From Thioalkalivibrio nitratireducens DSM 14787 (lineage in GTDB: Bacteria > Pseudomonadota > Gammaproteobacteria > Ectothiorhodospirales > Ectothiorhodospiraceae), in the NCBI RefSeq assembly GCF_000321415.2, contig NC_019902.2:930001-994000 (forward strand): DNA of 64,000 nt. The letters are read 5' to 3'. The notes beneath the pieces were generated by a model. It had not been told where the DNA came from and ran no database searches. It saw only the letters and a list, made by a program, of their open reading frames with translations. This document shows positions 1 through 64,000 of the stretch, piece after piece (position 1 is the first letter of the stretch; each line of letters starts with the position of its first letter). A program made the translations under genes and the position numbers.

Positions 1-42
1 CCCGAAGGCCCGGTGACGGCGCCCGAAAGGCGGATCCTGGGC

Positions 43-945
43 TTACTCGGAGTCCCGCTCCCGTACAAGCGCGGGCGGTGCGGCGCGCGAGGATACACTG
101 AGCGCGGTCACCGTGACGAGGATGAGAGCCATCCCGACCGTTTGAACGAAAGCCAGGCTTTCATGGAGCAGCGCGACACCGAACAGCGTTGCTGTGACGG
201 GTTCGATCATGGCCACGATGGAGGCCACGGCCGGCGCCGTATGCCTGAGCCCGTTGATGTAGAAAGCGAACGACAAGCCCGCTCCGAACACGCCAAGCGC
301 TGCGAACAGCGGCCAGTCCGGTGTGCTGAGTGCGGCCACCATCTGTGTGTTATCCCCGGGCAACATCAGCAGGATGACGAGCACCCCGAAGGCAATCGAA
401 AGCACCGCCTGCGGACTGCCGTGCGAACCGGCGTACTTGAAGCCGAAGATGAACACCGCGTAGGACAGTCCGGCCAGCAGGCCCGCCCCGGCGCCAATGA
501 GAGTGACGCCGCCCGCGTCGGTATCGTAGATCTGGGTGAGCAGCACAATGCCGACCATCACCACCGCAATCGCCACCAGCTTGAGCGCGGTGGGGGTTTC
601 CAGCTTCAGGGCGAAGGATACGAGGTAGACAAACACCGGGGCGCAGTACATCAGCGTCGCCGCCACCGCCACGCTGCCGTGCGCGATGCTCACGAAATAG
701 AACGCGAAGTTGCCCGCTACCCCCAGACCGGCCACGGCCGACCAGATCCACAGCCGACCACTCGCCAGCCCGCTACCGCGCGGCTGCCAGGCGAGCCAGG
801 CAAGCACGAACAGGAGGCCGATTGCGCCCCGGTAGAACGACACCACGAACGCGTCCCAGCCGTCGGCCATCAGGATGCCGCCGATCCCGCCTGACAACCC
901 CCAGAAGAACGCCGCCAGCACCACGAATCCCACACCCAAGCCCAT
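43..945 (-). CDS. EamA/DMT-family membrane transporter
   Basis: About 300 residues of an integral inner-membrane drug/metabolite transporter of the EamA (RhaT/DMT) type. The hydrophobic pattern fits ten helices in two EamA repeats; the first begins GLGVGFVVLAAFFWGLSGG and the second is near LAGLSYAVFIFGFKYAG. Substrate cannot be told from sequence; family members export amino acids, purines or other small metabolites. The reading frame extends upstream to 1113, but the ATG at 945 is preferred. It has a GGAAG-type ribosome site just upstream, and the upstream 56 residues are polar and unlike the family. The gene stands alone and is divergent from the broken reductase that follows. Confidence 0.85.
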   Translation of the reverse strand: MGLGVGFVVLAAFFWGLSGGIGGILMADGWDAFVVSFYRGAIGLLFVLAWLAWQPRGSGLASGRLWIWSAVAGLGVAGNFAFYFVSIAHGSVAVAATLMYCAPVFVYLVSFALKLETPTALKLVAIAVVMVGIVLLTQIYDTDAGGVTLIGAGAGLLAGLSYAVFIFGFKYAGSHGSPQAVLSIAFGVLVILLMLPGDNTQMVAALSTPDWPLFAALGVFGAGLSFAFYINGLRHTAPAVASIVAMIEPVTATLFGVALLHESLAFVQTVGMALILVTVTALSVSSRAAPPALVRERDSE

Positions 946-1133
946 CAATGGCTTCCCATTTCGCTGTATGTCGCCACTTGCGGCGACTTGATTGATAATC
1001 AGGACGCTGTTTCGGGTGCAGCAACCAATGCTCGGTGCATCCCGGAAGCCCGCGAGTGCCACCGGTTTCCCGAAGCACGAAACTTTGGGTCGGGCGCCGT
1101 GCGGTTTTACCACGGCGTCTGAGATTCCCCGCG

Positions 1134-1430
1134 ATGAAGACGATCTACTATACCGCGAGCAGCCTCGACGGCTTTCTGGCGACCGAAGACGACTCGCTTG
1201 CCTGGCTCTTCGCGCTCGGAGCTTCGCTCGACGGCGAACAAGGCGGCGATTCGGGTTACGCCACGTTCATCGCCGGCATCAATGGAAGCCGCGGAGGTGA
1301 GCCATCGAATGGAGCCGCTATGCGTATCTCCCGGCGACCGGGCTTTGTCCAACCAATGGGGCAGACCATGGTTCGTTCCGCTCTCGCGAACCAACTGCCT
1401 TGGCACGGCCCGCCACGACGGACGATGAAT
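1134..1430 (+). pseudogene. Broken RibD C-terminal / dihydrofolate-reductase-family gene
   Basis: The first ~54 codons (MKTIYYTASSLDGFLATEDD, then SLAWLFALG and YATFIAGIN) match the N-terminus of small RibD_C/DHFR-like reductases. After about 1295 the similarity in this frame stops. The other two forward frames then carry short pieces that could be remnants of the rest of the fold, such as an EWSRYAYLP stretch and a RPWFVPLSR stretch. Intact members have about 180-200 residues. I read this as a frameshifted, decayed gene. The N-terminal match is clear; extension of the remnant to about 1430 is inference. Confidence 0.6.
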
Positions 1431-1904
1431 GAAGCGCAGGAAAAGAGGCCGTCGGCAGTCAACCGCTGTTCGCAGGCCGGGCTTGCCGTGAGAGCAGGGG
1501 GTGGCACCAGCACCGTGTGACGCATTCCGGCGCGCGCTTCGCCGTACAGTTCGCCCGAGCCGGGTGCCCGTGCTTGTTTCGCCCGAACCTGGTTCGCTCG
1601 GCGACGCGTCTCCCGATAGCGACCCTTGCCGCACGAGCCAGTCGAGGAAGGCTGCGGAGCCTTCGCTCTCCGAGCGAGCGCTTCTTGGTGTCGCACGTCC
1701 GACCGTCGAACCTCTTGAGAAACAAACGTGCCCACGGTGTAAAATCAATCATTTGCGAACAAGGCAACATCGTCAGGGCCCAGCGTACATGCTGGCACGA
1801 ACGCGGCCAAGTCTGTGTAAGTTGTCGTCAACGATCTAGACTAGTATTCGAAATCAAGCGCAGCGAACGGTTGGGGCGGCGCTGCCCGCCCGGGGCCTTC
1901 GGCT
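1431..1904. other. Intergenic stretch without a supported gene
   Basis: About 470 bases between the broken reductase and the CoA-dehydratase-like pair. Open frames exist on both strands, but they are Arg/Ser/Pro-rich and show no recognisable domain. The AT-richer part around 1740-1855 probably carries the promoter of the downstream operon, but I could not assign -35 and -10 boxes with acceptable spacing. Confidence 0.5.
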
Positions 1905-3548
1905 ATGACGAGCACTACAGCGCACTTCAAGCGGCCGACGGAGAATGCCTTCACCCGTGATGAGCGCCAACGGGTGACGCTGCTGTTCAACGGTCTCACG
2001 ACAGCTCACGATCGGCTGATGGCCGCCGGCCTGAACGGACTCGGCTATCGGGCCCGGCCGTTGCGGGTGCCGGAAAAGATGGACTTCCAGACCGGCAAGG
2101 AGTACGGCAACAACGGCCAGTGCAACCCCACTTATTTCACCGTGGGCAATCTGATCAACGAGCTGGTGCGCCTGCGCGACGAGGAGGGGCTCCCCACCGA
2201 GCGCATCCTCGCCGACCACGCCTTCGTTACCGTGGGCACCTGCGGGCCGTGCCGCTTCGGCATGGACGAGGCCGAGTATCGGCTCGCCCTGCGCAACGCC
2301 GGCTTCGACGGCTTCCGGGTTCTGATCTTCGACCAGACCGGTGCCGGCGAGCAGCGCACTGCCGGCGATGGCTTCGAGGTCAATCTGCAGCTCTTCACCA
2401 CGCTGCTCGACGCTGTCTTCATGGGTGACCTGCTAAATGCGCTGTTCTTTCACCTGCGCCCCTACGCCATCGAATCGGAGGCCGTGGCACGGGCGCGGGA
2501 GCGCTGCCTGGCCGTGTGCGAGGACGCGCTGCGGGAGCGGGACCACCGGGTTCGCCCCGGCCTCCCGGCGCGCGCCCTGCGTGCGCTGCTGCCGATCGAT
2601 CGCGCGGGGGACATCCAGAGGCTGCTCGAGCGCGTGCGCGGCGACGCCCACCTGGCGCCGCTGCGCCGCTGCCGGGAGATCGTCGCCTCCGAGGTGGAGG
2701 TGGACTACATCCGCCCGAAACCGGTGGTGAAGGTCACCGGGGAATTCTGGGCGCAGACCACCGAGGGCGACGGCAACTTCCAGATGTTCGATTTCCTGGA
2801 GCGGGAGGGGGCGGAGGTCCTGGTAGAGCCGGTGGCCACCTGGATCGATTACCTGCTGCATCAGCGCCGTGTCGCATTGGGCGACCGGGCCGGTCTGGCG
2901 GACGGAGGGCCCCTGGCGCGCCTGGGCCACCGCATGCGCAGCGCCCGCGACCGCCTGTTGGTGAGCGCCGGCGAGCGGCTGCTGGCGCGGGAGTACCACC
3001 GCATGCGTGAGGCGCTGGGCGGGACCGTGCAGCCCCTGGCAGACCAGCTGGAGATGCAGCGGGTGGGCCACCCCTTCTACAACATCCGCGCCAGCGGCGG
3101 CGAGGGCTACCTGGAGGTGGCCAAGAACATCTACTACTTCAGCCGCTCCCTCGCACACATGACGCTGTCGCTCAAGCCCTTCGGCTGCATGCCCTCCACC
3201 CAGTCCGATGGCGCCCAGGCGGCGGTGATGGCCCGTTACCCGGAGCTCAACTACCTGCCGGTGGAGACCTCCGGCGAGGGCAGCATCAATGCCTACTCCC
3301 GGGTGCAGATGTCGCTGGGAGAGGCGAAGTCGCAATGCAAACGCGAGTTCGAGGAGGCCGTAACGCGCGCTGGCCGATCGCTGGAGTCCATCCGCGCCTA
3401 TGTGGCGGTGCGCCCGGCGCTGCGTGATCCTATCCAGCGCGTGCCCCGTTACCCTGGGGTGATCGGTCGCGCGGCGAACTTCGTGCTCCATGTGGGGGCG
3501 CTGATGGATCGGGATGGGGTTCCGCGCCGGGAGGCGACGACGGCATGA
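1905..3548 (+). CDS. 2-hydroxyacyl-CoA dehydratase D-component-like protein
   Basis: 547 residues, related to the C-terminal module of the very large activase-related proteins (HgdB/HGD-D-like family). Recognisable pieces are the cysteine motif GTCGPCRFGMDEAEYRLALR around residues 112-131, the NNGQCNPTYF stretch near 70, and the C-terminal block FGCMPSTQSDGAQAAV. The Cys residues are candidate iron-sulfur ligands, as in 2-hydroxyacyl-CoA dehydratases. It is followed by its activase partner with an ATGA overlap, so the two are translationally coupled. Classical dehydratases have two distinct subunits (HgdA/HgdB). Only one is present here, so the substrate is unknown and ordinary 2-hydroxyglutaryl-CoA dehydration should not be assumed. 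Confidence 0.8.
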   Translation: MTSTTAHFKRPTENAFTRDERQRVTLLFNGLTTAHDRLMAAGLNGLGYRARPLRVPEKMDFQTGKEYGNNGQCNPTYFTVGNLINELVRLRDEEGLPTERILADHAFVTVGTCGPCRFGMDEAEYRLALRNAGFDGFRVLIFDQTGAGEQRTAGDGFEVNLQLFTTLLDAVFMGDLLNALFFHLRPYAIESEAVARARERCLAVCEDALRERDHRVRPGLPARALRALLPIDRAGDIQRLLERVRGDAHLAPLRRCREIVASEVEVDYIRPKPVVKVTGEFWAQTTEGDGNFQMFDFLEREGAEVLVEPVATWIDYLLHQRRVALGDRAGLADGGPLARLGHRMRSARDRLLVSAGERLLAREYHRMREALGGTVQPLADQLEMQRVGHPFYNIRASGGEGYLEVAKNIYYFSRSLAHMTLSLKPFGCMPSTQSDGAQAAVMARYPELNYLPVETSGEGSINAYSRVQMSLGEAKSQCKREFEEAVTRAGRSLESIRAYVAVRPALRDPIQRVPRYPGVIGRAANFVLHVGALMDRDGVPRREATTA

Positions 3549-6500
3549 GCTGTTGCGGCGCAGAAGCATGCGATCATGATTCGCGCCCGGCGGAGGGCGA
3601 CACCTTGCCGGTACGCTTCATCGCTCGCCCCGGCGCCGAGCGCCCTGTGCCGCCCAACGAGCCCTTTCGGCCCACGGAGGCGTACCCCGAGGGGCTGATG
3701 ATCGGCCTCGATGTGGGCTCCACCACGGTGAAGGCGCTGGTAGTGGACCCGGCGCGGGATGCCACCCTGTGGCAGGACTACCGGCGCCACCAGACCCGCC
3801 AGGCGGAGACCGTGCTCGACTTTCTGCAGGCCATCGAGGCCGCCTTCCCCGACACGCCGCGCACGGCCCTTCGGCTCTTCGCCACCGGCTCCGGTGCCGG
3901 CGCGCTGGTGGACCTGATCGGTGCCAAGTTCGTGCAGGAGGTCAACGCCGTCTCCCTGGCGGTGGAGGCGCTGTACCCCGAGGTGCAGAGCGTGGTGGAG
4001 CTGGGCGGACAGGACGCCAAGATCATCATCTACAAGGATCTCGGCCAGCGCGGCAAGAAGAAGATCCCCTCAATGAACGATAAGTGTGCCGGCGGCACCG
4101 GCGCCGTCATCGACAAAATCCGCGCCAAGCTCGACATCCCGCCGGAGGTTCTGCCGGGGATGCCCTACCGCGGCCAAACCCTCCATCCGGTGGCCGGGAA
4201 GTGCGGGGTGTTCGCCGAGACCGACATCAACTCCCTGCAGAAGCAGGGGGTGCCGGCCGGCGACCTGATGGCGTCGCTCTACGAATCCATCATCCAGCAG
4301 AACCTCTCGGTGCTTGCCCGCGGCCACACCCTGCGTCCCTCGGTATTGCTGTTGGGCGGTCCCAACACCTTCTTGACTGGCCTGCAGGAGTGCTGGCGGC
4401 ACAACCTGAAGGCGCTGTGGCAGGAGCGCAACGTCGCCCTGCCCGACCCGGAGGGCGATCCCGACGATTACATCATCACTCCGGAGAATGCCGAGTACTT
4501 TGCCGCCCTCGGCGCCACCCTGTTCGGCCGGCAGGAGGTGGCGGACGACGCGGACATCGGCCGCTACCACGGTACCGATCTGCTGTGCTGGCAGCTCGAG
4601 CACGGCCGCCGGGCAGCGCGTGGCGAGGGCGGTCGACGCGGCGGTCTGGCTGCCGGCACCGAGGAGCTGGACGCCTTCCTGCACGAGTTCCGGCCCGAAC
4701 CCTGGCAGCCGGCTACCTTCCGGCCCGGCCAGATGGTGGAGGCGTTTCTTGGCATCGACGGCGGCTCCACCTCCACCAAGGGCGTGCTGATGGACACCGA
4801 CGGCCAGGTGCTGGCGAAGGCGTACCGCCTCTCCCAGGGCAACCCCATCGCCGACACGGTGGAGATCATCGATCGCCTCCACCGCCAGGTGGCCGACGCC
4901 GGTGCGGCACTGAAGATCCTTGGCACCGGCACCACCGGCTACGCCAAGGATATCCTGCAGGGCGTGCTGAAGGCCGACACCGCGCTGGTGGAGACGGTAG
5001 CCCACACCCAGGCGTGCCTGCACCACTACGCCGATACGGATGTAGTGGTGGATGTGGGGGGTCAGGACATCAAGCTTATCTTCCTCAAGGACGGCCGCGT
5101 GCGCGACTTCAAGCTCAACACCCAGTGCTCCGCCGGCAACGGTTACTTTCTGCAGGCCACCGGCGGCGGCTTCGGCTTCCCCGTGGAGGAGTACGCCGAT
5201 ATTGCCTTCAGCGCCGACGCCATGCCGGAGTTCGGCTACGGTTGCGCGGTATTCATGCAGTCGGACATCGTCGATTTCCAGCGCCGCGGCTGGCAGGCCA
5301 ACGAGATCATGGCCGGGCTGGCCGCCGTGCTACCCAAGAACATCTGGCACTACGTGGCGCAGATCCCCAACCCCGCCTTGCTCGGGCGCAAGTTCGTGTT
5401 GCAGGGTGGCACCCAGCGCAACCTGGCGGCGGTGAAGGCGCAGGTGGACTTCCTCCGGGAGCGCTTTCGCAAGCAGGGTGCCGAGTGCGAGATCCACGTC
5501 CACCGCCACTGCGGGGAGTCCGGCGCCATCGGTGCCGCCCTGGAGGCGCGGCGGCTATGGCGCGAGGGGCGCAGCACCGAGTTCATCGGGCTCGAACGCA
5601 GCCGCGAGATCGACTACACCGCCCGCCGGGACGAATCCACCCGCTGCAACTTCTGCAAGAACCAGTGCCTGCGCACCTTCATCGATGTGGTCACGGGCCG
5701 CGGCCGGGAGCGGCTCATCGTCGCCACCTGCGAAAAGGGCGAGGTGGAGGACGTGGAGCACATGCGCCGCATCAAGGCGGCGATGGATGCCGCCAAGGAG
5801 CGCGCGCCCAACTTCGTGGAGATTGCTGCACGCCAGATGTTCCGCCAGGTGAAGGTGGACGATGTGGCCGACCCGCTGCCGTGTCCGTCACTGCTCCACC
5901 CCTTGCGGCGCCGGCAACTGGCGCGCCGGGCGGCCATGGAGCGCCGCGAGGTCGTGCGCATCGGGATCCCGCGGGTGCTCAATCTCTACTCCCACGCCCC
6001 CTTCTTCATCGGCTACTTCACCAGCCTGGGGGTGCCTTTCCGCAATCTGGTCTTCTCCGACTACACGGACGCCGAGCTCTACAAGCAGGGAGCCAAGCGC
6101 GGCGCCATCGACCCCTGCTACCCCAGCAAGTTGGGCATCGCCCACGTGCACAACCTGCTGGTGCGCAAGCACCGCCGCAACCGGCCGCTCACACACATTT
6201 TCTTCCCCATGGTCCAGAGCTTTCCCAGCCACCTGCACGGGATACAGGCCTCCAGCGCGTGCCCCACCGCCGTCGCGACCGCCGAGGCCACCCACGCCGC
6301 ATTCGTAAAGGAGGGCGACCTGTTCCGGGAACGGGGTATCCGCTTCAAGAAGACCCTGCTCAATCTGGACGAGCCGGCCCTGTGCGCCCGGCAGATGGTA
6401 TGGGACTGGGGCGAGGAACTGGGCATCACCGAAGAGGAGTCTCGCCGCGCAGTGGACCAGGGGCTAGGGGCGATGGAGGACCAGTACGTCGACCTGCGCC

Positions 6501-7015
6501 GGCGCCAGCGCGAGACCCTGGACCAGTTGGAACGCGACGGCGGCATCGGCGTGGTGGTGCTCGCTCGCCCCTATCACAACGACCCCGGCGTGCACCACGA
6601 GATCGTCGACGAGCTGCAACGTCACGGCTACCCCGTCCTCTGGCAGGATGCCCTGCCCACCGACCCCGACATCCTGGAGCGGCTGTTCGGCGCCGAGGTC
6701 CGCGCCGGCGAGATCGCTTCTCCGCTGGAGATCGCCGATGTCTGGAAGAACAGTTATTCGGAGAACAGCTCGCGCAAGCTCTGGGCTGCGAAGTATGTCG
6801 CCCGCCATCCCAGCCTGGTCGCCGTGGAGCTCTCCAGCTTCAAGTGCGGCCACGACGCCCCGGTCTACACCGCCGTCGAAGAGATCGTGGAGCGCTCCGG
6901 AACCCCCTACTTCTGCTTCAAGGACATCGACGAGAACCGGCCTTCTGGCTCCATCAAGATCCGCACAGAGACCATCGCGTACTTCCTGACGCGCTACAGT
7001 GACCCAAGGCGTTGA
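3545..7015 (+). CDS. Double BadF/BadG/BcrA/BcrD-type activase with DUF2229 region
   Basis: 1156 residues. Two ASKHA ATPase domains lie in tandem. The first starts near residue 55 (IGLDVGSTTVKALVVDP, later ELGGQDAKIIIYKD and NDKCAGGTG). The second starts near 400 (FLGIDGGSTSTKGVLMDT, later DVGGQDIKLIF and QCSAGNGYF). A cysteine motif CNFCKNQC follows near residue 700, then a DUF2229-like region (RIGIPRVLNLYSHAPFFIGY). In the family, such ATPases use ATP to drive an electron from a [4Fe-4S] cluster into a dehydratase. The upstream gene supplies the dehydratase-like half. In many bacteria both halves are one polypeptide of about 1400 residues; here they are split and overlap by ATGA. Confidence 0.85.
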   Translation: MSCCGAEACDHDSRPAEGDTLPVRFIARPGAERPVPPNEPFRPTEAYPEGLMIGLDVGSTTVKALVVDPARDATLWQDYRRHQTRQAETVLDFLQAIEAAFPDTPRTALRLFATGSGAGALVDLIGAKFVQEVNAVSLAVEALYPEVQSVVELGGQDAKIIIYKDLGQRGKKKIPSMNDKCAGGTGAVIDKIRAKLDIPPEVLPGMPYRGQTLHPVAGKCGVFAETDINSLQKQGVPAGDLMASLYESIIQQNLSVLARGHTLRPSVLLLGGPNTFLTGLQECWRHNLKALWQERNVALPDPEGDPDDYIITPENAEYFAALGATLFGRQEVADDADIGRYHGTDLLCWQLEHGRRAARGEGGRRGGLAAGTEELDAFLHEFRPEPWQPATFRPGQMVEAFLGIDGGSTSTKGVLMDTDGQVLAKAYRLSQGNPIADTVEIIDRLHRQVADAGAALKILGTGTTGYAKDILQGVLKADTALVETVAHTQACLHHYADTDVVVDVGGQDIKLIFLKDGRVRDFKLNTQCSAGNGYFLQATGGGFGFPVEEYADIAFSADAMPEFGYGCAVFMQSDIVDFQRRGWQANEIMAGLAAVLPKNIWHYVAQIPNPALLGRKFVLQGGTQRNLAAVKAQVDFLRERFRKQGAECEIHVHRHCGESGAIGAALEARRLWREGRSTEFIGLERSREIDYTARRDESTRCNFCKNQCLRTFIDVVTGRGRERLIVATCEKGEVEDVEHMRRIKAAMDAAKERAPNFVEIAARQMFRQVKVDDVADPLPCPSLLHPLRRRQLARRAAMERREVVRIGIPRVLNLYSHAPFFIGYFTSLGVPFRNLVFSDYTDAELYKQGAKRGAIDPCYPSKLGIAHVHNLLVRKHRRNRPLTHIFFPMVQSFPSHLHGIQASSACPTAVATAEATHAAFVKEGDLFRERGIRFKKTLLNLDEPALCARQMVWDWGEELGITEEESRRAVDQGLGAMEDQYVDLRRRQRETLDQLERDGGIGVVVLARPYHNDPGVHHEIVDELQRHGYPVLWQDALPTDPDILERLFGAEVRAGEIASPLEIADVWKNSYSENSSRKLWAAKYVARHPSLVAVELSSFKCGHDAPVYTAVEEIVERSGTPYFCFKDIDENRPSGSIKIRTETIAYFLTRYSDPRR

Positions 7016-7039
7016 CGGAGGGGCAGGGGGGCCCTCGAG

Positions 7040-8278
7040 TCAGTCCAGCACGTGGGAGACCAGACCGTCGGCCAGCTTGGGCTCGAACCAGGTCGACTTG
7101 GGGGGCATGACCTCGCCGGCGTCGGCGACGGCCATGAGATCCTCCATACGGGTGGGGAAGAGGGAGAAGGCCACCTGCATGTCGCCGTCATCGACGTGGC
7201 GCACCAGTCCTTCGAGCCCGCGGATGCCACCGACGAAGCCGATGCGCTCGTCGCGCCGGGGATCGGCGATACCGAGAATGGGCTCGATGAGGTTGTCCTG
7301 CAGGAGGCTGACGTCGAGGCGGCGTACGGGGTCTTGCTCCGGGACATGGCGCGGGTCGAGCGTGAGCCGATACCACGTACCGGTGAGGTACATGCCGAAT
7401 TCGGCGTGGCGCGCGGGCCGCACTGGCTCCGCACTGCGCTCGATCCGGAAGCGCTCGGCCACGCGCTCTAGGAAGGTCTCCGGCTCCAGGCCGTTGAGGT
7501 CTCGAACCACCCGGTTGTAGTCCATGATGCGTAGCTGGTCATGGGGAAAGATGACGGCGAGAAAGTAGTTGTAGGACTCGTCGCCGGTATGCGCCGGGTT
7601 CCCGGCGCGGCGCGTTGCGGCCACGCGCGACGCCGCGGCGGAGCGATGATGGCCGTCGGCCACGTAGAGCGCGTCGAGGGCGTCAAATCCTGCCGTGAGG
7701 TCCTCGATGACGGGGGCATCGGCCACCGCCCAGAGTTCGTGACGCACGCCGTCGAGCGTGACGTCGACCTCGGCGGTATCCGCGCTCAGCCGCGCGAGCA
7801 GCGTGTCGATCCCGGCCTGGCTGCGATAGGCCAGGAAGACCGGGCCAGTCTGGGCGGTCAGCGCCTCGATCTGGCGTACGCGGTCGTCCTCCTTCACCGG
7901 CCGGGTGAACTCGTGTTTCTTGATACGGTCGCTGTCGTAGGCGTCGACCGACGCGGCGGCGACGAGCCCGGTCTGTACGTGTGTGTCCATCGTCAGGCGG
8001 TACACGTAGTAGTGCGGCTCCGGATCGCGCGCCAGCACGCGTTCGCTCAGCATGCGGTCGAGGTTCTCGCGGGCCTTGGCGTAGACCTGAGACGCGTACG
8101 GATCGGTGTCCTCGGGCAGGTCGACCTCCGGGCGCGAAATGTGCAGGAAGCTCCAGGGTCGACCCGTGACCATCGCGCGCGCCTCCTCGGCGCTCATGAC
8201 ATCGTACGGCGGCGCCGCCACCTCGGTGGCGCGCCCCGGGGCCGGGCGCAGGCCGGGGAAGGGCTTGATCAAAGGCAT
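7040..8278 (-). CDS. DUF1015 family protein
   Basis: 412 residues matching the DUF1015 family from MPLIKPFPGLRPAPGRATEVAAPPYDV through PWSFLHISRPE and KKHEFTRPVKEDDR to the YVADGHHRSAAA motif. The biochemical role is not established; the conserved DGHHR segment looks like a catalytic or ligand site. The frame is open to 8422, but the ATG at 8278 is chosen because it carries GAGGAG at good spacing and begins exactly where family homology begins. It is convergent with the activase gene, 25 bases apart. Confidence 0.85.
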   Translation of the reverse strand: MPLIKPFPGLRPAPGRATEVAAPPYDVMSAEEARAMVTGRPWSFLHISRPEVDLPEDTDPYASQVYAKARENLDRMLSERVLARDPEPHYYVYRLTMDTHVQTGLVAAASVDAYDSDRIKKHEFTRPVKEDDRVRQIEALTAQTGPVFLAYRSQAGIDTLLARLSADTAEVDVTLDGVRHELWAVADAPVIEDLTAGFDALDALYVADGHHRSAAASRVAATRRAGNPAHTGDESYNYFLAVIFPHDQLRIMDYNRVVRDLNGLEPETFLERVAERFRIERSAEPVRPARHAEFGMYLTGTWYRLTLDPRHVPEQDPVRRLDVSLLQDNLIEPILGIADPRRDERIGFVGGIRGLEGLVRHVDDGDMQVAFSLFPTRMEDLMAVADAGEVMPPKSTWFEPKLADGLVSHVLD

Positions 8279-8655
8279 GAGGACTCCTCGAAACGTGTTG
8301 AGCACGCGCAGGATAGTGGATCGACGCCGGCAAATCACCCGCCGACCGCGAGGCGCATCCCCGGAGATGCCGTGCGAACGCTCGTCTGATGGGTCCACTC
8401 GCTCGATCCGGACTTTGCCCACGGCGGCGGTGCATACTCTTGAGAAACGGACTGTCTGACCGGGATGAAATCAGTGGGTGACCAGGGCGCCGATGGTGCT
8501 GCAACGTAGTCACGTTGCTCCATGAACGCCTGCTCCGGCCCGGGCCGGTGATGGGTGGCTGACGGGGGTGTGGCTCAGCCGTCCGGGGCTAACTGTCATG
8601 CCGTTGGCCGCCAGCGCCAGGCACGCGTGCGGCGCGTTCGCGTGCAAGGCACGCT
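8279..8655. other. Intergenic region with a perfect inverted repeat
   Basis: No gene is supported here. At 8501-8518 lies GCAACGT-AGTC-ACGTTGC, a perfect 7-bp inverted repeat with a 4-base spacer. It lies upstream of the DUF1015 gene and downstream of the outer-membrane gene, both on the minus strand. It could be an operator or a small RNA hairpin. No T-run follows, so it is not an intrinsic terminator. Confidence 0.4.
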
Positions 8656-9489
8656 CTACCGGGGCGCGCGGGCATGGTCGCGACTTTCACGCGAATTGAG
8701 ATCCGCGTCATCCCCAAGACGATAGCGGACTCCCGCGCTGACGAAATTGGAGCCCCTGGCGTCGCTGACAAGCCCGAATGCCCCGGACCGGTGGTGAATT
8801 CGAACCAGCAGTTCCCACCGGGGATTCCGGGTGCGGGGCTGGGCGAACGTGATCTCCACTGGCATGAACACGAGCAGCCGCGCAGCGGGACGGCGGGGAT
8901 GCTGTTCCACTTCCGGCGTGCGGAAGGCATACGATGGGCCGAGCCCGAAGGCAACCGAAGTGTTCAGATACCGGTTCCAGGGGAATGGCCGCCAACGCAG
9001 GAGCAGCGCGGTGTTTACCTCCGAGTGATGCTGCAGCCCGGTGTGGACGCCGGCGTTGGCTTCCAGCTCCAGACTCAGTGATTCCCGGAACCCGTACAGG
9101 GTGCGGCTCGCTCCCGCCACTCCGACGTAGGTATCCTGAAACTCGGTTCGCCCGCGCAGGATGGACCCAATGTTGTTGGCGCTCCACTGCCCTCCGTATC
9201 CGAAGACGGACCACTCGCCGTCAGCGGGTTGTGCCGCACCAGCGCGGAAGACCAGCACAATCAGCAGGACGGCGAGTATCCAGCCCCAGGCGCCAAGAGT
9301 GAAGCCATAGCGGGAACCACATGGCTGTACACCAGCTCCCGATGCGGGCACGAATGCGTCAAGCGATACAGAACAATGCGGTGCTCTGCGAGGCTCCCCG
9401 CGGATGTTCGGGCGCCGGTCGCCAACAGGGCCCCCGCGGCCCCATGCGAACCGTCGCCCGCACCGGAATCCCGCTACCGATCTGGCCAT
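8656..9489 (-). CDS. Predicted outer-membrane beta-barrel protein (PagL/acyloxyacyl-hydrolase-like)
   Basis: A hydrophobic signal segment (GWILAVLLIVLVFRAGAAQ, about residues 69-87 of the longest frame) is followed by alternating beta strands and an aromatic, Arg-rich end typical of small outer-membrane barrels. The C-terminal block LLVRIHHRSGAFGL followed by GSNFVSAGVRYRLG resembles lipid A deacylase/acyloxyacyl hydrolase-type barrels, where a His and Ser act in catalysis. The true start is uncertain. The ATG at 9489 leaves an odd polar leader; a GTG at 9351 would place the signal peptide closer to the N-terminus. Fold assignment is fair; enzymatic role is inference. Confidence 0.6.
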   Translation of the reverse strand: MARSVAGFRCGRRFAWGRGGPVGDRRPNIRGEPRRAPHCSVSLDAFVPASGAGVQPCGSRYGFTLGAWGWILAVLLIVLVFRAGAAQPADGEWSVFGYGGQWSANNIGSILRGRTEFQDTYVGVAGASRTLYGFRESLSLELEANAGVHTGLQHHSEVNTALLLRWRPFPWNRYLNTSVAFGLGPSYAFRTPEVEQHPRRPAARLLVFMPVEITFAQPRTRNPRWELLVRIHHRSGAFGLVSDARGSNFVSAGVRYRLGDDADLNSRESRDHARAPR

Positions 9490-9686
9490 GTCGGCCCGCC
9501 CCCCTCCGCTCGGATACGGGCGCCTCGGTGCATGCGGCAGGCTTCAAGCCCCGGCGCGCAGGTGGCCGTGTTGCTGCGCCAGGAGCATCGGTTCTCGGGG
9601 TCGGTCCAAACCGGCGCTAGAGGACTGAGGGCTGAGATCATAAGACACAGTGTATGGTGGCTGCCGGCCTGATCGCGCACTGGCGA

Positions 9687-10595
9687 TCAGGCCGTCACCG
9701 CCTGGAGCAGCGCCAGGGGACCGGCCGCCGCGATTTGGTCGAGCTGTTCGGGTTGCATCACGAACAGTGAACCGGCAAAGCCCAGTGCATTAACGGAGAT
9801 GCCTGCATGGTGTTCCCGGGTGCGCGGCACGGCCAGCATCCAGTCGCGGGTCAGCAGCAGGTTATAGGGGGCGGACTGGCGGATCTCGCCGCCGAGGTTG
9901 AGCGCTTCGAAGCCGAGGGTCTGCAGCAATCCGGCATAGTACCGGTACAGGGCCTCGGGTGCATCGAGTGCAGCCGATTCCAGGCGCACGAAGGCGTGCG
10001 GGATCGGCAGGGACGGGCACTGCCCAATTCGCCCGGGCGCGTCCCGGGCATCCAGCAGCGGCGCAATGGGTACGGCTGGGCGGGTGTCATCCAGCGGCAG
10101 CGGGATCCACTGCAGGTGTTTGTGTGGCTGGCTGGCACCGGCCACCCTGCCGCCGTTGTAGAAGCCCAGCCCTTCCCGTTCGCGCAGGCAATAGGCCAGC
10201 GTGGCGAGGTCAGCCGGCGTGAGCAGGCATTCCTGATGCTCGAACTCCCGGGTGACTAGCAGGATGTGATGCTCGATCACGTTGAATTTGTTGAAGATGC
10301 ACAGGTGTCTGGGTCCCACGGCGCCGATGGTGAGGTCCGGCTCGGGTGGCAGGAACGGATTCGGCGGTCTGGCGTTGCGCTGGGCGTGTCCGCATTCCCT
10401 GTCCTTCGCCTTGCGCGCCAGGCTCGACACCCGGCGCAATAGCCAGGTCACGCCGTCGCGTTCTAGCCGGTTCTGCTCGGTTTCGATCGGCTGCAGGGCA
10501 CCGCGGGCCAGGGCATGCCGCTCACATGCGAGCAGCTGCGGCCAGAGTGCACCCGGGCCGAGGTCGGGGATGGCGGCTGTCCTTTCGGCTTGCAT
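9687..10595 (-). CDS. ATP adenylyltransferase / Ap4A phosphorylase II family protein
   Basis: 302 residues related to fungal APA1/APA2 and bacterial homologues, which cleave diadenosine tetraphosphate phosphorolytically. The HIT-like catalytic motif is visible as GASQPHKHLQWIPLPL near residue 155, with His-x-His-x-Gln. Upstream are NPFLPPEPDL and FNKFNVIEHHILLVTREFEHQ, typical of the family. The enzyme would act in the cytosol on dinucleoside polyphosphates, which accumulate under stress. The gene stands alone between the outer-membrane protein and the HAMP-GAF sensor. Confidence 0.85.
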   Translation of the reverse strand: MQAERTAAIPDLGPGALWPQLLACERHALARGALQPIETEQNRLERDGVTWLLRRVSSLARKAKDRECGHAQRNARPPNPFLPPEPDLTIGAVGPRHLCIFNKFNVIEHHILLVTREFEHQECLLTPADLATLAYCLREREGLGFYNGGRVAGASQPHKHLQWIPLPLDDTRPAVPIAPLLDARDAPGRIGQCPSLPIPHAFVRLESAALDAPEALYRYYAGLLQTLGFEALNLGGEIRQSAPYNLLLTRDWMLAVPRTREHHAGISVNALGFAGSLFVMQPEQLDQIAAAGPLALLQAVTA

Positions 10596-10897
10596 GGCGC
10601 AAGCCTAATACAAGAGCGGAAGGATCCCGCAAGGGGTTGGCCTGCATCCATGGTGGTGGCCGCCCCACAAGTGGTGGGTCTCGGCGCATGAACCAGATGC
10701 CCGAAAACGGCAAGCCTGGCAGGCTGTCGGAGATAGGCGGTTGCTGCTGAGCCGAGTTCGACGAGCAAGATTCGTAGACCGCTCATGAGCGGATGCTTCG
10801 CCCTGCATCCCCGGCGTTGCCGAATGGCCTTGCACGATGTCGACTCTCCGGCGCGGCTCTGCGCCAGATTCGCCGAACGCTGGCCGGCACTCAACTT
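10596..10897. other. Intergenic stretch without a supported gene
   Basis: About 300 bases between two minus-strand genes. On the minus strand near 10785 an ATG opens a short frame beginning MSGLRILLVE, which resembles the first strand of a response-regulator receiver domain. The following residues do not continue the match. It may be a decayed receiver fragment or coincidence. Confidence 0.35.
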
Positions 10898-12157
10898 CTA
10901 CTGCTTCTCCATGGCCACCGTCTTCTGCAGGGCGTGGCCGATCAGCCCCGCGAGGTTGGTGATCAGTTGCTGGTGGGAGAGCAGGTAGGCGTTGGGCTGG
11001 CGCGACGCCAGTACCAGCAGGCCCGTGTGCTGGTGCGTGCCCTTGACCGGCAGGAGCAGGACGGAGCGTAGGCCCTGCTCGATGAGGGTGCGCTCGAAGG
11101 CTGCCATCGGAACCCCGCCACCGGTCTGCTGCAGATCCGGGATACGCAGGGGGGTTTTGGCCGCCAGCGCGGCGTCGAGCTGGCTGTTGGCGAGCGGAAA
11201 GTAGCGCTCACTCGGGGGTGTCGAACGCCCGTCGAGGACTGCGTGCTCGAGCACACCGGCCGACTGGTCCGGGGTGACGCTCAACAGCGCTGCCCAGTCG
11301 AGCGGGATGAAGGTTTCGAGCTCGTGCCATACTGAGGTCAGTACGGATTCGGGATCCTCGGCTTGTTGTACCTTGTCGATCAGCTGAAACAACGCGTGGA
11401 GCCGATAGGACAGGCTGTTGAAGGACTCGACCATCAGGCCGATCTCGTTGCGGTTTGGCACCGGTACCTGATGGCCGAAATCCCCCTGGGAAACGTGCTC
11501 GAAGGCTCCCACCGCGTGATGCAAGGGGCGGAGCACCCGCGTATGTAGCCAATACACCGCGCCCAGCATGATCAACAAGGCGGTGATGACCGCAACACGC
11601 ACCAGGCGCCGCTGCCAGTTCAGGCCAGCTCGGGCGGCCTCCTCGAAGGCCCGATGCAGCGCCGCGGTGGCTTCCTCGAGCCGGGGAGCGTGTTCGATCA
11701 CGTACTCTGCACCCCACTCCAGCCGCGGCTCCTCGGGCACGTCCCCCAAGGCCCCGTCCAGACCGGTGCGAAAATCCGCCCAGACCCGGGCCGCCTGCAG
11801 GACAGCCGGGTGGTCTGCGGTCCCGAGCCCATCCCTCGCCGCCAGCAGGCGCCCGTCAGGGCCGAGGTTCTGGTCCAGGGTTTCCCGGTGTGCCAGGAGA
11901 TCCTGGTAGTAGAGCTTCACGTCCCTGAAGTAGGTGGAGTAGTCGCGGGCTGGGGTGGCAAGGTAGTTCATCGCCTGCTCGCGCATCAGGTGCGAGGCGT
12001 GTTCGAGGCGGGCGGCAGTGGCGAGCACCACCTGTTCCTGCTGGCGCATCTGAGCCGAATGCACGGCATAGCCCGAACTGGCTACGACCACCGCGACCAG
12101 GCCGAGCAGCAGGATCGCCAGTTGCAGCCGAATGCTGTGCAGAAAATCAATGCTCAT
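10898..12157 (-). CDS. Membrane sensor with periplasmic domain, HAMP and GAF, no output domain
   Basis: 419 residues. A first transmembrane helix (LQLAILLLGLVAVVVASSGY) is followed by an all-helical periplasmic region of about 150 residues, then a second helix (AVITALLIMLGAVYWLHTRV). A HAMP linker follows (LRPLHHAVGAFEHVSQGDFG), then a GAF domain of roughly 150 residues to the C-terminus. No histidine kinase, GGDEF, EAL or methyl-accepting domain follows. Either the protein signals through a partner or it has lost its output. The ATG at 12157 has a GAGG ribosome site and begins directly before the first helix; the frame is open further upstream to 12274. Confidence 0.8.
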   Translation of the reverse strand: MSIDFLHSIRLQLAILLLGLVAVVVASSGYAVHSAQMRQQEQVVLATAARLEHASHLMREQAMNYLATPARDYSTYFRDVKLYYQDLLAHRETLDQNLGPDGRLLAARDGLGTADHPAVLQAARVWADFRTGLDGALGDVPEEPRLEWGAEYVIEHAPRLEEATAALHRAFEEAARAGLNWQRRLVRVAVITALLIMLGAVYWLHTRVLRPLHHAVGAFEHVSQGDFGHQVPVPNRNEIGLMVESFNSLSYRLHALFQLIDKVQQAEDPESVLTSVWHELETFIPLDWAALLSVTPDQSAGVLEHAVLDGRSTPPSERYFPLANSQLDAALAAKTPLRIPDLQQTGGGVPMAAFERTLIEQGLRSVLLLPVKGTHQHTGLLVLASRQPNAYLLSHQQLITNLAGLIGHALQKTVAMEKQ

Positions 12158-12304
12158 ACAGCCTCTGGACGCGGAAGGGCCGATCGCAGAACCGCGATCT
12201 GGATCCTTGGCGGGCATCGTCCGCATGAATCCACACCTAAGAGGAACAACAACACCATCTTCCGAACAGGTCAATTGTGGAATCTACGGATACGAAGCAA
12301 GCCA

Positions 12305-12394
12305 TATCGCAAGAATGTCTGTGCCAGGGGAACGTCGATTACGACCAGTGTGGATGTCGCCGGGTGGCTGGGCCCGGACGAGGGCTCCTCGCGA
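12305..12394 (+). pseudogene. Remnant of a GGDEF (diguanylate cyclase) domain
   Basis: The bases translate to TTSVDVAGWLGPDEGS, nearly the same as TASVGVAGWLGPDDGS in the intact diguanylate cyclase at 14286-15272. The nucleotide match to about 15083-15170 is visible by eye over some 85 bases. Only the late part of the domain survives; the left edge is approximate and the right edge is the MITE insertion. A short stretch after the MITE (about 12717-12750) also resembles the bases following the intact cyclase (about 15320-15353). This suggests an old duplication of the whole gene end, later deleted. Confidence 0.7.
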
Positions 12395-12674
12395 CCTGAT
12401 TATCACGGAAGCTCCGCAAGCTGGACTGGGCCATCTTCGAAACCAGCGTCATCGCGAGGAGCGAAGCCTTTAGCCGCGAGCGCAGCGTGGCGGGACGTGG
12501 CGATCCAGAGGGCGATGGTCCCCCCCGCGCCGCCTGGATTATTCGCTGCGCTCACCCTGCGGGCCAGCCTTCGGCTGTTCAATGCGCTGCGCGCATTAGT
12601 GCCGCGCTTCGCTCGCAATGACGACCGACGCGGAGAGGTATCGCACTGGCTGAGGAGGTTTCGTGATAATCAGG
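12395..12674. mobile_element. MITE copy 1 (non-autonomous inverted-repeat element)
   Basis: A 280-base element bounded by perfect 13-bp terminal inverted repeats, CCTGATTATCACG and CGTGATAATCAGG. It is flanked on both sides by the 8-bp direct repeat CCTCGCGA (12387-12394 and 12675-12682), a clean target-site duplication. It encodes no transposase. The interior is itself a long imperfect palindrome (CGTCATCGCGAGGAGCGAAG pairing with CTTCGCTCGCAATGACG). Compared with the 193-base copy at 37909-38101, in opposite orientation, it is almost identical except for two internal insertions of about 29 and 60 bases. It interrupts the GGDEF remnant. Confidence 0.88.
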
Positions 12675-12916
12675 CCTCGCGATGACGAATGAATCAGCGC
12701 CCCTTAGGTAATCGCCACGACTGCTTCGTGTCCATCGATCTTCCAAGCTGGTGTTGTGGCGGCGCCGATGCTCGCGTTGGTCGATGGCGCGACCGGACGC
12801 ACACGAAGAATTGCACAGCGCTCTGGCTTCGGCCCGATCGCGTGGGTTCTGCTAGTATTCGGCGGAGTGTTGTAGGCGAGTGATTCTGACGTGCCCTGCG
12901 TGAGGCAGTATGCGCC

Positions 12917-13213
12917 ATGTTCGTTGCAATGAGCCGGTTTCGCGTGATTGCGGGCCAGGAAGGAATGGTTCGTGAGGCCTTCCGGCAACGACCGAGGCTG
13001 GTGGACGCACACCCGGGCTTCATTCGCCTTGAAGTGCTCACCCCCGATCAGCGGACTAACGAGTTCTGGTTGATCACCTTCTGGCGTGACCGCGAGAGCT
13101 TCGAGCGCTGGCACGCCGACCATCTGCGTGAGTCGCATGCATGGATGCCGAGGGGGCTGAAACTCGAGCCCGGCAGCCGCAGCCTGACGTATATGGAACT
13201 GGTCGCCGAGTGA
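12917..13213 (+). CDS. Antibiotic biosynthesis monooxygenase (ABM) domain protein
   Basis: 98 residues forming a single ABM/dimeric alpha-beta barrel domain: MFVAMSRFRVIAGQEGMVREAF, then HPGFIRLEVL, then NEFWLITFWRDRESFERWHADHLRESH. Family members include small cofactor-free monooxygenases and heme-degrading enzymes (IsdG-like); which applies here is unclear. The stop codon overlaps a possible GTG start of the B12-binding gene, so it is the first gene of a three-gene operon with that protein and a diguanylate cyclase. Confidence 0.85.
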   Translation: MFVAMSRFRVIAGQEGMVREAFRQRPRLVDAHPGFIRLEVLTPDQRTNEFWLITFWRDRESFERWHADHLRESHAWMPRGLKLEPGSRSLTYMELVAE

Positions 13214-13221
13214 GTGGCCGA

Positions 13222-14289
13222 ATGGACACACTTCCCTCCGGAGTCGAGCGGGCGATCGAAAACCTTCGTGCCGAAGCACTGGATCACGGCACGCGGTACA
13301 TCTACGACCGGATTGGCGAGCACCTCGCACCGTGGGGCGAGGCGGGGCGAGTACGTTGCCGCGCGGACCTGAACTGGCACCTGGACTTTCTCCTGGGTGC
13401 TGTCGCGGTGGGGGATCCGGGCCCGTTTGTGAATTACCTTTCGTGGCTGGTCGATCTGATGCGTAGCTACGGGGTTCCCGGTGATTCCGTCGAGCTCTCC
13501 GTCGAGGGGCTGGCCTCCGTGCTCAGGAAGCGGCTGAGCAGCGAGCAGTGGGCTGAAGTGGCGCCCATCCTTGCCGCAGGGATACAGTCACTGGCGAGCG
13601 GCGGGGTGGCATCGGCGGATGCAGCGGGCGGTATTGCGCCGACACACTCGACCGACAGCGATGTGGCTCCCGCGACGCGGCAGCAACTGATGTCCGCACT
13701 GGTGGCCGGAGACGCGGTTCGAGCGTCCGGGATCGTATCCGGAGTCACCCGGCAATGTGGTTACCTTCGGATGGCGGAAGGGCTGGTGCAGCCGGTGATG
13801 AGCGCCATTGGTGAGATGTGGCAACGGCGCGAGATCAGTGTCGCCCAGGAGCACCTGGCGAGCGCAGTCATTCAGAAGCTTCTGGTGCGGGAGTTCGTGA
13901 ACGCGCCGTTCGCGGATCCGGTGCCACGCTCCGTGTTGCTGGCCTGTGTGGCCAGCAACTACCACCAACTGGGCTTGCGCATCCTCGCGGATGCCTTCGA
14001 GCTCAAGGGCTGGTCCGTAGAGTTTCTCGGCGGGGATACGCCGACGGGAGACCTGGTGCGGCATGTGGAGAGTACCCGCCCCGATCTGGTGGCGTTGTCG
14101 TTGTCGCTTGGACGGCAGATTCCGATACTGAAGGACGTGGTCGCCGGGATTCGGGAGCGACTGGGTTCGGGCCCTCCCCGTATCATTGCCGGGGGACCGG
14201 GGCTTACCGGTCTCGGGTTCTTGTGTCCGCGTCTGGGTCTGGACGGGTGCTACCCGAGCGTTGCGTCGGTTCCGGATCTCGGGCCGTGA
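13222..14289 (+). CDS. B12-binding regulator with photoreceptor-type W-x9-EH motif
   Basis: 355 residues. The N-terminal ~150 residues are helical with no family I recognise. A four-helix cobalamin cap follows, with W200-x9-E210-H211 (MWQRREISVAQEH). Then comes a Rossmann-type B12-binding domain with NYH248QLG in place of DxHxxG. The W-x9-EH signature is what distinguishes CarH/LitR/AerR-type photoreceptors and relatives from methyltransferases. There is no MerR DNA-binding domain, so the output is probably protein-protein. The downstream diguanylate cyclase overlaps by GTGA and is the obvious partner. The start is ATG 13222; a GTG at 13210 overlapping the previous stop is an alternative. Confidence 0.8.
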   Translation: MDTLPSGVERAIENLRAEALDHGTRYIYDRIGEHLAPWGEAGRVRCRADLNWHLDFLLGAVAVGDPGPFVNYLSWLVDLMRSYGVPGDSVELSVEGLASVLRKRLSSEQWAEVAPILAAGIQSLASGGVASADAAGGIAPTHSTDSDVAPATRQQLMSALVAGDAVRASGIVSGVTRQCGYLRMAEGLVQPVMSAIGEMWQRREISVAQEHLASAVIQKLLVREFVNAPFADPVPRSVLLACVASNYHQLGLRILADAFELKGWSVEFLGGDTPTGDLVRHVESTRPDLVALSLSLGRQIPILKDVVAGIRERLGSGPPRIIAGGPGLTGLGFLCPRLGLDGCYPSVASVPDLGP

Positions 14290-15272
14290 CGATCGGTAGG
14301 CTCGTGGGTGCGATTACACCGCGCGCGCAGGTCATGCGCTTCCTCAACGATTCCATCAGTACATTGTTGGCCTTGTTCGAGGCCGACGGCACGCTCGTCG
14401 AGGCGAACCGCGGGTTCCGGCACCTGCTGGAAAGCATGCCCGACGGCAGGGATCCGGCGGTGGTGTTCGTGAATCCGGGACTCGCGGAGCTGAACGGCAT
14501 GGCCGACGAGGCCGGGACCGGTCTGGTGTATCGGGGACTGATGACCGTGGGCAACGTGGACTGTGACTCGGACACCTGGCTGGGAACGGTGTATCGAGTG
14601 GGGTACCAGTTACTGGTGGCATGTGAGCGGGATATCGCAGCGGACCGGAACCTCCGGGTGGAGTTGTTCCGTCTCACTGATGAATATGCGGCGAAGGAAC
14701 GCATGCTCGCGAAGGCCCATCGTGAACTGGCGCGGCGCACTGCGGAGGTGGAACGCCTGACGTTCACCGATTCGCTGACCGACCTCCCCAATCGTCGGGC
14801 ATTCGACCAGGAACTGGAACGCGAGATTCTGCGTTCGGCCCGGTATGGTGAACCTCTGTCGCTGCTGATCGTCGATCTGGACCACTTCAAGCGGGTCAAC
14901 GACCGTTTCGGCCATGCTGTCGGTGATGATGTGCTCAGGTCCGTGGCTGCATCGCTGCGCGCCGAAGCACGAGGGGTGGACACGGTGGCCCGCTGGGGCG
15001 GTGAGGAATTCGCGGTTTTGGTACCGGCCACTGGAATGGATTCCGCCAGGCGCCTGGCAGAACGAATTCGCCGACGGATCGGGAAAATGTCGAGGCCAGA
15101 GGGCGTTGCACCGATTACCGCCAGCGTGGGAGTTGCCGGATGGCTGGGGCCGGATGACGGGTCCGCTGCGCTGTTCAAGCGCGCAGATCGTGCGCTCTAC
15201 AAGGCGAAGCACGACGGTCGTAATCGGATACGGGTTGCGGACGAAGGTCCGGAATGTCAGGCCGGATCGTGA
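14286..15272 (+). CDS. Diguanylate cyclase (PAS-like region plus GGDEF)
   Basis: 328 residues starting at a GTG that overlaps the preceding stop (GTGA). A PAS-like segment (LLALFEADGTLVEANRGFRHLLE) lies near the N-terminus. A heptad-like helical linker around residues 118-158 leads into GGDEF. The active site reads GGEEF (RWGGEEFAVLVP), and the product-inhibition I-site RxxD is present as RGVD five residues before it. All visible residues are consistent with an active, feedback-inhibited c-di-GMP synthase. There is no membrane segment, so it is cytosolic and probably receives its signal from the co-encoded B12 protein. Confidence 0.9.
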   Translation: MTIGRLVGAITPRAQVMRFLNDSISTLLALFEADGTLVEANRGFRHLLESMPDGRDPAVVFVNPGLAELNGMADEAGTGLVYRGLMTVGNVDCDSDTWLGTVYRVGYQLLVACERDIAADRNLRVELFRLTDEYAAKERMLAKAHRELARRTAEVERLTFTDSLTDLPNRRAFDQELEREILRSARYGEPLSLLIVDLDHFKRVNDRFGHAVGDDVLRSVAASLRAEARGVDTVARWGGEEFAVLVPATGMDSARRLAERIRRRIGKMSRPEGVAPITASVGVAGWLGPDDGSAALFKRADRALYKAKHDGRNRIRVADEGPECQAGS

Positions 15273-15467
15273 GGCGAGGATTCCCGTGCCGGAGGGAGGC
15301 TCCCTTGAACCCGGTTCAGGTAAGCGCCAAGAGTGCTTCGTATCCATTCGTGTCGAAGCCGTTCATCAGACCCGGCCCACAGGCTCCGCCGCATGTCGAG
15401 TTCGCCTTGGAACTGGCGACGCCGTGCTTGCGGCTGCAGGCCATTTGCTCCTCGGGCTGACGCGCGT

Positions 15468-16415
15468 TCAGCGGTTCCTCCGGGGATCCACCCCGGCGGT
15501 TGGTGACTCCGGCTTCCTTGGGGCGAGCCGGCGCACCGCGCCCGGGCCGCGACCGCGGATGCGCTTGAACGCTCGCCGGAACGCGGCTTCCGACGCGTAG
15601 CCGAACGTTTCAGCCACTTCGGCGACCGAGCGGCGCCGGTCCTGCAGCAGCAGCTCTGCCTGGTGCATGCACCAGTGTGCGAGGTAGTTCATCGGCGTGT
15701 CGCCGACGACCTCGAGGAACTGCCGGGCAAAAGCGCTGCGCGAGAGACCCGCCCGCGCAGCCAGTTCGTCCAGTTGCCAGGGGTGACGGTAGTCGCGGTG
15801 CATGCACACCAGCGCCCGCCGTAGTTGCGGGTTTGCGAGGCCCGCGAGCAGACCCGCCCGGACCTGGCCTGCGGCCATGACATGGCGCAGCACCAGGATC
15901 AGCAATACGTCGGAGAGCCGGTCGAGAACGGTTTGCCTGCCGGGGCTTTCGGCCTGCGATTCCGTCGCCATCAGTCGTGCAAGCAGCTGCAGGCGCAAAT
16001 CCTGGTGTCCTTCGCTGGCGCGGATCAGCACGCAGGGGGGCACGGCATGCAGCAAGCTCTCCCCCGCCGGATCGTCGAACTCCACCGCGCCGCAAATGAT
16101 TTCGGTTCTCGGCCCATCGCCTTCGGTTTCGAGCCGGGTGTCGTAGTCGTCGAGTTCGATCTCGGGGCTGAGGACGTGCCAGGTATCCCGGGGCAGGAAC
16201 ACCAGATCCCCGGGCCCGAGCGCGCGCGGTGGTTGTCCATCCGCGAGGTGCAGCCAGCACCTGCCGCTGGCAACCAGGTGAAATCCGGCGCGGTGCAGCC
16301 CCGTCGTATTCAGGCGCCAGGCCCCACAGACGCGCGGGTTCGCCCACACCCTCGCGTGCAGCCGGTACTCGGCGAGGATCTCCGGGAGAAGGTCGTCTTC
16401 AAGACTTTCTGACAT
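15468..16415 (-). CDS. AraC-family regulator with cupin sensor
   Basis: 315 residues. The N-terminal half is a cupin_6-type sensor domain (HLADGQPPRALGPGDLVFLP and TWHVLSPEIELDDYDTR). The C-terminal half is the double helix-turn-helix of AraC proteins (QLDELAARAGLSRSAFARQF, later SVAEVAETFGYASEAAFRRAF). The family usually controls redox, nitrosative or catabolic genes. It is divergent from the secreted cupredoxin-like protein and DsrE2 gene across a 116-base intergenic region holding an AT-rich GGACATATAT patch, so these are its likely targets. Confidence 0.9.
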   Translation of the reverse strand: MSESLEDDLLPEILAEYRLHARVWANPRVCGAWRLNTTGLHRAGFHLVASGRCWLHLADGQPPRALGPGDLVFLPRDTWHVLSPEIELDDYDTRLETEGDGPRTEIICGAVEFDDPAGESLLHAVPPCVLIRASEGHQDLRLQLLARLMATESQAESPGRQTVLDRLSDVLLILVLRHVMAAGQVRAGLLAGLANPQLRRALVCMHRDYRHPWQLDELAARAGLSRSAFARQFLEVVGDTPMNYLAHWCMHQAELLLQDRRRSVAEVAETFGYASEAAFRRAFKRIRGRGPGAVRRLAPRKPESPTAGVDPRRNR

Positions 16416-16531
16416 GAATCAGCGATTTCAGGACATATATCGTGTCGCGTGTCCGGTCGACAATGGGACCCGTCGCCGCTTGATGCAAGTGCGATGGCAT
16501 TGATGACCACCCAGACTGACGGAGACTCACC

Positions 16532-16909
16532 ATGTACAGCAAACCCATCCTCCAGTTTTTCGCCCTCGTGGTGCTCGCGCTCGCCCTCGGCGGCACGGCC
16601 GCCGCCGGTACACCCCAGACGAGCAACGGCATCACCACGATTCACCTCGACCAGTACAACGGCTACTTTGCTGCGCAGGAAACCCTGGCGGGCCTGAAGC
16701 CCGGAACCTACGACTTCGTGGTCACCAACAAGGCCGGGAAGCTGGTCGGCTTCCAGATCCAGTCGGGCCGGACCCACGAGCAACTCGACATGTTCCCCCT
16801 GGATCCGGGCGAGACCCGGACCAGCCGGGTCACGATCACCGACGAGGGGTTTCGTTACCGCTGCCCGATCAACCCCACGCCCTGGTATGAGGTGGGCGTG
16901 GGTGGCTAA
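16532..16909 (+). CDS. Secreted small protein, possible cupredoxin-like fold
   Basis: 125 residues with a clear signal peptide (FFALVVLALALGGTAAAG, cleavage near residue 25). The mature part is about 100 residues of beta strands: GTYDFVVTNKAGKLVGFQIQ, RVTITDEGFRYRCPINPTP. The order and the RYRCPINP tail recall cupredoxins, where Cys-Pro-x-His lies near the C-terminus. Here the His position is Asn and no complete copper site is visible. It may be a divergent cupredoxin or unrelated. It lies just upstream of the DsrE2 gene on the same strand. Confidence 0.65.
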   Translation: MYSKPILQFFALVVLALALGGTAAAGTPQTSNGITTIHLDQYNGYFAAQETLAGLKPGTYDFVVTNKAGKLVGFQIQSGRTHEQLDMFPLDPGETRTSRVTITDEGFRYRCPINPTPWYEVGVGG

Positions 16910-17056
16910 TCGACCGTAACGCGTACCGCCCGGCCCCGCATCGGTGCGGGACCGGGCCGCGCGATTGAATGATTCCGTGGTCCGGCCCCCAACGCACCGC
17001 AAGCCCTTTCCGAGTTCCACGAACACGATCCCAATCCCAATCGATGAGGTACCGTC

Positions 17057-17671
17057 ATGAACGCCACTGCAATCCCGGCCCCTGCGCCCAATCCGAACGA
17101 TCCCGCCGCCCTCGACGATTGGTTCGACCGTCGTTTCGAGCAAAAGATGGCCGAACGCGAGGCTTCGCATGTCCCCAGCATGACGCTGATCGCAACCAAG
17201 GGTACGCTGGATATGGCGTATCCGCCGTTCATTCTCGCTTCCACGGCAGCTGCGCTGGGCTGGGAGGTGTCCATCTTCTTTACCTTCTATGGCCTGAACC
17301 TGCTCAGGAAGGAACTGGACCTGAAAGTGTCTCCGATGGGCAACCCCGCGATGCCCCTGAAGCTGCCGTTCGGCCCCGACTGGCTCAAGAGCACGAATCT
17401 GCACGTACCTACGCTGCTGATGTCGACCCCCGGCTTTCAGGCGGCCGCAACGGGCCTGATGAAGAAGACCATGCGCAACAAGGGCGTGGCGGGCATCGAG
17501 GAACTGCGCGATCTTTGCGTCGAGGCGGAGGTCAAGCTGATCGCCTGCCAGATGACGGTCGAGCTGTTCGGGATGCAGAAACGCGATTTCATTCCGGAGA
17601 TCACCGACTGGGTCGGTGCCGCGAGCTTCCTGCCCGTGGCCCAGAAGGCCGATGTCAATCTGTTTGTTTGA
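17057..17671 (+). CDS. DsrE2-type sulfurtransferase-family protein
   Basis: 204 residues of the DsrE/DsrF-like superfamily, DsrE2 branch: SMTLIATKGTLDMAYPPFILASTAAALGWE, FFTFYGLNLLR, and the conserved Cys in KLIACQMTVELFGM. DsrE2 proteins carry sulfane sulfur in dissimilatory sulfur oxidation and normally sit with rhodanese and TusA genes. Here those partners are absent and the neighbours are the secreted small protein and the AraC regulator. A hydrophobic segment around residues 52-80 fits reported membrane association of this branch. Confidence 0.88.
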   Translation: MNATAIPAPAPNPNDPAALDDWFDRRFEQKMAEREASHVPSMTLIATKGTLDMAYPPFILASTAAALGWEVSIFFTFYGLNLLRKELDLKVSPMGNPAMPLKLPFGPDWLKSTNLHVPTLLMSTPGFQAAATGLMKKTMRNKGVAGIEELRDLCVEAEVKLIACQMTVELFGMQKRDFIPEITDWVGAASFLPVAQKADVNLFV

Positions 17672-18012
17672 ACCCCGGGCGAGGCCCGGTCGCCGTGGGA
17701 CGGGCCCGTCCACCAACGCGCGGTATACGGTCCCGCACCATCGCCTCGGAGAAGCCCCACTCGGCGACAACACAGCGGTGCGGGCGGCGGCTGCGGTAAG
17801 GGCCCATCGCCCTCCCCACGCTCACGGCCCGGTGTTGGGAGCACCCCCACCAGGTGCTTGCGGCAATGGCGCGGGAAGCGTATCCCTGCTGTACTTCGGA
17901 CCTGGAGCGACCCAAACTCAAGGTACAGGCTCCCGGTTCGTCGGAGGCCGCGCGGGAAGTCGCGCAATCCCGGGCCAACGCGTGATCGCGGGTGCTTCGT
18001 CAGGAGGTCACG
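17672..18012. other. Intergenic stretch without a supported gene
   Basis: About 340 high-GC bases between the DsrE2 gene and a lipoprotein gene. Short open frames on both strands show no recognisable domain or ribosome site. It probably contains the lipoprotein promoter, but nothing specific is identifiable. Confidence 0.4.
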
Positions 18013-18558
18013 ATGTTCAAGACGCTCATTGCCATCGGGCTGGCGGCCGGTCTGATCGGGTGCGCCCTCGTCGACGTGAAAGAAGACCCCGCCTCCCCCT
18101 ACTACCTGGTGCCCGAGGGCTCGGTGATCGAACTGCATCAGCCGGTCGCGATTCCGCCGGGCACCACGCGGGTGTGGTTCGTGCGCGGCCGGGTGGCACC
18201 GGGCCGTGACTGGTACAACACCAGCTGCAACCTCGAGATCAACACCCTCGATCGAAACCGCGTTCAGACCGTGGAAGCGGGGCGGTTCGTCGTCCGCCGT
18301 GTCCAGCGCACGTCGGCCTCGGTCGCGCAATCGCAGCCGTCGGTCGAGGTGGCCATGTTGGGCGGAGGAATTGGCGGGGATTCCGGTTACAACCGAACCT
18401 GGCAGGGCTACCATCTCTGGCTCGCCAGCGAGAACCAGCCCGACGTCCGACGGCTGACCTGCGCCGGTATCTACGGCGAACCAAGGGACGCGAAGCCGCC
18501 GAGCATCAACGAGATGCGCGCTGCGCTGGGAACGGTGGCAAGCCTTCGTCTCCCGTAA
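18013..18558 (+). CDS. Predicted lipoprotein of unknown function
   Basis: 181 residues. The N-terminus MFKTLIAIGLAAGLIGC is a type II signal peptide with lipobox LIGC, so Cys17 should be lipidated and the protein anchored in the outer or inner membrane. The mature part has a beta-rich region (TRVWFVRGRVAPGRDWYNTSCNLEI), a Gly-rich turn (MLGGGIGGDSGYN) and a second mature Cys pair candidate at CNLE and TCAG. I do not recognise the family. The ATG at 18013 is preferred to one seven codons upstream because it opens the signal peptide and has an AGGAGG ribosome site. Confidence 0.7.
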   Translation: MFKTLIAIGLAAGLIGCALVDVKEDPASPYYLVPEGSVIELHQPVAIPPGTTRVWFVRGRVAPGRDWYNTSCNLEINTLDRNRVQTVEAGRFVVRRVQRTSASVAQSQPSVEVAMLGGGIGGDSGYNRTWQGYHLWLASENQPDVRRLTCAGIYGEPRDAKPPSINEMRAALGTVASLRLP

Positions 18559-18659
18559 GCCCGGCGGATCACGCCCTACAGCCTCTTCCAGCCTGCAATT
18601 CGGTGGTGCGGCTGGGCGGCGGCACCTTGCCGTTCGCGCCCGCAGAGCAGGCGGCAGGC

Positions 18660-19442
18660 TCAGGTCGCCGGGGAATCGGTACGGGTTCCCGCGAGTACAC
18701 CGCGCTGCAGCCAGTGCCGCAGCAGTTCCTCGGCGCTGCGCAGGAGCTCTTCGCCGGGTGCAAGGTCGAAGTCGGCGGCGACCCGGTGCACCAGTTCGGC
18801 TCCCGGCGCGGGATCGTTCTGCACGTACCAGAGGATGCGCGCGCTCAATGGGTTGAGCTCGATGAACCCGGTACGGAAGTCGCGGTCGCGGAACACCACC
18901 AGGTATGTGGGGTGTTCGCCGGGGCTGGCCGGGACGAAGTCGGGGCCGATCCGTTGGACCGGGTATTCGTAGGCCAGCAAGCGCGCGGCGGTAGCGAGTA
19001 CCGGAACCTCGGTGAAGGGATCGCCCAGAGGATCAATCGTGCTGCCGGTGGCATGGTCGGGGTCATCTTCGTGCTGCGCCACGACCACCTCGGCGCGTTC
19101 GTAATGGGCGAGTTCGGCGAGAAAAGGAAAATCGTCTTCGCGCGCCGTTCGTTCCGTGCTCAGGTATTGAAGAAACTCCTCGGCCAGACGCGGGAAGTAC
19201 GGTGTGTGGCATCCGTGTTCCCGATAGAAGTCGCGAGTCAGCCGTGCCCAGCGTTCCGAACCGTGCAGGCTGCGCAACACCGGGTACGCCCGTCCGAGCA
19301 GATCCTCGATGTTGTTGATGAACAGCCGCCGGTAGATCGCCAGGCGGCGCTCCTCGATACCCGCGGGTGGGGCATGGCGTTCGGGGTCGCGCAGATGAGC
19401 CGCGAATCGGCGCTGCACTTCGCGAAAGTCCAGTTCAGGCAC
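18660..19442 (-). CDS. hvfC: HvfC/BufC-type RiPP maturation partner (DUF2063)
   Basis: About 260 residues. The N-terminal DUF2063 domain reads [18 protein letters not shown], then [28 protein letters not shown], followed by a second domain with a winged-helix-like C-terminus. In HvfA/bufferin systems the DUF2063 protein partners the DUF692 enzyme and binds the precursor. The GTG start at 19442 is preferred because it has GGAGG at good spacing and begins exactly at the family N-terminus. It overlaps the stop of the DUF692 gene by eight bases, as expected of a stoichiometric complex. Confidence 0.88.
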
Positions 19443-20295
19443 GGCGGCGTTCCTCCATGACCGCTTCGCTTGCCTCGAGCATTGCGCGCACGCGGGCGAC
19501 TTCGGCGAGCAGGTCCTGAAGCGGAGGGAAGTTGAAGTCGCGCTCGAGCAGGGTCGGCACCGGTCCCAGGCGCCGGTAGACCTCGTCCAGCAATGCCCAG
19601 ACGTCGGTGCAGATGTCGGCCCCGTGGGTGTCGACGCGCAGGTCGGGTGCTTCTTCGTGGTGCCCGGCGACATGCAGGTAGCGCACGCGGTCCAGCGGCA
19701 CGCGGTCGAGGAAATCCAGCGGATCGTAGCGATGGTTGATCGCGTTGACGACGATGTTGTTCACGTCCAGTAGCAGGCCGCAGTCGGCCGTCTCGATGAC
19801 CGCAGTCACGAACTCCGCCTCGCTCATCTCCGCCCCGGGCTGCGCGTAGTAGGAGACGTTTTCCAGCGCAATGCGCATGCCCAGAAGATCCTGCACGACG
19901 CCGACCCGCTCGGCGACATGGCGTACCGCGTCCTCGGTGAACGGGATCGGCATCAGGTCGTACAGATGGCCGAACTCGTCGCCGCAGGCGGACAGATGCT
20001 CGGTGTAGTCGCGGATCCCGTGGGTGTCCAGAAAACTGCGCAGGTCCCGCAAGAAGTCCCGGTCCAGTGGCCGCGGCCCGCCGATATCCAACGATAGCCC
20101 GTGGCAGACGAAGGGTTTGGCTTCGGTCCACTCGCGGAAGGTTCGCCCGAGGGCGCCACCGAGATGCATCCAGTTCTCGGGGGCGACTTCGAGGAAATCG
20201 ACCCGGTCGCGGGATCCGGGCGCCTGCGCGAAGGGGCTCAGCAGAGACCGCCGCAGACCCAGCCCCGCGCCACGCACTTCCGACCGGTGATTCAT
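19435..20295 (-). CDS. hvfB: HvfB/BufB-type DUF692 multinuclear-iron RiPP-modifying enzyme
   Basis: 286 residues of the DUF692 TIM-barrel family: [105 protein letters not shown] and DTHG. The scattered His/Asp/Glu residues match the iron ligands of MbnB-like enzymes that oxidatively modify precursor cysteines. The ATG at 20295 has GGAG nine bases upstream. The frame continues upstream through the hairpin repeats, but that part is repeat DNA and not protein. Confidence 0.9.
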
Positions 20296-20386
20296 AGGCG
20301 TTGACTCCATAAGTAACTGATTCCAAGCCGTCGTCGTGAGTGCCACCGTGATGGTTAAGCCGGCAATTGCCGTATCCTCAGATATG

Positions 20387-20551
20387 CCATCGCGGGGGCC
20401 GAAGGCCCGTGGCCCGTCATCGCGAGGGCCGAAGGCCCGTGGCCCGTCATCGCGAGGGCCGAAGGCCCGTGGCCCGTCATCGCGAGGGCCGAAGGCCCGT
20501 GGCGATCCAGACTCCGCCTGGATCGCCACGTCACTGCGTGCCTCGCGATGA
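20387..20551. repeat. 30-bp tandem repeats and REP-like hairpins inside the RiPP operon
   Basis: A 30-base unit containing the hairpin GGGCCGAAGGCCC is repeated three and a half times (about 20389-20500). It is followed by a perfect 12-bp hairpin, GTGGCGATCCAG-ACTCCGC-CTGGATCGCCAC (20499-20529), and a closing CTCGCGATGACG. The units share the CATCGCGAG/CTCGCGATGACG core with the interiors of both MITE copies but lack their terminal repeats. The array separates the RiPP precursor gene from the DUF692 and DUF2063 genes, so it would sit in the middle of the operon mRNA. Confidence 0.85.
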
Positions 20552-20600
20552 CGATAGGGCGCGACCATCACACGATGGCGGCCCTGATGATCACGTCGTC

Positions 20601-20912
20601 CTAGCCGCCGCAACGTCCTTCGCCGCACTTGCCTTCCGTGTCCTTGTCATCGCCATTGTCGTCCGAGGCACCGCCGCAGCGACCTTCGCCGCAGCTACCC
20701 TCGGTTTCCTTCTCGCCGGAAGCGCCGCCGCAGGTGCCTTCGCCGCAGCTGCCCTGAGCGAGCTTCTGCAGCGCCGTGGAGGACTGGCTGACCTGATAGC
20801 CCTGGCCGAGGTCGGTCGCGGCAAACAGCGGCGTGCTGCCCATTGCGAGGCCGACGGCGGCGGTGCCGATGGTGGCGGCGAGGGTCTTGCGATTGAAGAG
20901 ATGGTCTTTCAT
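20601..20912 (-). CDS. hvfA: HvfA/bufferin-type copper-binding RiPP precursor
   Basis: 103 residues. A signal peptide ([21 protein letters not shown]) is followed by a short core and three C-terminal modules: [22 protein letters not shown] and [11 protein letters not shown], separated by acidic, low-complexity linkers. EGKCGEGKCG is the hallmark of HvfA, whose cysteines are converted by HvfB/HvfC to copper-binding groups and which is exported to the periplasm through its signal peptide. Six Cys are available for modification. A strong ribosome site (AAAGGAG) precedes the ATG, consistent with high expression of the precursor. Confidence 0.9.
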
Positions 20913-20934
20913 GTGATTCTCCTTTCGAATGTGA

Positions 20935-20950
20935 CGATCATAGGTGATCG
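20935..20950. promoter_or_regulatory. Inverted repeat upstream of the RiPP precursor
   Basis: CGATCA-TAGG-TGATCG, a perfect 6-bp inverted repeat with a 4-base spacer, centred about 30 bases upstream of the hvfA start and within the 86-base gap after the DoxX gene. It may be an operator for an hvfA-proximal promoter or an mRNA hairpin. Function is inference. Confidence 0.35.
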
Positions 20951-20998
20951 GAACGGTGTTGCTGAAGCGTCCGCTTGCATGCGGCTTCTGGTTGTTGT

Positions 20999-21607
20999 TC
21001 AGTCTCGGCGCAGCCAGCGCGCCGCGTAATGGTCGACACTCAGATACCGTCCGGCGCCGTAGAAGAAGAGCACCAGCAGCATCACGAAGTAGGTGGCGGC
21101 CATTTCAATGCCGTTGTTCAGGATCACGAAGCTACCACTCTGGGTCAGCCAGTCGTAGTTACCGTGTTCCTGAAGGATCGAGCGGGCCCGATCCAGCCGA
21201 ACCGCGGCCTCCTCGGTCGCACCGCAGTTGAACAGGCACATCATCGGGTCGGAGATCGTCTGCCAGCCGTGTTTCCAGTGCACGGTGACAGCCGCGACGA
21301 CCATCGTGATCATCAGCGGGATCGAGAACCAGCGCATGGCGATCCCGAACAGCAGCGCGATCGCCCCGAGGACCTCGGCATAGGCGGCGAGGAAGGCCAT
21401 CAGCCACGGCATCGGCAGGCCCAGCCCCCAGTCCGGATTGCCGAACCAGGATACGGTTCCCGCGTTCGGCAGCAGCCCGTCCAGCTTGTTGGTGCCGGCA
21501 GCCCAGAACACTGGCGCAAGGTACAGGCGCAGCGCGAGGGGTCCGAGAAAGTCCACGCTGCGTGTACTGTTGAGCGCGTCATGCATCCAGCGAGCCAATC
21601 GTTTCAT
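20999..21607 (-). CDS. DoxX-family membrane protein of the HvfA operon (HvfX-like)
   Basis: 202 residues, four or five predicted membrane helices: LALRLYLAPVFWAAGTNKLDG, WLMAFLAAYAEVLGAIALLFG, IPLMITMVVAAVTVHW, and a C-terminal MAATYFVMLLVLFFYGAG. A periplasmic or loop segment carries MCLFNCG, a Cys pair that could bind metal. DoxX-family proteins accompany DUF692/DUF2063 RiPP loci and are thought to help redox or membrane steps of maturation. It is the first gene of the operon on the minus strand, 86 bases before the precursor. The ATG at 21607 removes a polar upstream extension. Confidence 0.85.
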   Translation of the reverse strand: MKRLARWMHDALNSTRSVDFLGPLALRLYLAPVFWAAGTNKLDGLLPNAGTVSWFGNPDWGLGLPMPWLMAFLAAYAEVLGAIALLFGIAMRWFSIPLMITMVVAAVTVHWKHGWQTISDPMMCLFNCGATEEAAVRLDRARSILQEHGNYDWLTQSGSFVILNNGIEMAATYFVMLLVLFFYGAGRYLSVDHYAARWLRRD

Positions 21608-22029
21608 CTTTGTCGTATCCCGTTCAGTTGGTTTGGCTTCCCGGTCTGCCGCATCACGCGGAGCGGCGGTGACCAATCGTTTCGTCGAGAACAGTTAATC
21701 ACCGGGGCGATCGCAGATCCCTACGTAAGAATTCGTAGGTTCCGAGGCTGCGAGCGTGCGGGGTCCCGGGTCCGGGGGCACCTCGTGCGCGGGTGCGCAC
21801 GAACAGACGGTGTGACGGCGCACCGCTTGCGCACATCGACGCAGGCGATCCCCCTGCGTGGACGACTCATCGTTCCGGGGCAGGCCGTTCCGGCGACGCA
21901 GGAACCGGTGCTGCAGGGGCGCAGCTTTCGAACGACCCGACACGCTGCGGTTATCGGATATTACGTAGTGCGCCCCCCGGCCTTTGGGTCTTTCCTTGAA
22001 GCGAGTGCATCGAAAACCGAGGGGGAACG
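21608..22029. other. Divergent promoter region between two DoxX-like genes
   Basis: About 420 bases without a supported gene. At 21720-21739 is CCTACG-TAAGAATT-CGTAGG, a 6-bp inverted repeat around an AT-rich core in an otherwise GC-rich region. It could be an operator shared by the RiPP operon on the left and the DoxX-like gene on the right. No -35/-10 pair is convincing. Confidence 0.35.
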
Positions 22030-22449
22030 ATGGTCATGGAATTGCAGAAACGGCTGAGGGTGTCACTGTTGTTGCTGCGTCTCGGAGTCTTCGTCGTGAT
22101 GTTCGTCTGGACACTGGACAAGTTCGTGGCACCGGATCACGCGGCGCGGGTCTTTGAGCATTTCTATCATCTGGAAGGCCTCGGCGCGGGTGCGCTGGCC
22201 GTGATCGGCGTACTGCAGCTCATCGTGGTGCTGGGTTTCGTGGCCGGGCTGTACCGGGCCTGGACCTACGGACTGGTGCTCGCGATGCATGCAGTCTCGA
22301 CGTTCTCCTCCTGGCAGCAGTACCTGGCGGCGTTCGACAACCTGCTCTTTTTCGCCGCCTGGCCCATGCTGGCGGCCTGCGTGGCGCTATTCCTGCTGCG
22401 GGATTCGGACACGATGCTGAGCCTCGACACCCTTCGGCATCGTTCCTGA
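22030..22449 (+). CDS. DoxX-like small membrane protein
   Basis: 139 residues with four hydrophobic helices (LLLLRLGVFVVMFVWTLDKF, ALAVIGVLQLIVVLGFVAGL, WTYGLVLAMHAVSTFSSW, NLLFFAAWPMLAACVALFLL) and the DoxX-like opening helix-loop. Function is unknown; DoxX relatives are quinone- or thiol-linked membrane proteins. A second ATG two codons downstream is an equally good start. It precedes a small ferredoxin-fold protein by 58 bases on the same strand and is divergent from the RiPP operon's own DoxX gene. Confidence 0.75.
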   Translation: MVMELQKRLRVSLLLLRLGVFVVMFVWTLDKFVAPDHAARVFEHFYHLEGLGAGALAVIGVLQLIVVLGFVAGLYRAWTYGLVLAMHAVSTFSSWQQYLAAFDNLLFFAAWPMLAACVALFLLRDSDTMLSLDTLRHRS

Positions 22450-22507
22450 TGCATCGGGTAGGAGGAGATCGTTCGAAGTGCCCAACAACACACGAGAGGC
22501 GATTGCC

Positions 22508-22735
22508 ATGAACCAAGCGGACGTGCTGATTCATATCGACGAAGACTTAAACAGTGACCGCATCCACGAGATGGAGCGGGCGCTTTCGCTGCATGAAGGC
22601 GTGATCAGTGTCTGCATGCACGAACGCCGCCGCCACCTGTTGGTGGTGGACTACGAACCTGGCCGGGTGCGTCCCGTGGATCTTCTGTCCCGGGTGCGCG
22701 CCGACGGGCTCCATGCCGCGCTGATCGGGCTTTGA
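22508..22735 (+). CDS. Small HMA-like domain protein lacking CxxC
   Basis: 75 residues: MNQADVLIHIDEDLNSDRIHEMERAL, then GVISVCMHERRRHLLVVDYEPG, then DLLSRVRADGLHAALIGL. The beta-alpha-beta-beta-alpha-beta pattern is that of heavy-metal-associated/ferredoxin-fold domains. The usual metal-binding CxxC is missing; only one Cys with a nearby His (VCMHE) remains. The ATG at 22508 has GAGAGG upstream. It probably forms an operon with the DoxX-like gene. Metal binding is possible but not shown. Confidence 0.65.
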   Translation: MNQADVLIHIDEDLNSDRIHEMERALSLHEGVISVCMHERRRHLLVVDYEPGRVRPVDLLSRVRADGLHAALIGL

Positions 22736-22921
22736 CGGTCTGGTCCATGCTCCAGGGCGGAAGTGTCGGGCGCCCGCGAAGCCGGGGCAGGGTTCTGGCA
22801 CCGCTGGCACGCCTGCCGTCACCGTGAGTACGCGAACGATGCATCACTCCGGATCTCGAACCTGCCCAACACCGGGCAGGCGGTGACAGCAGGCGGCGCG
22901 GAACACCGCGCCAGCCGAGTG

Positions 22922-23353
22922 TCAGCCCCCCGCGACTTCGCGCAAGAGATTCTGGATGTCCGTTTCGGAGTGCCCCGCGGTTATCAGTGTCACGATCGCG
23001 CCCGTCGCGCCATCGACGAGCGCCATGTAGCCAGTCCTTCCGCCGTTTCTCTCATAGAGTTCGCCCAGATCGAGCGTCTGCGCCAGCATGCTCGACTGGT
23101 GGGTGGTCCCCTCGTCGGTGAAATCGAAGCGCAGGAACAAAATGTCGCTCTGGTTAAACTCTGCCCGCACCGCCTGAAGCTTCGGATCCAGAATCTTGCA
23201 GCTTTGACACCAGTCCGCATACATCAGCACGGCCAGGACTTTCGGTGCCGGACTACCCGCCGCCTGGAGCCCGGCGCTGAGCAGTAGTGCCAGCACTGCG
23301 GCGAGAAAAACGGGAGCACGGGGCATCCAGGTAGGTGATTGCCTCATCGCCAT
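22922..23353 (-). CDS. Periplasmic thioredoxin-fold protein
   Basis: 143 residues. The signal peptide (APVFLAAVLALLLSAGLQAAG) is followed by a thioredoxin domain with active site YADWCQSCK near residue 50, and then DILFLRFDFTDEGTTHQ. The CxxC indicates a periplasmic thiol oxidoreductase or thiol-disulfide carrier. It lies between the metal-related DoxX/HMA pair and the His-rich lipoprotein and may serve their redox chemistry, although no direct link is visible. Confidence 0.8.
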   Translation of the reverse strand: MAMRQSPTWMPRAPVFLAAVLALLLSAGLQAAGSPAPKVLAVLMYADWCQSCKILDPKLQAVRAEFNQSDILFLRFDFTDEGTTHQSSMLAQTLDLGELYERNGGRTGYMALVDGATGAIVTLITAGHSETDIQNLLREVAGG

Positions 23354-23794
23354 TTCCTCCTCTGCGGGGATTCGGATTCAGGATATGAAACCGCGGGCAC
23401 AAAGGTGATACGCGGCATTGCGTAAACGCGTGTGTGTTGTTCCCGCAGCTTCGGAACCGGCGGCAGTCGGCCTCAATCCTGATGCATCCTCCGGTTCTCC
23501 AACCGGGCTGTCGGTTCCCAAGCCGTCTATCATCGCTGAAAGCGGTGGTATCGGCCGGGCTTTCCGGCACTGCCGCGGTGTAAGCGGCGCCAGGAGCAGT
23601 GCGCGTGACAGAAGTGTTCGAAGGGCGGGTTCCGCGTGCAAGATGATCGGCAGTCCTGCTCGGGCCGGGTGAGTGGTCGAACACCACGATGCCCGCGCTG
23701 CCTGTGTCGGGTAACCGCGGAACCGAAACCCGTGCATCAACGGGGAGCCAGGTCGTGATCTGGCCGCTCTAGCAGCTCAAGTCCGACAGGGCTG
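23354..23794. other. Intergenic stretch with an inverted repeat at the end of the lipoprotein gene
   Basis: About 440 bases without a supported gene. At its right edge CTAGCAGC (23769-23776) and GCTGCTAG (23791-23798) form a perfect 8-bp inverted repeat that includes the stop codon of the His-rich lipoprotein gene. It could be a 3' stabilising hairpin; no T-run follows, so an intrinsic terminator is unlikely. Confidence 0.4.
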
Positions 23795-24106
23795 CTAGTG
23801 CCGGTAACGGTGACGCAGCTGCGGGTGCGAGGCGGCGCGGTGGCCGGGAAAGACGATTCCGCGGTGGAACCCAGGGTGGCTTCTGTGCAGCCCCGAGCGG
23901 TGGCCATGGTGGTGTCCGTGGCGATGTCCGAGACGGGCCCGGCCGGAATGGTGACGGGCGCGATGGTGCAGTCCGACGCGATGGTGGCTGCCGGACACGG
24001 CGGCGGTGGTGACCAGATGATGACTGGTTCCGTGGTGCTGGCCACCGTGGGTGGCGCATCCGAACAGGAACACGGTGCTCAGCAGAACCAGAAAAGTCTT
24101 CGTCAT
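23795..24106 (-). CDS. Histidine-rich lipoprotein, candidate metal binder
   Basis: 103 residues. MTKTFLVLLSTVFLFGC is a lipoprotein signal with lipobox FLFGC. The mature part is exceptionally rich in His (HGGQHHGTSHHL, GSHHRVGLHHRARHH, LGHRHGHHHGHRSGLHRSH) and basic. Such sequences bind Ni, Zn or Cu loosely. The position near a copper-RiPP operon and a periplasmic thioredoxin fits metal buffering, but this is inference. An AGAGG ribosome site precedes the ATG. Another open frame overlaps on the same strand but lacks a signal sequence and a ribosome site. Confidence 0.6.
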   Translation of the reverse strand: MTKTFLVLLSTVFLFGCATHGGQHHGTSHHLVTTAAVSGSHHRVGLHHRARHHSGRARLGHRHGHHHGHRSGLHRSHPGFHRGIVFPGHRAASHPQLRHRYRH

Positions 24107-24392
24107 GATGGGCCTCTTGGGGTGCGGGCGCATGTGAAGCGTGCAACGCACGATGGGCGTGTCCTCCCAGTCTGGTTCATCCATCGGCCGACATCATCCG
24201 TGGAAATGGCTACGAAAAGGCTATGAAAAGGCTATGAAATGGAGTGGGTCTTCCGGCCGTCCAAACGATTGACGGAGCACCGTTCGGGCTGCGGCTTTCG
24301 CGTATTCCCGCAGCGACTGGGTGATGGTTGAATGCAGATATGCCCGGATTTGTGCCGGTGGCCGAACGGATGAGGCGGGTAGGAGAACGGCG

Positions 24393-26915
24393 ATGCTGCT
24401 GACGTTGACTGCACTGGTGGTCCTGATCCTGATCACGTTCTGGCTTTACCGCAGCGCACCGGCATGGACCTGGGTCTGGGCGTTTCTGACGCTGGTCGCA
24501 ATCGGTCTGCTCGCGGTGTTCGATCCGCTGAATCCGCTGACCATCCCACTGCTGGCCGGATGGGCGCTGGTCGGCGTCGCCGCCAATGCCGGTGTGCGCA
24601 GGCGCTGGTTCACGGCCCCGCTACTGCGCCGCTTCCGCACCGTGCTGCCGAGATTGTCGGAAACCGAGCAGCAGGCGCTGGAGGCGGGCACGATCGGCTG
24701 GGACGCGGAGCTGTTTTCCGGCCGACCTGCCTGGGAGCGGCTGCTCGAGACGCCCCCCGCGCAGCTCGCGGCCGACGAACAGGCGTTTCTGGACGGTCCG
24801 GTCGAGGCATTGTGCCGGATGGTCGACGACTGGCAGGTGACCCACCACGATCACGATCTGTCCGCCGAGGCCTGGTCATTCATCCGCTCGCGTGGCTTTT
24901 TCGGGATGATCATTCCGAAGGGCTATGGGGGGCTCGGGTTTTCGCACGCCGCGCACTCGGCGGTGGTGATGAAGATCGCCACCCGCAGCGTGACCGCGGC
25001 GGTGACCGTGATGGTGCCCAACTCGCTGGGGCCCGGGAAACTGCTGCTGCGCTACGGGACCGACGAACAGAGAGATTACTACTTGCCCCGTCTGGCCCGC
25101 GGCGAGGAGATCCCGTGCTTTGCGCTGACCTCGCCGAAGGCAGGGTCGGACGCGGGCGCGATTCCGGATACCGGTGTCGTCTGCCGCGGCATGTGGCAGG
25201 GGCGCGAGGTGCTGGGTCTGCGCCTGAACTGGGACAAGCGCTACATCACGCTGGGACCGGTCGCGACCCTGATCGGCCTGGCGTTTCGCTGCCTCGATCC
25301 CGACCGCCTGCTGGGAGGGTCGGTCGACCGGGGCATCACCGTTGCGCTGGTGCCGCGCGACACCCCGGGTATCGAGATCGGCAGCCGGCACATCCCCATG
25401 GACATCCCGTTCATGAACGGCCCCAATCGGGGGCGCGATGTCTTTCTGCCGCTCACGCAGGTGATCGGGGGCAAGGCGGGGATCGGTCAGGGCTGGCGCA
25501 TGCTCGTGGAGTCGCTCTCCGAGGGTCGCGGGATCTCTCTGCCGGCGCTGTCGACGGGCGCGGTGAAGAGCGCCGCCCGGTTTACCGGCGCCTATGCCCG
25601 GGTGCGCCGCCAGTTCAACCTGCCGATCGGCCGCCTGGAGGGGGTCGAGGAGGCTCTCGCGCGCATCGCCGGTCGCGGCTACCAGATGGAGGCCGCACGC
25701 CTGCTGACGCTGGCGGCGCTGGAGCAGGGCGAGCGGCCGGCCGTCGCCTCCGCGATCGTGAAATATCACCTGACCGAGAAATACCGTCAGGTGATCAACG
25801 ACGCGATGGACATCGAGGGCGGGCGCGGCATCTGCCTGGGTCCGCGCAACCTGCTGGGGCGTGCCTACCAGGCGATTCCGGTCGCGATCACCGTCGAGGG
25901 CGCGAACATCCTGACGCGCTCGATGATCATCTTCGGCCAGGGTGCGATCCGTTGCCACCCCTGGGTGTTGAAGGAGTTCCGGGCAGTCCACCACCCCGAT
26001 TCCGAACAGGGCCTGCGGGAATTCGACCGCGCGCTGCTCGGACACGTCGGTTTCTTGCTGGGTAACGTGGGTCGCAGCCTCGTTCTGGGCTTGAGCCGCG
26101 GGCGTTTCGCCCGGGCACCGGCGAGCCGTGCGCGCCGCTACTACCAGACGCTGACCTGGATGAGCACGGCCCTGGCCCTGGCCGCCGACGCGGCGATGAT
26201 GACGCTGGGTGGGGCACTGAAGCGACACGAACGCCTGTCGGCGCGCATGGGCGACGTGTTCTCCGAACTGTACCTGTCGTCGGCGGTGCTGAAGCGCTTC
26301 CACGACGACGGCGAGCCGCCCGAGGACTATCCGCTGGTGCGCTGGGCACTGCAGGACAGCCTGTACCGCATGCAGGAAAGCCTGCGTTCGCTGTACCGCA
26401 ACCTGCCCAGCCGGCCACTGGCGGCGTTGCTCCGGGTGCTCTGTTTTCCGACTGGCATGGTGTTCTCCGCGCCGGCCGACCGCGCCGACCATGAAGCCGC
26501 GGGCGTTCTGCTCGCGCCGTCGCAGGCCCGTGACCGCCTGACCCGAGGGCTGTTCGTGCCACCAGATCCGAAGGCGCCGGCACGCCTGCTCGAAACCGCC
26601 TTCCAGCAGGCCGCAGCGCTGGAGTCCCTGGAACGGAGGCTGGCCGCGCTGCGCCGCGAGCACGGCCTCCAGGCCCGTGCCCGGCTGCCGCTGGCGCAGG
26701 AGGCGTTCGAGCGTGGGCTGATCCCGGAATCCGACTGGCAGGCACTGAACGCGCACGAGGCATTGGTCGATGAACTGGTGCAGGTCGACGATTTCCCAGC
26801 GTTTTCGAGCGGCACCGGCCAAGCGGCGGTGCACAGGCGGGTGCATCAATCCCGAGGTGCTGAACCGGAAAGCCGCCTGAGCGCCATTCGCACGACGAGC
26901 GGAGAAGGACGATGA
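24393..26915 (+). CDS. fadE: Acyl-CoA dehydrogenase, FadE type
   Basis: 840 residues, close in length to E. coli FadE. Two N-terminal membrane helices (LLTLTALVVLILITFWLY, WVWAFLTLVAIGLLAVF) anchor it to the inner membrane. The acyl-CoA dehydrogenase core includes GFFGMIIPKGYGGLGFSH, PCFALTSPKAGSDAG and DAMDIEGGRGICLGPRN, and the long C-terminal domain is FadE-specific. It catalyses the first step of beta-oxidation, acyl-CoA to trans-2-enoyl-CoA. AGGAG precedes the ATG at 24393. It overlaps the thiolase gene by ATGA and heads a four-gene fatty-acid degradation operon. Confidence 0.93.
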   Translation: MLLTLTALVVLILITFWLYRSAPAWTWVWAFLTLVAIGLLAVFDPLNPLTIPLLAGWALVGVAANAGVRRRWFTAPLLRRFRTVLPRLSETEQQALEAGTIGWDAELFSGRPAWERLLETPPAQLAADEQAFLDGPVEALCRMVDDWQVTHHDHDLSAEAWSFIRSRGFFGMIIPKGYGGLGFSHAAHSAVVMKIATRSVTAAVTVMVPNSLGPGKLLLRYGTDEQRDYYLPRLARGEEIPCFALTSPKAGSDAGAIPDTGVVCRGMWQGREVLGLRLNWDKRYITLGPVATLIGLAFRCLDPDRLLGGSVDRGITVALVPRDTPGIEIGSRHIPMDIPFMNGPNRGRDVFLPLTQVIGGKAGIGQGWRMLVESLSEGRGISLPALSTGAVKSAARFTGAYARVRRQFNLPIGRLEGVEEALARIAGRGYQMEAARLLTLAALEQGERPAVASAIVKYHLTEKYRQVINDAMDIEGGRGICLGPRNLLGRAYQAIPVAITVEGANILTRSMIIFGQGAIRCHPWVLKEFRAVHHPDSEQGLREFDRALLGHVGFLLGNVGRSLVLGLSRGRFARAPASRARRYYQTLTWMSTALALAADAAMMTLGGALKRHERLSARMGDVFSELYLSSAVLKRFHDDGEPPEDYPLVRWALQDSLYRMQESLRSLYRNLPSRPLAALLRVLCFPTGMVFSAPADRADHEAAGVLLAPSQARDRLTRGLFVPPDPKAPARLLETAFQQAAALESLERRLAALRREHGLQARARLPLAQEAFERGLIPESDWQALNAHEALVDELVQVDDFPAFSSGTGQAAVHRRVHQSRGAEPESRLSAIRTTSGEGR

Positions 26916-28240
26916 CGACACTCACCACGGGGTCAGGCGCACGCCCGGTCTACCTGGTCGATGGTTTGCGCACTCCCTACCTCAAGGTCCGCGACGCGCC
27001 GGGAGCGTTTCGCGCCTCGGACCTCGCGGTGGCTGCAGGACGGGCGCTGTTGCTGCGCCAGCCGTTGCGGGCGACCGATCTCGACGAAGTCGTATTCGGT
27101 TGCGTGGCCTCTGGGCCGGACGAGGCCAATATCGGGCGCGTCATCGCGCTGCGCCTTGGCTGCGGCCATCGTGTACCCGGATGGACGGTACAGCGCAACT
27201 GCGCCTCCGGACTCCAGGCGCTGGACTCCGCAGCCAAGGATATTGCGCTGGGGCGGGCCGATTTGGTGCTCGCCGGGGGTACCGAGGCGATGAGCCATCA
27301 CCCGGTGCTGTACCGTCCGGAGATGGTGGCCTGGCTCGGCCGCTTCAGCCGGACGCGTGGCGTATGGGGCCGGTTGCGGGAACTGGCGAGGCTGCGCCCC
27401 AGCCACCTGAAGCCGGTGATCGGCCTGCTGCGCGGGCTGACGGACCCGGTCGTGGGTCTCAGCATGGGCCAGACGGCCGAGGTTCTGGCTGCCCGCTTCG
27501 GGATTGGCCGTGCCGAGATGGATGCGTTCGCGGTGGAGAGTCACCGGCGTCTTGGCGCTGCGGTCGATTCCGGCCGGATGGCTCCGGAACTCGTGACGCT
27601 CTATCACCAGGGTCGGATCGTTGACCGGGACGACGGGCTGCGGCCCGATTCCTCGCTGGAGAACCTCGCGAAACTGCATCCCGCGTTCGACCGGCCTCAC
27701 GGCAGCGTCACCGCGGGAAACTCGGCCCAGATCACCGACGGGGCAGCCTGCATGCTGCTGGCCTCGGCGGACGCGGTCGAACGCCACGGACTCGTTGCCC
27801 GGGCCCGGGTCGTGGATGTCGCCTGGGCCGGCCTGGACCCCGCCCAGATGGGTCTCGGCCCCGCGTATGCGATCGAGCGGCTGCTGTCGCGTACGGGGCT
27901 GGAAATCCCGGCGATCGATTACTGGGAAATCAACGAGGCGTTTGCGGCGCAGGTGCTGGCCTGTCTGCGGGCCTTGGTCGACCCGGACTTCTGCCGAAGC
28001 GAACTCGGGCGGGACAAACCCATGGTCCCGATCGACCCCGAGCGTCTGAACGTCGACGGTGGTGCGATCAGCCTGGGACATCCCGTGGGCAGCAGCGGCG
28101 CGCGGATCACCTGGCATCTGCTGCGCACGCTGGAGGCGCGCCGCGCGCAACGCGGCGTGGCCAGCCTCTGCATCGGGGGCGGGCAGGGTGGTGCGGTGCT
28201 GCTCGAACGAACAGACGCGGGCGTACCGGGAGAATCCTGA
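26912..28240 (+). CDS. Acetyl-CoA acyltransferase (thiolase), FadA/FadI type
   Basis: 442 residues. The nucleophilic Cys lies in QRNCASGLQALDSA near residue 96; the catalytic His in GGAISLGHPVGSSGAR; the second Cys in SLCIGGGQGGA. It performs the thiolytic step of beta-oxidation. The length and the long inserted loop (WLGRFSRTRGVWGRLREL) resemble FadI-like enzymes more than FadA. It overlaps fadE (ATGA) and touches the multifunctional gene (TGATG), so the three are translated together. Confidence 0.92.
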   Translation: MTTLTTGSGARPVYLVDGLRTPYLKVRDAPGAFRASDLAVAAGRALLLRQPLRATDLDEVVFGCVASGPDEANIGRVIALRLGCGHRVPGWTVQRNCASGLQALDSAAKDIALGRADLVLAGGTEAMSHHPVLYRPEMVAWLGRFSRTRGVWGRLRELARLRPSHLKPVIGLLRGLTDPVVGLSMGQTAEVLAARFGIGRAEMDAFAVESHRRLGAAVDSGRMAPELVTLYHQGRIVDRDDGLRPDSSLENLAKLHPAFDRPHGSVTAGNSAQITDGAACMLLASADAVERHGLVARARVVDVAWAGLDPAQMGLGPAYAIERLLSRTGLEIPAIDYWEINEAFAAQVLACLRALVDPDFCRSELGRDKPMVPIDPERLNVDGGAISLGHPVGSSGARITWHLLRTLEARRAQRGVASLCIGGGQGGAVLLERTDAGVPGES

Positions 28241-30264
28241 TGAAACACTGGACACTGGACCGATCGGACGACGGGATTGCCTGGCTGACCTTCGATCAGG
28301 CGGGGACGCCGGTCAATACCCTCGGGACCGAAACGCTCGAAGAGCTGGAGCAGGCGTTGACGCTTTGCGAGCGGGAACCGCTCGTGGGCCTGTTGATCCG
28401 CTCGGCCAAGGCCGGCGGCTTCGTCGCAGGCGCTGACGTCAAGACGTTTCCAGAGCTGCGCGACGCGGGGCAGGCCCGGACCCTGATGCGTCGTGCGCAC
28501 GAGATCCTGCAGCACCTCGAGCGTCTACCGTTCCCGAGCGTGGCCATGGTCCACGGCTACTGCCTGGGGGGCGGCCTCGAGTTGGCGCTGGCCTGCACCG
28601 CCAGGGTGGCGACCTCGGAACCGGAGACCCGGATCGGCTTTCCGGAAATCCGCCTCGGCATCTTCCCGGGGTTCGGCGGCACGGCGCGCGCGATCGAGCG
28701 CGCGGGCCACCTGGCCGCGATGGACCTGATGCTGAGCGGTCGCAGCGTATCCGGCCGGGCCGCCCGGAAGCTCGGCGTCGTGGACGACTGCGTGCCGCGG
28801 CGTCATCTCGAGACCGCGGCACGTCGGCTGCTCGAACGCCCGCCGCGCCGGCGCAGGGCCACCGGCTGGCAGCAGGTGGCCGGCTGGCCCGGCCTGCGCT
28901 CGCTCGCGGCCGCGCGGATGCGGCGTGCCGCGGGCCGACACGCGGACCCGGCGCACTACCCGGCGCCTGGCGCGCTGATCGATCACTGGCGCCGAAACGC
29001 CGGGAAACGTGAGGCGTTACTCCGGGGCGAGATCGAGACGGTGCCGGAGCTGCTGACCGGGCGAGTCGCGCAGAATCTCATGCGCTTGTTTCTGTTGCGG
29101 GAACGGCTCAGGAGTGCCGGCGATCACCCGCCGCCACGGCCTGGTCACCTGCACGTGATCGGCGCCGGGGTCATGGGCGGCGACATCGCCGCCTGGGCCG
29201 CGTCGCACGGCCTCCGGGTCAGTCTCCAGGACCAGGCGCCGGAACCGCTGGCGCGGGCCCTGGCGCGGGGCCGGGAGTTCCTGGAACGGAAGCTGCGCGA
29301 CCCGCTGCGTGTGCGCGAGGCAATGGACCGCCTGATCCCGGACGTGGCGGGGGACGGCGTGCGCCACGCCGAGGTCGTCCTCGAGGCGATTGTCGAGAAC
29401 GTCGAAGCGAAACAGGCGGTCTATCGGCAGGCGCTCCCGCAGATGAAGCCAGGGGCCCTCCTCGCGACCAATACATCGAGCATCACGCTGGAAACCCTGA
29501 CCGCCGGGATGGACGCACCGGGGCGACTGGTCGGCCTGCATTTCTTCAACCCAGTGGCAAAGATGCCGCTGGTGGAGGTCATCCACGGTAGCGAAACCGA
29601 CCCCGAAGCGGTGCGCACGGCCCAGTCGCTGGCCCGCCACCTCGACAAGGTGCCGGTGCCCGTGCGCAGCAACCCGGGCTTCCTGGTCAACCGCATCCTG
29701 ATGCCATATTTGCTGGAGGCCGTGGCACTGTTCGAAGAGGGGGTGCGTGCCGAGACGGTTGACCGTGCGGCGACCGCATTCGGCATGCCGATGGGCCCGC
29801 TGGAACTCGCGGACACCGCGGGCCTCGATATCTGCCTGTCGGTGGCCGAGAAGATGTCCGGGCTCCTGAGGACGCCGGTGCCCGAGTCGTTGCGGCGGCG
29901 GGTCGCGGCCGGTCAGCTGGGGCGCAAGAGCGGCGAGGGCTACTATCACTGGCCGTTGACGCGCCCGCGTGGAGCGAGGGCACCCGGCTTCACGCGGGAA
30001 CAGCAGGATCGTCTGATTCTGCGCCTGCTGAACGAGGCGGTGGCCTGCCTGCGCGAGGACGTGGTGGCCTCGGCGGACGAGCTCGACGCGGGTGTGGTGT
30101 TCGGTACCGGCTTCGCGCCCTTCCGGGGCGGACCGCTGCGCCATATCCGGGAGAGCGGGCCACGCGGGCTGCACGAGCGCCTGCTGGCGCTGCGCCAGCG
30201 TCTCGGCGACCGCTTCAGCCCGGACCCGGGATGGGACGCCCTGAACACCGGAGGGGACCCATGA
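28240..30264 (+). CDS. Enoyl-CoA hydratase / 3-hydroxyacyl-CoA dehydrogenase, FadB/FadJ type
   Basis: 674 residues with fused activities. The N-terminal crotonase domain shows GGFVAGADVKTF (oxyanion hole) and FPEIRLGIFPGFGGTAR. The NAD-binding domain starts at VIGAGVMGGDIAAWAASHGL near residue 306. The hydroxyacyl-CoA dehydrogenase motif is GLHFFNPVAKMPLVEVI. It is a little shorter than E. coli FadB/FadJ (715-729 residues). The partner thiolase immediately upstream would form the trifunctional complex. Confidence 0.92.
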   Translation: MKHWTLDRSDDGIAWLTFDQAGTPVNTLGTETLEELEQALTLCEREPLVGLLIRSAKAGGFVAGADVKTFPELRDAGQARTLMRRAHEILQHLERLPFPSVAMVHGYCLGGGLELALACTARVATSEPETRIGFPEIRLGIFPGFGGTARAIERAGHLAAMDLMLSGRSVSGRAARKLGVVDDCVPRRHLETAARRLLERPPRRRRATGWQQVAGWPGLRSLAAARMRRAAGRHADPAHYPAPGALIDHWRRNAGKREALLRGEIETVPELLTGRVAQNLMRLFLLRERLRSAGDHPPPRPGHLHVIGAGVMGGDIAAWAASHGLRVSLQDQAPEPLARALARGREFLERKLRDPLRVREAMDRLIPDVAGDGVRHAEVVLEAIVENVEAKQAVYRQALPQMKPGALLATNTSSITLETLTAGMDAPGRLVGLHFFNPVAKMPLVEVIHGSETDPEAVRTAQSLARHLDKVPVPVRSNPGFLVNRILMPYLLEAVALFEEGVRAETVDRAATAFGMPMGPLELADTAGLDICLSVAEKMSGLLRTPVPESLRRRVAAGQLGRKSGEGYYHWPLTRPRGARAPGFTREQQDRLILRLLNEAVACLREDVVASADELDAGVVFGTGFAPFRGGPLRHIRESGPRGLHERLLALRQRLGDRFSPDPGWDALNTGGDP

Positions 30265-32162
30265 AACACCTGGGCTCTCTGGTCGGCCTGTTCACCGGGC
30301 AGGGCCCGGGGAGGAGGGAGCTGCACCTCCCTGAGCGCACCCGGGATGCGGCGTCCATCGCGCTCGGGCCGCGAACGACGCTGGACGCGGTCTTGCGCGA
30401 ACGCGTGCGGCGCAGTCCCGACGCGCCCGCACACCTGCAGTTCGACCCGTCACTCGGGACCTGGCGCAGCTTCACGTGGCAGGACTTCGCAGCCGACGTG
30501 GCCCGCTGGCAGCAGCTGCTCCGTTCCCTGGCGCTGAAACCCGGCGACCGGGTGGCGATGATGCTGGAGAACTCCCGGGAGTGGGCGGTATTCGACCAGG
30601 CCGCGCTCGGTCTGGGGCTGGTGACGGTCCCGTTGTACACCAGCGATCGCGCGGAGAACGTGGGATTCATCCTCCGGGATTCCGGGGCCCGCATGCTCCT
30701 GATCGGGGGCGAGGAACAATGTCGGGCGCTCGAGACGATCCGCACGGTGCTGGAGACGCTCGACGCCGTGGTCGCCTTGCGGGATCCGGAGGGTCCGCGC
30801 CCTGCGAACCTCTCGTTAGCCGGACGGCTTTTGCCCGACGTGGCCGGGGAGGTCGCGCACGGCCACACCCGGCCGGAGGCGCTGGCGAGCATCGTCTACA
30901 CGTCGGGAACGACGGGGCCGCCGAAGGGCGTGATGCTCTCGCACCGGAACTTCCTGTTCAACGTGCAAGCCTGCCTGCGGGCGGTGCAGGTCAGCAGCCG
31001 TGACCGGATGCTCTCGTTCCTGCCGCTCTCTCATGCCCTGGAACGCACCGTCGGCTACTACACCCCGATCGCGGCCGGGATGACCGTCGCCTACGCGCGC
31101 TCGATTTCGCAGCTCGCCGAAGATTTGTTGACCGTGCGGCCGACGATCCTGGTCGCGGTGCCGCGGATCTTCGAACGCGCGCAGGAACGAATCCTTGAAC
31201 GGGTCGAGGCCGGTCCCAGGCTCCGGCAGCGCCTGTTCGCCTGGACGCTGGCTTCGGGATGGGAGGCGTTCCTGCACGAGCAGGGCCGGGGGCGCCGGCG
31301 CTGGTCAGACGGGCTGCTGCATCCGCTGCTGGACCGGTTGGTCGCGCGACGGGTGCGCGTCCGTTTCGGCGGCCGTCTGCGCTTCGCCATCAGCGGCGGT
31401 GCGCCGTTGCCGGAGGCAGTCGGCCGGTTCTTTCTGAGCCTTGGGGTTCCGATCGTGCAGGGATACGGTCTGACCGAGACCAGCCCGGTCATCTCGGTGA
31501 ATCGGCTCGAGGACAACGAACCCACGACGGTGGGCCCGGCGTTGCCCGGCGTCGAGGTGCGGGTCGGCTCTCAAAGCGAACTCCTCACACGCAGCCCGTC
31601 TGTAATGATGGGTTACTGGAACAACCCGGATGCGACACGGCAGGTGATCGACGGCGATCACTGGTTTCACACCGGCGACCGCGCGTGCATCGGGCCCAGG
31701 GGGCACATCACGATCACAGGCCGCCTGAAAGACATCCTGGTTCTGTCCAACGGCGAGAAGGTGGCGCCGGCCGACGTCGAACAGGCGCTTGCGGGCAGCC
31801 CGCTGGTCGAGCAGGTTCTGGTCGTGGGGGATTCCCGCCCGTATCTCGGCGCACTGGTGGTGCTCCGGGAAGCGGCCCTCCCGGAACTGGCGCGGGCGGC
31901 CGGATTGGAACCGGCGGTGCGATCAGCCAACGAAGGCGCGAGGGCCCTGCGCCGGAATCCCGCTGTGGAGGAACGCGCGCTCGAGGCGCTGCAGCCGCGG
32001 CTCGCGCATTTCCCGGGCTATGTTCGACTGCACCGGATCGCCCTGATGGATGAGCCCTGGACGCTGGAGAACGGTCTGCTGACACCGACCCTGAAGCTGC
32101 GCCGCAACGAGATCCTGAACCGCTACGGGGACGTGGTCGAGTCCCTCTACGACCGGCACTGA
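30261..32162 (+). CDS. AMP-binding long-chain acyl-CoA ligase
   Basis: 633 residues of the acyl-CoA synthetase family: SIVYTSGTTGPPKGVMLSHRN (P-loop, residues ~211-230), QGYGLTETSP, WFHTGDRACIG and GRLKDILVLSNGEKV. The layout with DVGYYTPI-like and long linker segments fits long-chain fatty acid CoA ligases (FAA1/FadD15 type). It activates the fatty acids that feed the upstream beta-oxidation genes. The ATG overlaps the previous stop (ATGA). Confidence 0.9.
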   Translation: MKHLGSLVGLFTGQGPGRRELHLPERTRDAASIALGPRTTLDAVLRERVRRSPDAPAHLQFDPSLGTWRSFTWQDFAADVARWQQLLRSLALKPGDRVAMMLENSREWAVFDQAALGLGLVTVPLYTSDRAENVGFILRDSGARMLLIGGEEQCRALETIRTVLETLDAVVALRDPEGPRPANLSLAGRLLPDVAGEVAHGHTRPEALASIVYTSGTTGPPKGVMLSHRNFLFNVQACLRAVQVSSRDRMLSFLPLSHALERTVGYYTPIAAGMTVAYARSISQLAEDLLTVRPTILVAVPRIFERAQERILERVEAGPRLRQRLFAWTLASGWEAFLHEQGRGRRRWSDGLLHPLLDRLVARRVRVRFGGRLRFAISGGAPLPEAVGRFFLSLGVPIVQGYGLTETSPVISVNRLEDNEPTTVGPALPGVEVRVGSQSELLTRSPSVMMGYWNNPDATRQVIDGDHWFHTGDRACIGPRGHITITGRLKDILVLSNGEKVAPADVEQALAGSPLVEQVLVVGDSRPYLGALVVLREAALPELARAAGLEPAVRSANEGARALRRNPAVEERALEALQPRLAHFPGYVRLHRIALMDEPWTLENGLLTPTLKLRRNEILNRYGDVVESLYDRH

Positions 32163-32236
32163 GTGCCCTCGCGACCCGGTCCGCGGGACCGGTCAGGCGA
32201 GGCGCTCCGGGGTGGAAGCTCTGAAGAGGTCGAGCC

Positions 32237-33043
32237 ATGAAAAACCCGCTTCGAACCGTTGGCCGCTGGCTTGCGAGCTATCTGAACCAGCCCCTGAGCC
32301 GGCATGTGCCTTTCACCAGCATCTCTTCGGAACAGATCCATCGGGTACTGCAGCCGGCGGACGTGCTGCTGGTCGAGGGCGATACGCGGGTCAGCACCGC
32401 GATCAAGTACCTGACCCAGTCGACGTGGTCGCACGCGGCGTTGTACGTGGGGGACGTGATGGGCCAGGGGCTCGATCCCGAGACCGCGCCCACCCTGATC
32501 GAGGCCGACCTCCAGCGCGGGGTGATCGCCGTTCCGCTGGGAACTTACAAGCATCTCAATACCCGCATCTGCCGGCCGGTCGGCCTGCGCCCCGAGGACC
32601 GCGAGGCGGTGGTCCAGTACGCGGTTGCGCGGCTGGGGCTCGCGTACGACCTGAAGAACATTGTCGATCTTGCGCGCTATTTGTTGCCGATTCCGCCGGT
32701 GCCGACGTTCATGCGCCGGAAGATGCTCGCCCTGGGCAGCGGCGACCCCACCCGGGCCATCTGCACCACGCTGATCGCCCAGGCGTTCCAGAGCGTGCGC
32801 TACCCGATCCTGCCGCGCATCGAGATCCTCGACGACGAGGATCGAAGACGTTGCGGGCAGGGGGTGCGCGAGATCCTGCACATACGCCATCACAGCCTGT
32901 TCGCGCCGCGGGACTTCGATCTGTCGCCGTATTTCATGGTCGTGAAGCCGTTGCTGGAGGGCGACTTCGATTACAGGTCGTTGACCTGGGACGATCAGAC
33001 CGATTGCGGCCGTGCCGACGCGGCCGACGCGGGATGGTTGTAA
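32237..33043 (+). CDS. YiiX/YebB-like permuted papain-fold cysteine hydrolase
   Basis: 268 residues resembling the YiiX-like branch of the NlpC/P60 superfamily. The circularly permuted active site shows His in STWSHAALYVGD (near residue 70) and Cys in RAICTTLIAQAFQS (near 176). The opening PADVLLVEGDTRVSTAIKYLTQ is typical. Family members have been proposed to act on acyl groups, lipids or peptides. It follows the acyl-CoA ligase by 74 bases on the same strand, so an acyl-directed role is plausible but unproven. No signal peptide is evident. Confidence 0.8.
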   Translation: MKNPLRTVGRWLASYLNQPLSRHVPFTSISSEQIHRVLQPADVLLVEGDTRVSTAIKYLTQSTWSHAALYVGDVMGQGLDPETAPTLIEADLQRGVIAVPLGTYKHLNTRICRPVGLRPEDREAVVQYAVARLGLAYDLKNIVDLARYLLPIPPVPTFMRRKMLALGSGDPTRAICTTLIAQAFQSVRYPILPRIEILDDEDRRRCGQGVREILHIRHHSLFAPRDFDLSPYFMVVKPLLEGDFDYRSLTWDDQTDCGRADAADAGWL

Positions 33044-33074
33044 GCGCAAACGCCGGATCGCGGCGGGCGCAAGT

Positions 33075-33734
33075 TCAGCCGGTGATCGTCTGTACCCCGG
33101 ACGGGGTCCCGACCAGCAGCACGTCGGCCGGCCGGCGCGCGAACAGGCCGTTGCTGACCACGCCGGCGATGTGGTCGATTTCGCTCTCGAGTTCCACCGG
33201 GTTCATGATCCGCAGGTCGTGCACGTCGAGGATTACGTTGCCGTTGTCGGTGCGGAAGCCTTCGCGCAGAACCGGGTTGCCCCCCATGCCGGCGAGTATG
33301 CGGGCGACATGGCTGCGGGCCATCGGGATCACCTCGACCGGCAGCGGGAATGCTCCGAGGTAGTCGACCTGCTTGGTCTCGTCGATCACGCAGACGAACT
33401 GATCCGAAGCCGCCGCGACGATCTTCTCGCGCGTGAGCGCGCCGCCGCCGCCCTTGGTCAGGTGCAGGTGGCGCGTGGCCTCGTCGGCGCCGTCGACGTA
33501 AATCGGCAGCGGGCCCGTGCTGTTCAGGTCCAGCACCTCGATTCCGTGCCCGCGCAGGCGTTCGGCGCTGGCCTCGCTGGAGGCGACCGCGCCGTCGATC
33601 TTGCCCTTCATGCGTGCGAGTACGTCGATGAAGTGGTTGGCCGTGGAACCGGTGCCCACGCCCACCACCCAGCCACCCTGCACGAACTCGACGGCCGCTT
33701 CGGCGACGGCCTTTTTCATTTCGTCCTGTGTCAT
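33075..33734 (-). CDS. rpiA: Ribose-5-phosphate isomerase A
   Basis: 219 residues, the normal length. Motifs are [13 protein letters not shown] (phosphate loop), [17 protein letters not shown] and [17 protein letters not shown] (catalytic region), and [18 protein letters not shown]. It interconverts ribose-5-phosphate and ribulose-5-phosphate in the pentose phosphate pathway. It is divergent from ilvA, an arrangement common in gammaproteobacteria, and convergent with the YiiX-like gene. Confidence 0.96.
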
Positions 33735-33842
33735 GGTCCCATCCGGAGGTCGTTCGAACCGAACGAGCATACCCAGCGGGCCTGCTCCTGTCCAAGGGCG
33801 CCGGCAAGCGGTACTGGCCGGCGGCTGCCGCATGGTATCGTG

Positions 33843-35363
33843 ATGTCGATGACATACCCTTATCTGGAACGCATCCTCACCGCGCGGGTGTATGACGTCG
33901 CGCGGGAAACGCCCCTGGACCGGATGCCCGGTCTGTCCGAGCGCATCGGATCGTCGGTCTTTCTCAAGCGCGAGGATCTGCAGCCGGTCTTCTCGTTCAA
34001 GCTCCGCGGGGCGTACAACCGTATCGCGCAGCTGTCCGGCGAGCAGCGGGCGCGCGGCGTGATCGCCGCATCGGCCGGAAACCACGCGCAGGGCGTCGCG
34101 CTGGCCGCGTCTCGTCTCGGGATCAAGGCGGTGATCGTGATGCCGGTGACCACGCCCGGCATCAAGGTCGATGCGGTGCGGCGCCTGGGTGGCAAGACGG
34201 TGCTGCACGGCGACTCCTTCGACGACGCTTCGGCCCATGCCCGGATGCTGCAGGAGAAGCACGGCTACACGTTCATCCATCCTTTCGATGACCCGGCGGT
34301 GATCGCCGGTCAGGGCACGGTCGCGATGGAACTGCTGCGCCAGCATCCCGATCCGTTGGACGCGGTGTTCGTCTGCGTGGGCGGCGGCGGGCTCGTGGCT
34401 GGAATGGCCGTGTACATCAAACGGTTGCGACCGGATATCCGGGTCATCGGCGTCGAGCCCGAGGACGCGCCGTCGATGTATGAGGCGCTGCGCCAGGACT
34501 ACCGCGTGACGCTGGACCAGGTCGGCATTTTCGCCGATGGTGCCGCGGTGCGGCAGGTCGGCGAGGAGACCTTCCGGCTGGCACGCGAGCACGTGGACGA
34601 GGTTCTGCTGGTCGACACCGACGAGATCTGCGCGGCGATCAAGGACGTGTTCGATGATACCCGCGTGCTCGCGGAGCCGGCCGGGGCATTGTCCGTCGCC
34701 GGCCTGAAGAAATACGTCGAGCGGGAAGGACTGAAGGACGCGCGGCTCGCGGCGGTGCTGAGCGGTGCGAACATCAACTTCGACCGCCTGCGCCACGTGG
34801 CGGAGCGGGCCGAGATCGGCGAGCATCGCGAGGCCGTGTTCGCGGTCACCATTCCCGAAAGGCCGGGCAGCTTCCGCCGATTCTGCAAGGCGATCGGCCG
34901 GCGCGGCATTACCGAGTTCAACTACCGCTATTCCGACGACAACGAGGCGCAGGTGTTCGTGGGCCTGAAGCTGGAGCGCGGAGACGCCGAGAAACAGGAG
35001 GTGCTGGACCGGCTGCGCGCGGATGGCTACCCGATTCTCGACATGACCGACAACGAAGTCGCGAAGCTGCACCTGCGGCACATGGTCGGCGGCCACGGCA
35101 GCCATGTGGACAACGAGACGCTGTACCGTTTCGAATTTCCGGAGCGCCCTGGGGCATTGCTGAACTTCCTGACCCGGATGGGGGCGAACTGGAACATCAG
35201 CCTGTTCCATTACCGCAACCACGGTGCCGCCTATGGCCGCGTGCTGGTCGGCATGCAGGTGCCCGAAGCTGATGGCGAACGCTTCCGGCGCTTCCTGGAC
35301 GAGCTAGGGTATGCGTGGTGGGACGAGTCCGACAACCCGGCCTACCCCCTGTTCCTGCGCTGA
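33843..35363 (+). CDS. ilvA: Biosynthetic threonine ammonia-lyase
   Basis: 506 residues, full length. The PLP lysine is in [14 protein letters not shown] near residue 58; the Ser/Asn loop is [14 protein letters not shown]; the phosphate-binding Gly loop is [12 protein letters not shown]. The C-terminus carries two ACT-like regulatory domains ([20 protein letters not shown] and [20 protein letters not shown]), the arrangement of the isoleucine-inhibited biosynthetic enzyme. It makes 2-oxobutanoate for isoleucine synthesis. Confidence 0.96.
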
Positions 35364-35848
35364 TGTGTTCGAGGGATGCCCGCGATGGATCGCCGGGCCA
35401 CCTTCCTGCCGGCGAGGGCTTCGGCGCACCGCGGTACTACGTCAGGTCCGGCACCGGTCTCGAACAGCTTGGCGCCGGCGGGGGCGCGCCTGCCGCCTTC
35501 CAGCCGCTGATCCGGGGTTTCCGGCCGTAGCGGGGGCGGTTGGTGCCCCGCCAACGGTCGGGCCGGAAACGTCGCCGTCGGCCCGTTGGAACCTCGCCGC
35601 ATCGGGACGGTAACGCCCGCGCAGGATCAACCGGCCGTTCCGACGCGCGATCGGGGGCACGCCAGGCTCGGTGGCACCCGCACGCGGTGGTCAGTGTCGC
35701 CCCGAGGTAAACCTGCAAGGCCTGGATTTCGACTCGCTTCGGAAAACGTCTGGAAAGGACCGCCCACCTCGGAGCCTGAACGGCGACGCGGTAGTGCGTC
35801 GCGGGTTCGTGGTTTGGGCACAGTGAAGAACGAACAGGGGAGCAGGGC
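35364..35848. other. Intergenic stretch at the left edge of the restriction island
   Basis: About 485 bases of GC-rich sequence between ilvA and hsdM. Short open frames on either strand are Arg/Pro/Ala-rich and have no recognisable domain. No tRNA gene or clear attachment-site duplication is visible here, so the boundary mechanism of the island is unknown. Confidence 0.45.
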
Positions 35849-37828
35849 TTGAACACGGAGAACCATTCGGAGACCGCGGCGTGGATCTGGTCGGTGGCCG
35901 ATCTGCTGCGGGGGGACTTCAAGCAGTCGCAGTACGGGCGGGTGATCCTGCCGTTCACGCTGCTGCGGCGGCTCGAGTGCGTGCTGGAGCCGACCAAGGA
36001 CGCGGTGCTCGCGGAGGCCCGGGAGCATGCAGGCAAGTCGGATTCCCTGCGCGAGTTGCTGTTGCTGCGCGCGGCCGATCAGCCGTTCTTCAATACATCG
36101 CCGCTGTCGCTGGCCAGTCTGTCGGATACGCAGCCGGGCGAAGACCTGATGAGCTACATCGAGGCGTTCAGCAGTCATGCTCGCGAGATCTTCGACCACT
36201 TTCACTTCGAGGACTACGTCGAGCAGCTCGCCAGCAACAACCTGCTGTACCAGGTCGTGCAGCGCTTCGCCGCGATCGACCTGCGTCCGGCGCGGCTGTC
36301 CAACTTCGGCATGGGGCTGGTGTTCGAGGAACTGATCCGCAAGTTCGCGGAAAGCTCGAACGAAACCGCCGGCGAACACTTCACCCCGCGCGACGTGGTG
36401 CACCTGACCACCTCGCTGGTACTCACCGGGCAGGATCACAAGCTCAAGCCGCACGGCATCGTCACCGTGTACGATCCGGCCGCCGGCACCGGCGGCTTTC
36501 TCTCCGAGAGCGACGAGTACATCCAGCAGATCAGCCAGGGCGTGAGCGTGTCGCTGCACGGGCAGGAGCTGAACCCCGAGTCCTACGCCATCTGCAAGGC
36601 GGACATGCTGATCAAGGGCCAGAAAGTCGAGAACATCAGGCTCGGCAACACCCTCTCCGACGACCAGCACGCGGGAGAACATTTCGACTACATGCTCGCC
36701 AATCCGCCGTTCGGCGTCGAGTGGAAGAAGGTCCAGAGGCAGGTGACCGACGAGCACCAGCACCAGGGCTTCAACGGCCGCTTCGGCCCCGGCCTGCCGC
36801 GCGTGTCCGACGGCTCGCTGCTGTTCCTGCTGCACCTGGTCAGCAAGATGCGCGACCCGCGCGAGGGTGGCTCGCGCATCGGCATCGTCCTCAACGGCTC
36901 GCCGCTGTTCACCGGCGGCGCCGGCAGCGGCGAGTCCGAAATCCGCCGCTACCTGCTGCAGCACGACATGGTCGAGGCCATCATCGGCCTGCCCACCGAC
37001 ATGTTCTACAACACCGGCATCGCCACCTACATCTGGCTGCTGAACAACCGCAAGCCGGCCGAGCGCCGTGGCCGTGTACAGCTCATCGACGCCACCCAAC
37101 GCTACGCGAAGATGCGCAAGTCGCTCGGCTCCAAGCGCCAGTACATCGACGACGCCAATATCGACGCGATCGTGCGCAGCTACGGCGCGTTCGGGGAGAG
37201 CGACAACAGCAAGATCTTCCCCGTCGATGCCTTCGGCTACCGCCGCATCACGGTTGAGCGGCCGCTGCGCCTGAACTTCCAGGCCAGCCCCGAGCGCATC
37301 GAACGCATGCTGGCCGAAAAGCCGATCCAGAAGCTCGGCGCGACCACGCGCCTGGGCGTGCAGGCCGCCTGCGAACGGCTGGACGCCGAGCGCGTGTACA
37401 CCCACCGCGAGGCCTTCCTGAGCGAATTGACCGCCCAGTTGCAGGCGCTGGACGTGAAACTGCCCGCACCCGCGCTGAAGGCGCTGTGGACCGCCCTGAG
37501 CGAGCGCGACCCCGAAGCCGACATCTGCACCGACAAGAAGGGCACCCCGGAACCGGACAGCGACCTGCGCGACACCGAGAACGTCCCGCTGGGCGAGGAC
37601 GTGTTCGAATATTTCGAGCGCGAGGTGAAGCCGCACGTACCGGATGCCTGGATCGACCAGGACAAACGCGACGAACAGGACGGCGAGATCGGCATCGTCG
37701 GCTTCGAAATCCCCTTCAACCGCCACTTCTACGTGTTCCAGCCCCCACGCCCGCTGGAAGAGATCGACGCCGACCTGAAGGCTGTCACCACCCGCATCAA
37801 GCAGATGATCGAGGAGCTGTCGGGGTGA
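35849..37828 (+). CDS. hsdM: Type I restriction-modification methyltransferase subunit
   Basis: 659 residues. The N-terminal helical domain (AAWIWSVADLLRGDFKQSQYGRVILPF) precedes the adenine methyltransferase core with motif I DPAAGTGGFL near residue 209 and motif IV NPPFG near 285. It methylates adenine within the site read by HsdS. It starts at a TTG preceded by AGGGGAGCAGGG; no better ATG exists near the family N-terminus. The N6 branch and length match the larger HsdM family that pairs with the HsdR type found downstream. Confidence 0.93.
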   Translation: MNTENHSETAAWIWSVADLLRGDFKQSQYGRVILPFTLLRRLECVLEPTKDAVLAEAREHAGKSDSLRELLLLRAADQPFFNTSPLSLASLSDTQPGEDLMSYIEAFSSHAREIFDHFHFEDYVEQLASNNLLYQVVQRFAAIDLRPARLSNFGMGLVFEELIRKFAESSNETAGEHFTPRDVVHLTTSLVLTGQDHKLKPHGIVTVYDPAAGTGGFLSESDEYIQQISQGVSVSLHGQELNPESYAICKADMLIKGQKVENIRLGNTLSDDQHAGEHFDYMLANPPFGVEWKKVQRQVTDEHQHQGFNGRFGPGLPRVSDGSLLFLLHLVSKMRDPREGGSRIGIVLNGSPLFTGGAGSGESEIRRYLLQHDMVEAIIGLPTDMFYNTGIATYIWLLNNRKPAERRGRVQLIDATQRYAKMRKSLGSKRQYIDDANIDAIVRSYGAFGESDNSKIFPVDAFGYRRITVERPLRLNFQASPERIERMLAEKPIQKLGATTRLGVQAACERLDAERVYTHREAFLSELTAQLQALDVKLPAPALKALWTALSERDPEADICTDKKGTPEPDSDLRDTENVPLGEDVFEYFEREVKPHVPDAWIDQDKRDEQDGEIGIVGFEIPFNRHFYVFQPPRPLEEIDADLKAVTTRIKQMIEELSG

Positions 37829-37908
37829 GGGCGGCAATCCGGAGCCAGTCAGCGATTAGCCGGCGCGCTGAGCAGTTGACGACTCGGTGTAGCGCGTGTC
37901 AGTTGTTA

Positions 37909-38101
37909 CCTGATTATCACGACACCTCCTCAGCCAGCGCGATACCTCTCCGCGTCGGTCGTCATTGCGAGCGAAGCGCGGCAATCCAGGCGGCGCGGGG
38001 GCGGCATCGCCCTCTGGATCGCCACGTCGCTTCGCTCCTCGCGATGACGCTGGTTTCGAAGATGGCCCAGTCCAGCTTGCGGAGCTTCCGTGATAATCAG
38101 G
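37909..38101. mobile_element. MITE copy 2
   Basis: A 193-base element with terminal inverted repeats CCTGATTATCACG and CGTGATAATCAGG. It is flanked by a perfect 8-bp target duplication AGTTGTTA (37901-37908 and 38102-38109). Its reverse complement aligns almost base for base with copy 1 at 12395-12674; copy 1 carries two additional internal blocks. The interior palindrome (CGTCATTGCGAGCGAAGCGC and its partner GCTTCGCTCCTCGCGATGACG) could fold the transcript into a long hairpin. It sits between hsdM and the next gene of the island. Confidence 0.9.
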
Positions 38102-38113
38102 AGTTGTTATGCA

Positions 38114-38174
38114 ACACACCTGCCATGCCTATGCCCGTTTTCGGGTACGCACAAATCGGCGGGTTTTTTTGTGT
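38114..38174 (+). terminator. Possible intrinsic terminator after hsdM
   Basis: ACACACCTGCC (38114-38124) can pair across a ~33-base loop with GGCGGG (38158-38163) and GTGT, with a run of seven T at 38164-38170. The loop is long, so this is a weak call. If it works it would separate hsdM from the following gene. Confidence 0.25.
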
Positions 38175-38189
38175 CCGGAGGATTTGGTC

Positions 38190-38582
38190 ATGACGGTCTC
38201 TTCCAGCCGACCGCCCGGTCGTTACTGGGAAGCCTTCAGCCCGTTTCGTTCCTTGTCGCATGGATGGCTGGATGGCACACACGGGCGGGCGCCATCTGCT
38301 TCGGGGCTCAGCTGGCTGACACGGCAATTCGAGACGTACTACCCCGATGAACTCCCCATGCCCTGGATTTATCCGACGGCCGAAGGCGGCGTTCAGCTCG
38401 AATGGCGATCCGGTGATCGCGAGATCACCCTCGACATTGATCTGGACCGGCAGATCGGAGAGTGGCATGGGCTGGACCTGAGTACTGGCGACGAGTCAGC
38501 CGACAATCTCGATCTCTCGAATTCCGAAGGCTGGAGCGAACTGGGGCGCCGCCTCTGTGAGCTGGGCGGGATAGACCGATGA
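38190..38582 (+). CDS. Unknown protein encoded between hsdM and hsdS
   Basis: 130 residues, no signal peptide or membrane segment. The most distinctive part is MPWIYPTAEGGVQLEWRSGDREITLDIDLDRQIGEWHGLDLST, a beta-rich block. I have seen similar 'PTxEGGVQxEW' stretches in small proteins of defence and toxin-antitoxin neighbourhoods but cannot name a family. The ATG at 38190 has GGAGG at good spacing. It overlaps hsdS by ATGA, so it is co-translated with the specificity subunit and probably linked to its dosage or assembly; that is inference. Confidence 0.75.
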   Translation: MTVSSSRPPGRYWEAFSPFRSLSHGWLDGTHGRAPSASGLSWLTRQFETYYPDELPMPWIYPTAEGGVQLEWRSGDREITLDIDLDRQIGEWHGLDLSTGDESADNLDLSNSEGWSELGRRLCELGGIDR

Positions 38583-39994
38583 CCTTTCCCCGTTACCCGC
38601 GATACAAGGACTCCGGCGTCGAATGGCTGGGCGAGGTGCCGGCGCATTGGGAGGTGAAGAGGCTGCGTTACGTGGCGCAGTTGAACCCGTCGAAATCCGA
38701 GATTCGATCCTTGCCGGCAGAGACGCCGGTAAGTTTCATCCCGATGGAGTCCGTGGGAGACGATGGTTCCCTGGTCCTCGACCAGACCCGTGCGCTGCAG
38801 GATGTGATTGACGGTTACACCTACGTCCGAGAAGGCGACGTGGCTGTGGCGAAGATCACTCCCTGCTTCGAGAACGGTAAGGCCGCCATCATGCGCGGCC
38901 TGACCAATGGAGTCGGGCTTGGCACGACAGAACTGACCGTGCTTCGGCCACGGGGCCCGGTCACCACGAGTACCTATCTGTTCCGTGTCGTCACTTCGGA
39001 GCCATTCCGCTGGCTAGGCGAATCCCATATGTACGGGGCTGGCGGGCAAAAGCGCGTTCCGGACGATTTTCTCCGCGAGTTCGCCATCGCCTGGCCTCCT
39101 CGCGATGAGCAGGATGAAATCGCCGCGTTCCTCGACCACGAGACCGGGAAGATCGATGCGCTGATCGAGGAGCAGCGGCGGCTGATCGAGCTGCTGAAGG
39201 AGAAGCGGCTGGCGGTAATCTCCCACGCCGTCACCAAGGGCCTCGACCCCAACGTGCCCATGAAGGACTCCGGCGTCGAATGGCTGGGTGAGGTGCCGGC
39301 ACATTGGAGGGTCGGGAAAATAAAGTGGCACTTTTTTACTACTAGTGGAGGGACGCCCTCTTCATCGCGCTACGAAGAATATTTCGGTGGAGATATTCCA
39401 TGGCTAAGGAGTCTGGATCTAAACGATGGCGTGATTGCTGAGTATAAAGTATCGGTAACGGAAAAGGCGTTAATAGAAACATCCTGCAGAGTCGTGCCGA
39501 AAGGGTCTGTCCTTATCGCTATGTATGGGGGAGATGGGACGATAGGAAAGAATGGTCTGCTTGGTTTTGATGCCGCAATAAATCAGGCTTTGTGCGCATT
39601 TCTACCTAGCAAAAAACATCTCGCAAGCTACCTGCATCGGTATCTCCAATTCTACCGCCCTTACTGGATGGTGGGGGCCGAGAGCTCAAGGAAAGACCCA
39701 AACATTGGGCAGGATCGGATAGGTGATAGCTTCTGCCTTCTCCCTCCAGTCGAAGAGCAGGGCGAAATAGCGTCGTATCTACACAGAGTGCTGGCCGATC
39801 TCGACCGACTTGAAACTGATGTAGTGGAATTGATAGGTGCCCTTGAAGAACGGCGCTCCGCACTCATCTCCGCAGCCGTCACCGGCAAGATCGACGTTCG
39901 CGGCTGGTTGGCCGGGCTCGAGACGCAAGAGCCGGAGCTGGCGATGGCTGCCGAGGAGCCGGCCGGGTATTCGGCGCAGGGCGGTGCGGCATGA
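38579..39994 (+). CDS. hsdS: Type I restriction-modification specificity subunit
   Basis: 471 residues with the usual two half-subunits. Each opens with the same sequence, KDSGVEWLGEVPAHW, at residues ~10 and ~229, and each has a target recognition domain followed by a conserved helix (EIAAFLDHETGKIDALIEEQRRLI in the first half, EIASYLHRVLADLDRLETDVVELI in the second). It determines the bipartite DNA site methylated by HsdM and guarded by HsdR. The second recognition domain (about 39310-39760) is visibly AT-richer than the rest of the gene, a sign of domain exchange. The downstream nuclease gene overlaps by ATGA. Confidence 0.93.
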   Translation: MTFPRYPRYKDSGVEWLGEVPAHWEVKRLRYVAQLNPSKSEIRSLPAETPVSFIPMESVGDDGSLVLDQTRALQDVIDGYTYVREGDVAVAKITPCFENGKAAIMRGLTNGVGLGTTELTVLRPRGPVTTSTYLFRVVTSEPFRWLGESHMYGAGGQKRVPDDFLREFAIAWPPRDEQDEIAAFLDHETGKIDALIEEQRRLIELLKEKRLAVISHAVTKGLDPNVPMKDSGVEWLGEVPAHWRVGKIKWHFFTTSGGTPSSSRYEEYFGGDIPWLRSLDLNDGVIAEYKVSVTEKALIETSCRVVPKGSVLIAMYGGDGTIGKNGLLGFDAAINQALCAFLPSKKHLASYLHRYLQFYRPYWMVGAESSRKDPNIGQDRIGDSFCLLPPVEEQGEIASYLHRVLADLDRLETDVVELIGALEERRSALISAAVTGKIDVRGWLAGLETQEPELAMAAEEPAGYSAQGGAA

Positions 39995-40935
39995 CTCAGG
40001 GGCGCAGCATCCGCCTGTTCCTGGTCGACGGCACGCCGCACGGGCTGCTGACGGCGGAGATCATGAACTGGACCGGGCATGTGCTCACCGGGCCGCGCGG
40101 CAAGTTGAGCGAGCTGGTGCAGCGGCCCGAGTGCGGGCGCACCGGCGTGTACTTTCTGGTGGGACCGGATGCGGAGAACAGCGCCCGCCCGCAGGTGTAC
40201 ATCGGTGAGTCGGATGATGTCGCCAAGCGGCTCAAGCAGCACAACCGCACCGAGGAGCAGGGCGGTAAGGACTTCTGGGAGAAGGTCTGCCTGATCACGA
40301 GCAAGGACCAGAACCTGACCAAGGCTCACGTGAAGTACCTGGAGAGCCTGCTGATCCAGCAGGCCCATCGCGTCGGCCGCTGCATCTTGCTCAACGGCAC
40401 CCGCCACGACTACATTGGTCTGCCCGAGGCGGATCAGGCCGACATGGCCTTCTTCCTGGAACAGATCCGCACGGTACTCCCGGTGCTCGGCTTCGAGTTC
40501 CTGCGCGACGCCAGCCGCACGCCCTCCCGCGAGGCGGTGGAAGGCGTCGCCGGTGACGGTGGCGAAGCGGCGGCCTCGCCGCGATTCCGCCTGAGCTTCC
40601 CGAAATACGGCATCACGGCCCACGGACAGGACGCTGAGGGCGAGTTCTTCGTGCTGGAAGGGTCGCAGGCCCGGGCGGAGTGGGTCGCTCCGGGGCACCA
40701 CTACCAGCGCCTGCACCAGCAACTGCGCGAGGAGGGCGTACTGGTCGAGGATGGTAGCGGCCTGCTGCGATTCTCCCGCGACTACGCGTTTTCCAGCCCC
40801 AGCGCCGCCGCGGCCATGGTGGTGGGACGGGCGGCCAACGGCCGCACCGAATGGAAACACGAAGAGACCGGCCAGACCTACGGCGAATGGCAGGACCAGG
40901 TAGTGAGCGTGGCCGCGAGCCCTGAAGAGCAATAA
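39991..40935 (+). CDS. GIY-YIG nuclease-like protein with C-terminal DUF4357
   Basis: 314 residues. A GIY-YIG-type domain occupies about residues 45-140 (RTGVYFLVGPD, QVYIGESDDVAKRLKQHN), with a glutamate candidate in KYLESLLIQQA. The C-terminal ~60 residues are DUF4357 (YAFSSPSAAAAMVVGRAANGRTEWK). Proteins of this architecture are frequent in type I restriction loci. The role could be an accessory nuclease or methyl/DNA sensor. It overlaps hsdS by four bases (ATGA). Confidence 0.85.
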   Translation: MTQGRSIRLFLVDGTPHGLLTAEIMNWTGHVLTGPRGKLSELVQRPECGRTGVYFLVGPDAENSARPQVYIGESDDVAKRLKQHNRTEEQGGKDFWEKVCLITSKDQNLTKAHVKYLESLLIQQAHRVGRCILLNGTRHDYIGLPEADQADMAFFLEQIRTVLPVLGFEFLRDASRTPSREAVEGVAGDGGEAAASPRFRLSFPKYGITAHGQDAEGEFFVLEGSQARAEWVAPGHHYQRLHQQLREEGVLVEDGSGLLRFSRDYAFSSPSAAAAMVVGRAANGRTEWKHEETGQTYGEWQDQVVSVAASPEEQ

Positions 40936-41026
40936 TGGGCAACGGCGCGGCTGCCGTTACCTGCAGGGGAAAGCCGCGTTCGCCGGATGTCCGTCAGGTG
41001 CTCCCGCAGGAAGGAGGTTGAGCTCT

Positions 41027-41296
41027 ATGAAAGCTGAAGACTTCGACAAGAAATTCGACGACGGGCAGGAAGACATCGTGGGCGAGCTCGACCTCGCGTC
41101 GGCGCGTCGCGTCAATCAGGAACAGAAGCGCATCAACGTCGACCTTCCCGCCTGGGTGGTGGAGTCGCTGGATCGTGAGGCGGCGCGCATTGGCGTGACC
41201 CGCCAGTCCATCATCAAGCTGTGGCTGGTCGAGCGCCTCCAGGCGGAAGCCGCCAACAGGCCGTTCGACGGTAACACCCGGGGCGGCACGCACTAG
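41027..41296 (+). CDS. BrnA-like (CopG/ribbon-helix-helix) antitoxin without its toxin
   Basis: 89 residues: MKAEDFDKKFDDGQEDIVGELDL, ARRVNQEQKRINVDLPAWVVESLDREAARIGVTRQSIIKLWLVERL. This is the ribbon-helix-helix core of BrnA-type antitoxins, which normally follow a BrnT RNase toxin. No BrnT gene is present upstream; the preceding gene is the GIY-YIG protein. It may be an orphan regulator or antidote. GGAGG precedes the ATG. Confidence 0.8.
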   Translation: MKAEDFDKKFDDGQEDIVGELDLASARRVNQEQKRINVDLPAWVVESLDREAARIGVTRQSIIKLWLVERLQAEAANRPFDGNTRGGTH

Positions 41297-41370
41297 CTGG
41301 GTCCGTGGCACAAGGGGGTGGCGGAAAACGAGAACGAACGAGCGAATCGCGGCTTTAGCCGCTTAAAATG

Positions 41371-41400
41371 GTTTACCGAATGGGTAAACATGTCTATGAT
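41371..41400 (+). promoter_or_regulatory. Promoter and operator of the higBA module
   Basis: GTTTACC-GAATG-GGTAAAC (41371-41389) is a perfect 7-bp inverted repeat with a 5-base spacer. It overlaps a -35 element TTTACC (41372-41377), which is separated by 17 bases from a -10 TATGAT (41395-41400). The toxin start lies 17 bases downstream of the -10. This is the standard layout for autoregulation by a HigA-type antitoxin binding its own operator. Confidence 0.7.
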
Positions 41401-41417
41401 CAAGGACGGATCCCGGC

Positions 41418-41747
41418 GTGGAACTCGAATACAAGGACGCGCGACTGGAGGCCCTGTGCTTGCAGGAACGCAAGGCGCGGAAGGAACTCGGACACGACTG
41501 CGCACGCAAGCTGCGCGCTCGTCTGGCGGATTTGTTCGCTGTGAGCAATCCGACCGAGTTGGTGGCCGGGCATCCGCACCCGTTGAAGGGCGACCGCGAG
41601 GGCTGGTTCGCCGTATCTCTGAACAAGAAGGTCCGGCTGTGTTTCGAGCCCGCGGAGCAACCCTGGCCGCGGATGCCGGACGGCGGGATCGCGTGGGCGG
41701 CGGTGGATCGCGTCGTTGTTGTATGGATTGGTGATTACCATGACTGA
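41418..41747 (+). CDS. higB: HigB-like RelE/ParE-family toxin
   Basis: 109 residues starting at GTG: MELEYKDARLEALCLQERKARKELGHDCARKLRARLADL, then HPHPLKGDREGWFAVSLNKKVRLCFEPAE, ending VDRVVVVWIGDYHD. This is the HigB branch of RelE/ParE mRNA interferases that cleave ribosome-bound mRNA. It is slightly longer than typical (92-100 residues). It precedes its antitoxin, the reversed order characteristic of higBA, and overlaps it by eight bases. Confidence 0.85.
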   Translation: MELEYKDARLEALCLQERKARKELGHDCARKLRARLADLFAVSNPTELVAGHPHPLKGDREGWFAVSLNKKVRLCFEPAEQPWPRMPDGGIAWAAVDRVVVVWIGDYHD

Positions 41748-42834
41748 ATTTGCGCAGGCCAGAGTGCCGGACTGGGTCTCTCCGCCCGGAGAGACCATCG
41801 CCGACCTGCTGGAAGAGCAGGGCTGGGCGCAGCGCGAGTTCGCTCAGCGGATGGATTACAGTCCCAAGCACGTCAACCAGCTCATCAAGGGGAAGGTGCC
41901 GCTGACCGAAGAGACCGCGCTGCGTCTGGAACGGGTGCTGGGCGGTAACGCGCGTTTCTGGCTGGAACGCGAGGCGCAATATCGCGAGGCGCTGACGCGG
42001 CAGCAGGAGCTGAAGGCTCTGGCGACGCAGGCCTCCTGGCTGCAGGAGTTACCGGTGGGCGAGATGGTCCGGCTCGGCTGGATCCGGCGCTTTTCCAACA
42101 AGGGTCAGCAGGTGGCGGAGTGCCTCGCATTCTTTGGGGTGGCCTCGGTGGATGCCTGGCGCGAGCGCTACGCCACGGGGGCTGCGGCGTTCCGGGCGTC
42201 GCCGACCTTCGAGCGCAAGGGGCCGGCGGTAGGGGCGTGGTTCCGTCAGGCGGAGCGGCTGGCGGCCAGGATCGAGTGCGAACCCTTCGATCGGAAACGG
42301 TTCGAGGCGGCGCTCGAACACGCGCGGGCGCTGACCAGCGAATCCAGCCCGGAGGCCTTTGTGCCCTCGCTGGTGGAACAGTGTCGCAGGGCCGGGGTTG
42401 CCGTCGTGTTTGTCGAGGCGCCCCGGGGCTGCCCGGTCAGTGGTGCCGCGCGCTGGCTGAGTCCCGACAAGGCACTGATTGCACTGAGTCTGCGGCACAA
42501 GTCCAACGACCATCTCTGGTTTTCGTTCTTTCATGAGGCCGCTCATCTGCTGCTGCACGGCAAGCGCGTGGCCTTCGTGGACATGGAAGGCGAGCTCGAT
42601 GGCAAGGAAGAACGCGAAGCCGACACCTTTGCCGAGAATCACCTGATTCCGCCGGCCAGCTGGCGCGAGCTGACAGGCTCCAGTTTGTCGCCGGCCGCCG
42701 TGGTGCAATTTGCGCGTAAAATCGGCATCGCCCCGGGTATTGTGGTCGGCCGGCTGCAAAAGGAAGGGCTGCTGCAGTGGCACCAGATGAACGATTTGAA
42801 GGTGCGTTACGCCTGGGAACGCGAGGCCGGTTGA
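41740..42834 (+). CDS. higA: HigA antitoxin fused to an ImmA/IrrE metallopeptidase-like domain
   Basis: 364 residues. An XRE-type helix-turn-helix (TIADLLEEQGWAQREFAQRMDYSPKHVNQLIKGK, residues ~22-55) is followed by a long linker. An ImmA/IrrE domain has zinc motif HEAAH near residue 265 and a downstream EREADTFAENHL glutamate. Ordinary HigA is about 100 residues; the fusion class may degrade a regulator or itself. The ATG at 41740 is chosen because it starts right before the family N-terminus; it overlaps the toxin stop. Confidence 0.88.
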   Translation: MTEFAQARVPDWVSPPGETIADLLEEQGWAQREFAQRMDYSPKHVNQLIKGKVPLTEETALRLERVLGGNARFWLEREAQYREALTRQQELKALATQASWLQELPVGEMVRLGWIRRFSNKGQQVAECLAFFGVASVDAWRERYATGAAAFRASPTFERKGPAVGAWFRQAERLAARIECEPFDRKRFEAALEHARALTSESSPEAFVPSLVEQCRRAGVAVVFVEAPRGCPVSGAARWLSPDKALIALSLRHKSNDHLWFSFFHEAAHLLLHGKRVAFVDMEGELDGKEEREADTFAENHLIPPASWRELTGSSLSPAAVVQFARKIGIAPGIVVGRLQKEGLLQWHQMNDLKVRYAWEREAG

Positions 42835-42860
42835 GCGGGCCGGGGGAGTGTGGGGGCCGG

Positions 42861-42892
42861 AAAACAAAAGGCCCCGGCGGGTTCGCCGAGGC
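42861..42892 (-). terminator. Possible minus-strand intrinsic terminator between higA and hsdR
   Basis: Read on the minus strand, a stem (CTCGGCG...CGCCGGGG, one mismatch, short loop) is followed by TTTTGTTTT. It points against both neighbouring genes, which are on the plus strand. It could end an antisense transcript from inside hsdR, or be chance. Confidence 0.35.
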
Positions 42893-42990
42893 GCCTCACC
42901 GATTGCGTCTTTTCGATCCGCGATTCCAGAAGACGCGAGAACCGCTGTGACTGCTGCCGGTTGATCACAGGGGCAGATTGAACGGGGTGC

Positions 42991-45900
42991 ATGATGGCGG
43001 ACAGCAGGGAAGCCCGGTTTCAGCAGGACATCATCGACGCGATGACCGCCGATGGCTGGTTGACCGCTCCGGCCAGCGGCTATGACGCCGCCGATGCGCT
43101 GTACACCGAGGATCTCGTCGCCTACCTGCAGGAGGCGTGGCCGCAGCGCTGGGAGAAGTTCGCCGCCAAGAACCCGCAGGATCCGCAGAAGGCCCTGGTG
43201 CGCGCGGTCACGCGCGAGCTGGAGCGTGGCGGCACGCTGGAGGTGCTGCGCCACGGGGTGAAGACGCCGGGGGTGAAGCTGGAACTGTGCAGCTTCCGGC
43301 CCGACCACGAGATGAACCCCGAGTCCGTGGCGCGCTACCGTGCCAACCGCCTGCGGGTGGTGCCGGAGGTCTCGTACTCGCCGCATGCGCGCAGCGGCGA
43401 GTACAACCCGCGGCTGGATCTGGTGCTGTTCGTCAACGGCATCCCCACCGCCACGCTGGAGCTGAAGAGCGAGTTCAAGCAGTCGGTGGAGAACGCGAAG
43501 CGCCAGTACCGGCTCGACCGCCCGGTGAAGGATCCGGTCACCCGCAAGCTGGAACCGCTGCTGACCTTCAGGCGCGGGGCGCTGGTGCACTTTGCGGTCA
43601 GCCAGGACGAGGTGGCGATGACCACCCGCCTGAACGGCAAGGATACGGTCTTTCTGCCGTTCAACCAGGGCACCGAGGACGGCGGCGCCGGCAACCCCAC
43701 ACCACCGGACCGGGACAGCTACGCGACCGGCTACCTGTGGCAGCGCGTGTTCCAGCCGGATGCCTGGCTCCGGATCACCGGCCGCTTTCTGCATTTGGAG
43801 CAGAAGACCGAGGAGGACTTCCACGGCAAGCGCCGCAAGAAGGAGGCATTGATCTTCCCGCGCTTCCACCAGTGGGACGTGGTGAACCGCCTGATCGAGG
43901 CGACGCGCGAGGAAGGCGCGGGGCAGCGCTACCTGATCCAGCACAGCGCCGGTTCCGGCAAGTCCAACTCCATCGCCTGGATCGCGCACCAGCTCGCCGC
44001 GCTGTACGACGACGCGGGCGGCAAGCTGTTCAACTCGGTGGTGGTCGTCACCGACCGCACGGTGCTGGACAGCCAGCTCCAGGACACGATCTACCAGTTC
44101 GACCACGCCCACGGCGTGGTGCGGCCGATCACCCGCGATGTCGGCAGCCAGAGTAAGTCGGAGCAACTGGCCGGGGCGCTGGCCGAGCAGACGCGCATCA
44201 TTATCGTGACCATCCAGACCTTCCCGGCGCTGTTCGACGCGCTGGACAGGCGCCCTGACCTGGCCGCCGGGCGCTACGCGGTGATCGCCGACGAGGCGCA
44301 TTCCTCGCAGACCGGCTCCTCCGCCACCAAGCTGAAAGCGATCCTCGGCACCGACATGCCGGAGGACGAGGAGATCAGCGCCGAGGAGCTGCTTGACGCA
44401 GCCGTGGCCGCGCGCAAGCCGGCCGAGCGCATCAGCTACTACGCCTTTACCGCCACGCCCAAGGCGAAGACGCTGGAGCTGTTCGGCCGCCCGCCGAACC
44501 CGGAGCGGCCGGCATCAAAGGACAACAAGCCCGAGCCGTTCCACCTGTACTCCATGCGTCAGGCGATCGAGGAAGGCTTCATCCTCGACGTATTGAAGAA
44601 CTACACTACGTACTCGACCGCCTGGAAGCTGGCGCACCCGCACGGCGACGACCAGGAGGTCGAGTCGCGCAAGGCGTCGACCAGGATCGCCCGCTGGGTG
44701 CGCCTGCACCCGTACAACATCGCGCAAAGGGTCGAGGTGATCGTCGAGCACTTCCGCGCCAACGTGCGCCATCTGCTGGACGGCCAGGCGAAGGCGATGG
44801 TGGTGACCGGCAGCCGCCAGGAGGCGGTGCGCTACATGCTGGCGATGCGCGAGTACATTCAGGACCGGGGCTACCCGGGCATCCACGCGCTGGTTGCCTT
44901 CTCCGGCACCGTACTGCCGGACGACGTGATCCCCGAGGAGGTGACCGAGACCAGCGCGCTGTTGAACCCGGGGCTGAAGGGCCGCGACCTGGCCGAGGCG
45001 TTCGATACCGCCGAATTCAACGTGATGATCGTCGCCAACAAGTTCCAGACCGGGTTCGACCAGCCCAGGCTCTGCGCGATGTACGTGGACAAGAAACTCC
45101 AGGGCGTCGACTGCGTGCAGACCCTCTCGCGCCTGAACCGCATCTTTCCGGGCAAGGAGAATACCTTCGTCCTCGACTTCTTCAACGACGCAGAAGACGT
45201 TCTCGCGGCCTTCCGCCCGTACTACAACAAGGCCGAGCTGGCCGATGTCTCCGACCCCAATGTCGTGTACGACCTGCAGAAGAGCCTCGACGCCGCCGGC
45301 ATCTACCACTGGGACGAGGTCGAGAACTTCGCGCGCGCCTTCTTCGATCCAAAGGCCGGCGCCAGCCAACTCAGCTACTACTGCCAGCCGGCAAAGGAAC
45401 GCTATACGACCCGGTACAAGGCCGTGCTGGAACGGATCCAGGCCTGGAAGGCCGCGCAGGCGCTCGCCGAGCGCAACGGCGACAAGGCCGGCCTCCACCG
45501 CGCCGAACAGGAGCTGAAGGACGCCCACACCACCCGAGACGAGCTCGACCTGTTTCGGAAGAACCTGCAGAGCTTCGTGCGCAGCTACGAGTTCCTGTCA
45601 CAGATCGTCGACTTCGACGACCGCGAGCTGGAACAGCTCTGCGTGTACGCCCGTGCGCTGCACCCGCTGCTGCGCATCGAGAACCTGGAAGAAGACCCGA
45701 TCGACGTCGACGAACTCGAGCTGACCCACTACCGGCTGAACAAGCGCGCCGAACATCGTCTGAATCTGGCGGAGGAGGGCGGAGACTACAGCGGGCTGAA
45801 GCCCGTCACCGACGTCGGTTCCGGCAAGCCCCACGACCCGGAAAAGAAACGCCTTTCCGAGATCATCGACCAGCTCAACGAACTGTTCGGCGCCGAAGTC

Positions 45901-46188
45901 AGCGACGCAGACAAGCTCCAGTTCGCCAACGGCATCGCCGACCGCATCCGCCGCGACGACGCCGTGATGGCCCAGGTCGAGAACCACAGCCCGGACCAGG
46001 TGATGCATGGCCTGTTCCCGAAACGCGTTACCGACACCGTGCTCGACGCGATGACCGACCACGAAAAACTCTCGATGCAGGTGCTGGACAGTCCCGAACA
46101 TCAGCGCGACTTCGCGCTACTGATCCTGCGCCTGCTGACCGCCGGGGCCGGCGAGCAACGCAACCCCGCCACGAGGACCGGCCCCTGA
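42991..46188 (+). CDS. hsdR: Type I restriction enzyme motor/nuclease subunit
   Basis: 1065 residues. The N-terminal endonuclease region carries the PD-(D/E)xK signature (RLDLVLFVNGIPTATLELKSEFKQ, residues ~130-170). The SF2 translocase has Walker A GSGKSNSIAWIAHQL near 320 and DEAHSSQTG near 433, plus late motifs QTLSRLNRIFPGK. It translocates and cuts unmethylated DNA with the HsdM/HsdS complex. It is separated from hsdS by about 3 kb of accessory genes and is not overlapping any of them, so it may have its own promoter in the 150 bases upstream. Confidence 0.93.
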   Translation: MMADSREARFQQDIIDAMTADGWLTAPASGYDAADALYTEDLVAYLQEAWPQRWEKFAAKNPQDPQKALVRAVTRELERGGTLEVLRHGVKTPGVKLELCSFRPDHEMNPESVARYRANRLRVVPEVSYSPHARSGEYNPRLDLVLFVNGIPTATLELKSEFKQSVENAKRQYRLDRPVKDPVTRKLEPLLTFRRGALVHFAVSQDEVAMTTRLNGKDTVFLPFNQGTEDGGAGNPTPPDRDSYATGYLWQRVFQPDAWLRITGRFLHLEQKTEEDFHGKRRKKEALIFPRFHQWDVVNRLIEATREEGAGQRYLIQHSAGSGKSNSIAWIAHQLAALYDDAGGKLFNSVVVVTDRTVLDSQLQDTIYQFDHAHGVVRPITRDVGSQSKSEQLAGALAEQTRIIIVTIQTFPALFDALDRRPDLAAGRYAVIADEAHSSQTGSSATKLKAILGTDMPEDEEISAEELLDAAVAARKPAERISYYAFTATPKAKTLELFGRPPNPERPASKDNKPEPFHLYSMRQAIEEGFILDVLKNYTTYSTAWKLAHPHGDDQEVESRKASTRIARWVRLHPYNIAQRVEVIVEHFRANVRHLLDGQAKAMVVTGSRQEAVRYMLAMREYIQDRGYPGIHALVAFSGTVLPDDVIPEEVTETSALLNPGLKGRDLAEAFDTAEFNVMIVANKFQTGFDQPRLCAMYVDKKLQGVDCVQTLSRLNRIFPGKENTFVLDFFNDAEDVLAAFRPYYNKAELADVSDPNVVYDLQKSLDAAGIYHWDEVENFARAFFDPKAGASQLSYYCQPAKERYTTRYKAVLERIQAWKAAQALAERNGDKAGLHRAEQELKDAHTTRDELDLFRKNLQSFVRSYEFLSQIVDFDDRELEQLCVYARALHPLLRIENLEEDPIDVDELELTHYRLNKRAEHRLNLAEEGGDYSGLKPVTDVGSGKPHDPEKKRLSEIIDQLNELFGAEVSDADKLQFANGIADRIRRDDAVMAQVENHSPDQVMHGLFPKRVTDTVLDAMTDHEKLSMQVLDSPEHQRDFALLILRLLTAGAGEQRNPATRTGP

Positions 46189-46269
46189 CGACTGCGTGAG
46201 CCCACGCGCCACGCGGATCGCGACGCGGCATCTGGTGTCCGGTGCTGGACGGGCTAGCGGTTTTTACCG

Positions 46270-46842
46270 ATGGCGTGGTTGCCGCGTTTGGGCGACGCTT
46301 CAGGGCGAGGGCTCGATGCGCTGGAGGCTTGTAACGTGGCTGAGAGAAAACCGTACGAGATCCTGCGGGAGGTGGCCGACGTCTTCGACGATACCGTACC
46401 CAACCTGTATCGGATGCTCGCGCGCAGCACGGTCGCGCTGGACGCCTTCGTGTATTTCGAGCAAACGCTGGAACGGCATGGGTGCCTTGCGCGGGACGAG
46501 CAGGCAGTAGTGGCTCTCGAAGTCGCCATGCACAACAAGTGCAACTACTGCCGGGGCGTGATGACGAAGGAGGCACGCGCGTGCGGGGTCGATGACAGCA
46601 GCATCGAGGCCGTGCTGCATGGGTTCGAACCCGACCATCCACGTCATCGTCTGCTGGTGGCTGCGACACGGCGCCTGGTGGCCGAGTCGGGGTGCCTGGG
46701 ACAGGCAGAAGTGGCGCTGTTGAAGGAACGGGGGCTGGCGTTCGAGGAGCTGCTCGAGATCATCGCCGTGGTCGCTGCCTTCACCCTGGCCACTTATGCG
46801 AACAACCTGGCGCGCACCCGGATCGACCCGGAATACCGCTGA
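46270..46842 (+). CDS. Carboxymuconolactone decarboxylase / AhpD-like protein
   Basis: 190 residues. The CMD fold is visible around NLYRMLARSTVALDAFVYFEQTLE and EVAMHNKCNYCRGVMTKEARACGV, where the CxxC (CNYC) is the redox-active motif of AhpD-like peroxidase partners. The last helix EELLEIIAVVAAFTLATYANNLART fits family members. A thiol-based antioxidant or similar role is likely; the substrate is unknown. The start is not certain since no clear ribosome site precedes the ATG. Confidence 0.8.
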   Translation: MAWLPRLGDASGRGLDALEACNVAERKPYEILREVADVFDDTVPNLYRMLARSTVALDAFVYFEQTLERHGCLARDEQAVVALEVAMHNKCNYCRGVMTKEARACGVDDSSIEAVLHGFEPDHPRHRLLVAATRRLVAESGCLGQAEVALLKERGLAFEELLEIIAVVAAFTLATYANNLARTRIDPEYR

Positions 46843-47053
46843 CTGCGTTGCGATGGCAACGCAGTCCCGCTGGCGCACAGCGGCGGTGGCCACACCGTGT
46901 TCCTGTTTGTGCCGGATGGCGTACGGGTGTTGCTGATCCGGCCATCGGGTCTGCGCGCAGGATGGCCCGCTGGCGCCGCGGCGCGGTGGCCTGCTGGACG
47001 CGGATTCGGGGTCGGGGTTACGCTGGGCCCGCCTCGAAACCGGCCGGCGCTCA

Positions 47054-48124
47054 ATGATCCTCATCGACTCGCTTTCCAGCCAGTCTCTCAGCGTGAACAC
47101 AACCGACGCCGTGGCGCAGTTGTTCGAGGAGCTCTACGACCCGGCACTGCTGATCGACCCCGAACAGGGAGCGATCGTTGGTGCGAACCATGCGGCCTGC
47201 CTGTTCCTGGGTTACAGCGCTGATGAACTCGCAGCCCTTACGCCGGCGGATATCCATCCGCACGAGATTCCCCGGCTGGATGCGTTCCTGTCCGCGGTGA
47301 AGCACAAAGGCCGATGGGTCGCGGACGACCTCGCCTGCCGCGTCAAGAGCGGCGGACTCATTCCCGCCCAGGTGCGCGCGACGCTGGTGCGGATCGCCGG
47401 CCGCCCGTTCGTGCTGGCGATTGTGCACGACCGCCGGGATGCGGAACTCGCGGAGCTCGGTCGTTCCATCCGCAAGGTGACTCACGACCTGCGTAACACG
47501 ATGGTGGCCTCGCGGCTGATGAGCGATCGCCTGCGACGGCACGAGGATCCCCTGGTCAGGCAGAGCGCCGAGATCATTGCCCGCTCCGTGGATCGCGCCC
47601 TGGGTATGTGTGAGCGAACCCTGGAGGCCGGCAGCGCCAGCGAGCCGAAGCCCAGGCGCGAACGCTTCACGCTGGGCGATCTGGTCTCCGAGCTACACGC
47701 AGCCGCCGGGCCGGAAGAGGTCGCGGCGGTACGGCTGGAGGCCCCGGATGTGGAAACCATGGAGCTGGACGCCGATTACGACCAGATCTTCCGCATCCTG
47801 ATGAACCTGATCCGCAATGCCATCGGGGCCGGCAGCACCCGAATCCTGCTGACCGGAAACAGCGGTAACGATTGGACGACCATCGTGGTACGGGATAACG
47901 GGCCGGGTCTGCCGGAAGCCATGCTTCCCTGTCTGTTCGCTGAAAAGTCGCCGGTGGCCGGCAAGACCGGGGGACTGGGGCTGGCGATCGCGTGGGAACT
48001 TGCCCGCAACAATGGCGGCGACCTGACCCTCGTCGATTCGGGTCCGCAAGGCACGGCGTTCCGACTGGTGCTCCCCGCACCCGGTGCCGGCCCCGGCGAA
48101 CTGGCTGCCGGCGCAGGCGCGTAG
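47054..48124 (+). CDS. PAS-domain sensor histidine kinase
   Basis: 356 residues, soluble. A PAS domain (residues ~20-130: LIDPEQGAIVGANHAACLFLGYSADELAAL) precedes a HisKA-type H-box KVTHDLRNTMVASRLMSDRL near 143. The ATPase domain has an N-box NLIRNAIGAG, G1 DNGPGLP and G2 GGLGLAIAWELARNNGGDL. It should autophosphorylate on the His and pass phosphate to an unlinked response regulator; none is encoded next to it. Confidence 0.88.
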   Translation: MILIDSLSSQSLSVNTTDAVAQLFEELYDPALLIDPEQGAIVGANHAACLFLGYSADELAALTPADIHPHEIPRLDAFLSAVKHKGRWVADDLACRVKSGGLIPAQVRATLVRIAGRPFVLAIVHDRRDAELAELGRSIRKVTHDLRNTMVASRLMSDRLRRHEDPLVRQSAEIIARSVDRALGMCERTLEAGSASEPKPRRERFTLGDLVSELHAAAGPEEVAAVRLEAPDVETMELDADYDQIFRILMNLIRNAIGAGSTRILLTGNSGNDWTTIVVRDNGPGLPEAMLPCLFAEKSPVAGKTGGLGLAIAWELARNNGGDLTLVDSGPQGTAFRLVLPAPGAGPGELAAGAGA

Positions 48125-48275
48125 CGCCGCGGGCGTGAGCATGAAAGAACCCGCTGCTCCCGTCTCGGGGTGACCTGGGCGGAAGAACGAAGTTGCCATC
48201 CGCCATCCTGCGGCGCGGACGCCGTTCGGCGGATGACGGCCTTCGGCCTTTTCCGCCCTACCGCAGTTGCCGTAG

Positions 48276-48294
48276 GTTGTGCCGAAGGCACAAC
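48276..48294. repeat. Small hairpin repeat, copy A
   Basis: GTTGTGCC-GAA-GGCACAAC, a perfect 8-bp stem with a 3-base loop, between two convergent genes. A close variant (TTGTGCC-GCA-GGCAC) lies near 62371. No T-run follows. It behaves like a short dispersed hairpin repeat and may serve as a bidirectional mRNA end. Confidence 0.5.
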
Positions 48295-48338
48295 GTCCGA
48301 CAGTGATTCAAGTGGCTGTGCTCGACGGCAGGGGGCTC

Positions 48339-48671
48339 TCAGTGTTTCCTGGCGGCCAGGGCCTCTTCGTTGTAGGCGGCGTCGATGGTCACGACGGTCT
48401 TCTCGACCAGTCGAAAGCCCTCGACCGGGGCGTCGTCGTGCATGTACTTCAGGCGTATCGGCCCGATCGCCTTCACCGCCGAGGCACGGTCGAGTTCGGT
48501 ACCCGGGCTGTCGGCGCCAGCCCCGTCCATCAGCGCCGCCAGGATCTCGGCGGCAATCGGGTCGCAGTGCGTGCCCGCGCGGGCCTTCGCCAGAGTGGCG
48601 GCGGCGCCACCGTCCAGGAAGCGGTGATCGAGGTGCCGGTCGAGGTAGGCAAGGAGTCGTTCCAGGGTCAT
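48339..48671 (-). CDS. Small protein of unknown function
   Basis: 110 residues: MTLERLLAYLDRHLDHRFLDGGAAATLAKARAG, then ILAALMDGAGADSPG, then AVKAIGPIRLKYMHDDAPVEGFRLVEKTVVTID. It is soluble with no signal peptide and no family I recognise. It has a plausible ribosome site (CCTGGAAC) and codon use like its neighbours. It lies 33 bases downstream of the GST-like gene on the same strand, so the two are probably cotranscribed. Confidence 0.6.
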   Translation of the reverse strand: MTLERLLAYLDRHLDHRFLDGGAAATLAKARAGTHCDPIAAEILAALMDGAGADSPGTELDRASAVKAIGPIRLKYMHDDAPVEGFRLVEKTVVTIDAAYNEEALAARKH

Positions 48672-48704
48672 CGTGTTGCTGCCTCCGGTCGATGGGGTCG
48701 GGGT

Positions 48705-49388
48705 TCACGCTGCGATCCGGTCGTGGTCGAGCCGGACTCCGCAGGCCTCCTCGACCCGGTTCAGGTAGTACAGCAGATTGATCGGCAGGTGGATGCCATC
48801 GTGCATCTGCAGCGGATACAGGTCGGCGGCCAGCAGGCAATCCGCGACGCTGAGCCGGCCGAGGTAGAAGCGTTCGCGCGCCAGGTGCCGGGCAAGTTCG
48901 GACAGCCGGCTCAGTCGGGCGAAGCGGGCGTAGCCCGCATACCGGTCGTTTGCCAGTTCCTCCAGCCCCGCGCCGAGTCGATGCCGTGTCCATGCCCTGA
49001 AGTCCGCCATCGCGTCGGGTTGGTCGCCGATGCCGTGGAAGCCCGGAGCCAGCGGTGCGTACAGGCGTTCGAGGATTGTGTCCACCCACTGCCGCCAGTC
49101 CAGCAGCGCGGCCCAGGCAGCCTCGGTGATCAGTCCTTCCCGCAGCGGGGGAGAGTCAGGGAACAAGTCGTCGATGGCGGCCAGCACCTCCGCGCTGTCG
49201 GTATGCACGCGGCCATCGGGGGTCTGGAGCACGCAGGGTTGACGGGCGATCCCCAGCTCGAAAAAAGTCTCGTCGTCGAACCAGTCCAGCCGGCGGAGTG
49301 CGGGGTTCAATCGCTTTGCGCCCAGCGCCAGCCGCAACCGCTGGGCGTGGGGGATGTGCGGGAGGTAGAAAAGGGTGGTCGCCATCAT
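48705..49388 (-). CDS. Glutathione S-transferase-like protein
   Basis: About 227 residues. The N-terminal thioredoxin-like domain (ATTLFYLPHIPHAQRLRLALGAKRL, RQPCVLQTPDGRVHTDSAEVLAAIDDLFP) has the Ser/Asp-type glutathione-binding turn (DSAEVL). The C-terminal helical domain (residues ~95-227) contains YLGRLSVADCLLAADLYPLQ. Either of two adjacent ATG codons at 49388 or 49385 is the likely start. Substrate is unknown. Confidence 0.8.
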   Translation of the reverse strand: MMATTLFYLPHIPHAQRLRLALGAKRLNPALRRLDWFDDETFFELGIARQPCVLQTPDGRVHTDSAEVLAAIDDLFPDSPPLREGLITEAAWAALLDWRQWVDTILERLYAPLAPGFHGIGDQPDAMADFRAWTRHRLGAGLEELANDRYAGYARFARLSRLSELARHLARERFYLGRLSVADCLLAADLYPLQMHDGIHLPINLLYYLNRVEEACGVRLDHDRIAA

Positions 49389-49461
49389 CCGGCGCCTGGA
49401 TTCCGGGGAGCCCGGTTTCGGATTGCGCCAGGGCGTTCTGGCACGCTGCGGCTGGTCCGGT

Positions 49462-49923
49462 CTACCGGCGGTGAGCATGGTCCATGATGAACCGCCACTG
49501 AGCCTCGGTGATGGGCAGGATCGACAGGCGGTTGCCCTTGCGTACCAGCGGACTGTCGGAGAGCTCGGGTTGCTGCTTCAGCCAGGACAGCGGAATCACT
49601 TCGGAAAATTTCTCCTCGAACGCGACATCGACCCGGTACCAGCGCGGGTTGTCGGGGTCGCTCTTCGGGTCGTAGTACTTGTGATCCGGATCGAATGCAG
49701 CGTCGTCCGGGTAGCCTTCGCGGTGGATCCGCAGTACGCCGACGATGCCGGGAACCGTGGTATTCGAGTGGTAGAAGAAGGCCAGGTCGCCCGTTTTCAT
49801 CTCGTCGCGCATCATGTTGCGCGCCTGGTAGTTGCGTACGCCTTCCCAGGGCTCCACGCCGACGCGTTCCAGGTCGTCGATGCCAAAGACATCGGGTTCG
49901 GACTTCATCAGCCAGTAGCCCAT
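49462..49923 (-). CDS. EVE-domain protein
   Basis: 153 residues, a complete EVE (PUA-like) domain: MGYWLMKSEPDVFGIDDLERVG, WEGVRNYQARNMMRD, KTGDLAFFYHSN, GIVGVLRIHREGYPD and WYRVDVAFEEKF. EVE domains bind modified bases in DNA or RNA; the human relative is THYN1. A stand-alone protein of this sort is common in gammaproteobacteria, often near fau and zapA. Confidence 0.92.
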   Translation of the reverse strand: MGYWLMKSEPDVFGIDDLERVGVEPWEGVRNYQARNMMRDEMKTGDLAFFYHSNTTVPGIVGVLRIHREGYPDDAAFDPDHKYYDPKSDPDNPRWYRVDVAFEEKFSEVIPLSWLKQQPELSDSPLVRKGNRLSILPITEAQWRFIMDHAHRR

Positions 49924-50041
49924 CGGGTTTCCTCGGTCGCTGTGGGTGGCGGGGAAGTCATGGTATCCGGGTCGATGGTCTACCAGAAACCGCCGGGATG
50001 GGGGCGAAATCCGCGCGCGGCGAGACGAAAATCGGCGTGAT

Positions 50042-50701
50042 TCAGTCCGCTGAGAAGAACTGCCAGCCGGATTCGGTAATCACGCCGTCGAGCCGGACGT
50101 CCCAGGGTTGCGCTGCGATGCCGGCGACCTGCTGGAAGTCGTGGGCGACGCCGATCAGCCGCGGCCGGCGGCTCTGGCCGAGGCGGCGGCGGGCGAAGTA
50201 GCGGTCGTAGTAACCGCCACCCATGCCGATGCGATGTCCCTGCGCGTCGAAGGCCACCAGCGGCACCAGCACCGCAGTGATTTCCCGACGCCAGATGCGC
50301 CGCGCCGCCGGGCAAGGCTCCGGGATGGCGAATGCGTTGCGGCAGAGCGCCTCGCCGGGATGCCAGCTGCGGAAATGCATGCGGCCGGTACGGTGGCGGT
50401 CGAGCACGGGCATCGCAATGCGCACGCCGGCCCTTGCCTGCTGGATTAGCAGTGGGGTCAGGTCGATCTCGCCGCGAATGCCGAAATAGCCGGCGAGTGT
50501 GCCCGGTCGCAGCCAGCGCAGGCAGCGACGGGCATGTTCGCAGATCGACCGGGAATGTTCCCGAAGGCAGGCATCGGACAGCGCCGCGCGCTCGCGGCGC
50601 AGCCGACGGCGGATCGAATCCGCGCCCTCCCGGGTTTCGATGGGAGCGGGCGGGAGATCCGAATTCGGGGGGGCGTGCACCGCGTGCGCCGTGGTGGCCA
50701 T
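50042..50701 (-). CDS. fau: 5-formyltetrahydrofolate cyclo-ligase
   Basis: About 219 residues from the ATG shown. The conserved part begins SIRRRLRRERAALSDACLREH and includes GYFGIRGEIDLTPLL, TAVLVPLVAFDAQGHRIGMGGGYYDRYF (substrate and ATP site) and IGVAHDFQQV. It converts 5-formyl-THF to 5,10-methenyl-THF. In gammaproteobacteria it lies directly after 6S RNA. Here the only start codons before the conserved region (ATG 50701, GTG 50680) fall inside the 3' end of 6S RNA. Either translation starts within the 6S sequence or a non-standard start is used further downstream. Confidence 0.88.
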   Translation of the reverse strand: MATTAHAVHAPPNSDLPPAPIETREGADSIRRRLRRERAALSDACLREHSRSICEHARRCLRWLRPGTLAGYFGIRGEIDLTPLLIQQARAGVRIAMPVLDRHRTGRMHFRSWHPGEALCRNAFAIPEPCPAARRIWRREITAVLVPLVAFDAQGHRIGMGGGYYDRYFARRRLGQSRRPRLIGVAHDFQQVAGIAAQPWDVRLDGVITESGWQFFSAD

Positions 50702-50860
50702 CGACCTTGAACCAGTGGTTCAGGTGGGAAAGGACTGCGGGTTTACAGGCTTTCCGCTCAAGGCGGACATGCACAACCACCCGAAAGTGCCTGATTCCCG
50801 TGGTTGACGATTAGGCTCAAGGGTACCACCAGGCCATTCACGAACGCCGCAGGAACACGC
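50673..50860 (-). ncRNA. ssrS: 6S RNA
   Basis: The stretch between zapA and fau on the minus strand carries the typical 6S sequence features. They are CCTTGAGCC near the 5' side, GTGCATGTCCGCCTTGAGCGG with AAAGCCTGTAAACCC in the middle, and CACCTGAACCACTGGTTCAAGG toward the 3' side. The terminal closing stem can form between GCGTGT at about 50860 and GCACGC at about 50675. The length is about 188 bases. 6S mimics an open promoter and sequesters sigma-70 RNA polymerase in stationary phase. The gene order zapA-ssrS-fau is the known gammaproteobacterial one. The ends are estimates. Confidence 0.9.
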
Positions 50861-50871
50861 CCGAGTACGCA

Positions 50872-51195
50872 TTATGAACCATTCGTGCCGTTTCGTGCAG
50901 TGTCCCCCAGTCTTTTCTCGACCGCCTCGGCCAGTGCCTTCAGGCGTTCCGGGGTCCGCGTCTCCAAGCGCTCGAGGTCACGGCGGCACTGGAGCATTTC
51001 GTGTGCGAGGTTCAGCGCAACCATCACCGCGATGCGGTCGGCGCCGACCACCCGGCCAGCATCCCGTACGGCGCGCATGCGCTCGTCGAGGAGGCTGGCG
51101 GAGGCGTAGAGATCGGCGCGTTCTTCGGGGGGGCAGGCGACCTGGTATTCTTTGCCCAGGATGCTCACGCGGACCGGTTCGGCAGGACGGTTCAT
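50872..51195 (-). CDS. zapA: Cell division protein ZapA
   Basis: 107 residues. The N-terminal globular part (PVRVSILGKEYQVACPPEERADLYASASLLDERM) and central helix (IAVMVALNLAHEMLQCRRDLERLE) are those of ZapA, which bundles FtsZ filaments. It overlaps the preceding coiled-coil gene by ATGA and is followed by 6S RNA. Confidence 0.95.
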   Translation of the reverse strand: MNRPAEPVRVSILGKEYQVACPPEERADLYASASLLDERMRAVRDAGRVVGADRIAVMVALNLAHEMLQCRRDLERLETRTPERLKALAEAVEKRLGDTARNGTNGS

Positions 51196-51422
51196 TCGGG
51201 ATGCTCCATGGTACGCAGGCGCGAGATCATGCCCTCGACCCGGTGCCGGACCTGTTCGGTGCGTTCCTTGGCGGCCGAGCGTTCTGCGCGCAACTGCCGC
51301 AGTTGCTCGTGCAGGAGCTGATTTTCCTCGTATAGCGCTTCGTAGCGGTCGGCGAGCAGGGCAACGGCCTTCTCGAGCCGATCAACGGCGGTGTCCACCT
51401 CGGTGGGATGGGTGGTGTCCAT
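51192..51422 (-). CDS. Small coiled-coil protein (TIGR02449/ZapB-like)
   Basis: 76 residues, almost entirely one coiled coil: VDRLEKAVALLADRYEALYEEN, LHEQLRQLRAERSAAKERTEQ. It is the TIGR02449 type found just upstream of zapA in gammaproteobacteria, thought to work with ZapA at the division ring. It overlaps zapA by four bases. Confidence 0.85.
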   Translation of the reverse strand: MDTTHPTEVDTAVDRLEKAVALLADRYEALYEENQLLHEQLRQLRAERSAAKERTEQVRHRVEGMISRLRTMEHPE

Positions 51423-51671
51423 GATGTGTTCCCGGCCCTCGGTTGGGTGGCTTTGCTTGAGGAGGCTTGCAGTACCGCGAGTCTAGGAGCGGCGGCGGCG
51501 GAGCGTCAACTGGGATTGCGGCAAATGCCAACAGGCTCGCGGATTCCGCGAAGAACCGCGTGCATGCACGGTCGGGATCGCGGCGTTCGCGGGTGATGGC
51601 CAAGTTGCGGGTACCCGGCGTGCCAGCGACAATGACACGACGGGTCAGCGAACCCGGAACACGGCCGCAGG

Positions 51672-51959
51672 ATGACCGAGATACCGCCGCCAGGCCCCGG
51701 AGCCACCGTGATCGATGCCATCGCACACAATGGCAGGCCTTGCCGCATCGTGGATAACACCGGCAGCATTGCACGCGATGAACTCGAGCGCCTGCTGGAG
51801 GATCTGATCCAGGGCCGCCATTTCGGATTGCGGGCAGTCTCCGCGAGCGGCAGTTCGGAGATCCGGCTTGGTGAACCCGAATTTGCGCACATGCAGTTCG
51901 GCGAGCGAATTTACCGCTTGCTGCTGTTTCCCTACGAAGCACGTCTGGAGGCCTTCTGA
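51672..51959 (+). CDS. Small unknown protein at the head of the ygfB-pepP-ubi operon
   Basis: 95 residues: GPGATVIDAIAHNGRPCRIVDNTGSIARDELERLLEDLIQGRHFGLRAVSASGSSEIRLGEPEFAHMQFGERIYRLLLFPYEARLEAF. It is soluble, mixed alpha/beta, and I do not recognise it. Its stop is immediately followed by the ATG of the UPF0149 gene with no spacing, and codon use matches, so it appears to be a real first gene. It lies 249 bases from the divergent zapB-like gene. Confidence 0.65.
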   Translation: MTEIPPPGPGATVIDAIAHNGRPCRIVDNTGSIARDELERLLEDLIQGRHFGLRAVSASGSSEIRLGEPEFAHMQFGERIYRLLLFPYEARLEAF

Positions 51960-52526
51960 ATGACCGCGCCGCGGGAGTCCGACCTGGACGGGCTGGAACA
52001 ACTGCTCCGGTCTGCGGGATTGCCGTGCTCGGCACCGACCGCTCATGGTCTGCTGACCGGATGTCTGGTTGCCGACCCCGGGGCGACGGGTACGACGCTC
52101 GAGCGGGCGCTGGGGGAGGCGCAGTCTTTGAGCACGGCTGCGGCAGGGCTACTGCCGCGAGCGGTGGAAGCCCTGCGGCTCGATCTGCTGCGCGCGTTCA
52201 ACGACGCCGAACTGAGTTTCGAGCCGATGCTACCGGGTGACGACGCCGAGCTGGAGGTGCGTACCCGGGCGCTGGGCGAATGGGTCGATGGCTTTCTCGG
52301 CGGTTTCGGACAGACGCCGCGACCCACCGGACAGGCGCCTTCGCCGCAGGCGGCCGAGCTGCTCCGGGATTTTGCCGAGATCGCGCGCATTGCTCCGGAG
52401 CCCGACGCCACCGAGGAGCACGAGCAGGCGCTGGCGGAACTTGCTGAATACGTGCGCGTGGGGGTCATGCTGCTGGCCGACGAGTTCGCCCCTGCCGCAC
52501 CTCGGACTCGGATTCCGATGCAATGA
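51960..52526 (+). CDS. ygfB: UPF0149 (YgfB) family protein
   Basis: 188 residues with SAPTAHGLLTGCLVADPG, WVDGFLGGFGQT and EYVRVGVMLLADEF, the signature blocks of YgfB/UPF0149. The ygfB-pepP-ubiH order is the E. coli one. Function is uncertain; in Pseudomonas the orthologue influences regulation of cell-wall recycling genes. It overlaps pepP by ATGA. Confidence 0.92.
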   Translation: MTAPRESDLDGLEQLLRSAGLPCSAPTAHGLLTGCLVADPGATGTTLERALGEAQSLSTAAAGLLPRAVEALRLDLLRAFNDAELSFEPMLPGDDAELEVRTRALGEWVDGFLGGFGQTPRPTGQAPSPQAAELLRDFAEIARIAPEPDATEEHEQALAELAEYVRVGVMLLADEFAPAAPRTRIPMQ

Positions 52527-53869
52527 AGACACCGCAGATCCCTTCGAAGGACTTCGTCCGTCGCCGCCAGCGCCTGATGCGCGCACTCGGAGACCAGGCA
52601 ATCGCGGTCATCCCGGCGGCCACTGAGCGTCTGCGCAACCGCGACGTCGAATACGCGTTTCGGCAGGACAGCGATTTCCTCTATCTGACCGGGTTCCCCG
52701 AGCCGGAGGCGATTGCGGTGCTGGTGCCGGGGCGCGAGGCCGGGGAATATGTACTGTTCTGCCGTGACCGTGATCCGGACATGGAGACCTGGAACGGTCG
52801 CCGGGCGGGGCCCGACGGGGCGGTTTCCGGCTACGGCGCCGACTGCGCGTTCCCGATCGGCGACGTGGACGAGATTCTGCCGGGGCTGATGGAAAACCGG
52901 ATCACGTTGTGCGCGCCCTTCGGCCACAGCGAGGCGCTGGATCAGCGCCTGTTCGGCTGGGTCAACCAGGTCCGCGCGAAGGTGCGTGCGGGGGTACGGG
53001 CACCGCGCGAATTCGTCGCGCTCGAGCACCATCTGCACGAGCAGCGGCTGTTCAAGCAGGCCAGCGAGATCCGGATGATGCGCCATGCGGCGGACATCTC
53101 CTCGGGTGCGCATGTCCGGGCGATGCAGGCCTGCCGGCCCGGGATGGCCGAGTACGAGGTCGAGGCCGAACTGCTGCACGAGTTCCGCCGCCACGGAGCA
53201 GAACCGGCCTATCACTCGATCGTGGGCGGCGGGGAGAACGGCTGCATCCTGCACTATGTCGAGAACCGTTCCACGCTGCGCGACGGGAACCTGCTGCTGA
53301 TTGATGCCGGCTGCGAGTACCAGGGGTACGCGTCGGACATCACCCGCACTTTCCCGGTATCGGGACAGTTCACCTCCGCCCAGCGCGAAGTCTACGAACT
53401 GGTGCTGGAGGCCCAGGCCGCCGCGATCGCGAAGGCGGTTCCCGGCAACCACTGGAACGATCCGCACGACGCGGCGGTGGGCGTGCTTACCCGCGGCCTG
53501 AAGGCGCTCGGCGTGCTCAAGGGCCGGCCCGCAGACCTGATTCGCAAGGAGGCCTACAAGCCGTATTACATGCACCGGACCGGGCATTGGCTGGGGCTCG
53601 ACGTGCACGACGTCGGGGATTACCGGATCGGCGAGGCCTGGCGTCTGCTCGAACCCGGCATGGTGCTGACGGTGGAACCGGGCCTGTATTTCGGCCCGCG
53701 CGCCAGTGCACCGAAGCGGTTCCGCGGCATCGGCATCCGCATCGAGGACGACGTCGCGATCACCCGGTCCGGGCACGAGGTGCTGAGTGCCGATTGCCCG
53801 AAGACGGTGGCTGCGGTCGAGGCCTGCTGCGCGGCCGCCCCGGCAGCGGCCGGCCCCGGCATGCGCTGA
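52523..53869 (+). CDS. pepP: Xaa-Pro aminopeptidase
   Basis: 448 residues. The creatinase-like N-domain leads into the pita-bread metallopeptidase. The dinuclear metal ligands can be read as Asp in LLLIDAGCEYQGYASDITRTF, His in MHRTGHWLGLDVHDVGDY, Glu in GMVLTVEPGLYF and Glu in GIRIEDDVAIT. It releases N-terminal residues preceding proline. Its stop is shared with the ubiH start (TGATG). Confidence 0.96.
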   Translation: MKTPQIPSKDFVRRRQRLMRALGDQAIAVIPAATERLRNRDVEYAFRQDSDFLYLTGFPEPEAIAVLVPGREAGEYVLFCRDRDPDMETWNGRRAGPDGAVSGYGADCAFPIGDVDEILPGLMENRITLCAPFGHSEALDQRLFGWVNQVRAKVRAGVRAPREFVALEHHLHEQRLFKQASEIRMMRHAADISSGAHVRAMQACRPGMAEYEVEAELLHEFRRHGAEPAYHSIVGGGENGCILHYVENRSTLRDGNLLLIDAGCEYQGYASDITRTFPVSGQFTSAQREVYELVLEAQAAAIAKAVPGNHWNDPHDAAVGVLTRGLKALGVLKGRPADLIRKEAYKPYYMHRTGHWLGLDVHDVGDYRIGEAWRLLEPGMVLTVEPGLYFGPRASAPKRFRGIGIRIEDDVAITRSGHEVLSADCPKTVAAVEACCAAAPAAAGPGMR

Positions 53870-55143
53870 TGGCTGCAGGCATGCTGCGCAGCGACGTGCT
53901 GGTGGTGGGTGCGGGTCCGGTCGGGGCGCTGCTCGCCTGCATCCTCGCGCGCGCCGGTCGCAGTGTACTGCTCGCCGAGCGCGGGCGGCTGCGCCCGGAC
54001 GCCGGTTCGAACCCGGACACCCGGGGATACGCGCTGTCCGCAGGCTCGGTGACACTGTTCGAGGATCTCGGCTATTGGGCGGCGCTGAAGCCGTTCGCGA
54101 CGCCGATCCGCGAGGTCCACGTCAGCCGCCAGGGCACTCTGGGCACCGTGTCGATGGACGCCGACAGCCAGGGAGTTTCGGCGCTGGGGCAGGTCGTGCC
54201 CGCCGCTCGCATCGACGCGGTTCTGGCCGGTGAACTGGCCCGAGCCGGTGTCCGCTTGCTGGAAGAGACCCGGTTCGAGAGTCTTGCGCCGGCTCAGCGG
54301 GGACGCCGGCAGGCCGTGGTGGCCGGCGCCGATGGTGATCAGCGCATCAGCGCCCGCCTGATTGTGGCGGCCGACGGCATCCGTTCGGCCGCGCGCGCCG
54401 CCGCCGGAATCGACGTGCTGCGCCGACGCTACGATGCCGATGCACTCGTGTTCGACGTGCGGCCGGCGCGTGCGCACCAGGGGCGCGCCTTTGAACGCTT
54501 CACGCCCGAGGGGCCGCTGGCCCTGCTGCCGCAGTCCGACGATCGGATGAACGTCATCTGGGTGGCGCCCACCGACGTCTGTGACCGGCGTCAGGCCCTT
54601 TCCGAGTTCGAGCGCGTCGCGGAATTGCAGGGGCATTTTGGCTGGCGCCTCGGGCGCCTGCAGGCGGCCGGTCGGGTCGGCCGCTTTTTGCTCGAGCAGG
54701 TGCGGGCCCGGTCGCTGTACGCTGAACGCCTGGCCCTGGTGGGCAATGTGGCCCACGGACTGCACCCGGTTGCCGGGCAGGGATTGAACCTTTCGCTGCG
54801 CGACGTCGCCACACTGGCTGCCGGGATCCTGCGCGCGGATGACCCGGGTGCCCGCGAGGTGCTTGCGGCCTACGCCGCCGCACGCGAGTCGGACATCGAC
54901 CGGGTAGCCGCTGCCACCGATTTCCTGGCTCGTGGCATGCTGGCGGACGGGGGGCTGATGCCACATGTCCTCGGGGCCGGCATGTTGGCGCTGGACCGCC
55001 TGGAACCGTTGCGGCGATTCTTCGCCGCCCAGGCGATGGGCCTGCAACCGCAGCCGCGTCATCTCCTGCGCGCGTTGCCTGCGGCGCGGAAGGCGGCGGC
55101 GCGGCGCGGAGCGACCGGTCGTTCGCGCGGGGCGCCGGCATGA
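53869..55143 (+). CDS. ubiH: 2-octaprenyl-6-methoxyphenyl hydroxylase
   Basis: 424 residues, class A flavin monooxygenase: FAD motif VVGAGPVGALLACILARAGRSVLLAERG, second motif VVAADGIRSAARAAAGI, and the signature LVGNVAHGLHPVAGQGLNLSLRD. It hydroxylates the ubiquinone ring. UbiH assignment rests on position after pepP, as in E. coli; distinguishing UbiH/UbiI by sequence alone is not certain. It overlaps the next gene by ATGA. Confidence 0.9.
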   Translation: MAAGMLRSDVLVVGAGPVGALLACILARAGRSVLLAERGRLRPDAGSNPDTRGYALSAGSVTLFEDLGYWAALKPFATPIREVHVSRQGTLGTVSMDADSQGVSALGQVVPAARIDAVLAGELARAGVRLLEETRFESLAPAQRGRRQAVVAGADGDQRISARLIVAADGIRSAARAAAGIDVLRRRYDADALVFDVRPARAHQGRAFERFTPEGPLALLPQSDDRMNVIWVAPTDVCDRRQALSEFERVAELQGHFGWRLGRLQAAGRVGRFLLEQVRARSLYAERLALVGNVAHGLHPVAGQGLNLSLRDVATLAAGILRADDPGAREVLAAYAAARESDIDRVAAATDFLARGMLADGGLMPHVLGAGMLALDRLEPLRRFFAAQAMGLQPQPRHLLRALPAARKAAARRGATGRSRGAPA

Positions 55144-56315
55144 TTGGGCGCAGCGGGGAATTCGATTGTGTGGTGGTTGGTGGTGGCGCCGCGGGTGCCG
55201 CTACCGCCCTCGGGCTGCTGCAGGCCGGCTGGCGGGTGGCGCTGGTCGAGCGCAAGCCGCGGCCCCGGTTCCCCCGGGGGACTCCGGTGACCCGGGTCGC
55301 GACCCTGAACGCGGCCTCGATGCGCCTGCTTGAGGATCTCGGCGTTGCGCGGGCGGTGCTGGACCGGCGCGGGCATGCCTTCTACCGGATGGAGGTCTGG
55401 GATGCGCACAGTACCGCGGCGATCCGCTTCGATGCCGACGATCTCGGCGTGCCCGCGCTCGGGTGGACGGTAGAACTGCTGGCGCTGGAAACGAGCCTCT
55501 GGGAGGCGCTTGAGGCCAACGGGGCTGATCTGCGTGCCGAGACGCGTTGGCGGGCCATCGATTGGCGCCCGGACCGGGTCGACCTGCACCTGCAGGGGGG
55601 CGACGTGCTGAGAACGCGTCTGCTGGTGGCCGCCGACGGTGGCGAGTCGCCGTTGCGGACCCGCGCCGGGATTGCGGTGCGCCGCACGCCGTACCACGCC
55701 AGCGGTGTGGTCGCGACGGTGGGTACCCGGTTCGCGCACGAAGACACCGCGTGGCAGCGCTTTGATCACGACGCGATCGTCGCGTTCCTGCCACTGGCCG
55801 ATGGTCGCTGCTCGATCGTCTGGTCCCAGCCTGACTACGCGGCGGAGGCGGTAATGGCGCTCGACGACGACGCCTTCGCCCGGGCGCTGGAAGACGCGTT
55901 CGGCGGGCGGCTCGGGACGATCGAGTCGGTGTCGCCACGCCACCTGTTCCCGCTGGTGGGCCGGCAGGCGCAGGACTATGCACGCGGGCGACTGGTGCTG
56001 GTCGGCGACGCCGCTCATACCATCCATCCGCTGGCCGGACAGGGGCTGAACCTGGGGTTCGCCGACGTGCAGGCGCTGCTCGAGGCGCTGCCCAACGAAG
56101 CCGGTGGCGATCCGGCCGGCACCGATGCGCTGCGCGAATATACCCGCAGCCGGCGTCTCGAGAACGAGACGATGCTGCGGGCGATGGAAGGCCTGCGCTG
56201 GTTGTTCGGGTCGCGCCAGCCGGTCGTGACCGCACTGAGGGCGGCCGGTGTGCGGCAGACCGACCGTAGAGACCTGCTGAAGCGTTTCTTCGCGCTGCGC
56301 GCACTCGGGCTTTGA
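55140..56315 (+). CDS. ubiI: UbiI/VisC-type ubiquinone hydroxylase
   Basis: 391 residues, a paralogue of the preceding enzyme: VVVGGGAAGAATALGLLQAGWRVALVERKP, ADGGESPLRTRAGI and LVGDAAHTIHPLAGQGLNLGFAD. In E. coli the gene after ubiH is ubiI (visC), which hydroxylates C5 of the ring. The choice between UbiI, UbiF and UbiM types is by position. It is the last gene of the operon. Confidence 0.85.
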   Translation: MIGRSGEFDCVVVGGGAAGAATALGLLQAGWRVALVERKPRPRFPRGTPVTRVATLNAASMRLLEDLGVARAVLDRRGHAFYRMEVWDAHSTAAIRFDADDLGVPALGWTVELLALETSLWEALEANGADLRAETRWRAIDWRPDRVDLHLQGGDVLRTRLLVAADGGESPLRTRAGIAVRRTPYHASGVVATVGTRFAHEDTAWQRFDHDAIVAFLPLADGRCSIVWSQPDYAAEAVMALDDDAFARALEDAFGGRLGTIESVSPRHLFPLVGRQAQDYARGRLVLVGDAAHTIHPLAGQGLNLGFADVQALLEALPNEAGGDPAGTDALREYTRSRRLENETMLRAMEGLRWLFGSRQPVVTALRAAGVRQTDRRDLLKRFFALRALGL

Positions 56316-56413
56316 GCGGTGGGGTAGCCGCGAATCGCGGGGCCGCGTAATCGGCACATATCGGCTGTTCTTCGTTCGGAAAGATGCCGGTTTCCGGGGC
56401 TTGCAATTCCTGT

Positions 56414-56627
56414 TTATGCACATCCTCGGAGTCACTTGTGGATCTGCAGTAAGGGTCGCCGGTGGTTTTCGCAGAGCAGCATTAGAGGCCTTTGAATTAA
56501 CGAAAAAACAGTTACTTGCGTATTTTGGTCAAGTTTTGGCCAGTTTGATTCCAGTCGAGCAGCCATAGGGGCTGCAGGGGATTGGCGACAACTCTTCCAC
56601 AGAGTTATCCACAGGTACTGTGGAAAA
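56414..56627. promoter_or_regulatory. Cluster of DnaA-box-like sites in an AT-rich gap
   Basis: Within the 730-base gap between ubiI and gcvT lie two perfect DnaA consensus boxes (TTATGCACA at 56414-56422 and TTATCCACA at 56605-56613). There are also a near box TCTTCCACA at 56593-56601 and an inverted TTTTCCACA at 56619-56627. The AT-richer stretch 56495-56560 (GAATTAACGAAAAAACAG and onward) lies between them. TTCCACAG/CTGTGGAA also form an inverted repeat around the central box. This is reminiscent of a replication origin or a DnaA-regulated promoter. The context (between ubi and gcv) is unlike the usual oriC neighbourhood. Confidence 0.5.
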
Positions 56628-56800
56628 GTGACAGATGTGTTAATGCCTCAGGGACTTAAGCGGCAATCCTGCGGATGCCTGCGATGAATGCCGGGCAAGT
56701 GGATGCCCATGGCGATCGGGCAGGCTTTCGCGATGGCGCCGTATTGGTCTAGACTTTGCCGCAACTGCCGGCTGCGGGTGCACCCCGCTGCCGCACCTCC

Positions 56801-56974
56801 TTGGAAGAGAGTCATCCGTATCGTGGATGACCGCCGAAGGCGCAACGTCCGCCCGGAATCGCTCAGGCTGTAGGACCGGGGAGGTGTACTCAGGCAGACT
56901 CTGGAGAGCGGCCGCATGCGGCCCACCGAAGGGGGCGTTGCCTGCAACGCAAACTCTCAGGTTTCAGGACAGAG
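56801..56974 (+). promoter_or_regulatory. Tandem glycine riboswitch
   Basis: Two glycine aptamers in series. Aptamer 1 runs from about 56801 to 56885 and shows CGCCGAAGGCGCAA, CCCGGAA, CTCAGGC and AGGACCGGG. Aptamer 2 runs from about 56897 to 56974 and shows CTCTGGAGAG, CCGAAGGGGGC, AAACTCTCAGGT and CAGGACAGAG. Cooperative double aptamers upstream of gcvT are well known and turn on glycine cleavage when glycine is abundant. A possible promoter (TTTCGC at 56726, TAGACT at 56750, spacing 18) lies upstream. Confidence 0.93.
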
Positions 56975-57010
56975 GGGCGGCCGATGGCGAACGCTGTCGG
57001 CCGCCCTTTT
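56975..57010 (+). terminator. Riboswitch expression-platform terminator
   Basis: GGGCGGCCGA (56975-56984) and TCGGCCGCCC (56997-57006) form a perfect 10-bp stem with a 12-base loop followed by TTTT. It begins immediately after the P1 stem of the second aptamer and ends 34 bases before gcvT. It is the likely switching element: terminated transcription without glycine, read-through with glycine. Confidence 0.85.
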
Positions 57011-57044
57011 CGTTGCGATCGATGCCATGCTGCAAGGAGTCCGG

Positions 57045-58133
57045 ATGACCCTGAAAACCACCGCCCTGCATTCCGCCCACCAGCGCGCCGGTGCGCGCCT
57101 GGTCGATTTTGCCGGCTGGGAGATGCCGCTGCACTACGGTTCCCAGCTCGAGGAACACCGCGCCGTGCGGGAATCCGCCGGGGTGTTCGACGTCTCGCAC
57201 ATGCGGGTCGTCGACATCCAGGGGGTCGGGGCCAAAGACTTCCTGCGGCGGCTGCTCGCGAACGACGTCGCGAAGCTCAAGTCCGAGGGGCGCGCGCTGT
57301 ACAGCTGCATGCTGAACGAGCAGGGCGGGGTCCTGGATGACCTGATCGTGTATTTGCGGGGCGATGAGAGCTATCGGGCGGTGGTGAATGCCGCGACGGC
57401 AGAGGGCGATATCGCGCACATGCGGGCGCTAGCGGACCCTGCGACGGTTCGCATCGAGGTCCGGGCGGAACTCGCGCTGCTGGCGGTTCAGGGGCCCGAT
57501 GCGGTCTCCCGGACGCTGCCGCTGTTGCCCGGCGACCTGCGCGTGGCGGGAGAGCGGCGGCCGTTCAGCGCGGTCTGGAACGACGACTGGATGGTGGCCC
57601 GGACCGGCTACACCGGAGAGGACGGCTTCGAGATCATGCTGCCGGCCGCGACGGCCGAGTCCCTGTGGGAGGCGCTGCTCGCCGCGGGCGTGCGCCCGGT
57701 TGGTCTCGGGGCCCGCGATACCCTGCGCCTGGAGGCCGGCATGAATCTCTACGGCACCGACATGGATACCACGACCACGCCGCTGGTATCGAATCTGGGC
57801 TGGACGGTCGCCTGGGAGCCCGAGGACCGCGCGTTCATCGGGCGCGAGGCACTCGAACGCCAGCGGGCCGAGGGTGTGCCGGAGAAGCTGGTCGGCCTGG
57901 TGCTCGAGGGCCGCGGCGTGTTGCGCGGCGGCACGCGTATCGAAACCGAGGCCGGGAATGGCGTGGTGACCTCCGGCAGCTTTTCGCCCACACTCGGCGT
58001 GTCCATCGCGCTGGCCCGGATTCCGGCGGCTTCCGCGAACGCGACGCTGACCGCCCATCTGCGCGGCAAGCCGCATCCGGTTCGGGTGGTGAAGCCGGTA
58101 TTCGTACGCCACGGCAAGTCGCAGATCGGCTGA
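57045..58133 (+). CDS. gcvT: Glycine cleavage system T protein (aminomethyltransferase)
   Basis: 362 residues. Motifs are LVDFAGWEMPLHYGSQLEEHRAVRESAGVFDVSHM (tetrahydrofolate-site region), YSCMLNEQGGVLDDLIVY and MVARTGYTGEDGFEIMLP. It transfers the aminomethyl carbon from lipoyl-H protein to THF. The ATG at 57045 has AAGGAG upstream and lies just after the riboswitch terminator. First gene of gcvT-gcvH-gcvPA-gcvPB. Confidence 0.96.
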   Translation: MTLKTTALHSAHQRAGARLVDFAGWEMPLHYGSQLEEHRAVRESAGVFDVSHMRVVDIQGVGAKDFLRRLLANDVAKLKSEGRALYSCMLNEQGGVLDDLIVYLRGDESYRAVVNAATAEGDIAHMRALADPATVRIEVRAELALLAVQGPDAVSRTLPLLPGDLRVAGERRPFSAVWNDDWMVARTGYTGEDGFEIMLPAATAESLWEALLAAGVRPVGLGARDTLRLEAGMNLYGTDMDTTTTPLVSNLGWTVAWEPEDRAFIGREALERQRAEGVPEKLVGLVLEGRGVLRGGTRIETEAGNGVVTSGSFSPTLGVSIALARIPAASANATLTAHLRGKPHPVRVVKPVFVRHGKSQIG

Positions 58134-58211
58134 GAGCGACTCCCGTTCCGCGCCCCGGCGGACGGCACCCGGCCGGGACCGCAACTGTTCAAGCTACCCG
58201 AGGAATTCGAG

Positions 58212-58604
58212 ATGACCGAAACCAGAACGAATCTGAAATACAGCAAGAGCCACGAGTGGGTGCGCCAGGAGGAGGACGGTTCGCTGACCGTCGGGATCAC
58301 CGATCACGCACAAACGCTGCTGGGCGACCTGGTGTTCGTGGAAGCGCCGGAACCGGGTTCGCAGGTGCAGGCCGGTGAACCCTGCGCGACCGTCGAGTCG
58401 GTGAAGGCCGCATCCGATGTCTACGCACCGGTGTCCGGCGAGGTGGTGGCAGTCAACGAGGAACTGACCGACAGCCCGGAACGGGTCAACGAATCGCCGT
58501 TCGAAGAGGGCTGGCTGTTTCGGGTCCAGCCCACCGATCCTGCCGGCCTCGATGCACTGCTGGACGCCGACGCCTATGCCGAACTGGTAGCCAGCGAGGA
58601 ATGA
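58212..58604 (+). CDS. gcvH: Glycine cleavage system H protein
   Basis: 130 residues. The lipoyl lysine is in [21 protein letters not shown]. The fold is complete ([36 protein letters not shown]). It shuttles the aminomethyl group between P and T proteins. 78 bases after gcvT. Confidence 0.97.
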
Positions 58605-58737
58605 ACCTGCCGTCCCGCGGTCCGGCCCCGGATCCGCAGCGCTGCGACCCGACGCGCACCCGGGCGCCGGGTGCTGCATCCGCGGGCTGCCCCGGGCGTG
58701 TCTGAACCGACCCCCGAATCTGCCCGAGAAACTGCCC

Positions 58738-60099
58738 ATGCCTTTCATCCCGCACACCGAAGACGATACCCGCCAGATGCTGGAACATATCGGCGTGGCG
58801 TCGATCGACAACCTGTTCGACGAGATCCCCGCGGAATTGCGGGCCCCACCGTTGTCCGGAATCCCCGAGGGCATGGCGGAAATGGAGATCGCGCGACTGA
58901 TGCGGGATCGGGCCGGGCGCGACGGCATGCCGCTGAGCTTCATCGGCGCCGGCGCCTACGAGCACCATATCCCGGCAGCCGTCTGGCAGATCGCGACGCG
59001 CGGGGAGTTCTACAGCGCCTATACCCCGTACCAGGCGGAGGCCTCGCAGGGCACGCTGCAGCTGATCTACGAGTACCAGACGATGATCAGCCGGCTGACC
59101 GGCATGGAAGTGTCGAATGCGTCGCTGTACGACGGGGCGTCGGCGCTGGCCGAAGCCGTGCTGATGGCGGTGCGCATCAACCGGCGCTCGAAGAGCAACC
59201 GGGTGCTGGTGCCGGGTGCGCTGCATCCGGCCTACCGCGCGGTCGTGCGTGCGATTGTCGGGAACCAGGGCATTGAACTCACCGAACTGCCCTGGGACGA
59301 GCGCCACGGTGGCATTGATCCCGAGCGGTTGGCGGGGTTCGAGCAGGACGACATCACCGCGCTGGTGATTGCGCAGCCCAATTTCTTCGGAGTACTCGAG
59401 GACGTCGACGACCTGACCCGCTGGGCCGAGGCCCGCGGCGTGCCGGTGATCGCGGTGGTCAACCCGGTGTCGCTGGCCCTGCTCAAAGCGCCCGGCGAGT
59501 GGGGTGACCGCGGCGCCGACATCGTGGTGGGTGAGGGTCAGCCGCTCGGAGCGCCGCTGTCCAGCGGCGGCCCGTACTTCGGCTTCATGACCACACGTCG
59601 CGAGCACATCCGCCAGATGCCCGGGCGCATCGTGGGTCGCACCGAGGATGCCGACGGCCGTCCCGGCTTCGTGCTGACGCTGCAGGCGCGTGAGCAGCAC
59701 ATCCGCCGCTCGAAGGCCACCTCGAACATCTGCACCAACCAGGGGCTGGTGGTCACCGCAGCGACGATCCACATGGCCCTGCTGGGTGACGCGGGGCTGA
59801 CCCGGGTCGCCGAGGCCTGCTGGACCCACACCCGCGCGCTCGGCGAGCGCCTGGCGGAAGTGGGAATCCGGCCCCGCTTCGAGGGCCACCATTTCCACGA
59901 GCGGGTGTTCGATTTCGGTCCGGACGCGACGGGTATCCTCGCGCGCATGGCGGGCGAGGGCGTGCTGGGCGGGTATGCGCTGGAACACGACTATCCCGAC
60001 CTGCGCGGCTGCGTGCTGGCCTGTGCGACCGAAACCAAGACCGACGCCGATTTTGACCGGCTCGCGGCGGCTGCGGCACGCGCGACCGGGGCCGTATGA
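58738..60099 (+). CDS. gcvPA: Glycine dehydrogenase (decarboxylating) subunit 1
   Basis: 453 residues. Begins [19 protein letters not shown], with [17 protein letters not shown] and [25 protein letters not shown]. This is the N-terminal half of a split P protein; together with gcvPB it decarboxylates glycine. The split arrangement is found in several bacterial groups, in contrast with the single-chain gcvP of E. coli. Confidence 0.95.
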
Positions 60100-60305
60100 T
60101 GCTGTCCGCACCCATCCCATTGGAACGCCGCGATGGCCGCCGAAGTGCCCCTGAAGGGCGACGCCAGCGATGCCAGCGGCGCCCTGCCGGTCGTCGGCAC
60201 ATCGGCCGCCGGGACGGTCGATGATCCGCCGCCAGCCGACGGGCTCGTCCTTTCGATACACGGCTTCCCGTGACCGTCGGGAACCATCACACCGGAATCT
60301 GTCGC

Positions 60306-61826
60306 ATGACCCAGTATGACTCCAGCCTGATCTTCGATCGCTCGCGCGCGGGGCGGGCCGCCACTGCCCAGGCACCGCGCAGCACCGGGGTAGACACCGG
60401 AATTCCGGACACCCTGCGCCGGCAGTCCCCGGCCGGGCTTCCAGCCGTTTCCGAGATGGACGTGGTACGGCACTACACGCGGCTGTCGCAGAAGAACTTC
60501 TCGATCGACACTCAGTTCTACCCGCTGGGTTCGTGCACGATGAAATACAACCCGCGTGCCTGCAACAGCCTCGCGATGCTGCCCGAGTTCCTGCACCGGC
60601 ACCCGCTGGCGCCGCCGGAGCACAGCCAGGGCTTTCTGCAGACGATGTTCGAGCTGCAGGAGATGCTGCGCGAGGTGACCGGAATGAACGGGGTGTCGCT
60701 GACGCCGATGGCCGGTGCGCAGGGCGAGTTCGCCGGCGTGGCGATGATCCGAGCCTACCACCGCGCGCGCGGTGACGATGCCCGCAGCGAGATCATCGTG
60801 CCCGATGCCGCCCACGGCACCAATCCGGCGACCGCGATCATGTGTGGCTACCGGGTACGCGAGATCCCGACCGATGCCAGCGGCGACGTCGATCTCGACG
60901 CATTGCGCGACGCGGTCGGGCCGCAGACCGCTGGGATCATGCTGACGAACCCGTCGACGCTCGGGGTGTTCGAACGGCACATCCACGAGATCGCGGCGAT
61001 CGTTCACGATGCCGGGGGGCTGCTGTACTACGATGGCGCCAACCTGAACGCGATCCTCGGCAAGGTGCGTCCCGGCGATATGGGCTTCGACGTGATCCAC
61101 ATGAACCTGCACAAGACCTTCTCGACGCCGCATGGCGGAGGTGGGCCGGGTGCCGGTGCGGTGGGTGTGAGCACCCGGCTGCTGCCGTTCCTGCCGGTGC
61201 CGGTCGTGATTCGCGACGACGCGGGTATCTACCGTCAGGGCCTGGAGGACGCGTTCCCGGAGAGCATCGGGCGGCTGTCCGCGTTCGCCGGGAACGCGGG
61301 AGTGCTGCTGCGCGCGTACGTGTACATGCGCATGCTCGGGCGCGAAGGCATGATCCGCGTCGCCGAGTACTCGACGCTGAACGCGAACTACCTGATGGCG
61401 GAGCTGCAGCGCGCGGGCTTCGATCTCGCGTTTCCCGAACGGCGCGCGACCCACGAGTTCATCGTCACCCTGAAGCGGCAGGCGAGGGAGACCGGCCTGA
61501 CCGCGATGGACATGGCCAAGCGCCTGCTCGATCACGACTACCACGCGCCGACCACGTATTTCCCGCTGTTGGTGCCCGAGTGCCTGCTGATCGAACCCAC
61601 CGAGACCGAATCCCGGGAGACGCTGGATGGCTTCGTCGCCGCGATGGTCGCGGTGCTCGACGAGTCCCGGGTGGACATCGACGCCATCAAGGGGGCCCCG
61701 CACCGGCTGCCGAATCGGCGTTTCAACGAGGTCGCAGCCGCGAAGCGCCTGGACGTGGTTTACCAGGTTGGCGAGGAACAGGCCTCGGAGGAGGCTGCCC
61801 GCCCGCGAACGGGTACCGACGCCTGA
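60306..61826 (+). CDS. gcvPB: Glycine dehydrogenase (decarboxylating) subunit 2
   Basis: 506 residues from the ATG at 60306. The PLP lysine is in [23 protein letters not shown]; other blocks are [24 protein letters not shown] and [22 protein letters not shown]. It is the catalytic half of the split P protein. A 206-base gap separates it from gcvPA, with no recognisable gene between; the frame is open 12 codons further upstream. The C-terminal [25 protein letters not shown] tail is family-like. Confidence 0.95.
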
Positions 61827-61953
61827 GTTCTGCTCCGGCGGCTGTCATCGGGGCGTAACGCGGTCGGGCTGCAGGCGCGCTATGCTGTGGCTTTTGACTG
61901 CGGGGTGTCTTGCCTCGCAGTGGGCAGGGCAGGGCAGGGGACGGAATCGGCGC

Positions 61954-62313
61954 ATGGCGTACGGCAATCATCGTGGGTGGGTCCGCATCCTCCGGGCTTT
62001 CGGCTACTCCTGGAACGGCCTTCGCTCGGCGTTCCGCCACGAAGAGGCGTTCCGGCAGGAACTGCTGCTGTGTCTGGTGCTGGTCCCGGCGGCCTTTCTG
62101 CTGACCGATGTCGGTGTGGAGCGCGCGCTGCTGCTCGGCAGCCTGATCCTGATCCTGATCGTGGAACTGCTCAACTCGGGGATCGAGGCGGCGATCGATC
62201 GTTTCGGGGGCGAACTGCACGCGCTTTCCGCAAGAGCCAAGGACATGGGTTCCGCCGCGGTGTTGCTCAGTTTCGTGAATGCGGTGGTCGTCTGGTTGCT
62301 CGTCGTGTTGTAA
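61954..62313 (+). CDS. dgkA: Diacylglycerol kinase
   Basis: 119 residues, three membrane helices. The catalytic and lipid-binding segment is NGLRSAFRHEEAFRQE and LIVELLNSGIEAAIDRFGGELHALSARAKDMGSAAV. It phosphorylates diacylglycerol in the inner membrane, recycling lipid from periplasmic glucan synthesis. The frame is open upstream into gcvPB but the family starts at this ATG, preceded by AGGGGACGGAA. Confidence 0.94.
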   Translation: MAYGNHRGWVRILRAFGYSWNGLRSAFRHEEAFRQELLLCLVLVPAAFLLTDVGVERALLLGSLILILIVELLNSGIEAAIDRFGGELHALSARAKDMGSAAVLLSFVNAVVVWLLVVL

Positions 62314-62370
62314 CAGAGACAAGGCGCAGCGCGTTCCGCGGTGGTGAACGCTAAGGATCCCTTCGGCAGG

Positions 62371-62390
62371 TTGTGCCGCAGGCACGACAA
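62371..62390. repeat. Small hairpin repeat, copy B
   Basis: TTGTGCC-GCA-GGCAC, a variant of the hairpin at 48276-48294. It lies between the convergent dgkA and znuA genes, again in the space where two transcripts end. Confidence 0.45.
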
Positions 62391-62504
62391 CGCGGCGGTC
62401 GGGAAAGGCCCGACGTCCCCGGGGCAGCCTCGATGGCCGGGCCGCCCCGGCCCCGGGTGTCGTGCCTCCTGCCCAGCGTCGGCCCGGCCTACGCCGCTTC
62501 CGGC

Positions 62505-63746
62505 TCAGGAGGCAGGGGCTTCGAGGCAGCGGCTCATGTCGTCCCCGAGCTGGCGCATCAACTGGAACCAGGCGTCCGGACCCGGCTCGAGCGTGCTCCC
62601 CAGTGGATCGAGTTCACCGAGGCGCGTGGGGCGGCCCTCGACCAGCATGCGTGCCAGCGCCGGTCGGAACTGTGGCTCGGTGAACAGGCAGACGACGTCA
62701 TCTTCGGCGATCCGGTTCTGCAGTTCCTGGACCCTGCGAGCCCCGGGCGACTGCGCCGGATCCAGGGTGATCGATCCGGCCGCGCGGAGTCCATAGTGGT
62801 GTTCGAAGTACTGGTAGGCATCGTGGAACACGATGAATGCCCGGTCACGGGCGGGCTCGAGCTGTGCGCGCAGGTCCGAATCCAGCGCGTCGATCCGGTC
62901 CAGCAGGCGGTCGCGGTTGCGTTCGAAGGCCTGTGCATTGGCCGGATCCCAGGTCGCCAGTTCACGGGCCAGGCCGATCGCGATCCGTCGGACGTTCTCC
63001 GGTGACAGCCAGACATGCGCATCCATTTCCCCGTGCCCATGGTCGTGGTGCCCATGGTCATGGTGCCCATGGTCGTGGTGCTCATGGTCGTGGTGCTCAT
63101 GGTCGTGGTGCCCATGGTCGTGGTGCTCATGGTCGTGGTGCTCATGGTCGTGGTGCTCATGGTCGTGGTGCTCATGGTCGTGGTGCTCATGGTCGTGGTG
63201 CTCATGGTCGTGGTGCTCATGGTCGTGGTGCCCATGGTCGTGGTGCCCATGGTCGTGGTGCCCATGGTCGTGGTGCCCATGGTCGTGGTGCTCATGGTCG
63301 TGGTGCTCATGGTCGTGGTGCCCATGGTCGTGGTGCCCATGGTCGTGGTGCCCATGGTCGTGTGCGTGTGCCTCCCAGACCCCGCCTTCGCGGGTGGGCA
63401 GCAACGCGAGCTCCAGATCCTCCATCAGGGTGATCACCTTGCGCCCTTCGCGCGGTCCGGCGAGCGCACGTTCGAGGAAGGTCTCGAGGTCGGGACCGAC
63501 CCAGACCACCAGGTCCGCGTTCTGCAGCCTCCGTGCCTCTGACGGGCGCATGGCATAGCCGTGCGGCGAGGCGGTTGCCGGCATCAGCAGCTCAGAGTCG
63601 TGCACACCGTCGACGAGTGCCTCGACCAGACTGTGTACCGGTAGAATGGATGCAACTACGGTCCGTGTCTCGGCCTGAACTGTCGATGTGGCCAGCGCGA
63701 TTGCGAACACGATGGCCCCGATTCCCGGGAGTTTGCCGATTTGCAT
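62505..63746 (-). CDS. znuA: Zinc ABC transporter substrate-binding protein, ZnuA-like
   Basis: About 413 residues. The signal peptide ([20 protein letters not shown]) is followed by the cluster A-I fold: [56 protein letters not shown] (first His ligand), [15 protein letters not shown] (second His) and [17 protein letters not shown] (third). The loop between the first two ligands is enlarged to about 110 residues of [10 protein letters not shown] repeats. Ordinary ZnuA proteins have 20-40 residues of such sequence. The ATG at 63746 begins the signal peptide. It is divergent from the znuC-like gene. Confidence 0.92.
63042..63362. repeat. 15-bp coding minisatellite in znuA
   Basis: About 21 uninterrupted copies of a 15-base unit (plus-strand CATGGTCGTGGTGCC or CATGGTCGTGGTGCT) encode His-His-Asp-His-(Gly/Glu) on the minus strand. 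The copies differ mostly at one base that switches Gly and Glu. Such regular DNA should vary in copy number by replication slippage. Long open frames on the plus strand through this stretch are artefacts of the periodicity. Confidence 0.95.
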
Positions 63747-63808
63747 GCTGTAGGGTCTCCATCGATGGGGTTGTGGGAAGGTGCACGCCGACCCGCGACG
63801 GCGCACAG

Positions 63809-63831
63809 AAAACGTTATACTATATCAATAT
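63809..63831. promoter_or_regulatory. Zur-box-like operator between znuA and the znuC-like gene
   Basis: GTTATACTATATC (63814-63826) with flanking A-rich left arm matches the gammaproteobacterial Zur consensus core GTTATAnTATAAC at all but one position. It also provides -10-like sequences on both strands. It ends three bases before the ATG of the ATPase gene, so operator, promoter and start codon nearly coincide. Confidence 0.7.
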
Positions 63832-64000
63832 GAGCCAGGCTAGCCGGTACGCGCGAACGGGACCGATTTCCGAGGGCACCCCTCTGATCGAAGGCGTCGC
63901 GCTCAGCTTGGAACGCACAGGTCGATCCATTCTGGACCACGTCTCCCTGACCGTCCGCAGCGGCGAGGTGGTGGTGGTGATCGGTCCCAATGGCGCGGGC
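63830..64000 (+). CDS. znuC: Start of a zinc ABC transporter ATPase (ZnuC-like), cut by the window end
   Basis: 57 residues visible. LIEGVALSLERTGRSILDHVSLTVRSGEVVVVIGPNGAG ends inside the Walker A motif of an ABC ATPase. Divergence from znuA and the shared Zur-like box identify it as the zinc uptake ATPase. No ribosome site can exist between the operator and the ATG, suggesting a leaderless mRNA. The remainder lies beyond the window. Confidence 0.85.
   Translation, partial: MSQASRYARTGPISEGTPLIEGVALSLERTGRSILDHVSLTVRSGEVVVVIGPNGAG

Follow-up and report, generated by a model that had tools for sequence, protein, structure and literature searches.

The window, a 64,000-nucleotide stretch of DNA from Thioalkalivibrio nitratireducens DSM 14787, carries a compact set of three plus-strand genes. 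The first (12917–13213) encodes a 98-residue, IsdG/HmuQ-like ABM-domain protein, as judged from Pfam, NCBIfam and a clade alignment, in which S6, W65 and H74 stand at the positions of the Asn-Trp-His triad. The second (13222–14289) encodes a 355-residue protein in which a globin is followed by a C-terminal cobalamin-binding domain, identified from matches to the photocobilin SasPcob, an AlphaFold2 model and fold matches. The third (14286–15272) encodes a 328-residue diguanylate cyclase composed of a PAS-like domain, a coiled coil and a GGDEF domain according to Pfam, AlphaFold2 and fold matches. The tight three-gene set described in the initial annotation is borne out in its coordinates, strands and Pfam domains. 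Its claim that all three genes overlap applies to only one junction: the B12 protein and cyclase genes share 4 nt (GTGA), whereas the ABM and B12 protein genes lie 8 nt apart when the latter starts at ATG 13222, the start codon that matches the residue numbering of the initial annotation. The cyclase may start at GTG 14286 or ATG 14334 and ends at 15272. Codon-position GC is similar across the three genes, and a consensus search found no sigma-70-like promoter for the operon. Because the arrangement is seen again in many distantly related genomes, it is not a chance one.

Upstream of the operon, sequence comparison also identifies a plus-strand relic derived from the 3' part of the cyclase gene (12336–12388; 53 nt, 79% identity to 15112–15164), and a 30-nt segment at 12706–12735 is 87% identical to the downstream flank of the cyclase at 15318–15347. 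Together these relics suggest a past tandem duplication of the operon end. Inserted in the relic is a MITE-like element of ∼300 nt (12386–12685) with terminal inverted repeats at 12386–12418 and 12651–12685, and a related sequence lies at 37909–38101. Elsewhere in the window, a tandem RAFGPRDDG-coding repeat (20400–20628) lies in the N-terminal part of a minus-strand ORF (19435–20628); these repeats are possibly non-coding and located ahead of the true gene start.

Domains and chromophore pockets of the B12 protein

Photocobilins bind both AdoCbl and biliverdin, and either chromophore can drive cleavage of the Co–C bond (PMC10979010). The B12 protein of the window has B12-binding_2 (residues 153–221) and B12-binding (237–331) domains above the Pfam cut-off and a sub-threshold Phycobilisome match at residues 43–123. 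Its best matches among solved structures are the photocobilins 8J2X, 8J2W and 8J2Y, with two matches each: the C-terminal part (147–347 for SasPcob) aligns with the photocobilin cobalamin domain and the N-terminal part (13–102) aligns with the bilin globin, the second 8J2Y match being weak alone. The AlphaFold2 model (mean pLDDT 89.8, pTM 0.87) agrees with this assignment. Fold comparison matches residues 146–355 of the model to 8J2W (Z 24.5, rmsd 2.1, 204 residues) and residues 3–125 to allophycocyanin 1ALL (Z 17.3, rmsd 1.8, 123 residues), and the globin also matches allophycocyanin alpha-B in sequence with an E-value of 0.001. The protein is therefore divided into a phycobiliprotein-like, bilin-binding globin (residues 3–125; 13228–13596) and a cobalamin-binding domain made up of a four-helix bundle and a Rossmann fold (residues 147–355; 13660–14286). 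This order is opposite to that of 8J2W, 8J2X and 8J2Y, where the cobalamin domain comes first; photocobilins with a C-terminal cobalamin domain have been described, and none of them has been crystallised (PMC10979010).

The initial annotation had likened this protein to CarH-type receptors, though devoid of a DNA-binding domain. The motif spacing and the missing DNA-binding domain both stand, but the CarH-type identity does not. The NCBIfam CarH model scores 63 bits against a cut-off of 400, and the N-terminus, where CarH and LitR have a MerR-type DNA-binding domain, is a globin. We abandoned the CarH-type reading because of this phycobiliprotein-like domain. Sequence and model together indicate that the B12 protein is a photocobilin, a B12 and bilin photoreceptor, with predicted binding of both chromophores.

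The residues singled out in the initial annotation, W200-x9-E210-H211 and N246-Y247-H248-Q-L-G, are exactly as claimed. W200 (13819–13821) is the adenosyl-pocket Trp, corresponding to SasPcob W61; E210-H211 (13849–13854) correspond to E71-H72; and H248 (13963–13965), the lower axial ligand of cobalt, corresponds to H108. Conservation of the W/EH residues in orthologues beside a cyclase had been set in advance as the test of the reading, and none of W200, E210, H211 and H248 varies across the 34 loci compared, every cyclase-adjacent locus included. In the globin, alignment places W75 (13444–13446) at the position of SasPcob Trp296, which lies against bilin ring D (PMC10979010), and this Trp is kept in all 33 loci that possess the globin domain. 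D49 (13366–13368) is located at the position of the biliverdin-contact residue Asp270 of SasPcob, as seen in the alignment and the family comparison. An Asp is not strictly required here because the weakly binding AbPcob has a His (PMC10979010).

Two further positions bear on the cobalamin pocket. The E/D-x-H motif, which was reported for two crystallised photocobilins and is not a definition of the family, reads N246-Y247-H248 in the window, and other two-domain relatives also have Asn at its first position. Because the axial His is kept and membership rests on the two domains, N-x-H does not exclude the protein from the photocobilins. In CarH, the pocket Trp is followed by a His, and the light state is bis-His ligated. 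The residue after W200 is a Gln, as in SasPcob, and a CarH-like bis-His light state is therefore not expected; by analogy, the water-ligated light state of SasPcob would be the better guess.

The ABM companion and its possible part in bilin supply

The ABM domain of the first gene product scores 56 bits with Pfam and 44 bits with the NCBIfam HmuQ model, below its cut-off of 130, and the closest solved chain is 1IUJ (E 1e-11). An ABM gene lies beside a photocobilin gene in 11 loci (L026, L028, L047, L048, L085, L086, L088, L089, L100, L101 and the window), the intervening gap ranging from −14 to 130 nt, and it precedes the photocobilin on the same strand everywhere except in L028, where the two are divergent. 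The ABM protein of L047 is fused to a PAS domain. In L088 (233–1599) and L089 (3268–6116), the globin and the cobalamin domain of the photocobilin are encoded by two genes, which occur in both orders; ABM stands ahead of the pair and the PAS-like partner is retained.

A profile of this ABM clade gave 11 matches above 100 bits in 24 photocobilin-bearing genomes, all 11 beside a photocobilin; the next-best matches score no more than 77 bits and are located elsewhere. Among 369 genomes of the class, four proteins exceed 100 bits, again all beside photocobilins, and the next scores 82 bits. We dropped the idea of a chance neighbour because strong members of the clade occur solely beside photocobilins. 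The Asn-Trp-His triad is defining and required for IsdG-type enzymes, and the catalytic Asn is needed for heme degradation in those tested (PMC5557675). Photocobilin-linked ABMs, S6 of the window protein included, have Ser at the Asn position with the exception of L089, which has Asn, and the linked ABM of L047 lacks the triad His. In contrast, all of the weaker, unlinked ABM matches examined are Asn-Trp-His. An ordinary IsdG/HmuQ heme oxygenase was not accepted for the window ABM for these reasons. Sequence comparisons thus identify the linked ABMs as a distinct IsdG/HmuQ-like clade and as specific companions of photocobilin-type photoreceptors; because the clade is distinct and mostly has Ser for Asn, its chemistry cannot be read from IsdG.

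The presence of ABM tracks the bilin pocket. The pocket Asp is found in 10 of 11 photocobilins with a linked ABM and in 7 of 22 without one (L049, L051, three Azospirillum and two Skermanella proteins), an association with a Fisher p of 0.002 by locus and 0.02 by genus-like group when shared ancestry is ignored. Photocobilins lacking the Asp have E, N, T, H or Q instead. A canonical heme oxygenase, surveyed as PF01126, is missing from 22 of the 24 photocobilin genomes, including that of the window, and 9 of the 11 genomes with an ABM cluster likewise lack it. The genome of the window has no second ABM of either the linked or the unlinked N-W-H group at an E-value of 1e-5, and it has a cobalamin adenosyltransferase gene. 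The Asp linkage, the scarcity of PF01126 and the lack of a second ABM make the window protein the strongest candidate at hand for supplying or handling the bilin, and we infer that it may make, modify or deliver the bilin. Since most linked ABMs carry Ser in place of the catalytic Asn, and biliverdin could also come by other routes such as HugZ/HutZ or radical enzymes, this function is a putative one. The initial annotation had left the role of the ABM protein open; the clade linkage now establishes it as a companion of photocobilins, with bilin supply as its candidate function.

The same Ser substitution, together with the ABM–PAS fusion of L047, would also suit an ABM that leaves the bilin alone and serves as a third signalling protein, binding heme, a quinone or some other small ligand and acting on the PAS partner. 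We regard this reading as doubtful because it accounts neither for the association of ABM with the bilin Asp nor for the lack of any other recognised heme oxygenase in most ABM-cluster genomes.

Within the same family, most relatives linked to a cyclase (L027 and L029–L034) lack both ABM and the Asp, having N, T or E in its place. The bilin may therefore be less important where the output is a cyclase, and the window is unusual in combining a bilin-competent photocobilin with a cyclase. The partners of the other ABM-linked photocobilins are mostly kinases. A bolder proposal, which we offer tentatively and consider somewhat less probable than not, is that the linked ABM clade constitutes a new kind of chromophore enzyme, neither a canonical heme oxygenase nor IsdG, and that, with a photocobilin and an exchangeable PAS-effector, either cyclase or kinase, these ABMs make up a complete light-sensing cassette that is portable.

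The cyclase partner and the proposed light-sensing unit

The GGDEF domain of the cyclase scores 161 bits with Pfam. Both the GG(D/E)EF active site and the RxxD I-site of diguanylate cyclases are present (14970–15011), as GGEEF (residues 238–242; 14997–15011) and RGVD (residues 229–232; 14970–14981). The soluble GGEEF cyclase with an intact I-site proposed in the initial annotation is thus retained, but not as a bare GGDEF enzyme. The AlphaFold2 model (mean pLDDT 84, pTM 0.55) has a PAS-like domain at residues 1–116 and a long helix at 117–160 ahead of GGDEF, and the relative placement of the domains is uncertain given the pTM. Its nearest folds are PAS-GGDEF-EAL, phytochrome-activated, WspR/SiaD and LOV-activated cyclases. 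The PAS-like sensor domain (14319–14633) has related N-termini in the partners of L089, L020 and L088 and, more weakly, in others; the relation of these other partners comes from a small iterative profile whose scores are meaningful in the first round alone.

A PAS-like/GGDEF cyclase is encoded downstream of the photocobilin in L029–L034 and just upstream in L027, and the two genes also overlap in L030 and L032–L034. A histidine kinase follows the photocobilin in L026, L028, L048, L086, L089, L100, L049 and L095, and by similarity in L101. Kinases in the cyclase slot have a PAS-like or small sensor region, and the N-terminus of the L089 kinase is the same PAS-like domain as that of the window cyclase. 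The closest relative, L020, is a partial locus and one of three from a contig scan, with 45% identity over the cobalamin domain; its partner has a PAS-like domain and a coil and lacks GGDEF.

Several other arrangements were observed. In L023–L025, the photocobilin is divergent from a PAS-PAS-GGDEF-EAL gene (Pfam, L023) and has Glu rather than Asp in the bilin pocket. L026 (G015, a member of the window's genus) has genes for ABM, photocobilin, histidine kinase, KaiB, KaiC and a receiver-PAS-kinase on one strand at 3–6424, a row that could possibly provide light input to a Kai clock-like system. Azospirillum plasmids encode photocobilins with the bilin Asp in A. brasilense (L096 and L097) and A. 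thermophilum (L095, beside a histidine kinase), and these carriers are named, culturable organisms suited to tests.

We consider it probable that the window encodes a light-sensing unit of the photocobilin type, whose cyclase is a separate protein, together with an ABM protein that would make, modify or deliver the bilin. In the dark, the photocobilin would be a head-to-tail dimer, with AdoCbl bound in its cobalamin domain via H248 and, beside the corrin, a linear tetrapyrrole bound in the N-terminal globin. Absorption of green light by AdoCbl or of red light by the bilin would cleave the Co–C bond, upon which the W200/E210/H211 adenosyl pocket would rearrange and the dimer interface open. The altered photocobilin would then act on the co-translated cyclase by contact with its PAS-like domain and coiled coil, changing c-di-GMP synthesis, with the I-site providing feedback inhibition. 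By analogy with one fused protein, which supplies the sign, light would likely produce more c-di-GMP. The gene set, both sensor domains, the key residues, the PAS-like/coiled-coil/GGDEF layout and the recurrence of the cluster come from this analysis, whereas the photochemistry and the activation of a cyclase in trans come from the literature on SasPcob and AbDPcob, in which the SasPcob dimer opens in light and standalone photocobilins alter cyclase activity in trans in a light-dependent manner (PMC10979010). Control of c-di-GMP by light or AdoCbl through protein contact, as suggested initially, remains the best reading given the conservation of W200, E210, H211 and H248; we infer the contact between photocobilin and cyclase, and the sensor is a photocobilin rather than a CarH-type protein.

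The light-responsive residues are also those that bind AdoCbl, and AdoCbl binding alone brings the cyclase activity of AbDPcob below that of the apo form (PMC10979010). The sensor could accordingly report AdoCbl supply, the apo and AdoCbl-bound proteins setting cyclase activity and photolysis being incidental. We find this improbable: the window photocobilin keeps a bilin pocket with its key Asp, which is sensible mainly for light capture, and the signatures listed for cobalamin domains that respond to light include GxxW and EH (PMC11796333). It is similarly unlikely that photocobilin and cyclase are merely co-expressed and that the photocobilin acts on something else, as might be supposed from L050, L052, L053, L098 and L099, where no GGDEF or kinase gene adjoins the photocobilin, because the genes overlap in the window and in L030 and L032–L034, the slot holds kinases or cyclases rather than random genes, and light-dependent control of a cyclase in trans is documented.

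Relation to known photoreceptors and ABM enzymes

Photocobilins were described in 2024, and their physiology, partners and bilin source are little known; the family itself, its C-terminal-cobalamin form and its control of cyclases are already known. In the window, a naturally standalone photocobilin shares an operon with its own cyclase, and the ABM protein beside it is a candidate, open to testing, for the chromophore step that is missing where genomes lack a canonical heme oxygenase. Should ABM prove to make or tailor the bilin, it would represent a new enzyme group in bilin biology and the cluster would offer a compact red/green optogenetic cassette. In the literature searched, the 2022 photoglobin paper excepted, nothing joins ABM or IsdG to photocobilins or describes an ABM–PAS fusion or a linkage of ABM to the bilin Asp.

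The closest known systems are SasPcob and AbDPcob (Zhang et al. 2024, PMC10979010), which share with the window the cobalamin domain and bilin globin, W-x9-EH, the axial His, the Asp and Trp of the bilin pocket and control over a GGDEF cyclase that extends to regulation in trans. The window differs from them in having the globin first, a separate PAS-like/GGDEF cyclase, a dedicated ABM gene and N-x-H. The photoglobins and BBAG-2 bilin globins (Rockwell et al. 2023, PMC10151467) are likewise phycobiliprotein-like globins tied to B12-binding proteins and bilin synthesis genes, and the separate globin and B12 genes of L088 and L089 resemble the photoglobin arrangement. However, the enzyme associated with them is a heme oxygenase (HO) rather than an ABM, and the main text of that paper makes no mention of ABM, IsdG or monooxygenase.

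CarH and LitR have the cobalamin-binding domain and W-x9-EH in common with the window protein, which lacks their DNA-binding domain, has the additional globin and carries Gln instead of His after the pocket Trp. The linked ABMs resemble IsdG/HmuQ/MhuD-type ABM heme oxygenases in their ABM domain and in the Trp and His of the triad, and differ in the Ser that replaces Asn, a C-terminal P-x-G-L-K-L motif and their exclusive linkage to photocobilins. Finally, phytochrome- and LOV-activated diguanylate cyclases also couple light to c-di-GMP through a coiled-coil linker ahead of GGDEF, whereas in the window sensing and cyclase activity reside in two different proteins, and the predicted chromophores are AdoCbl and a globin-bound bilin.
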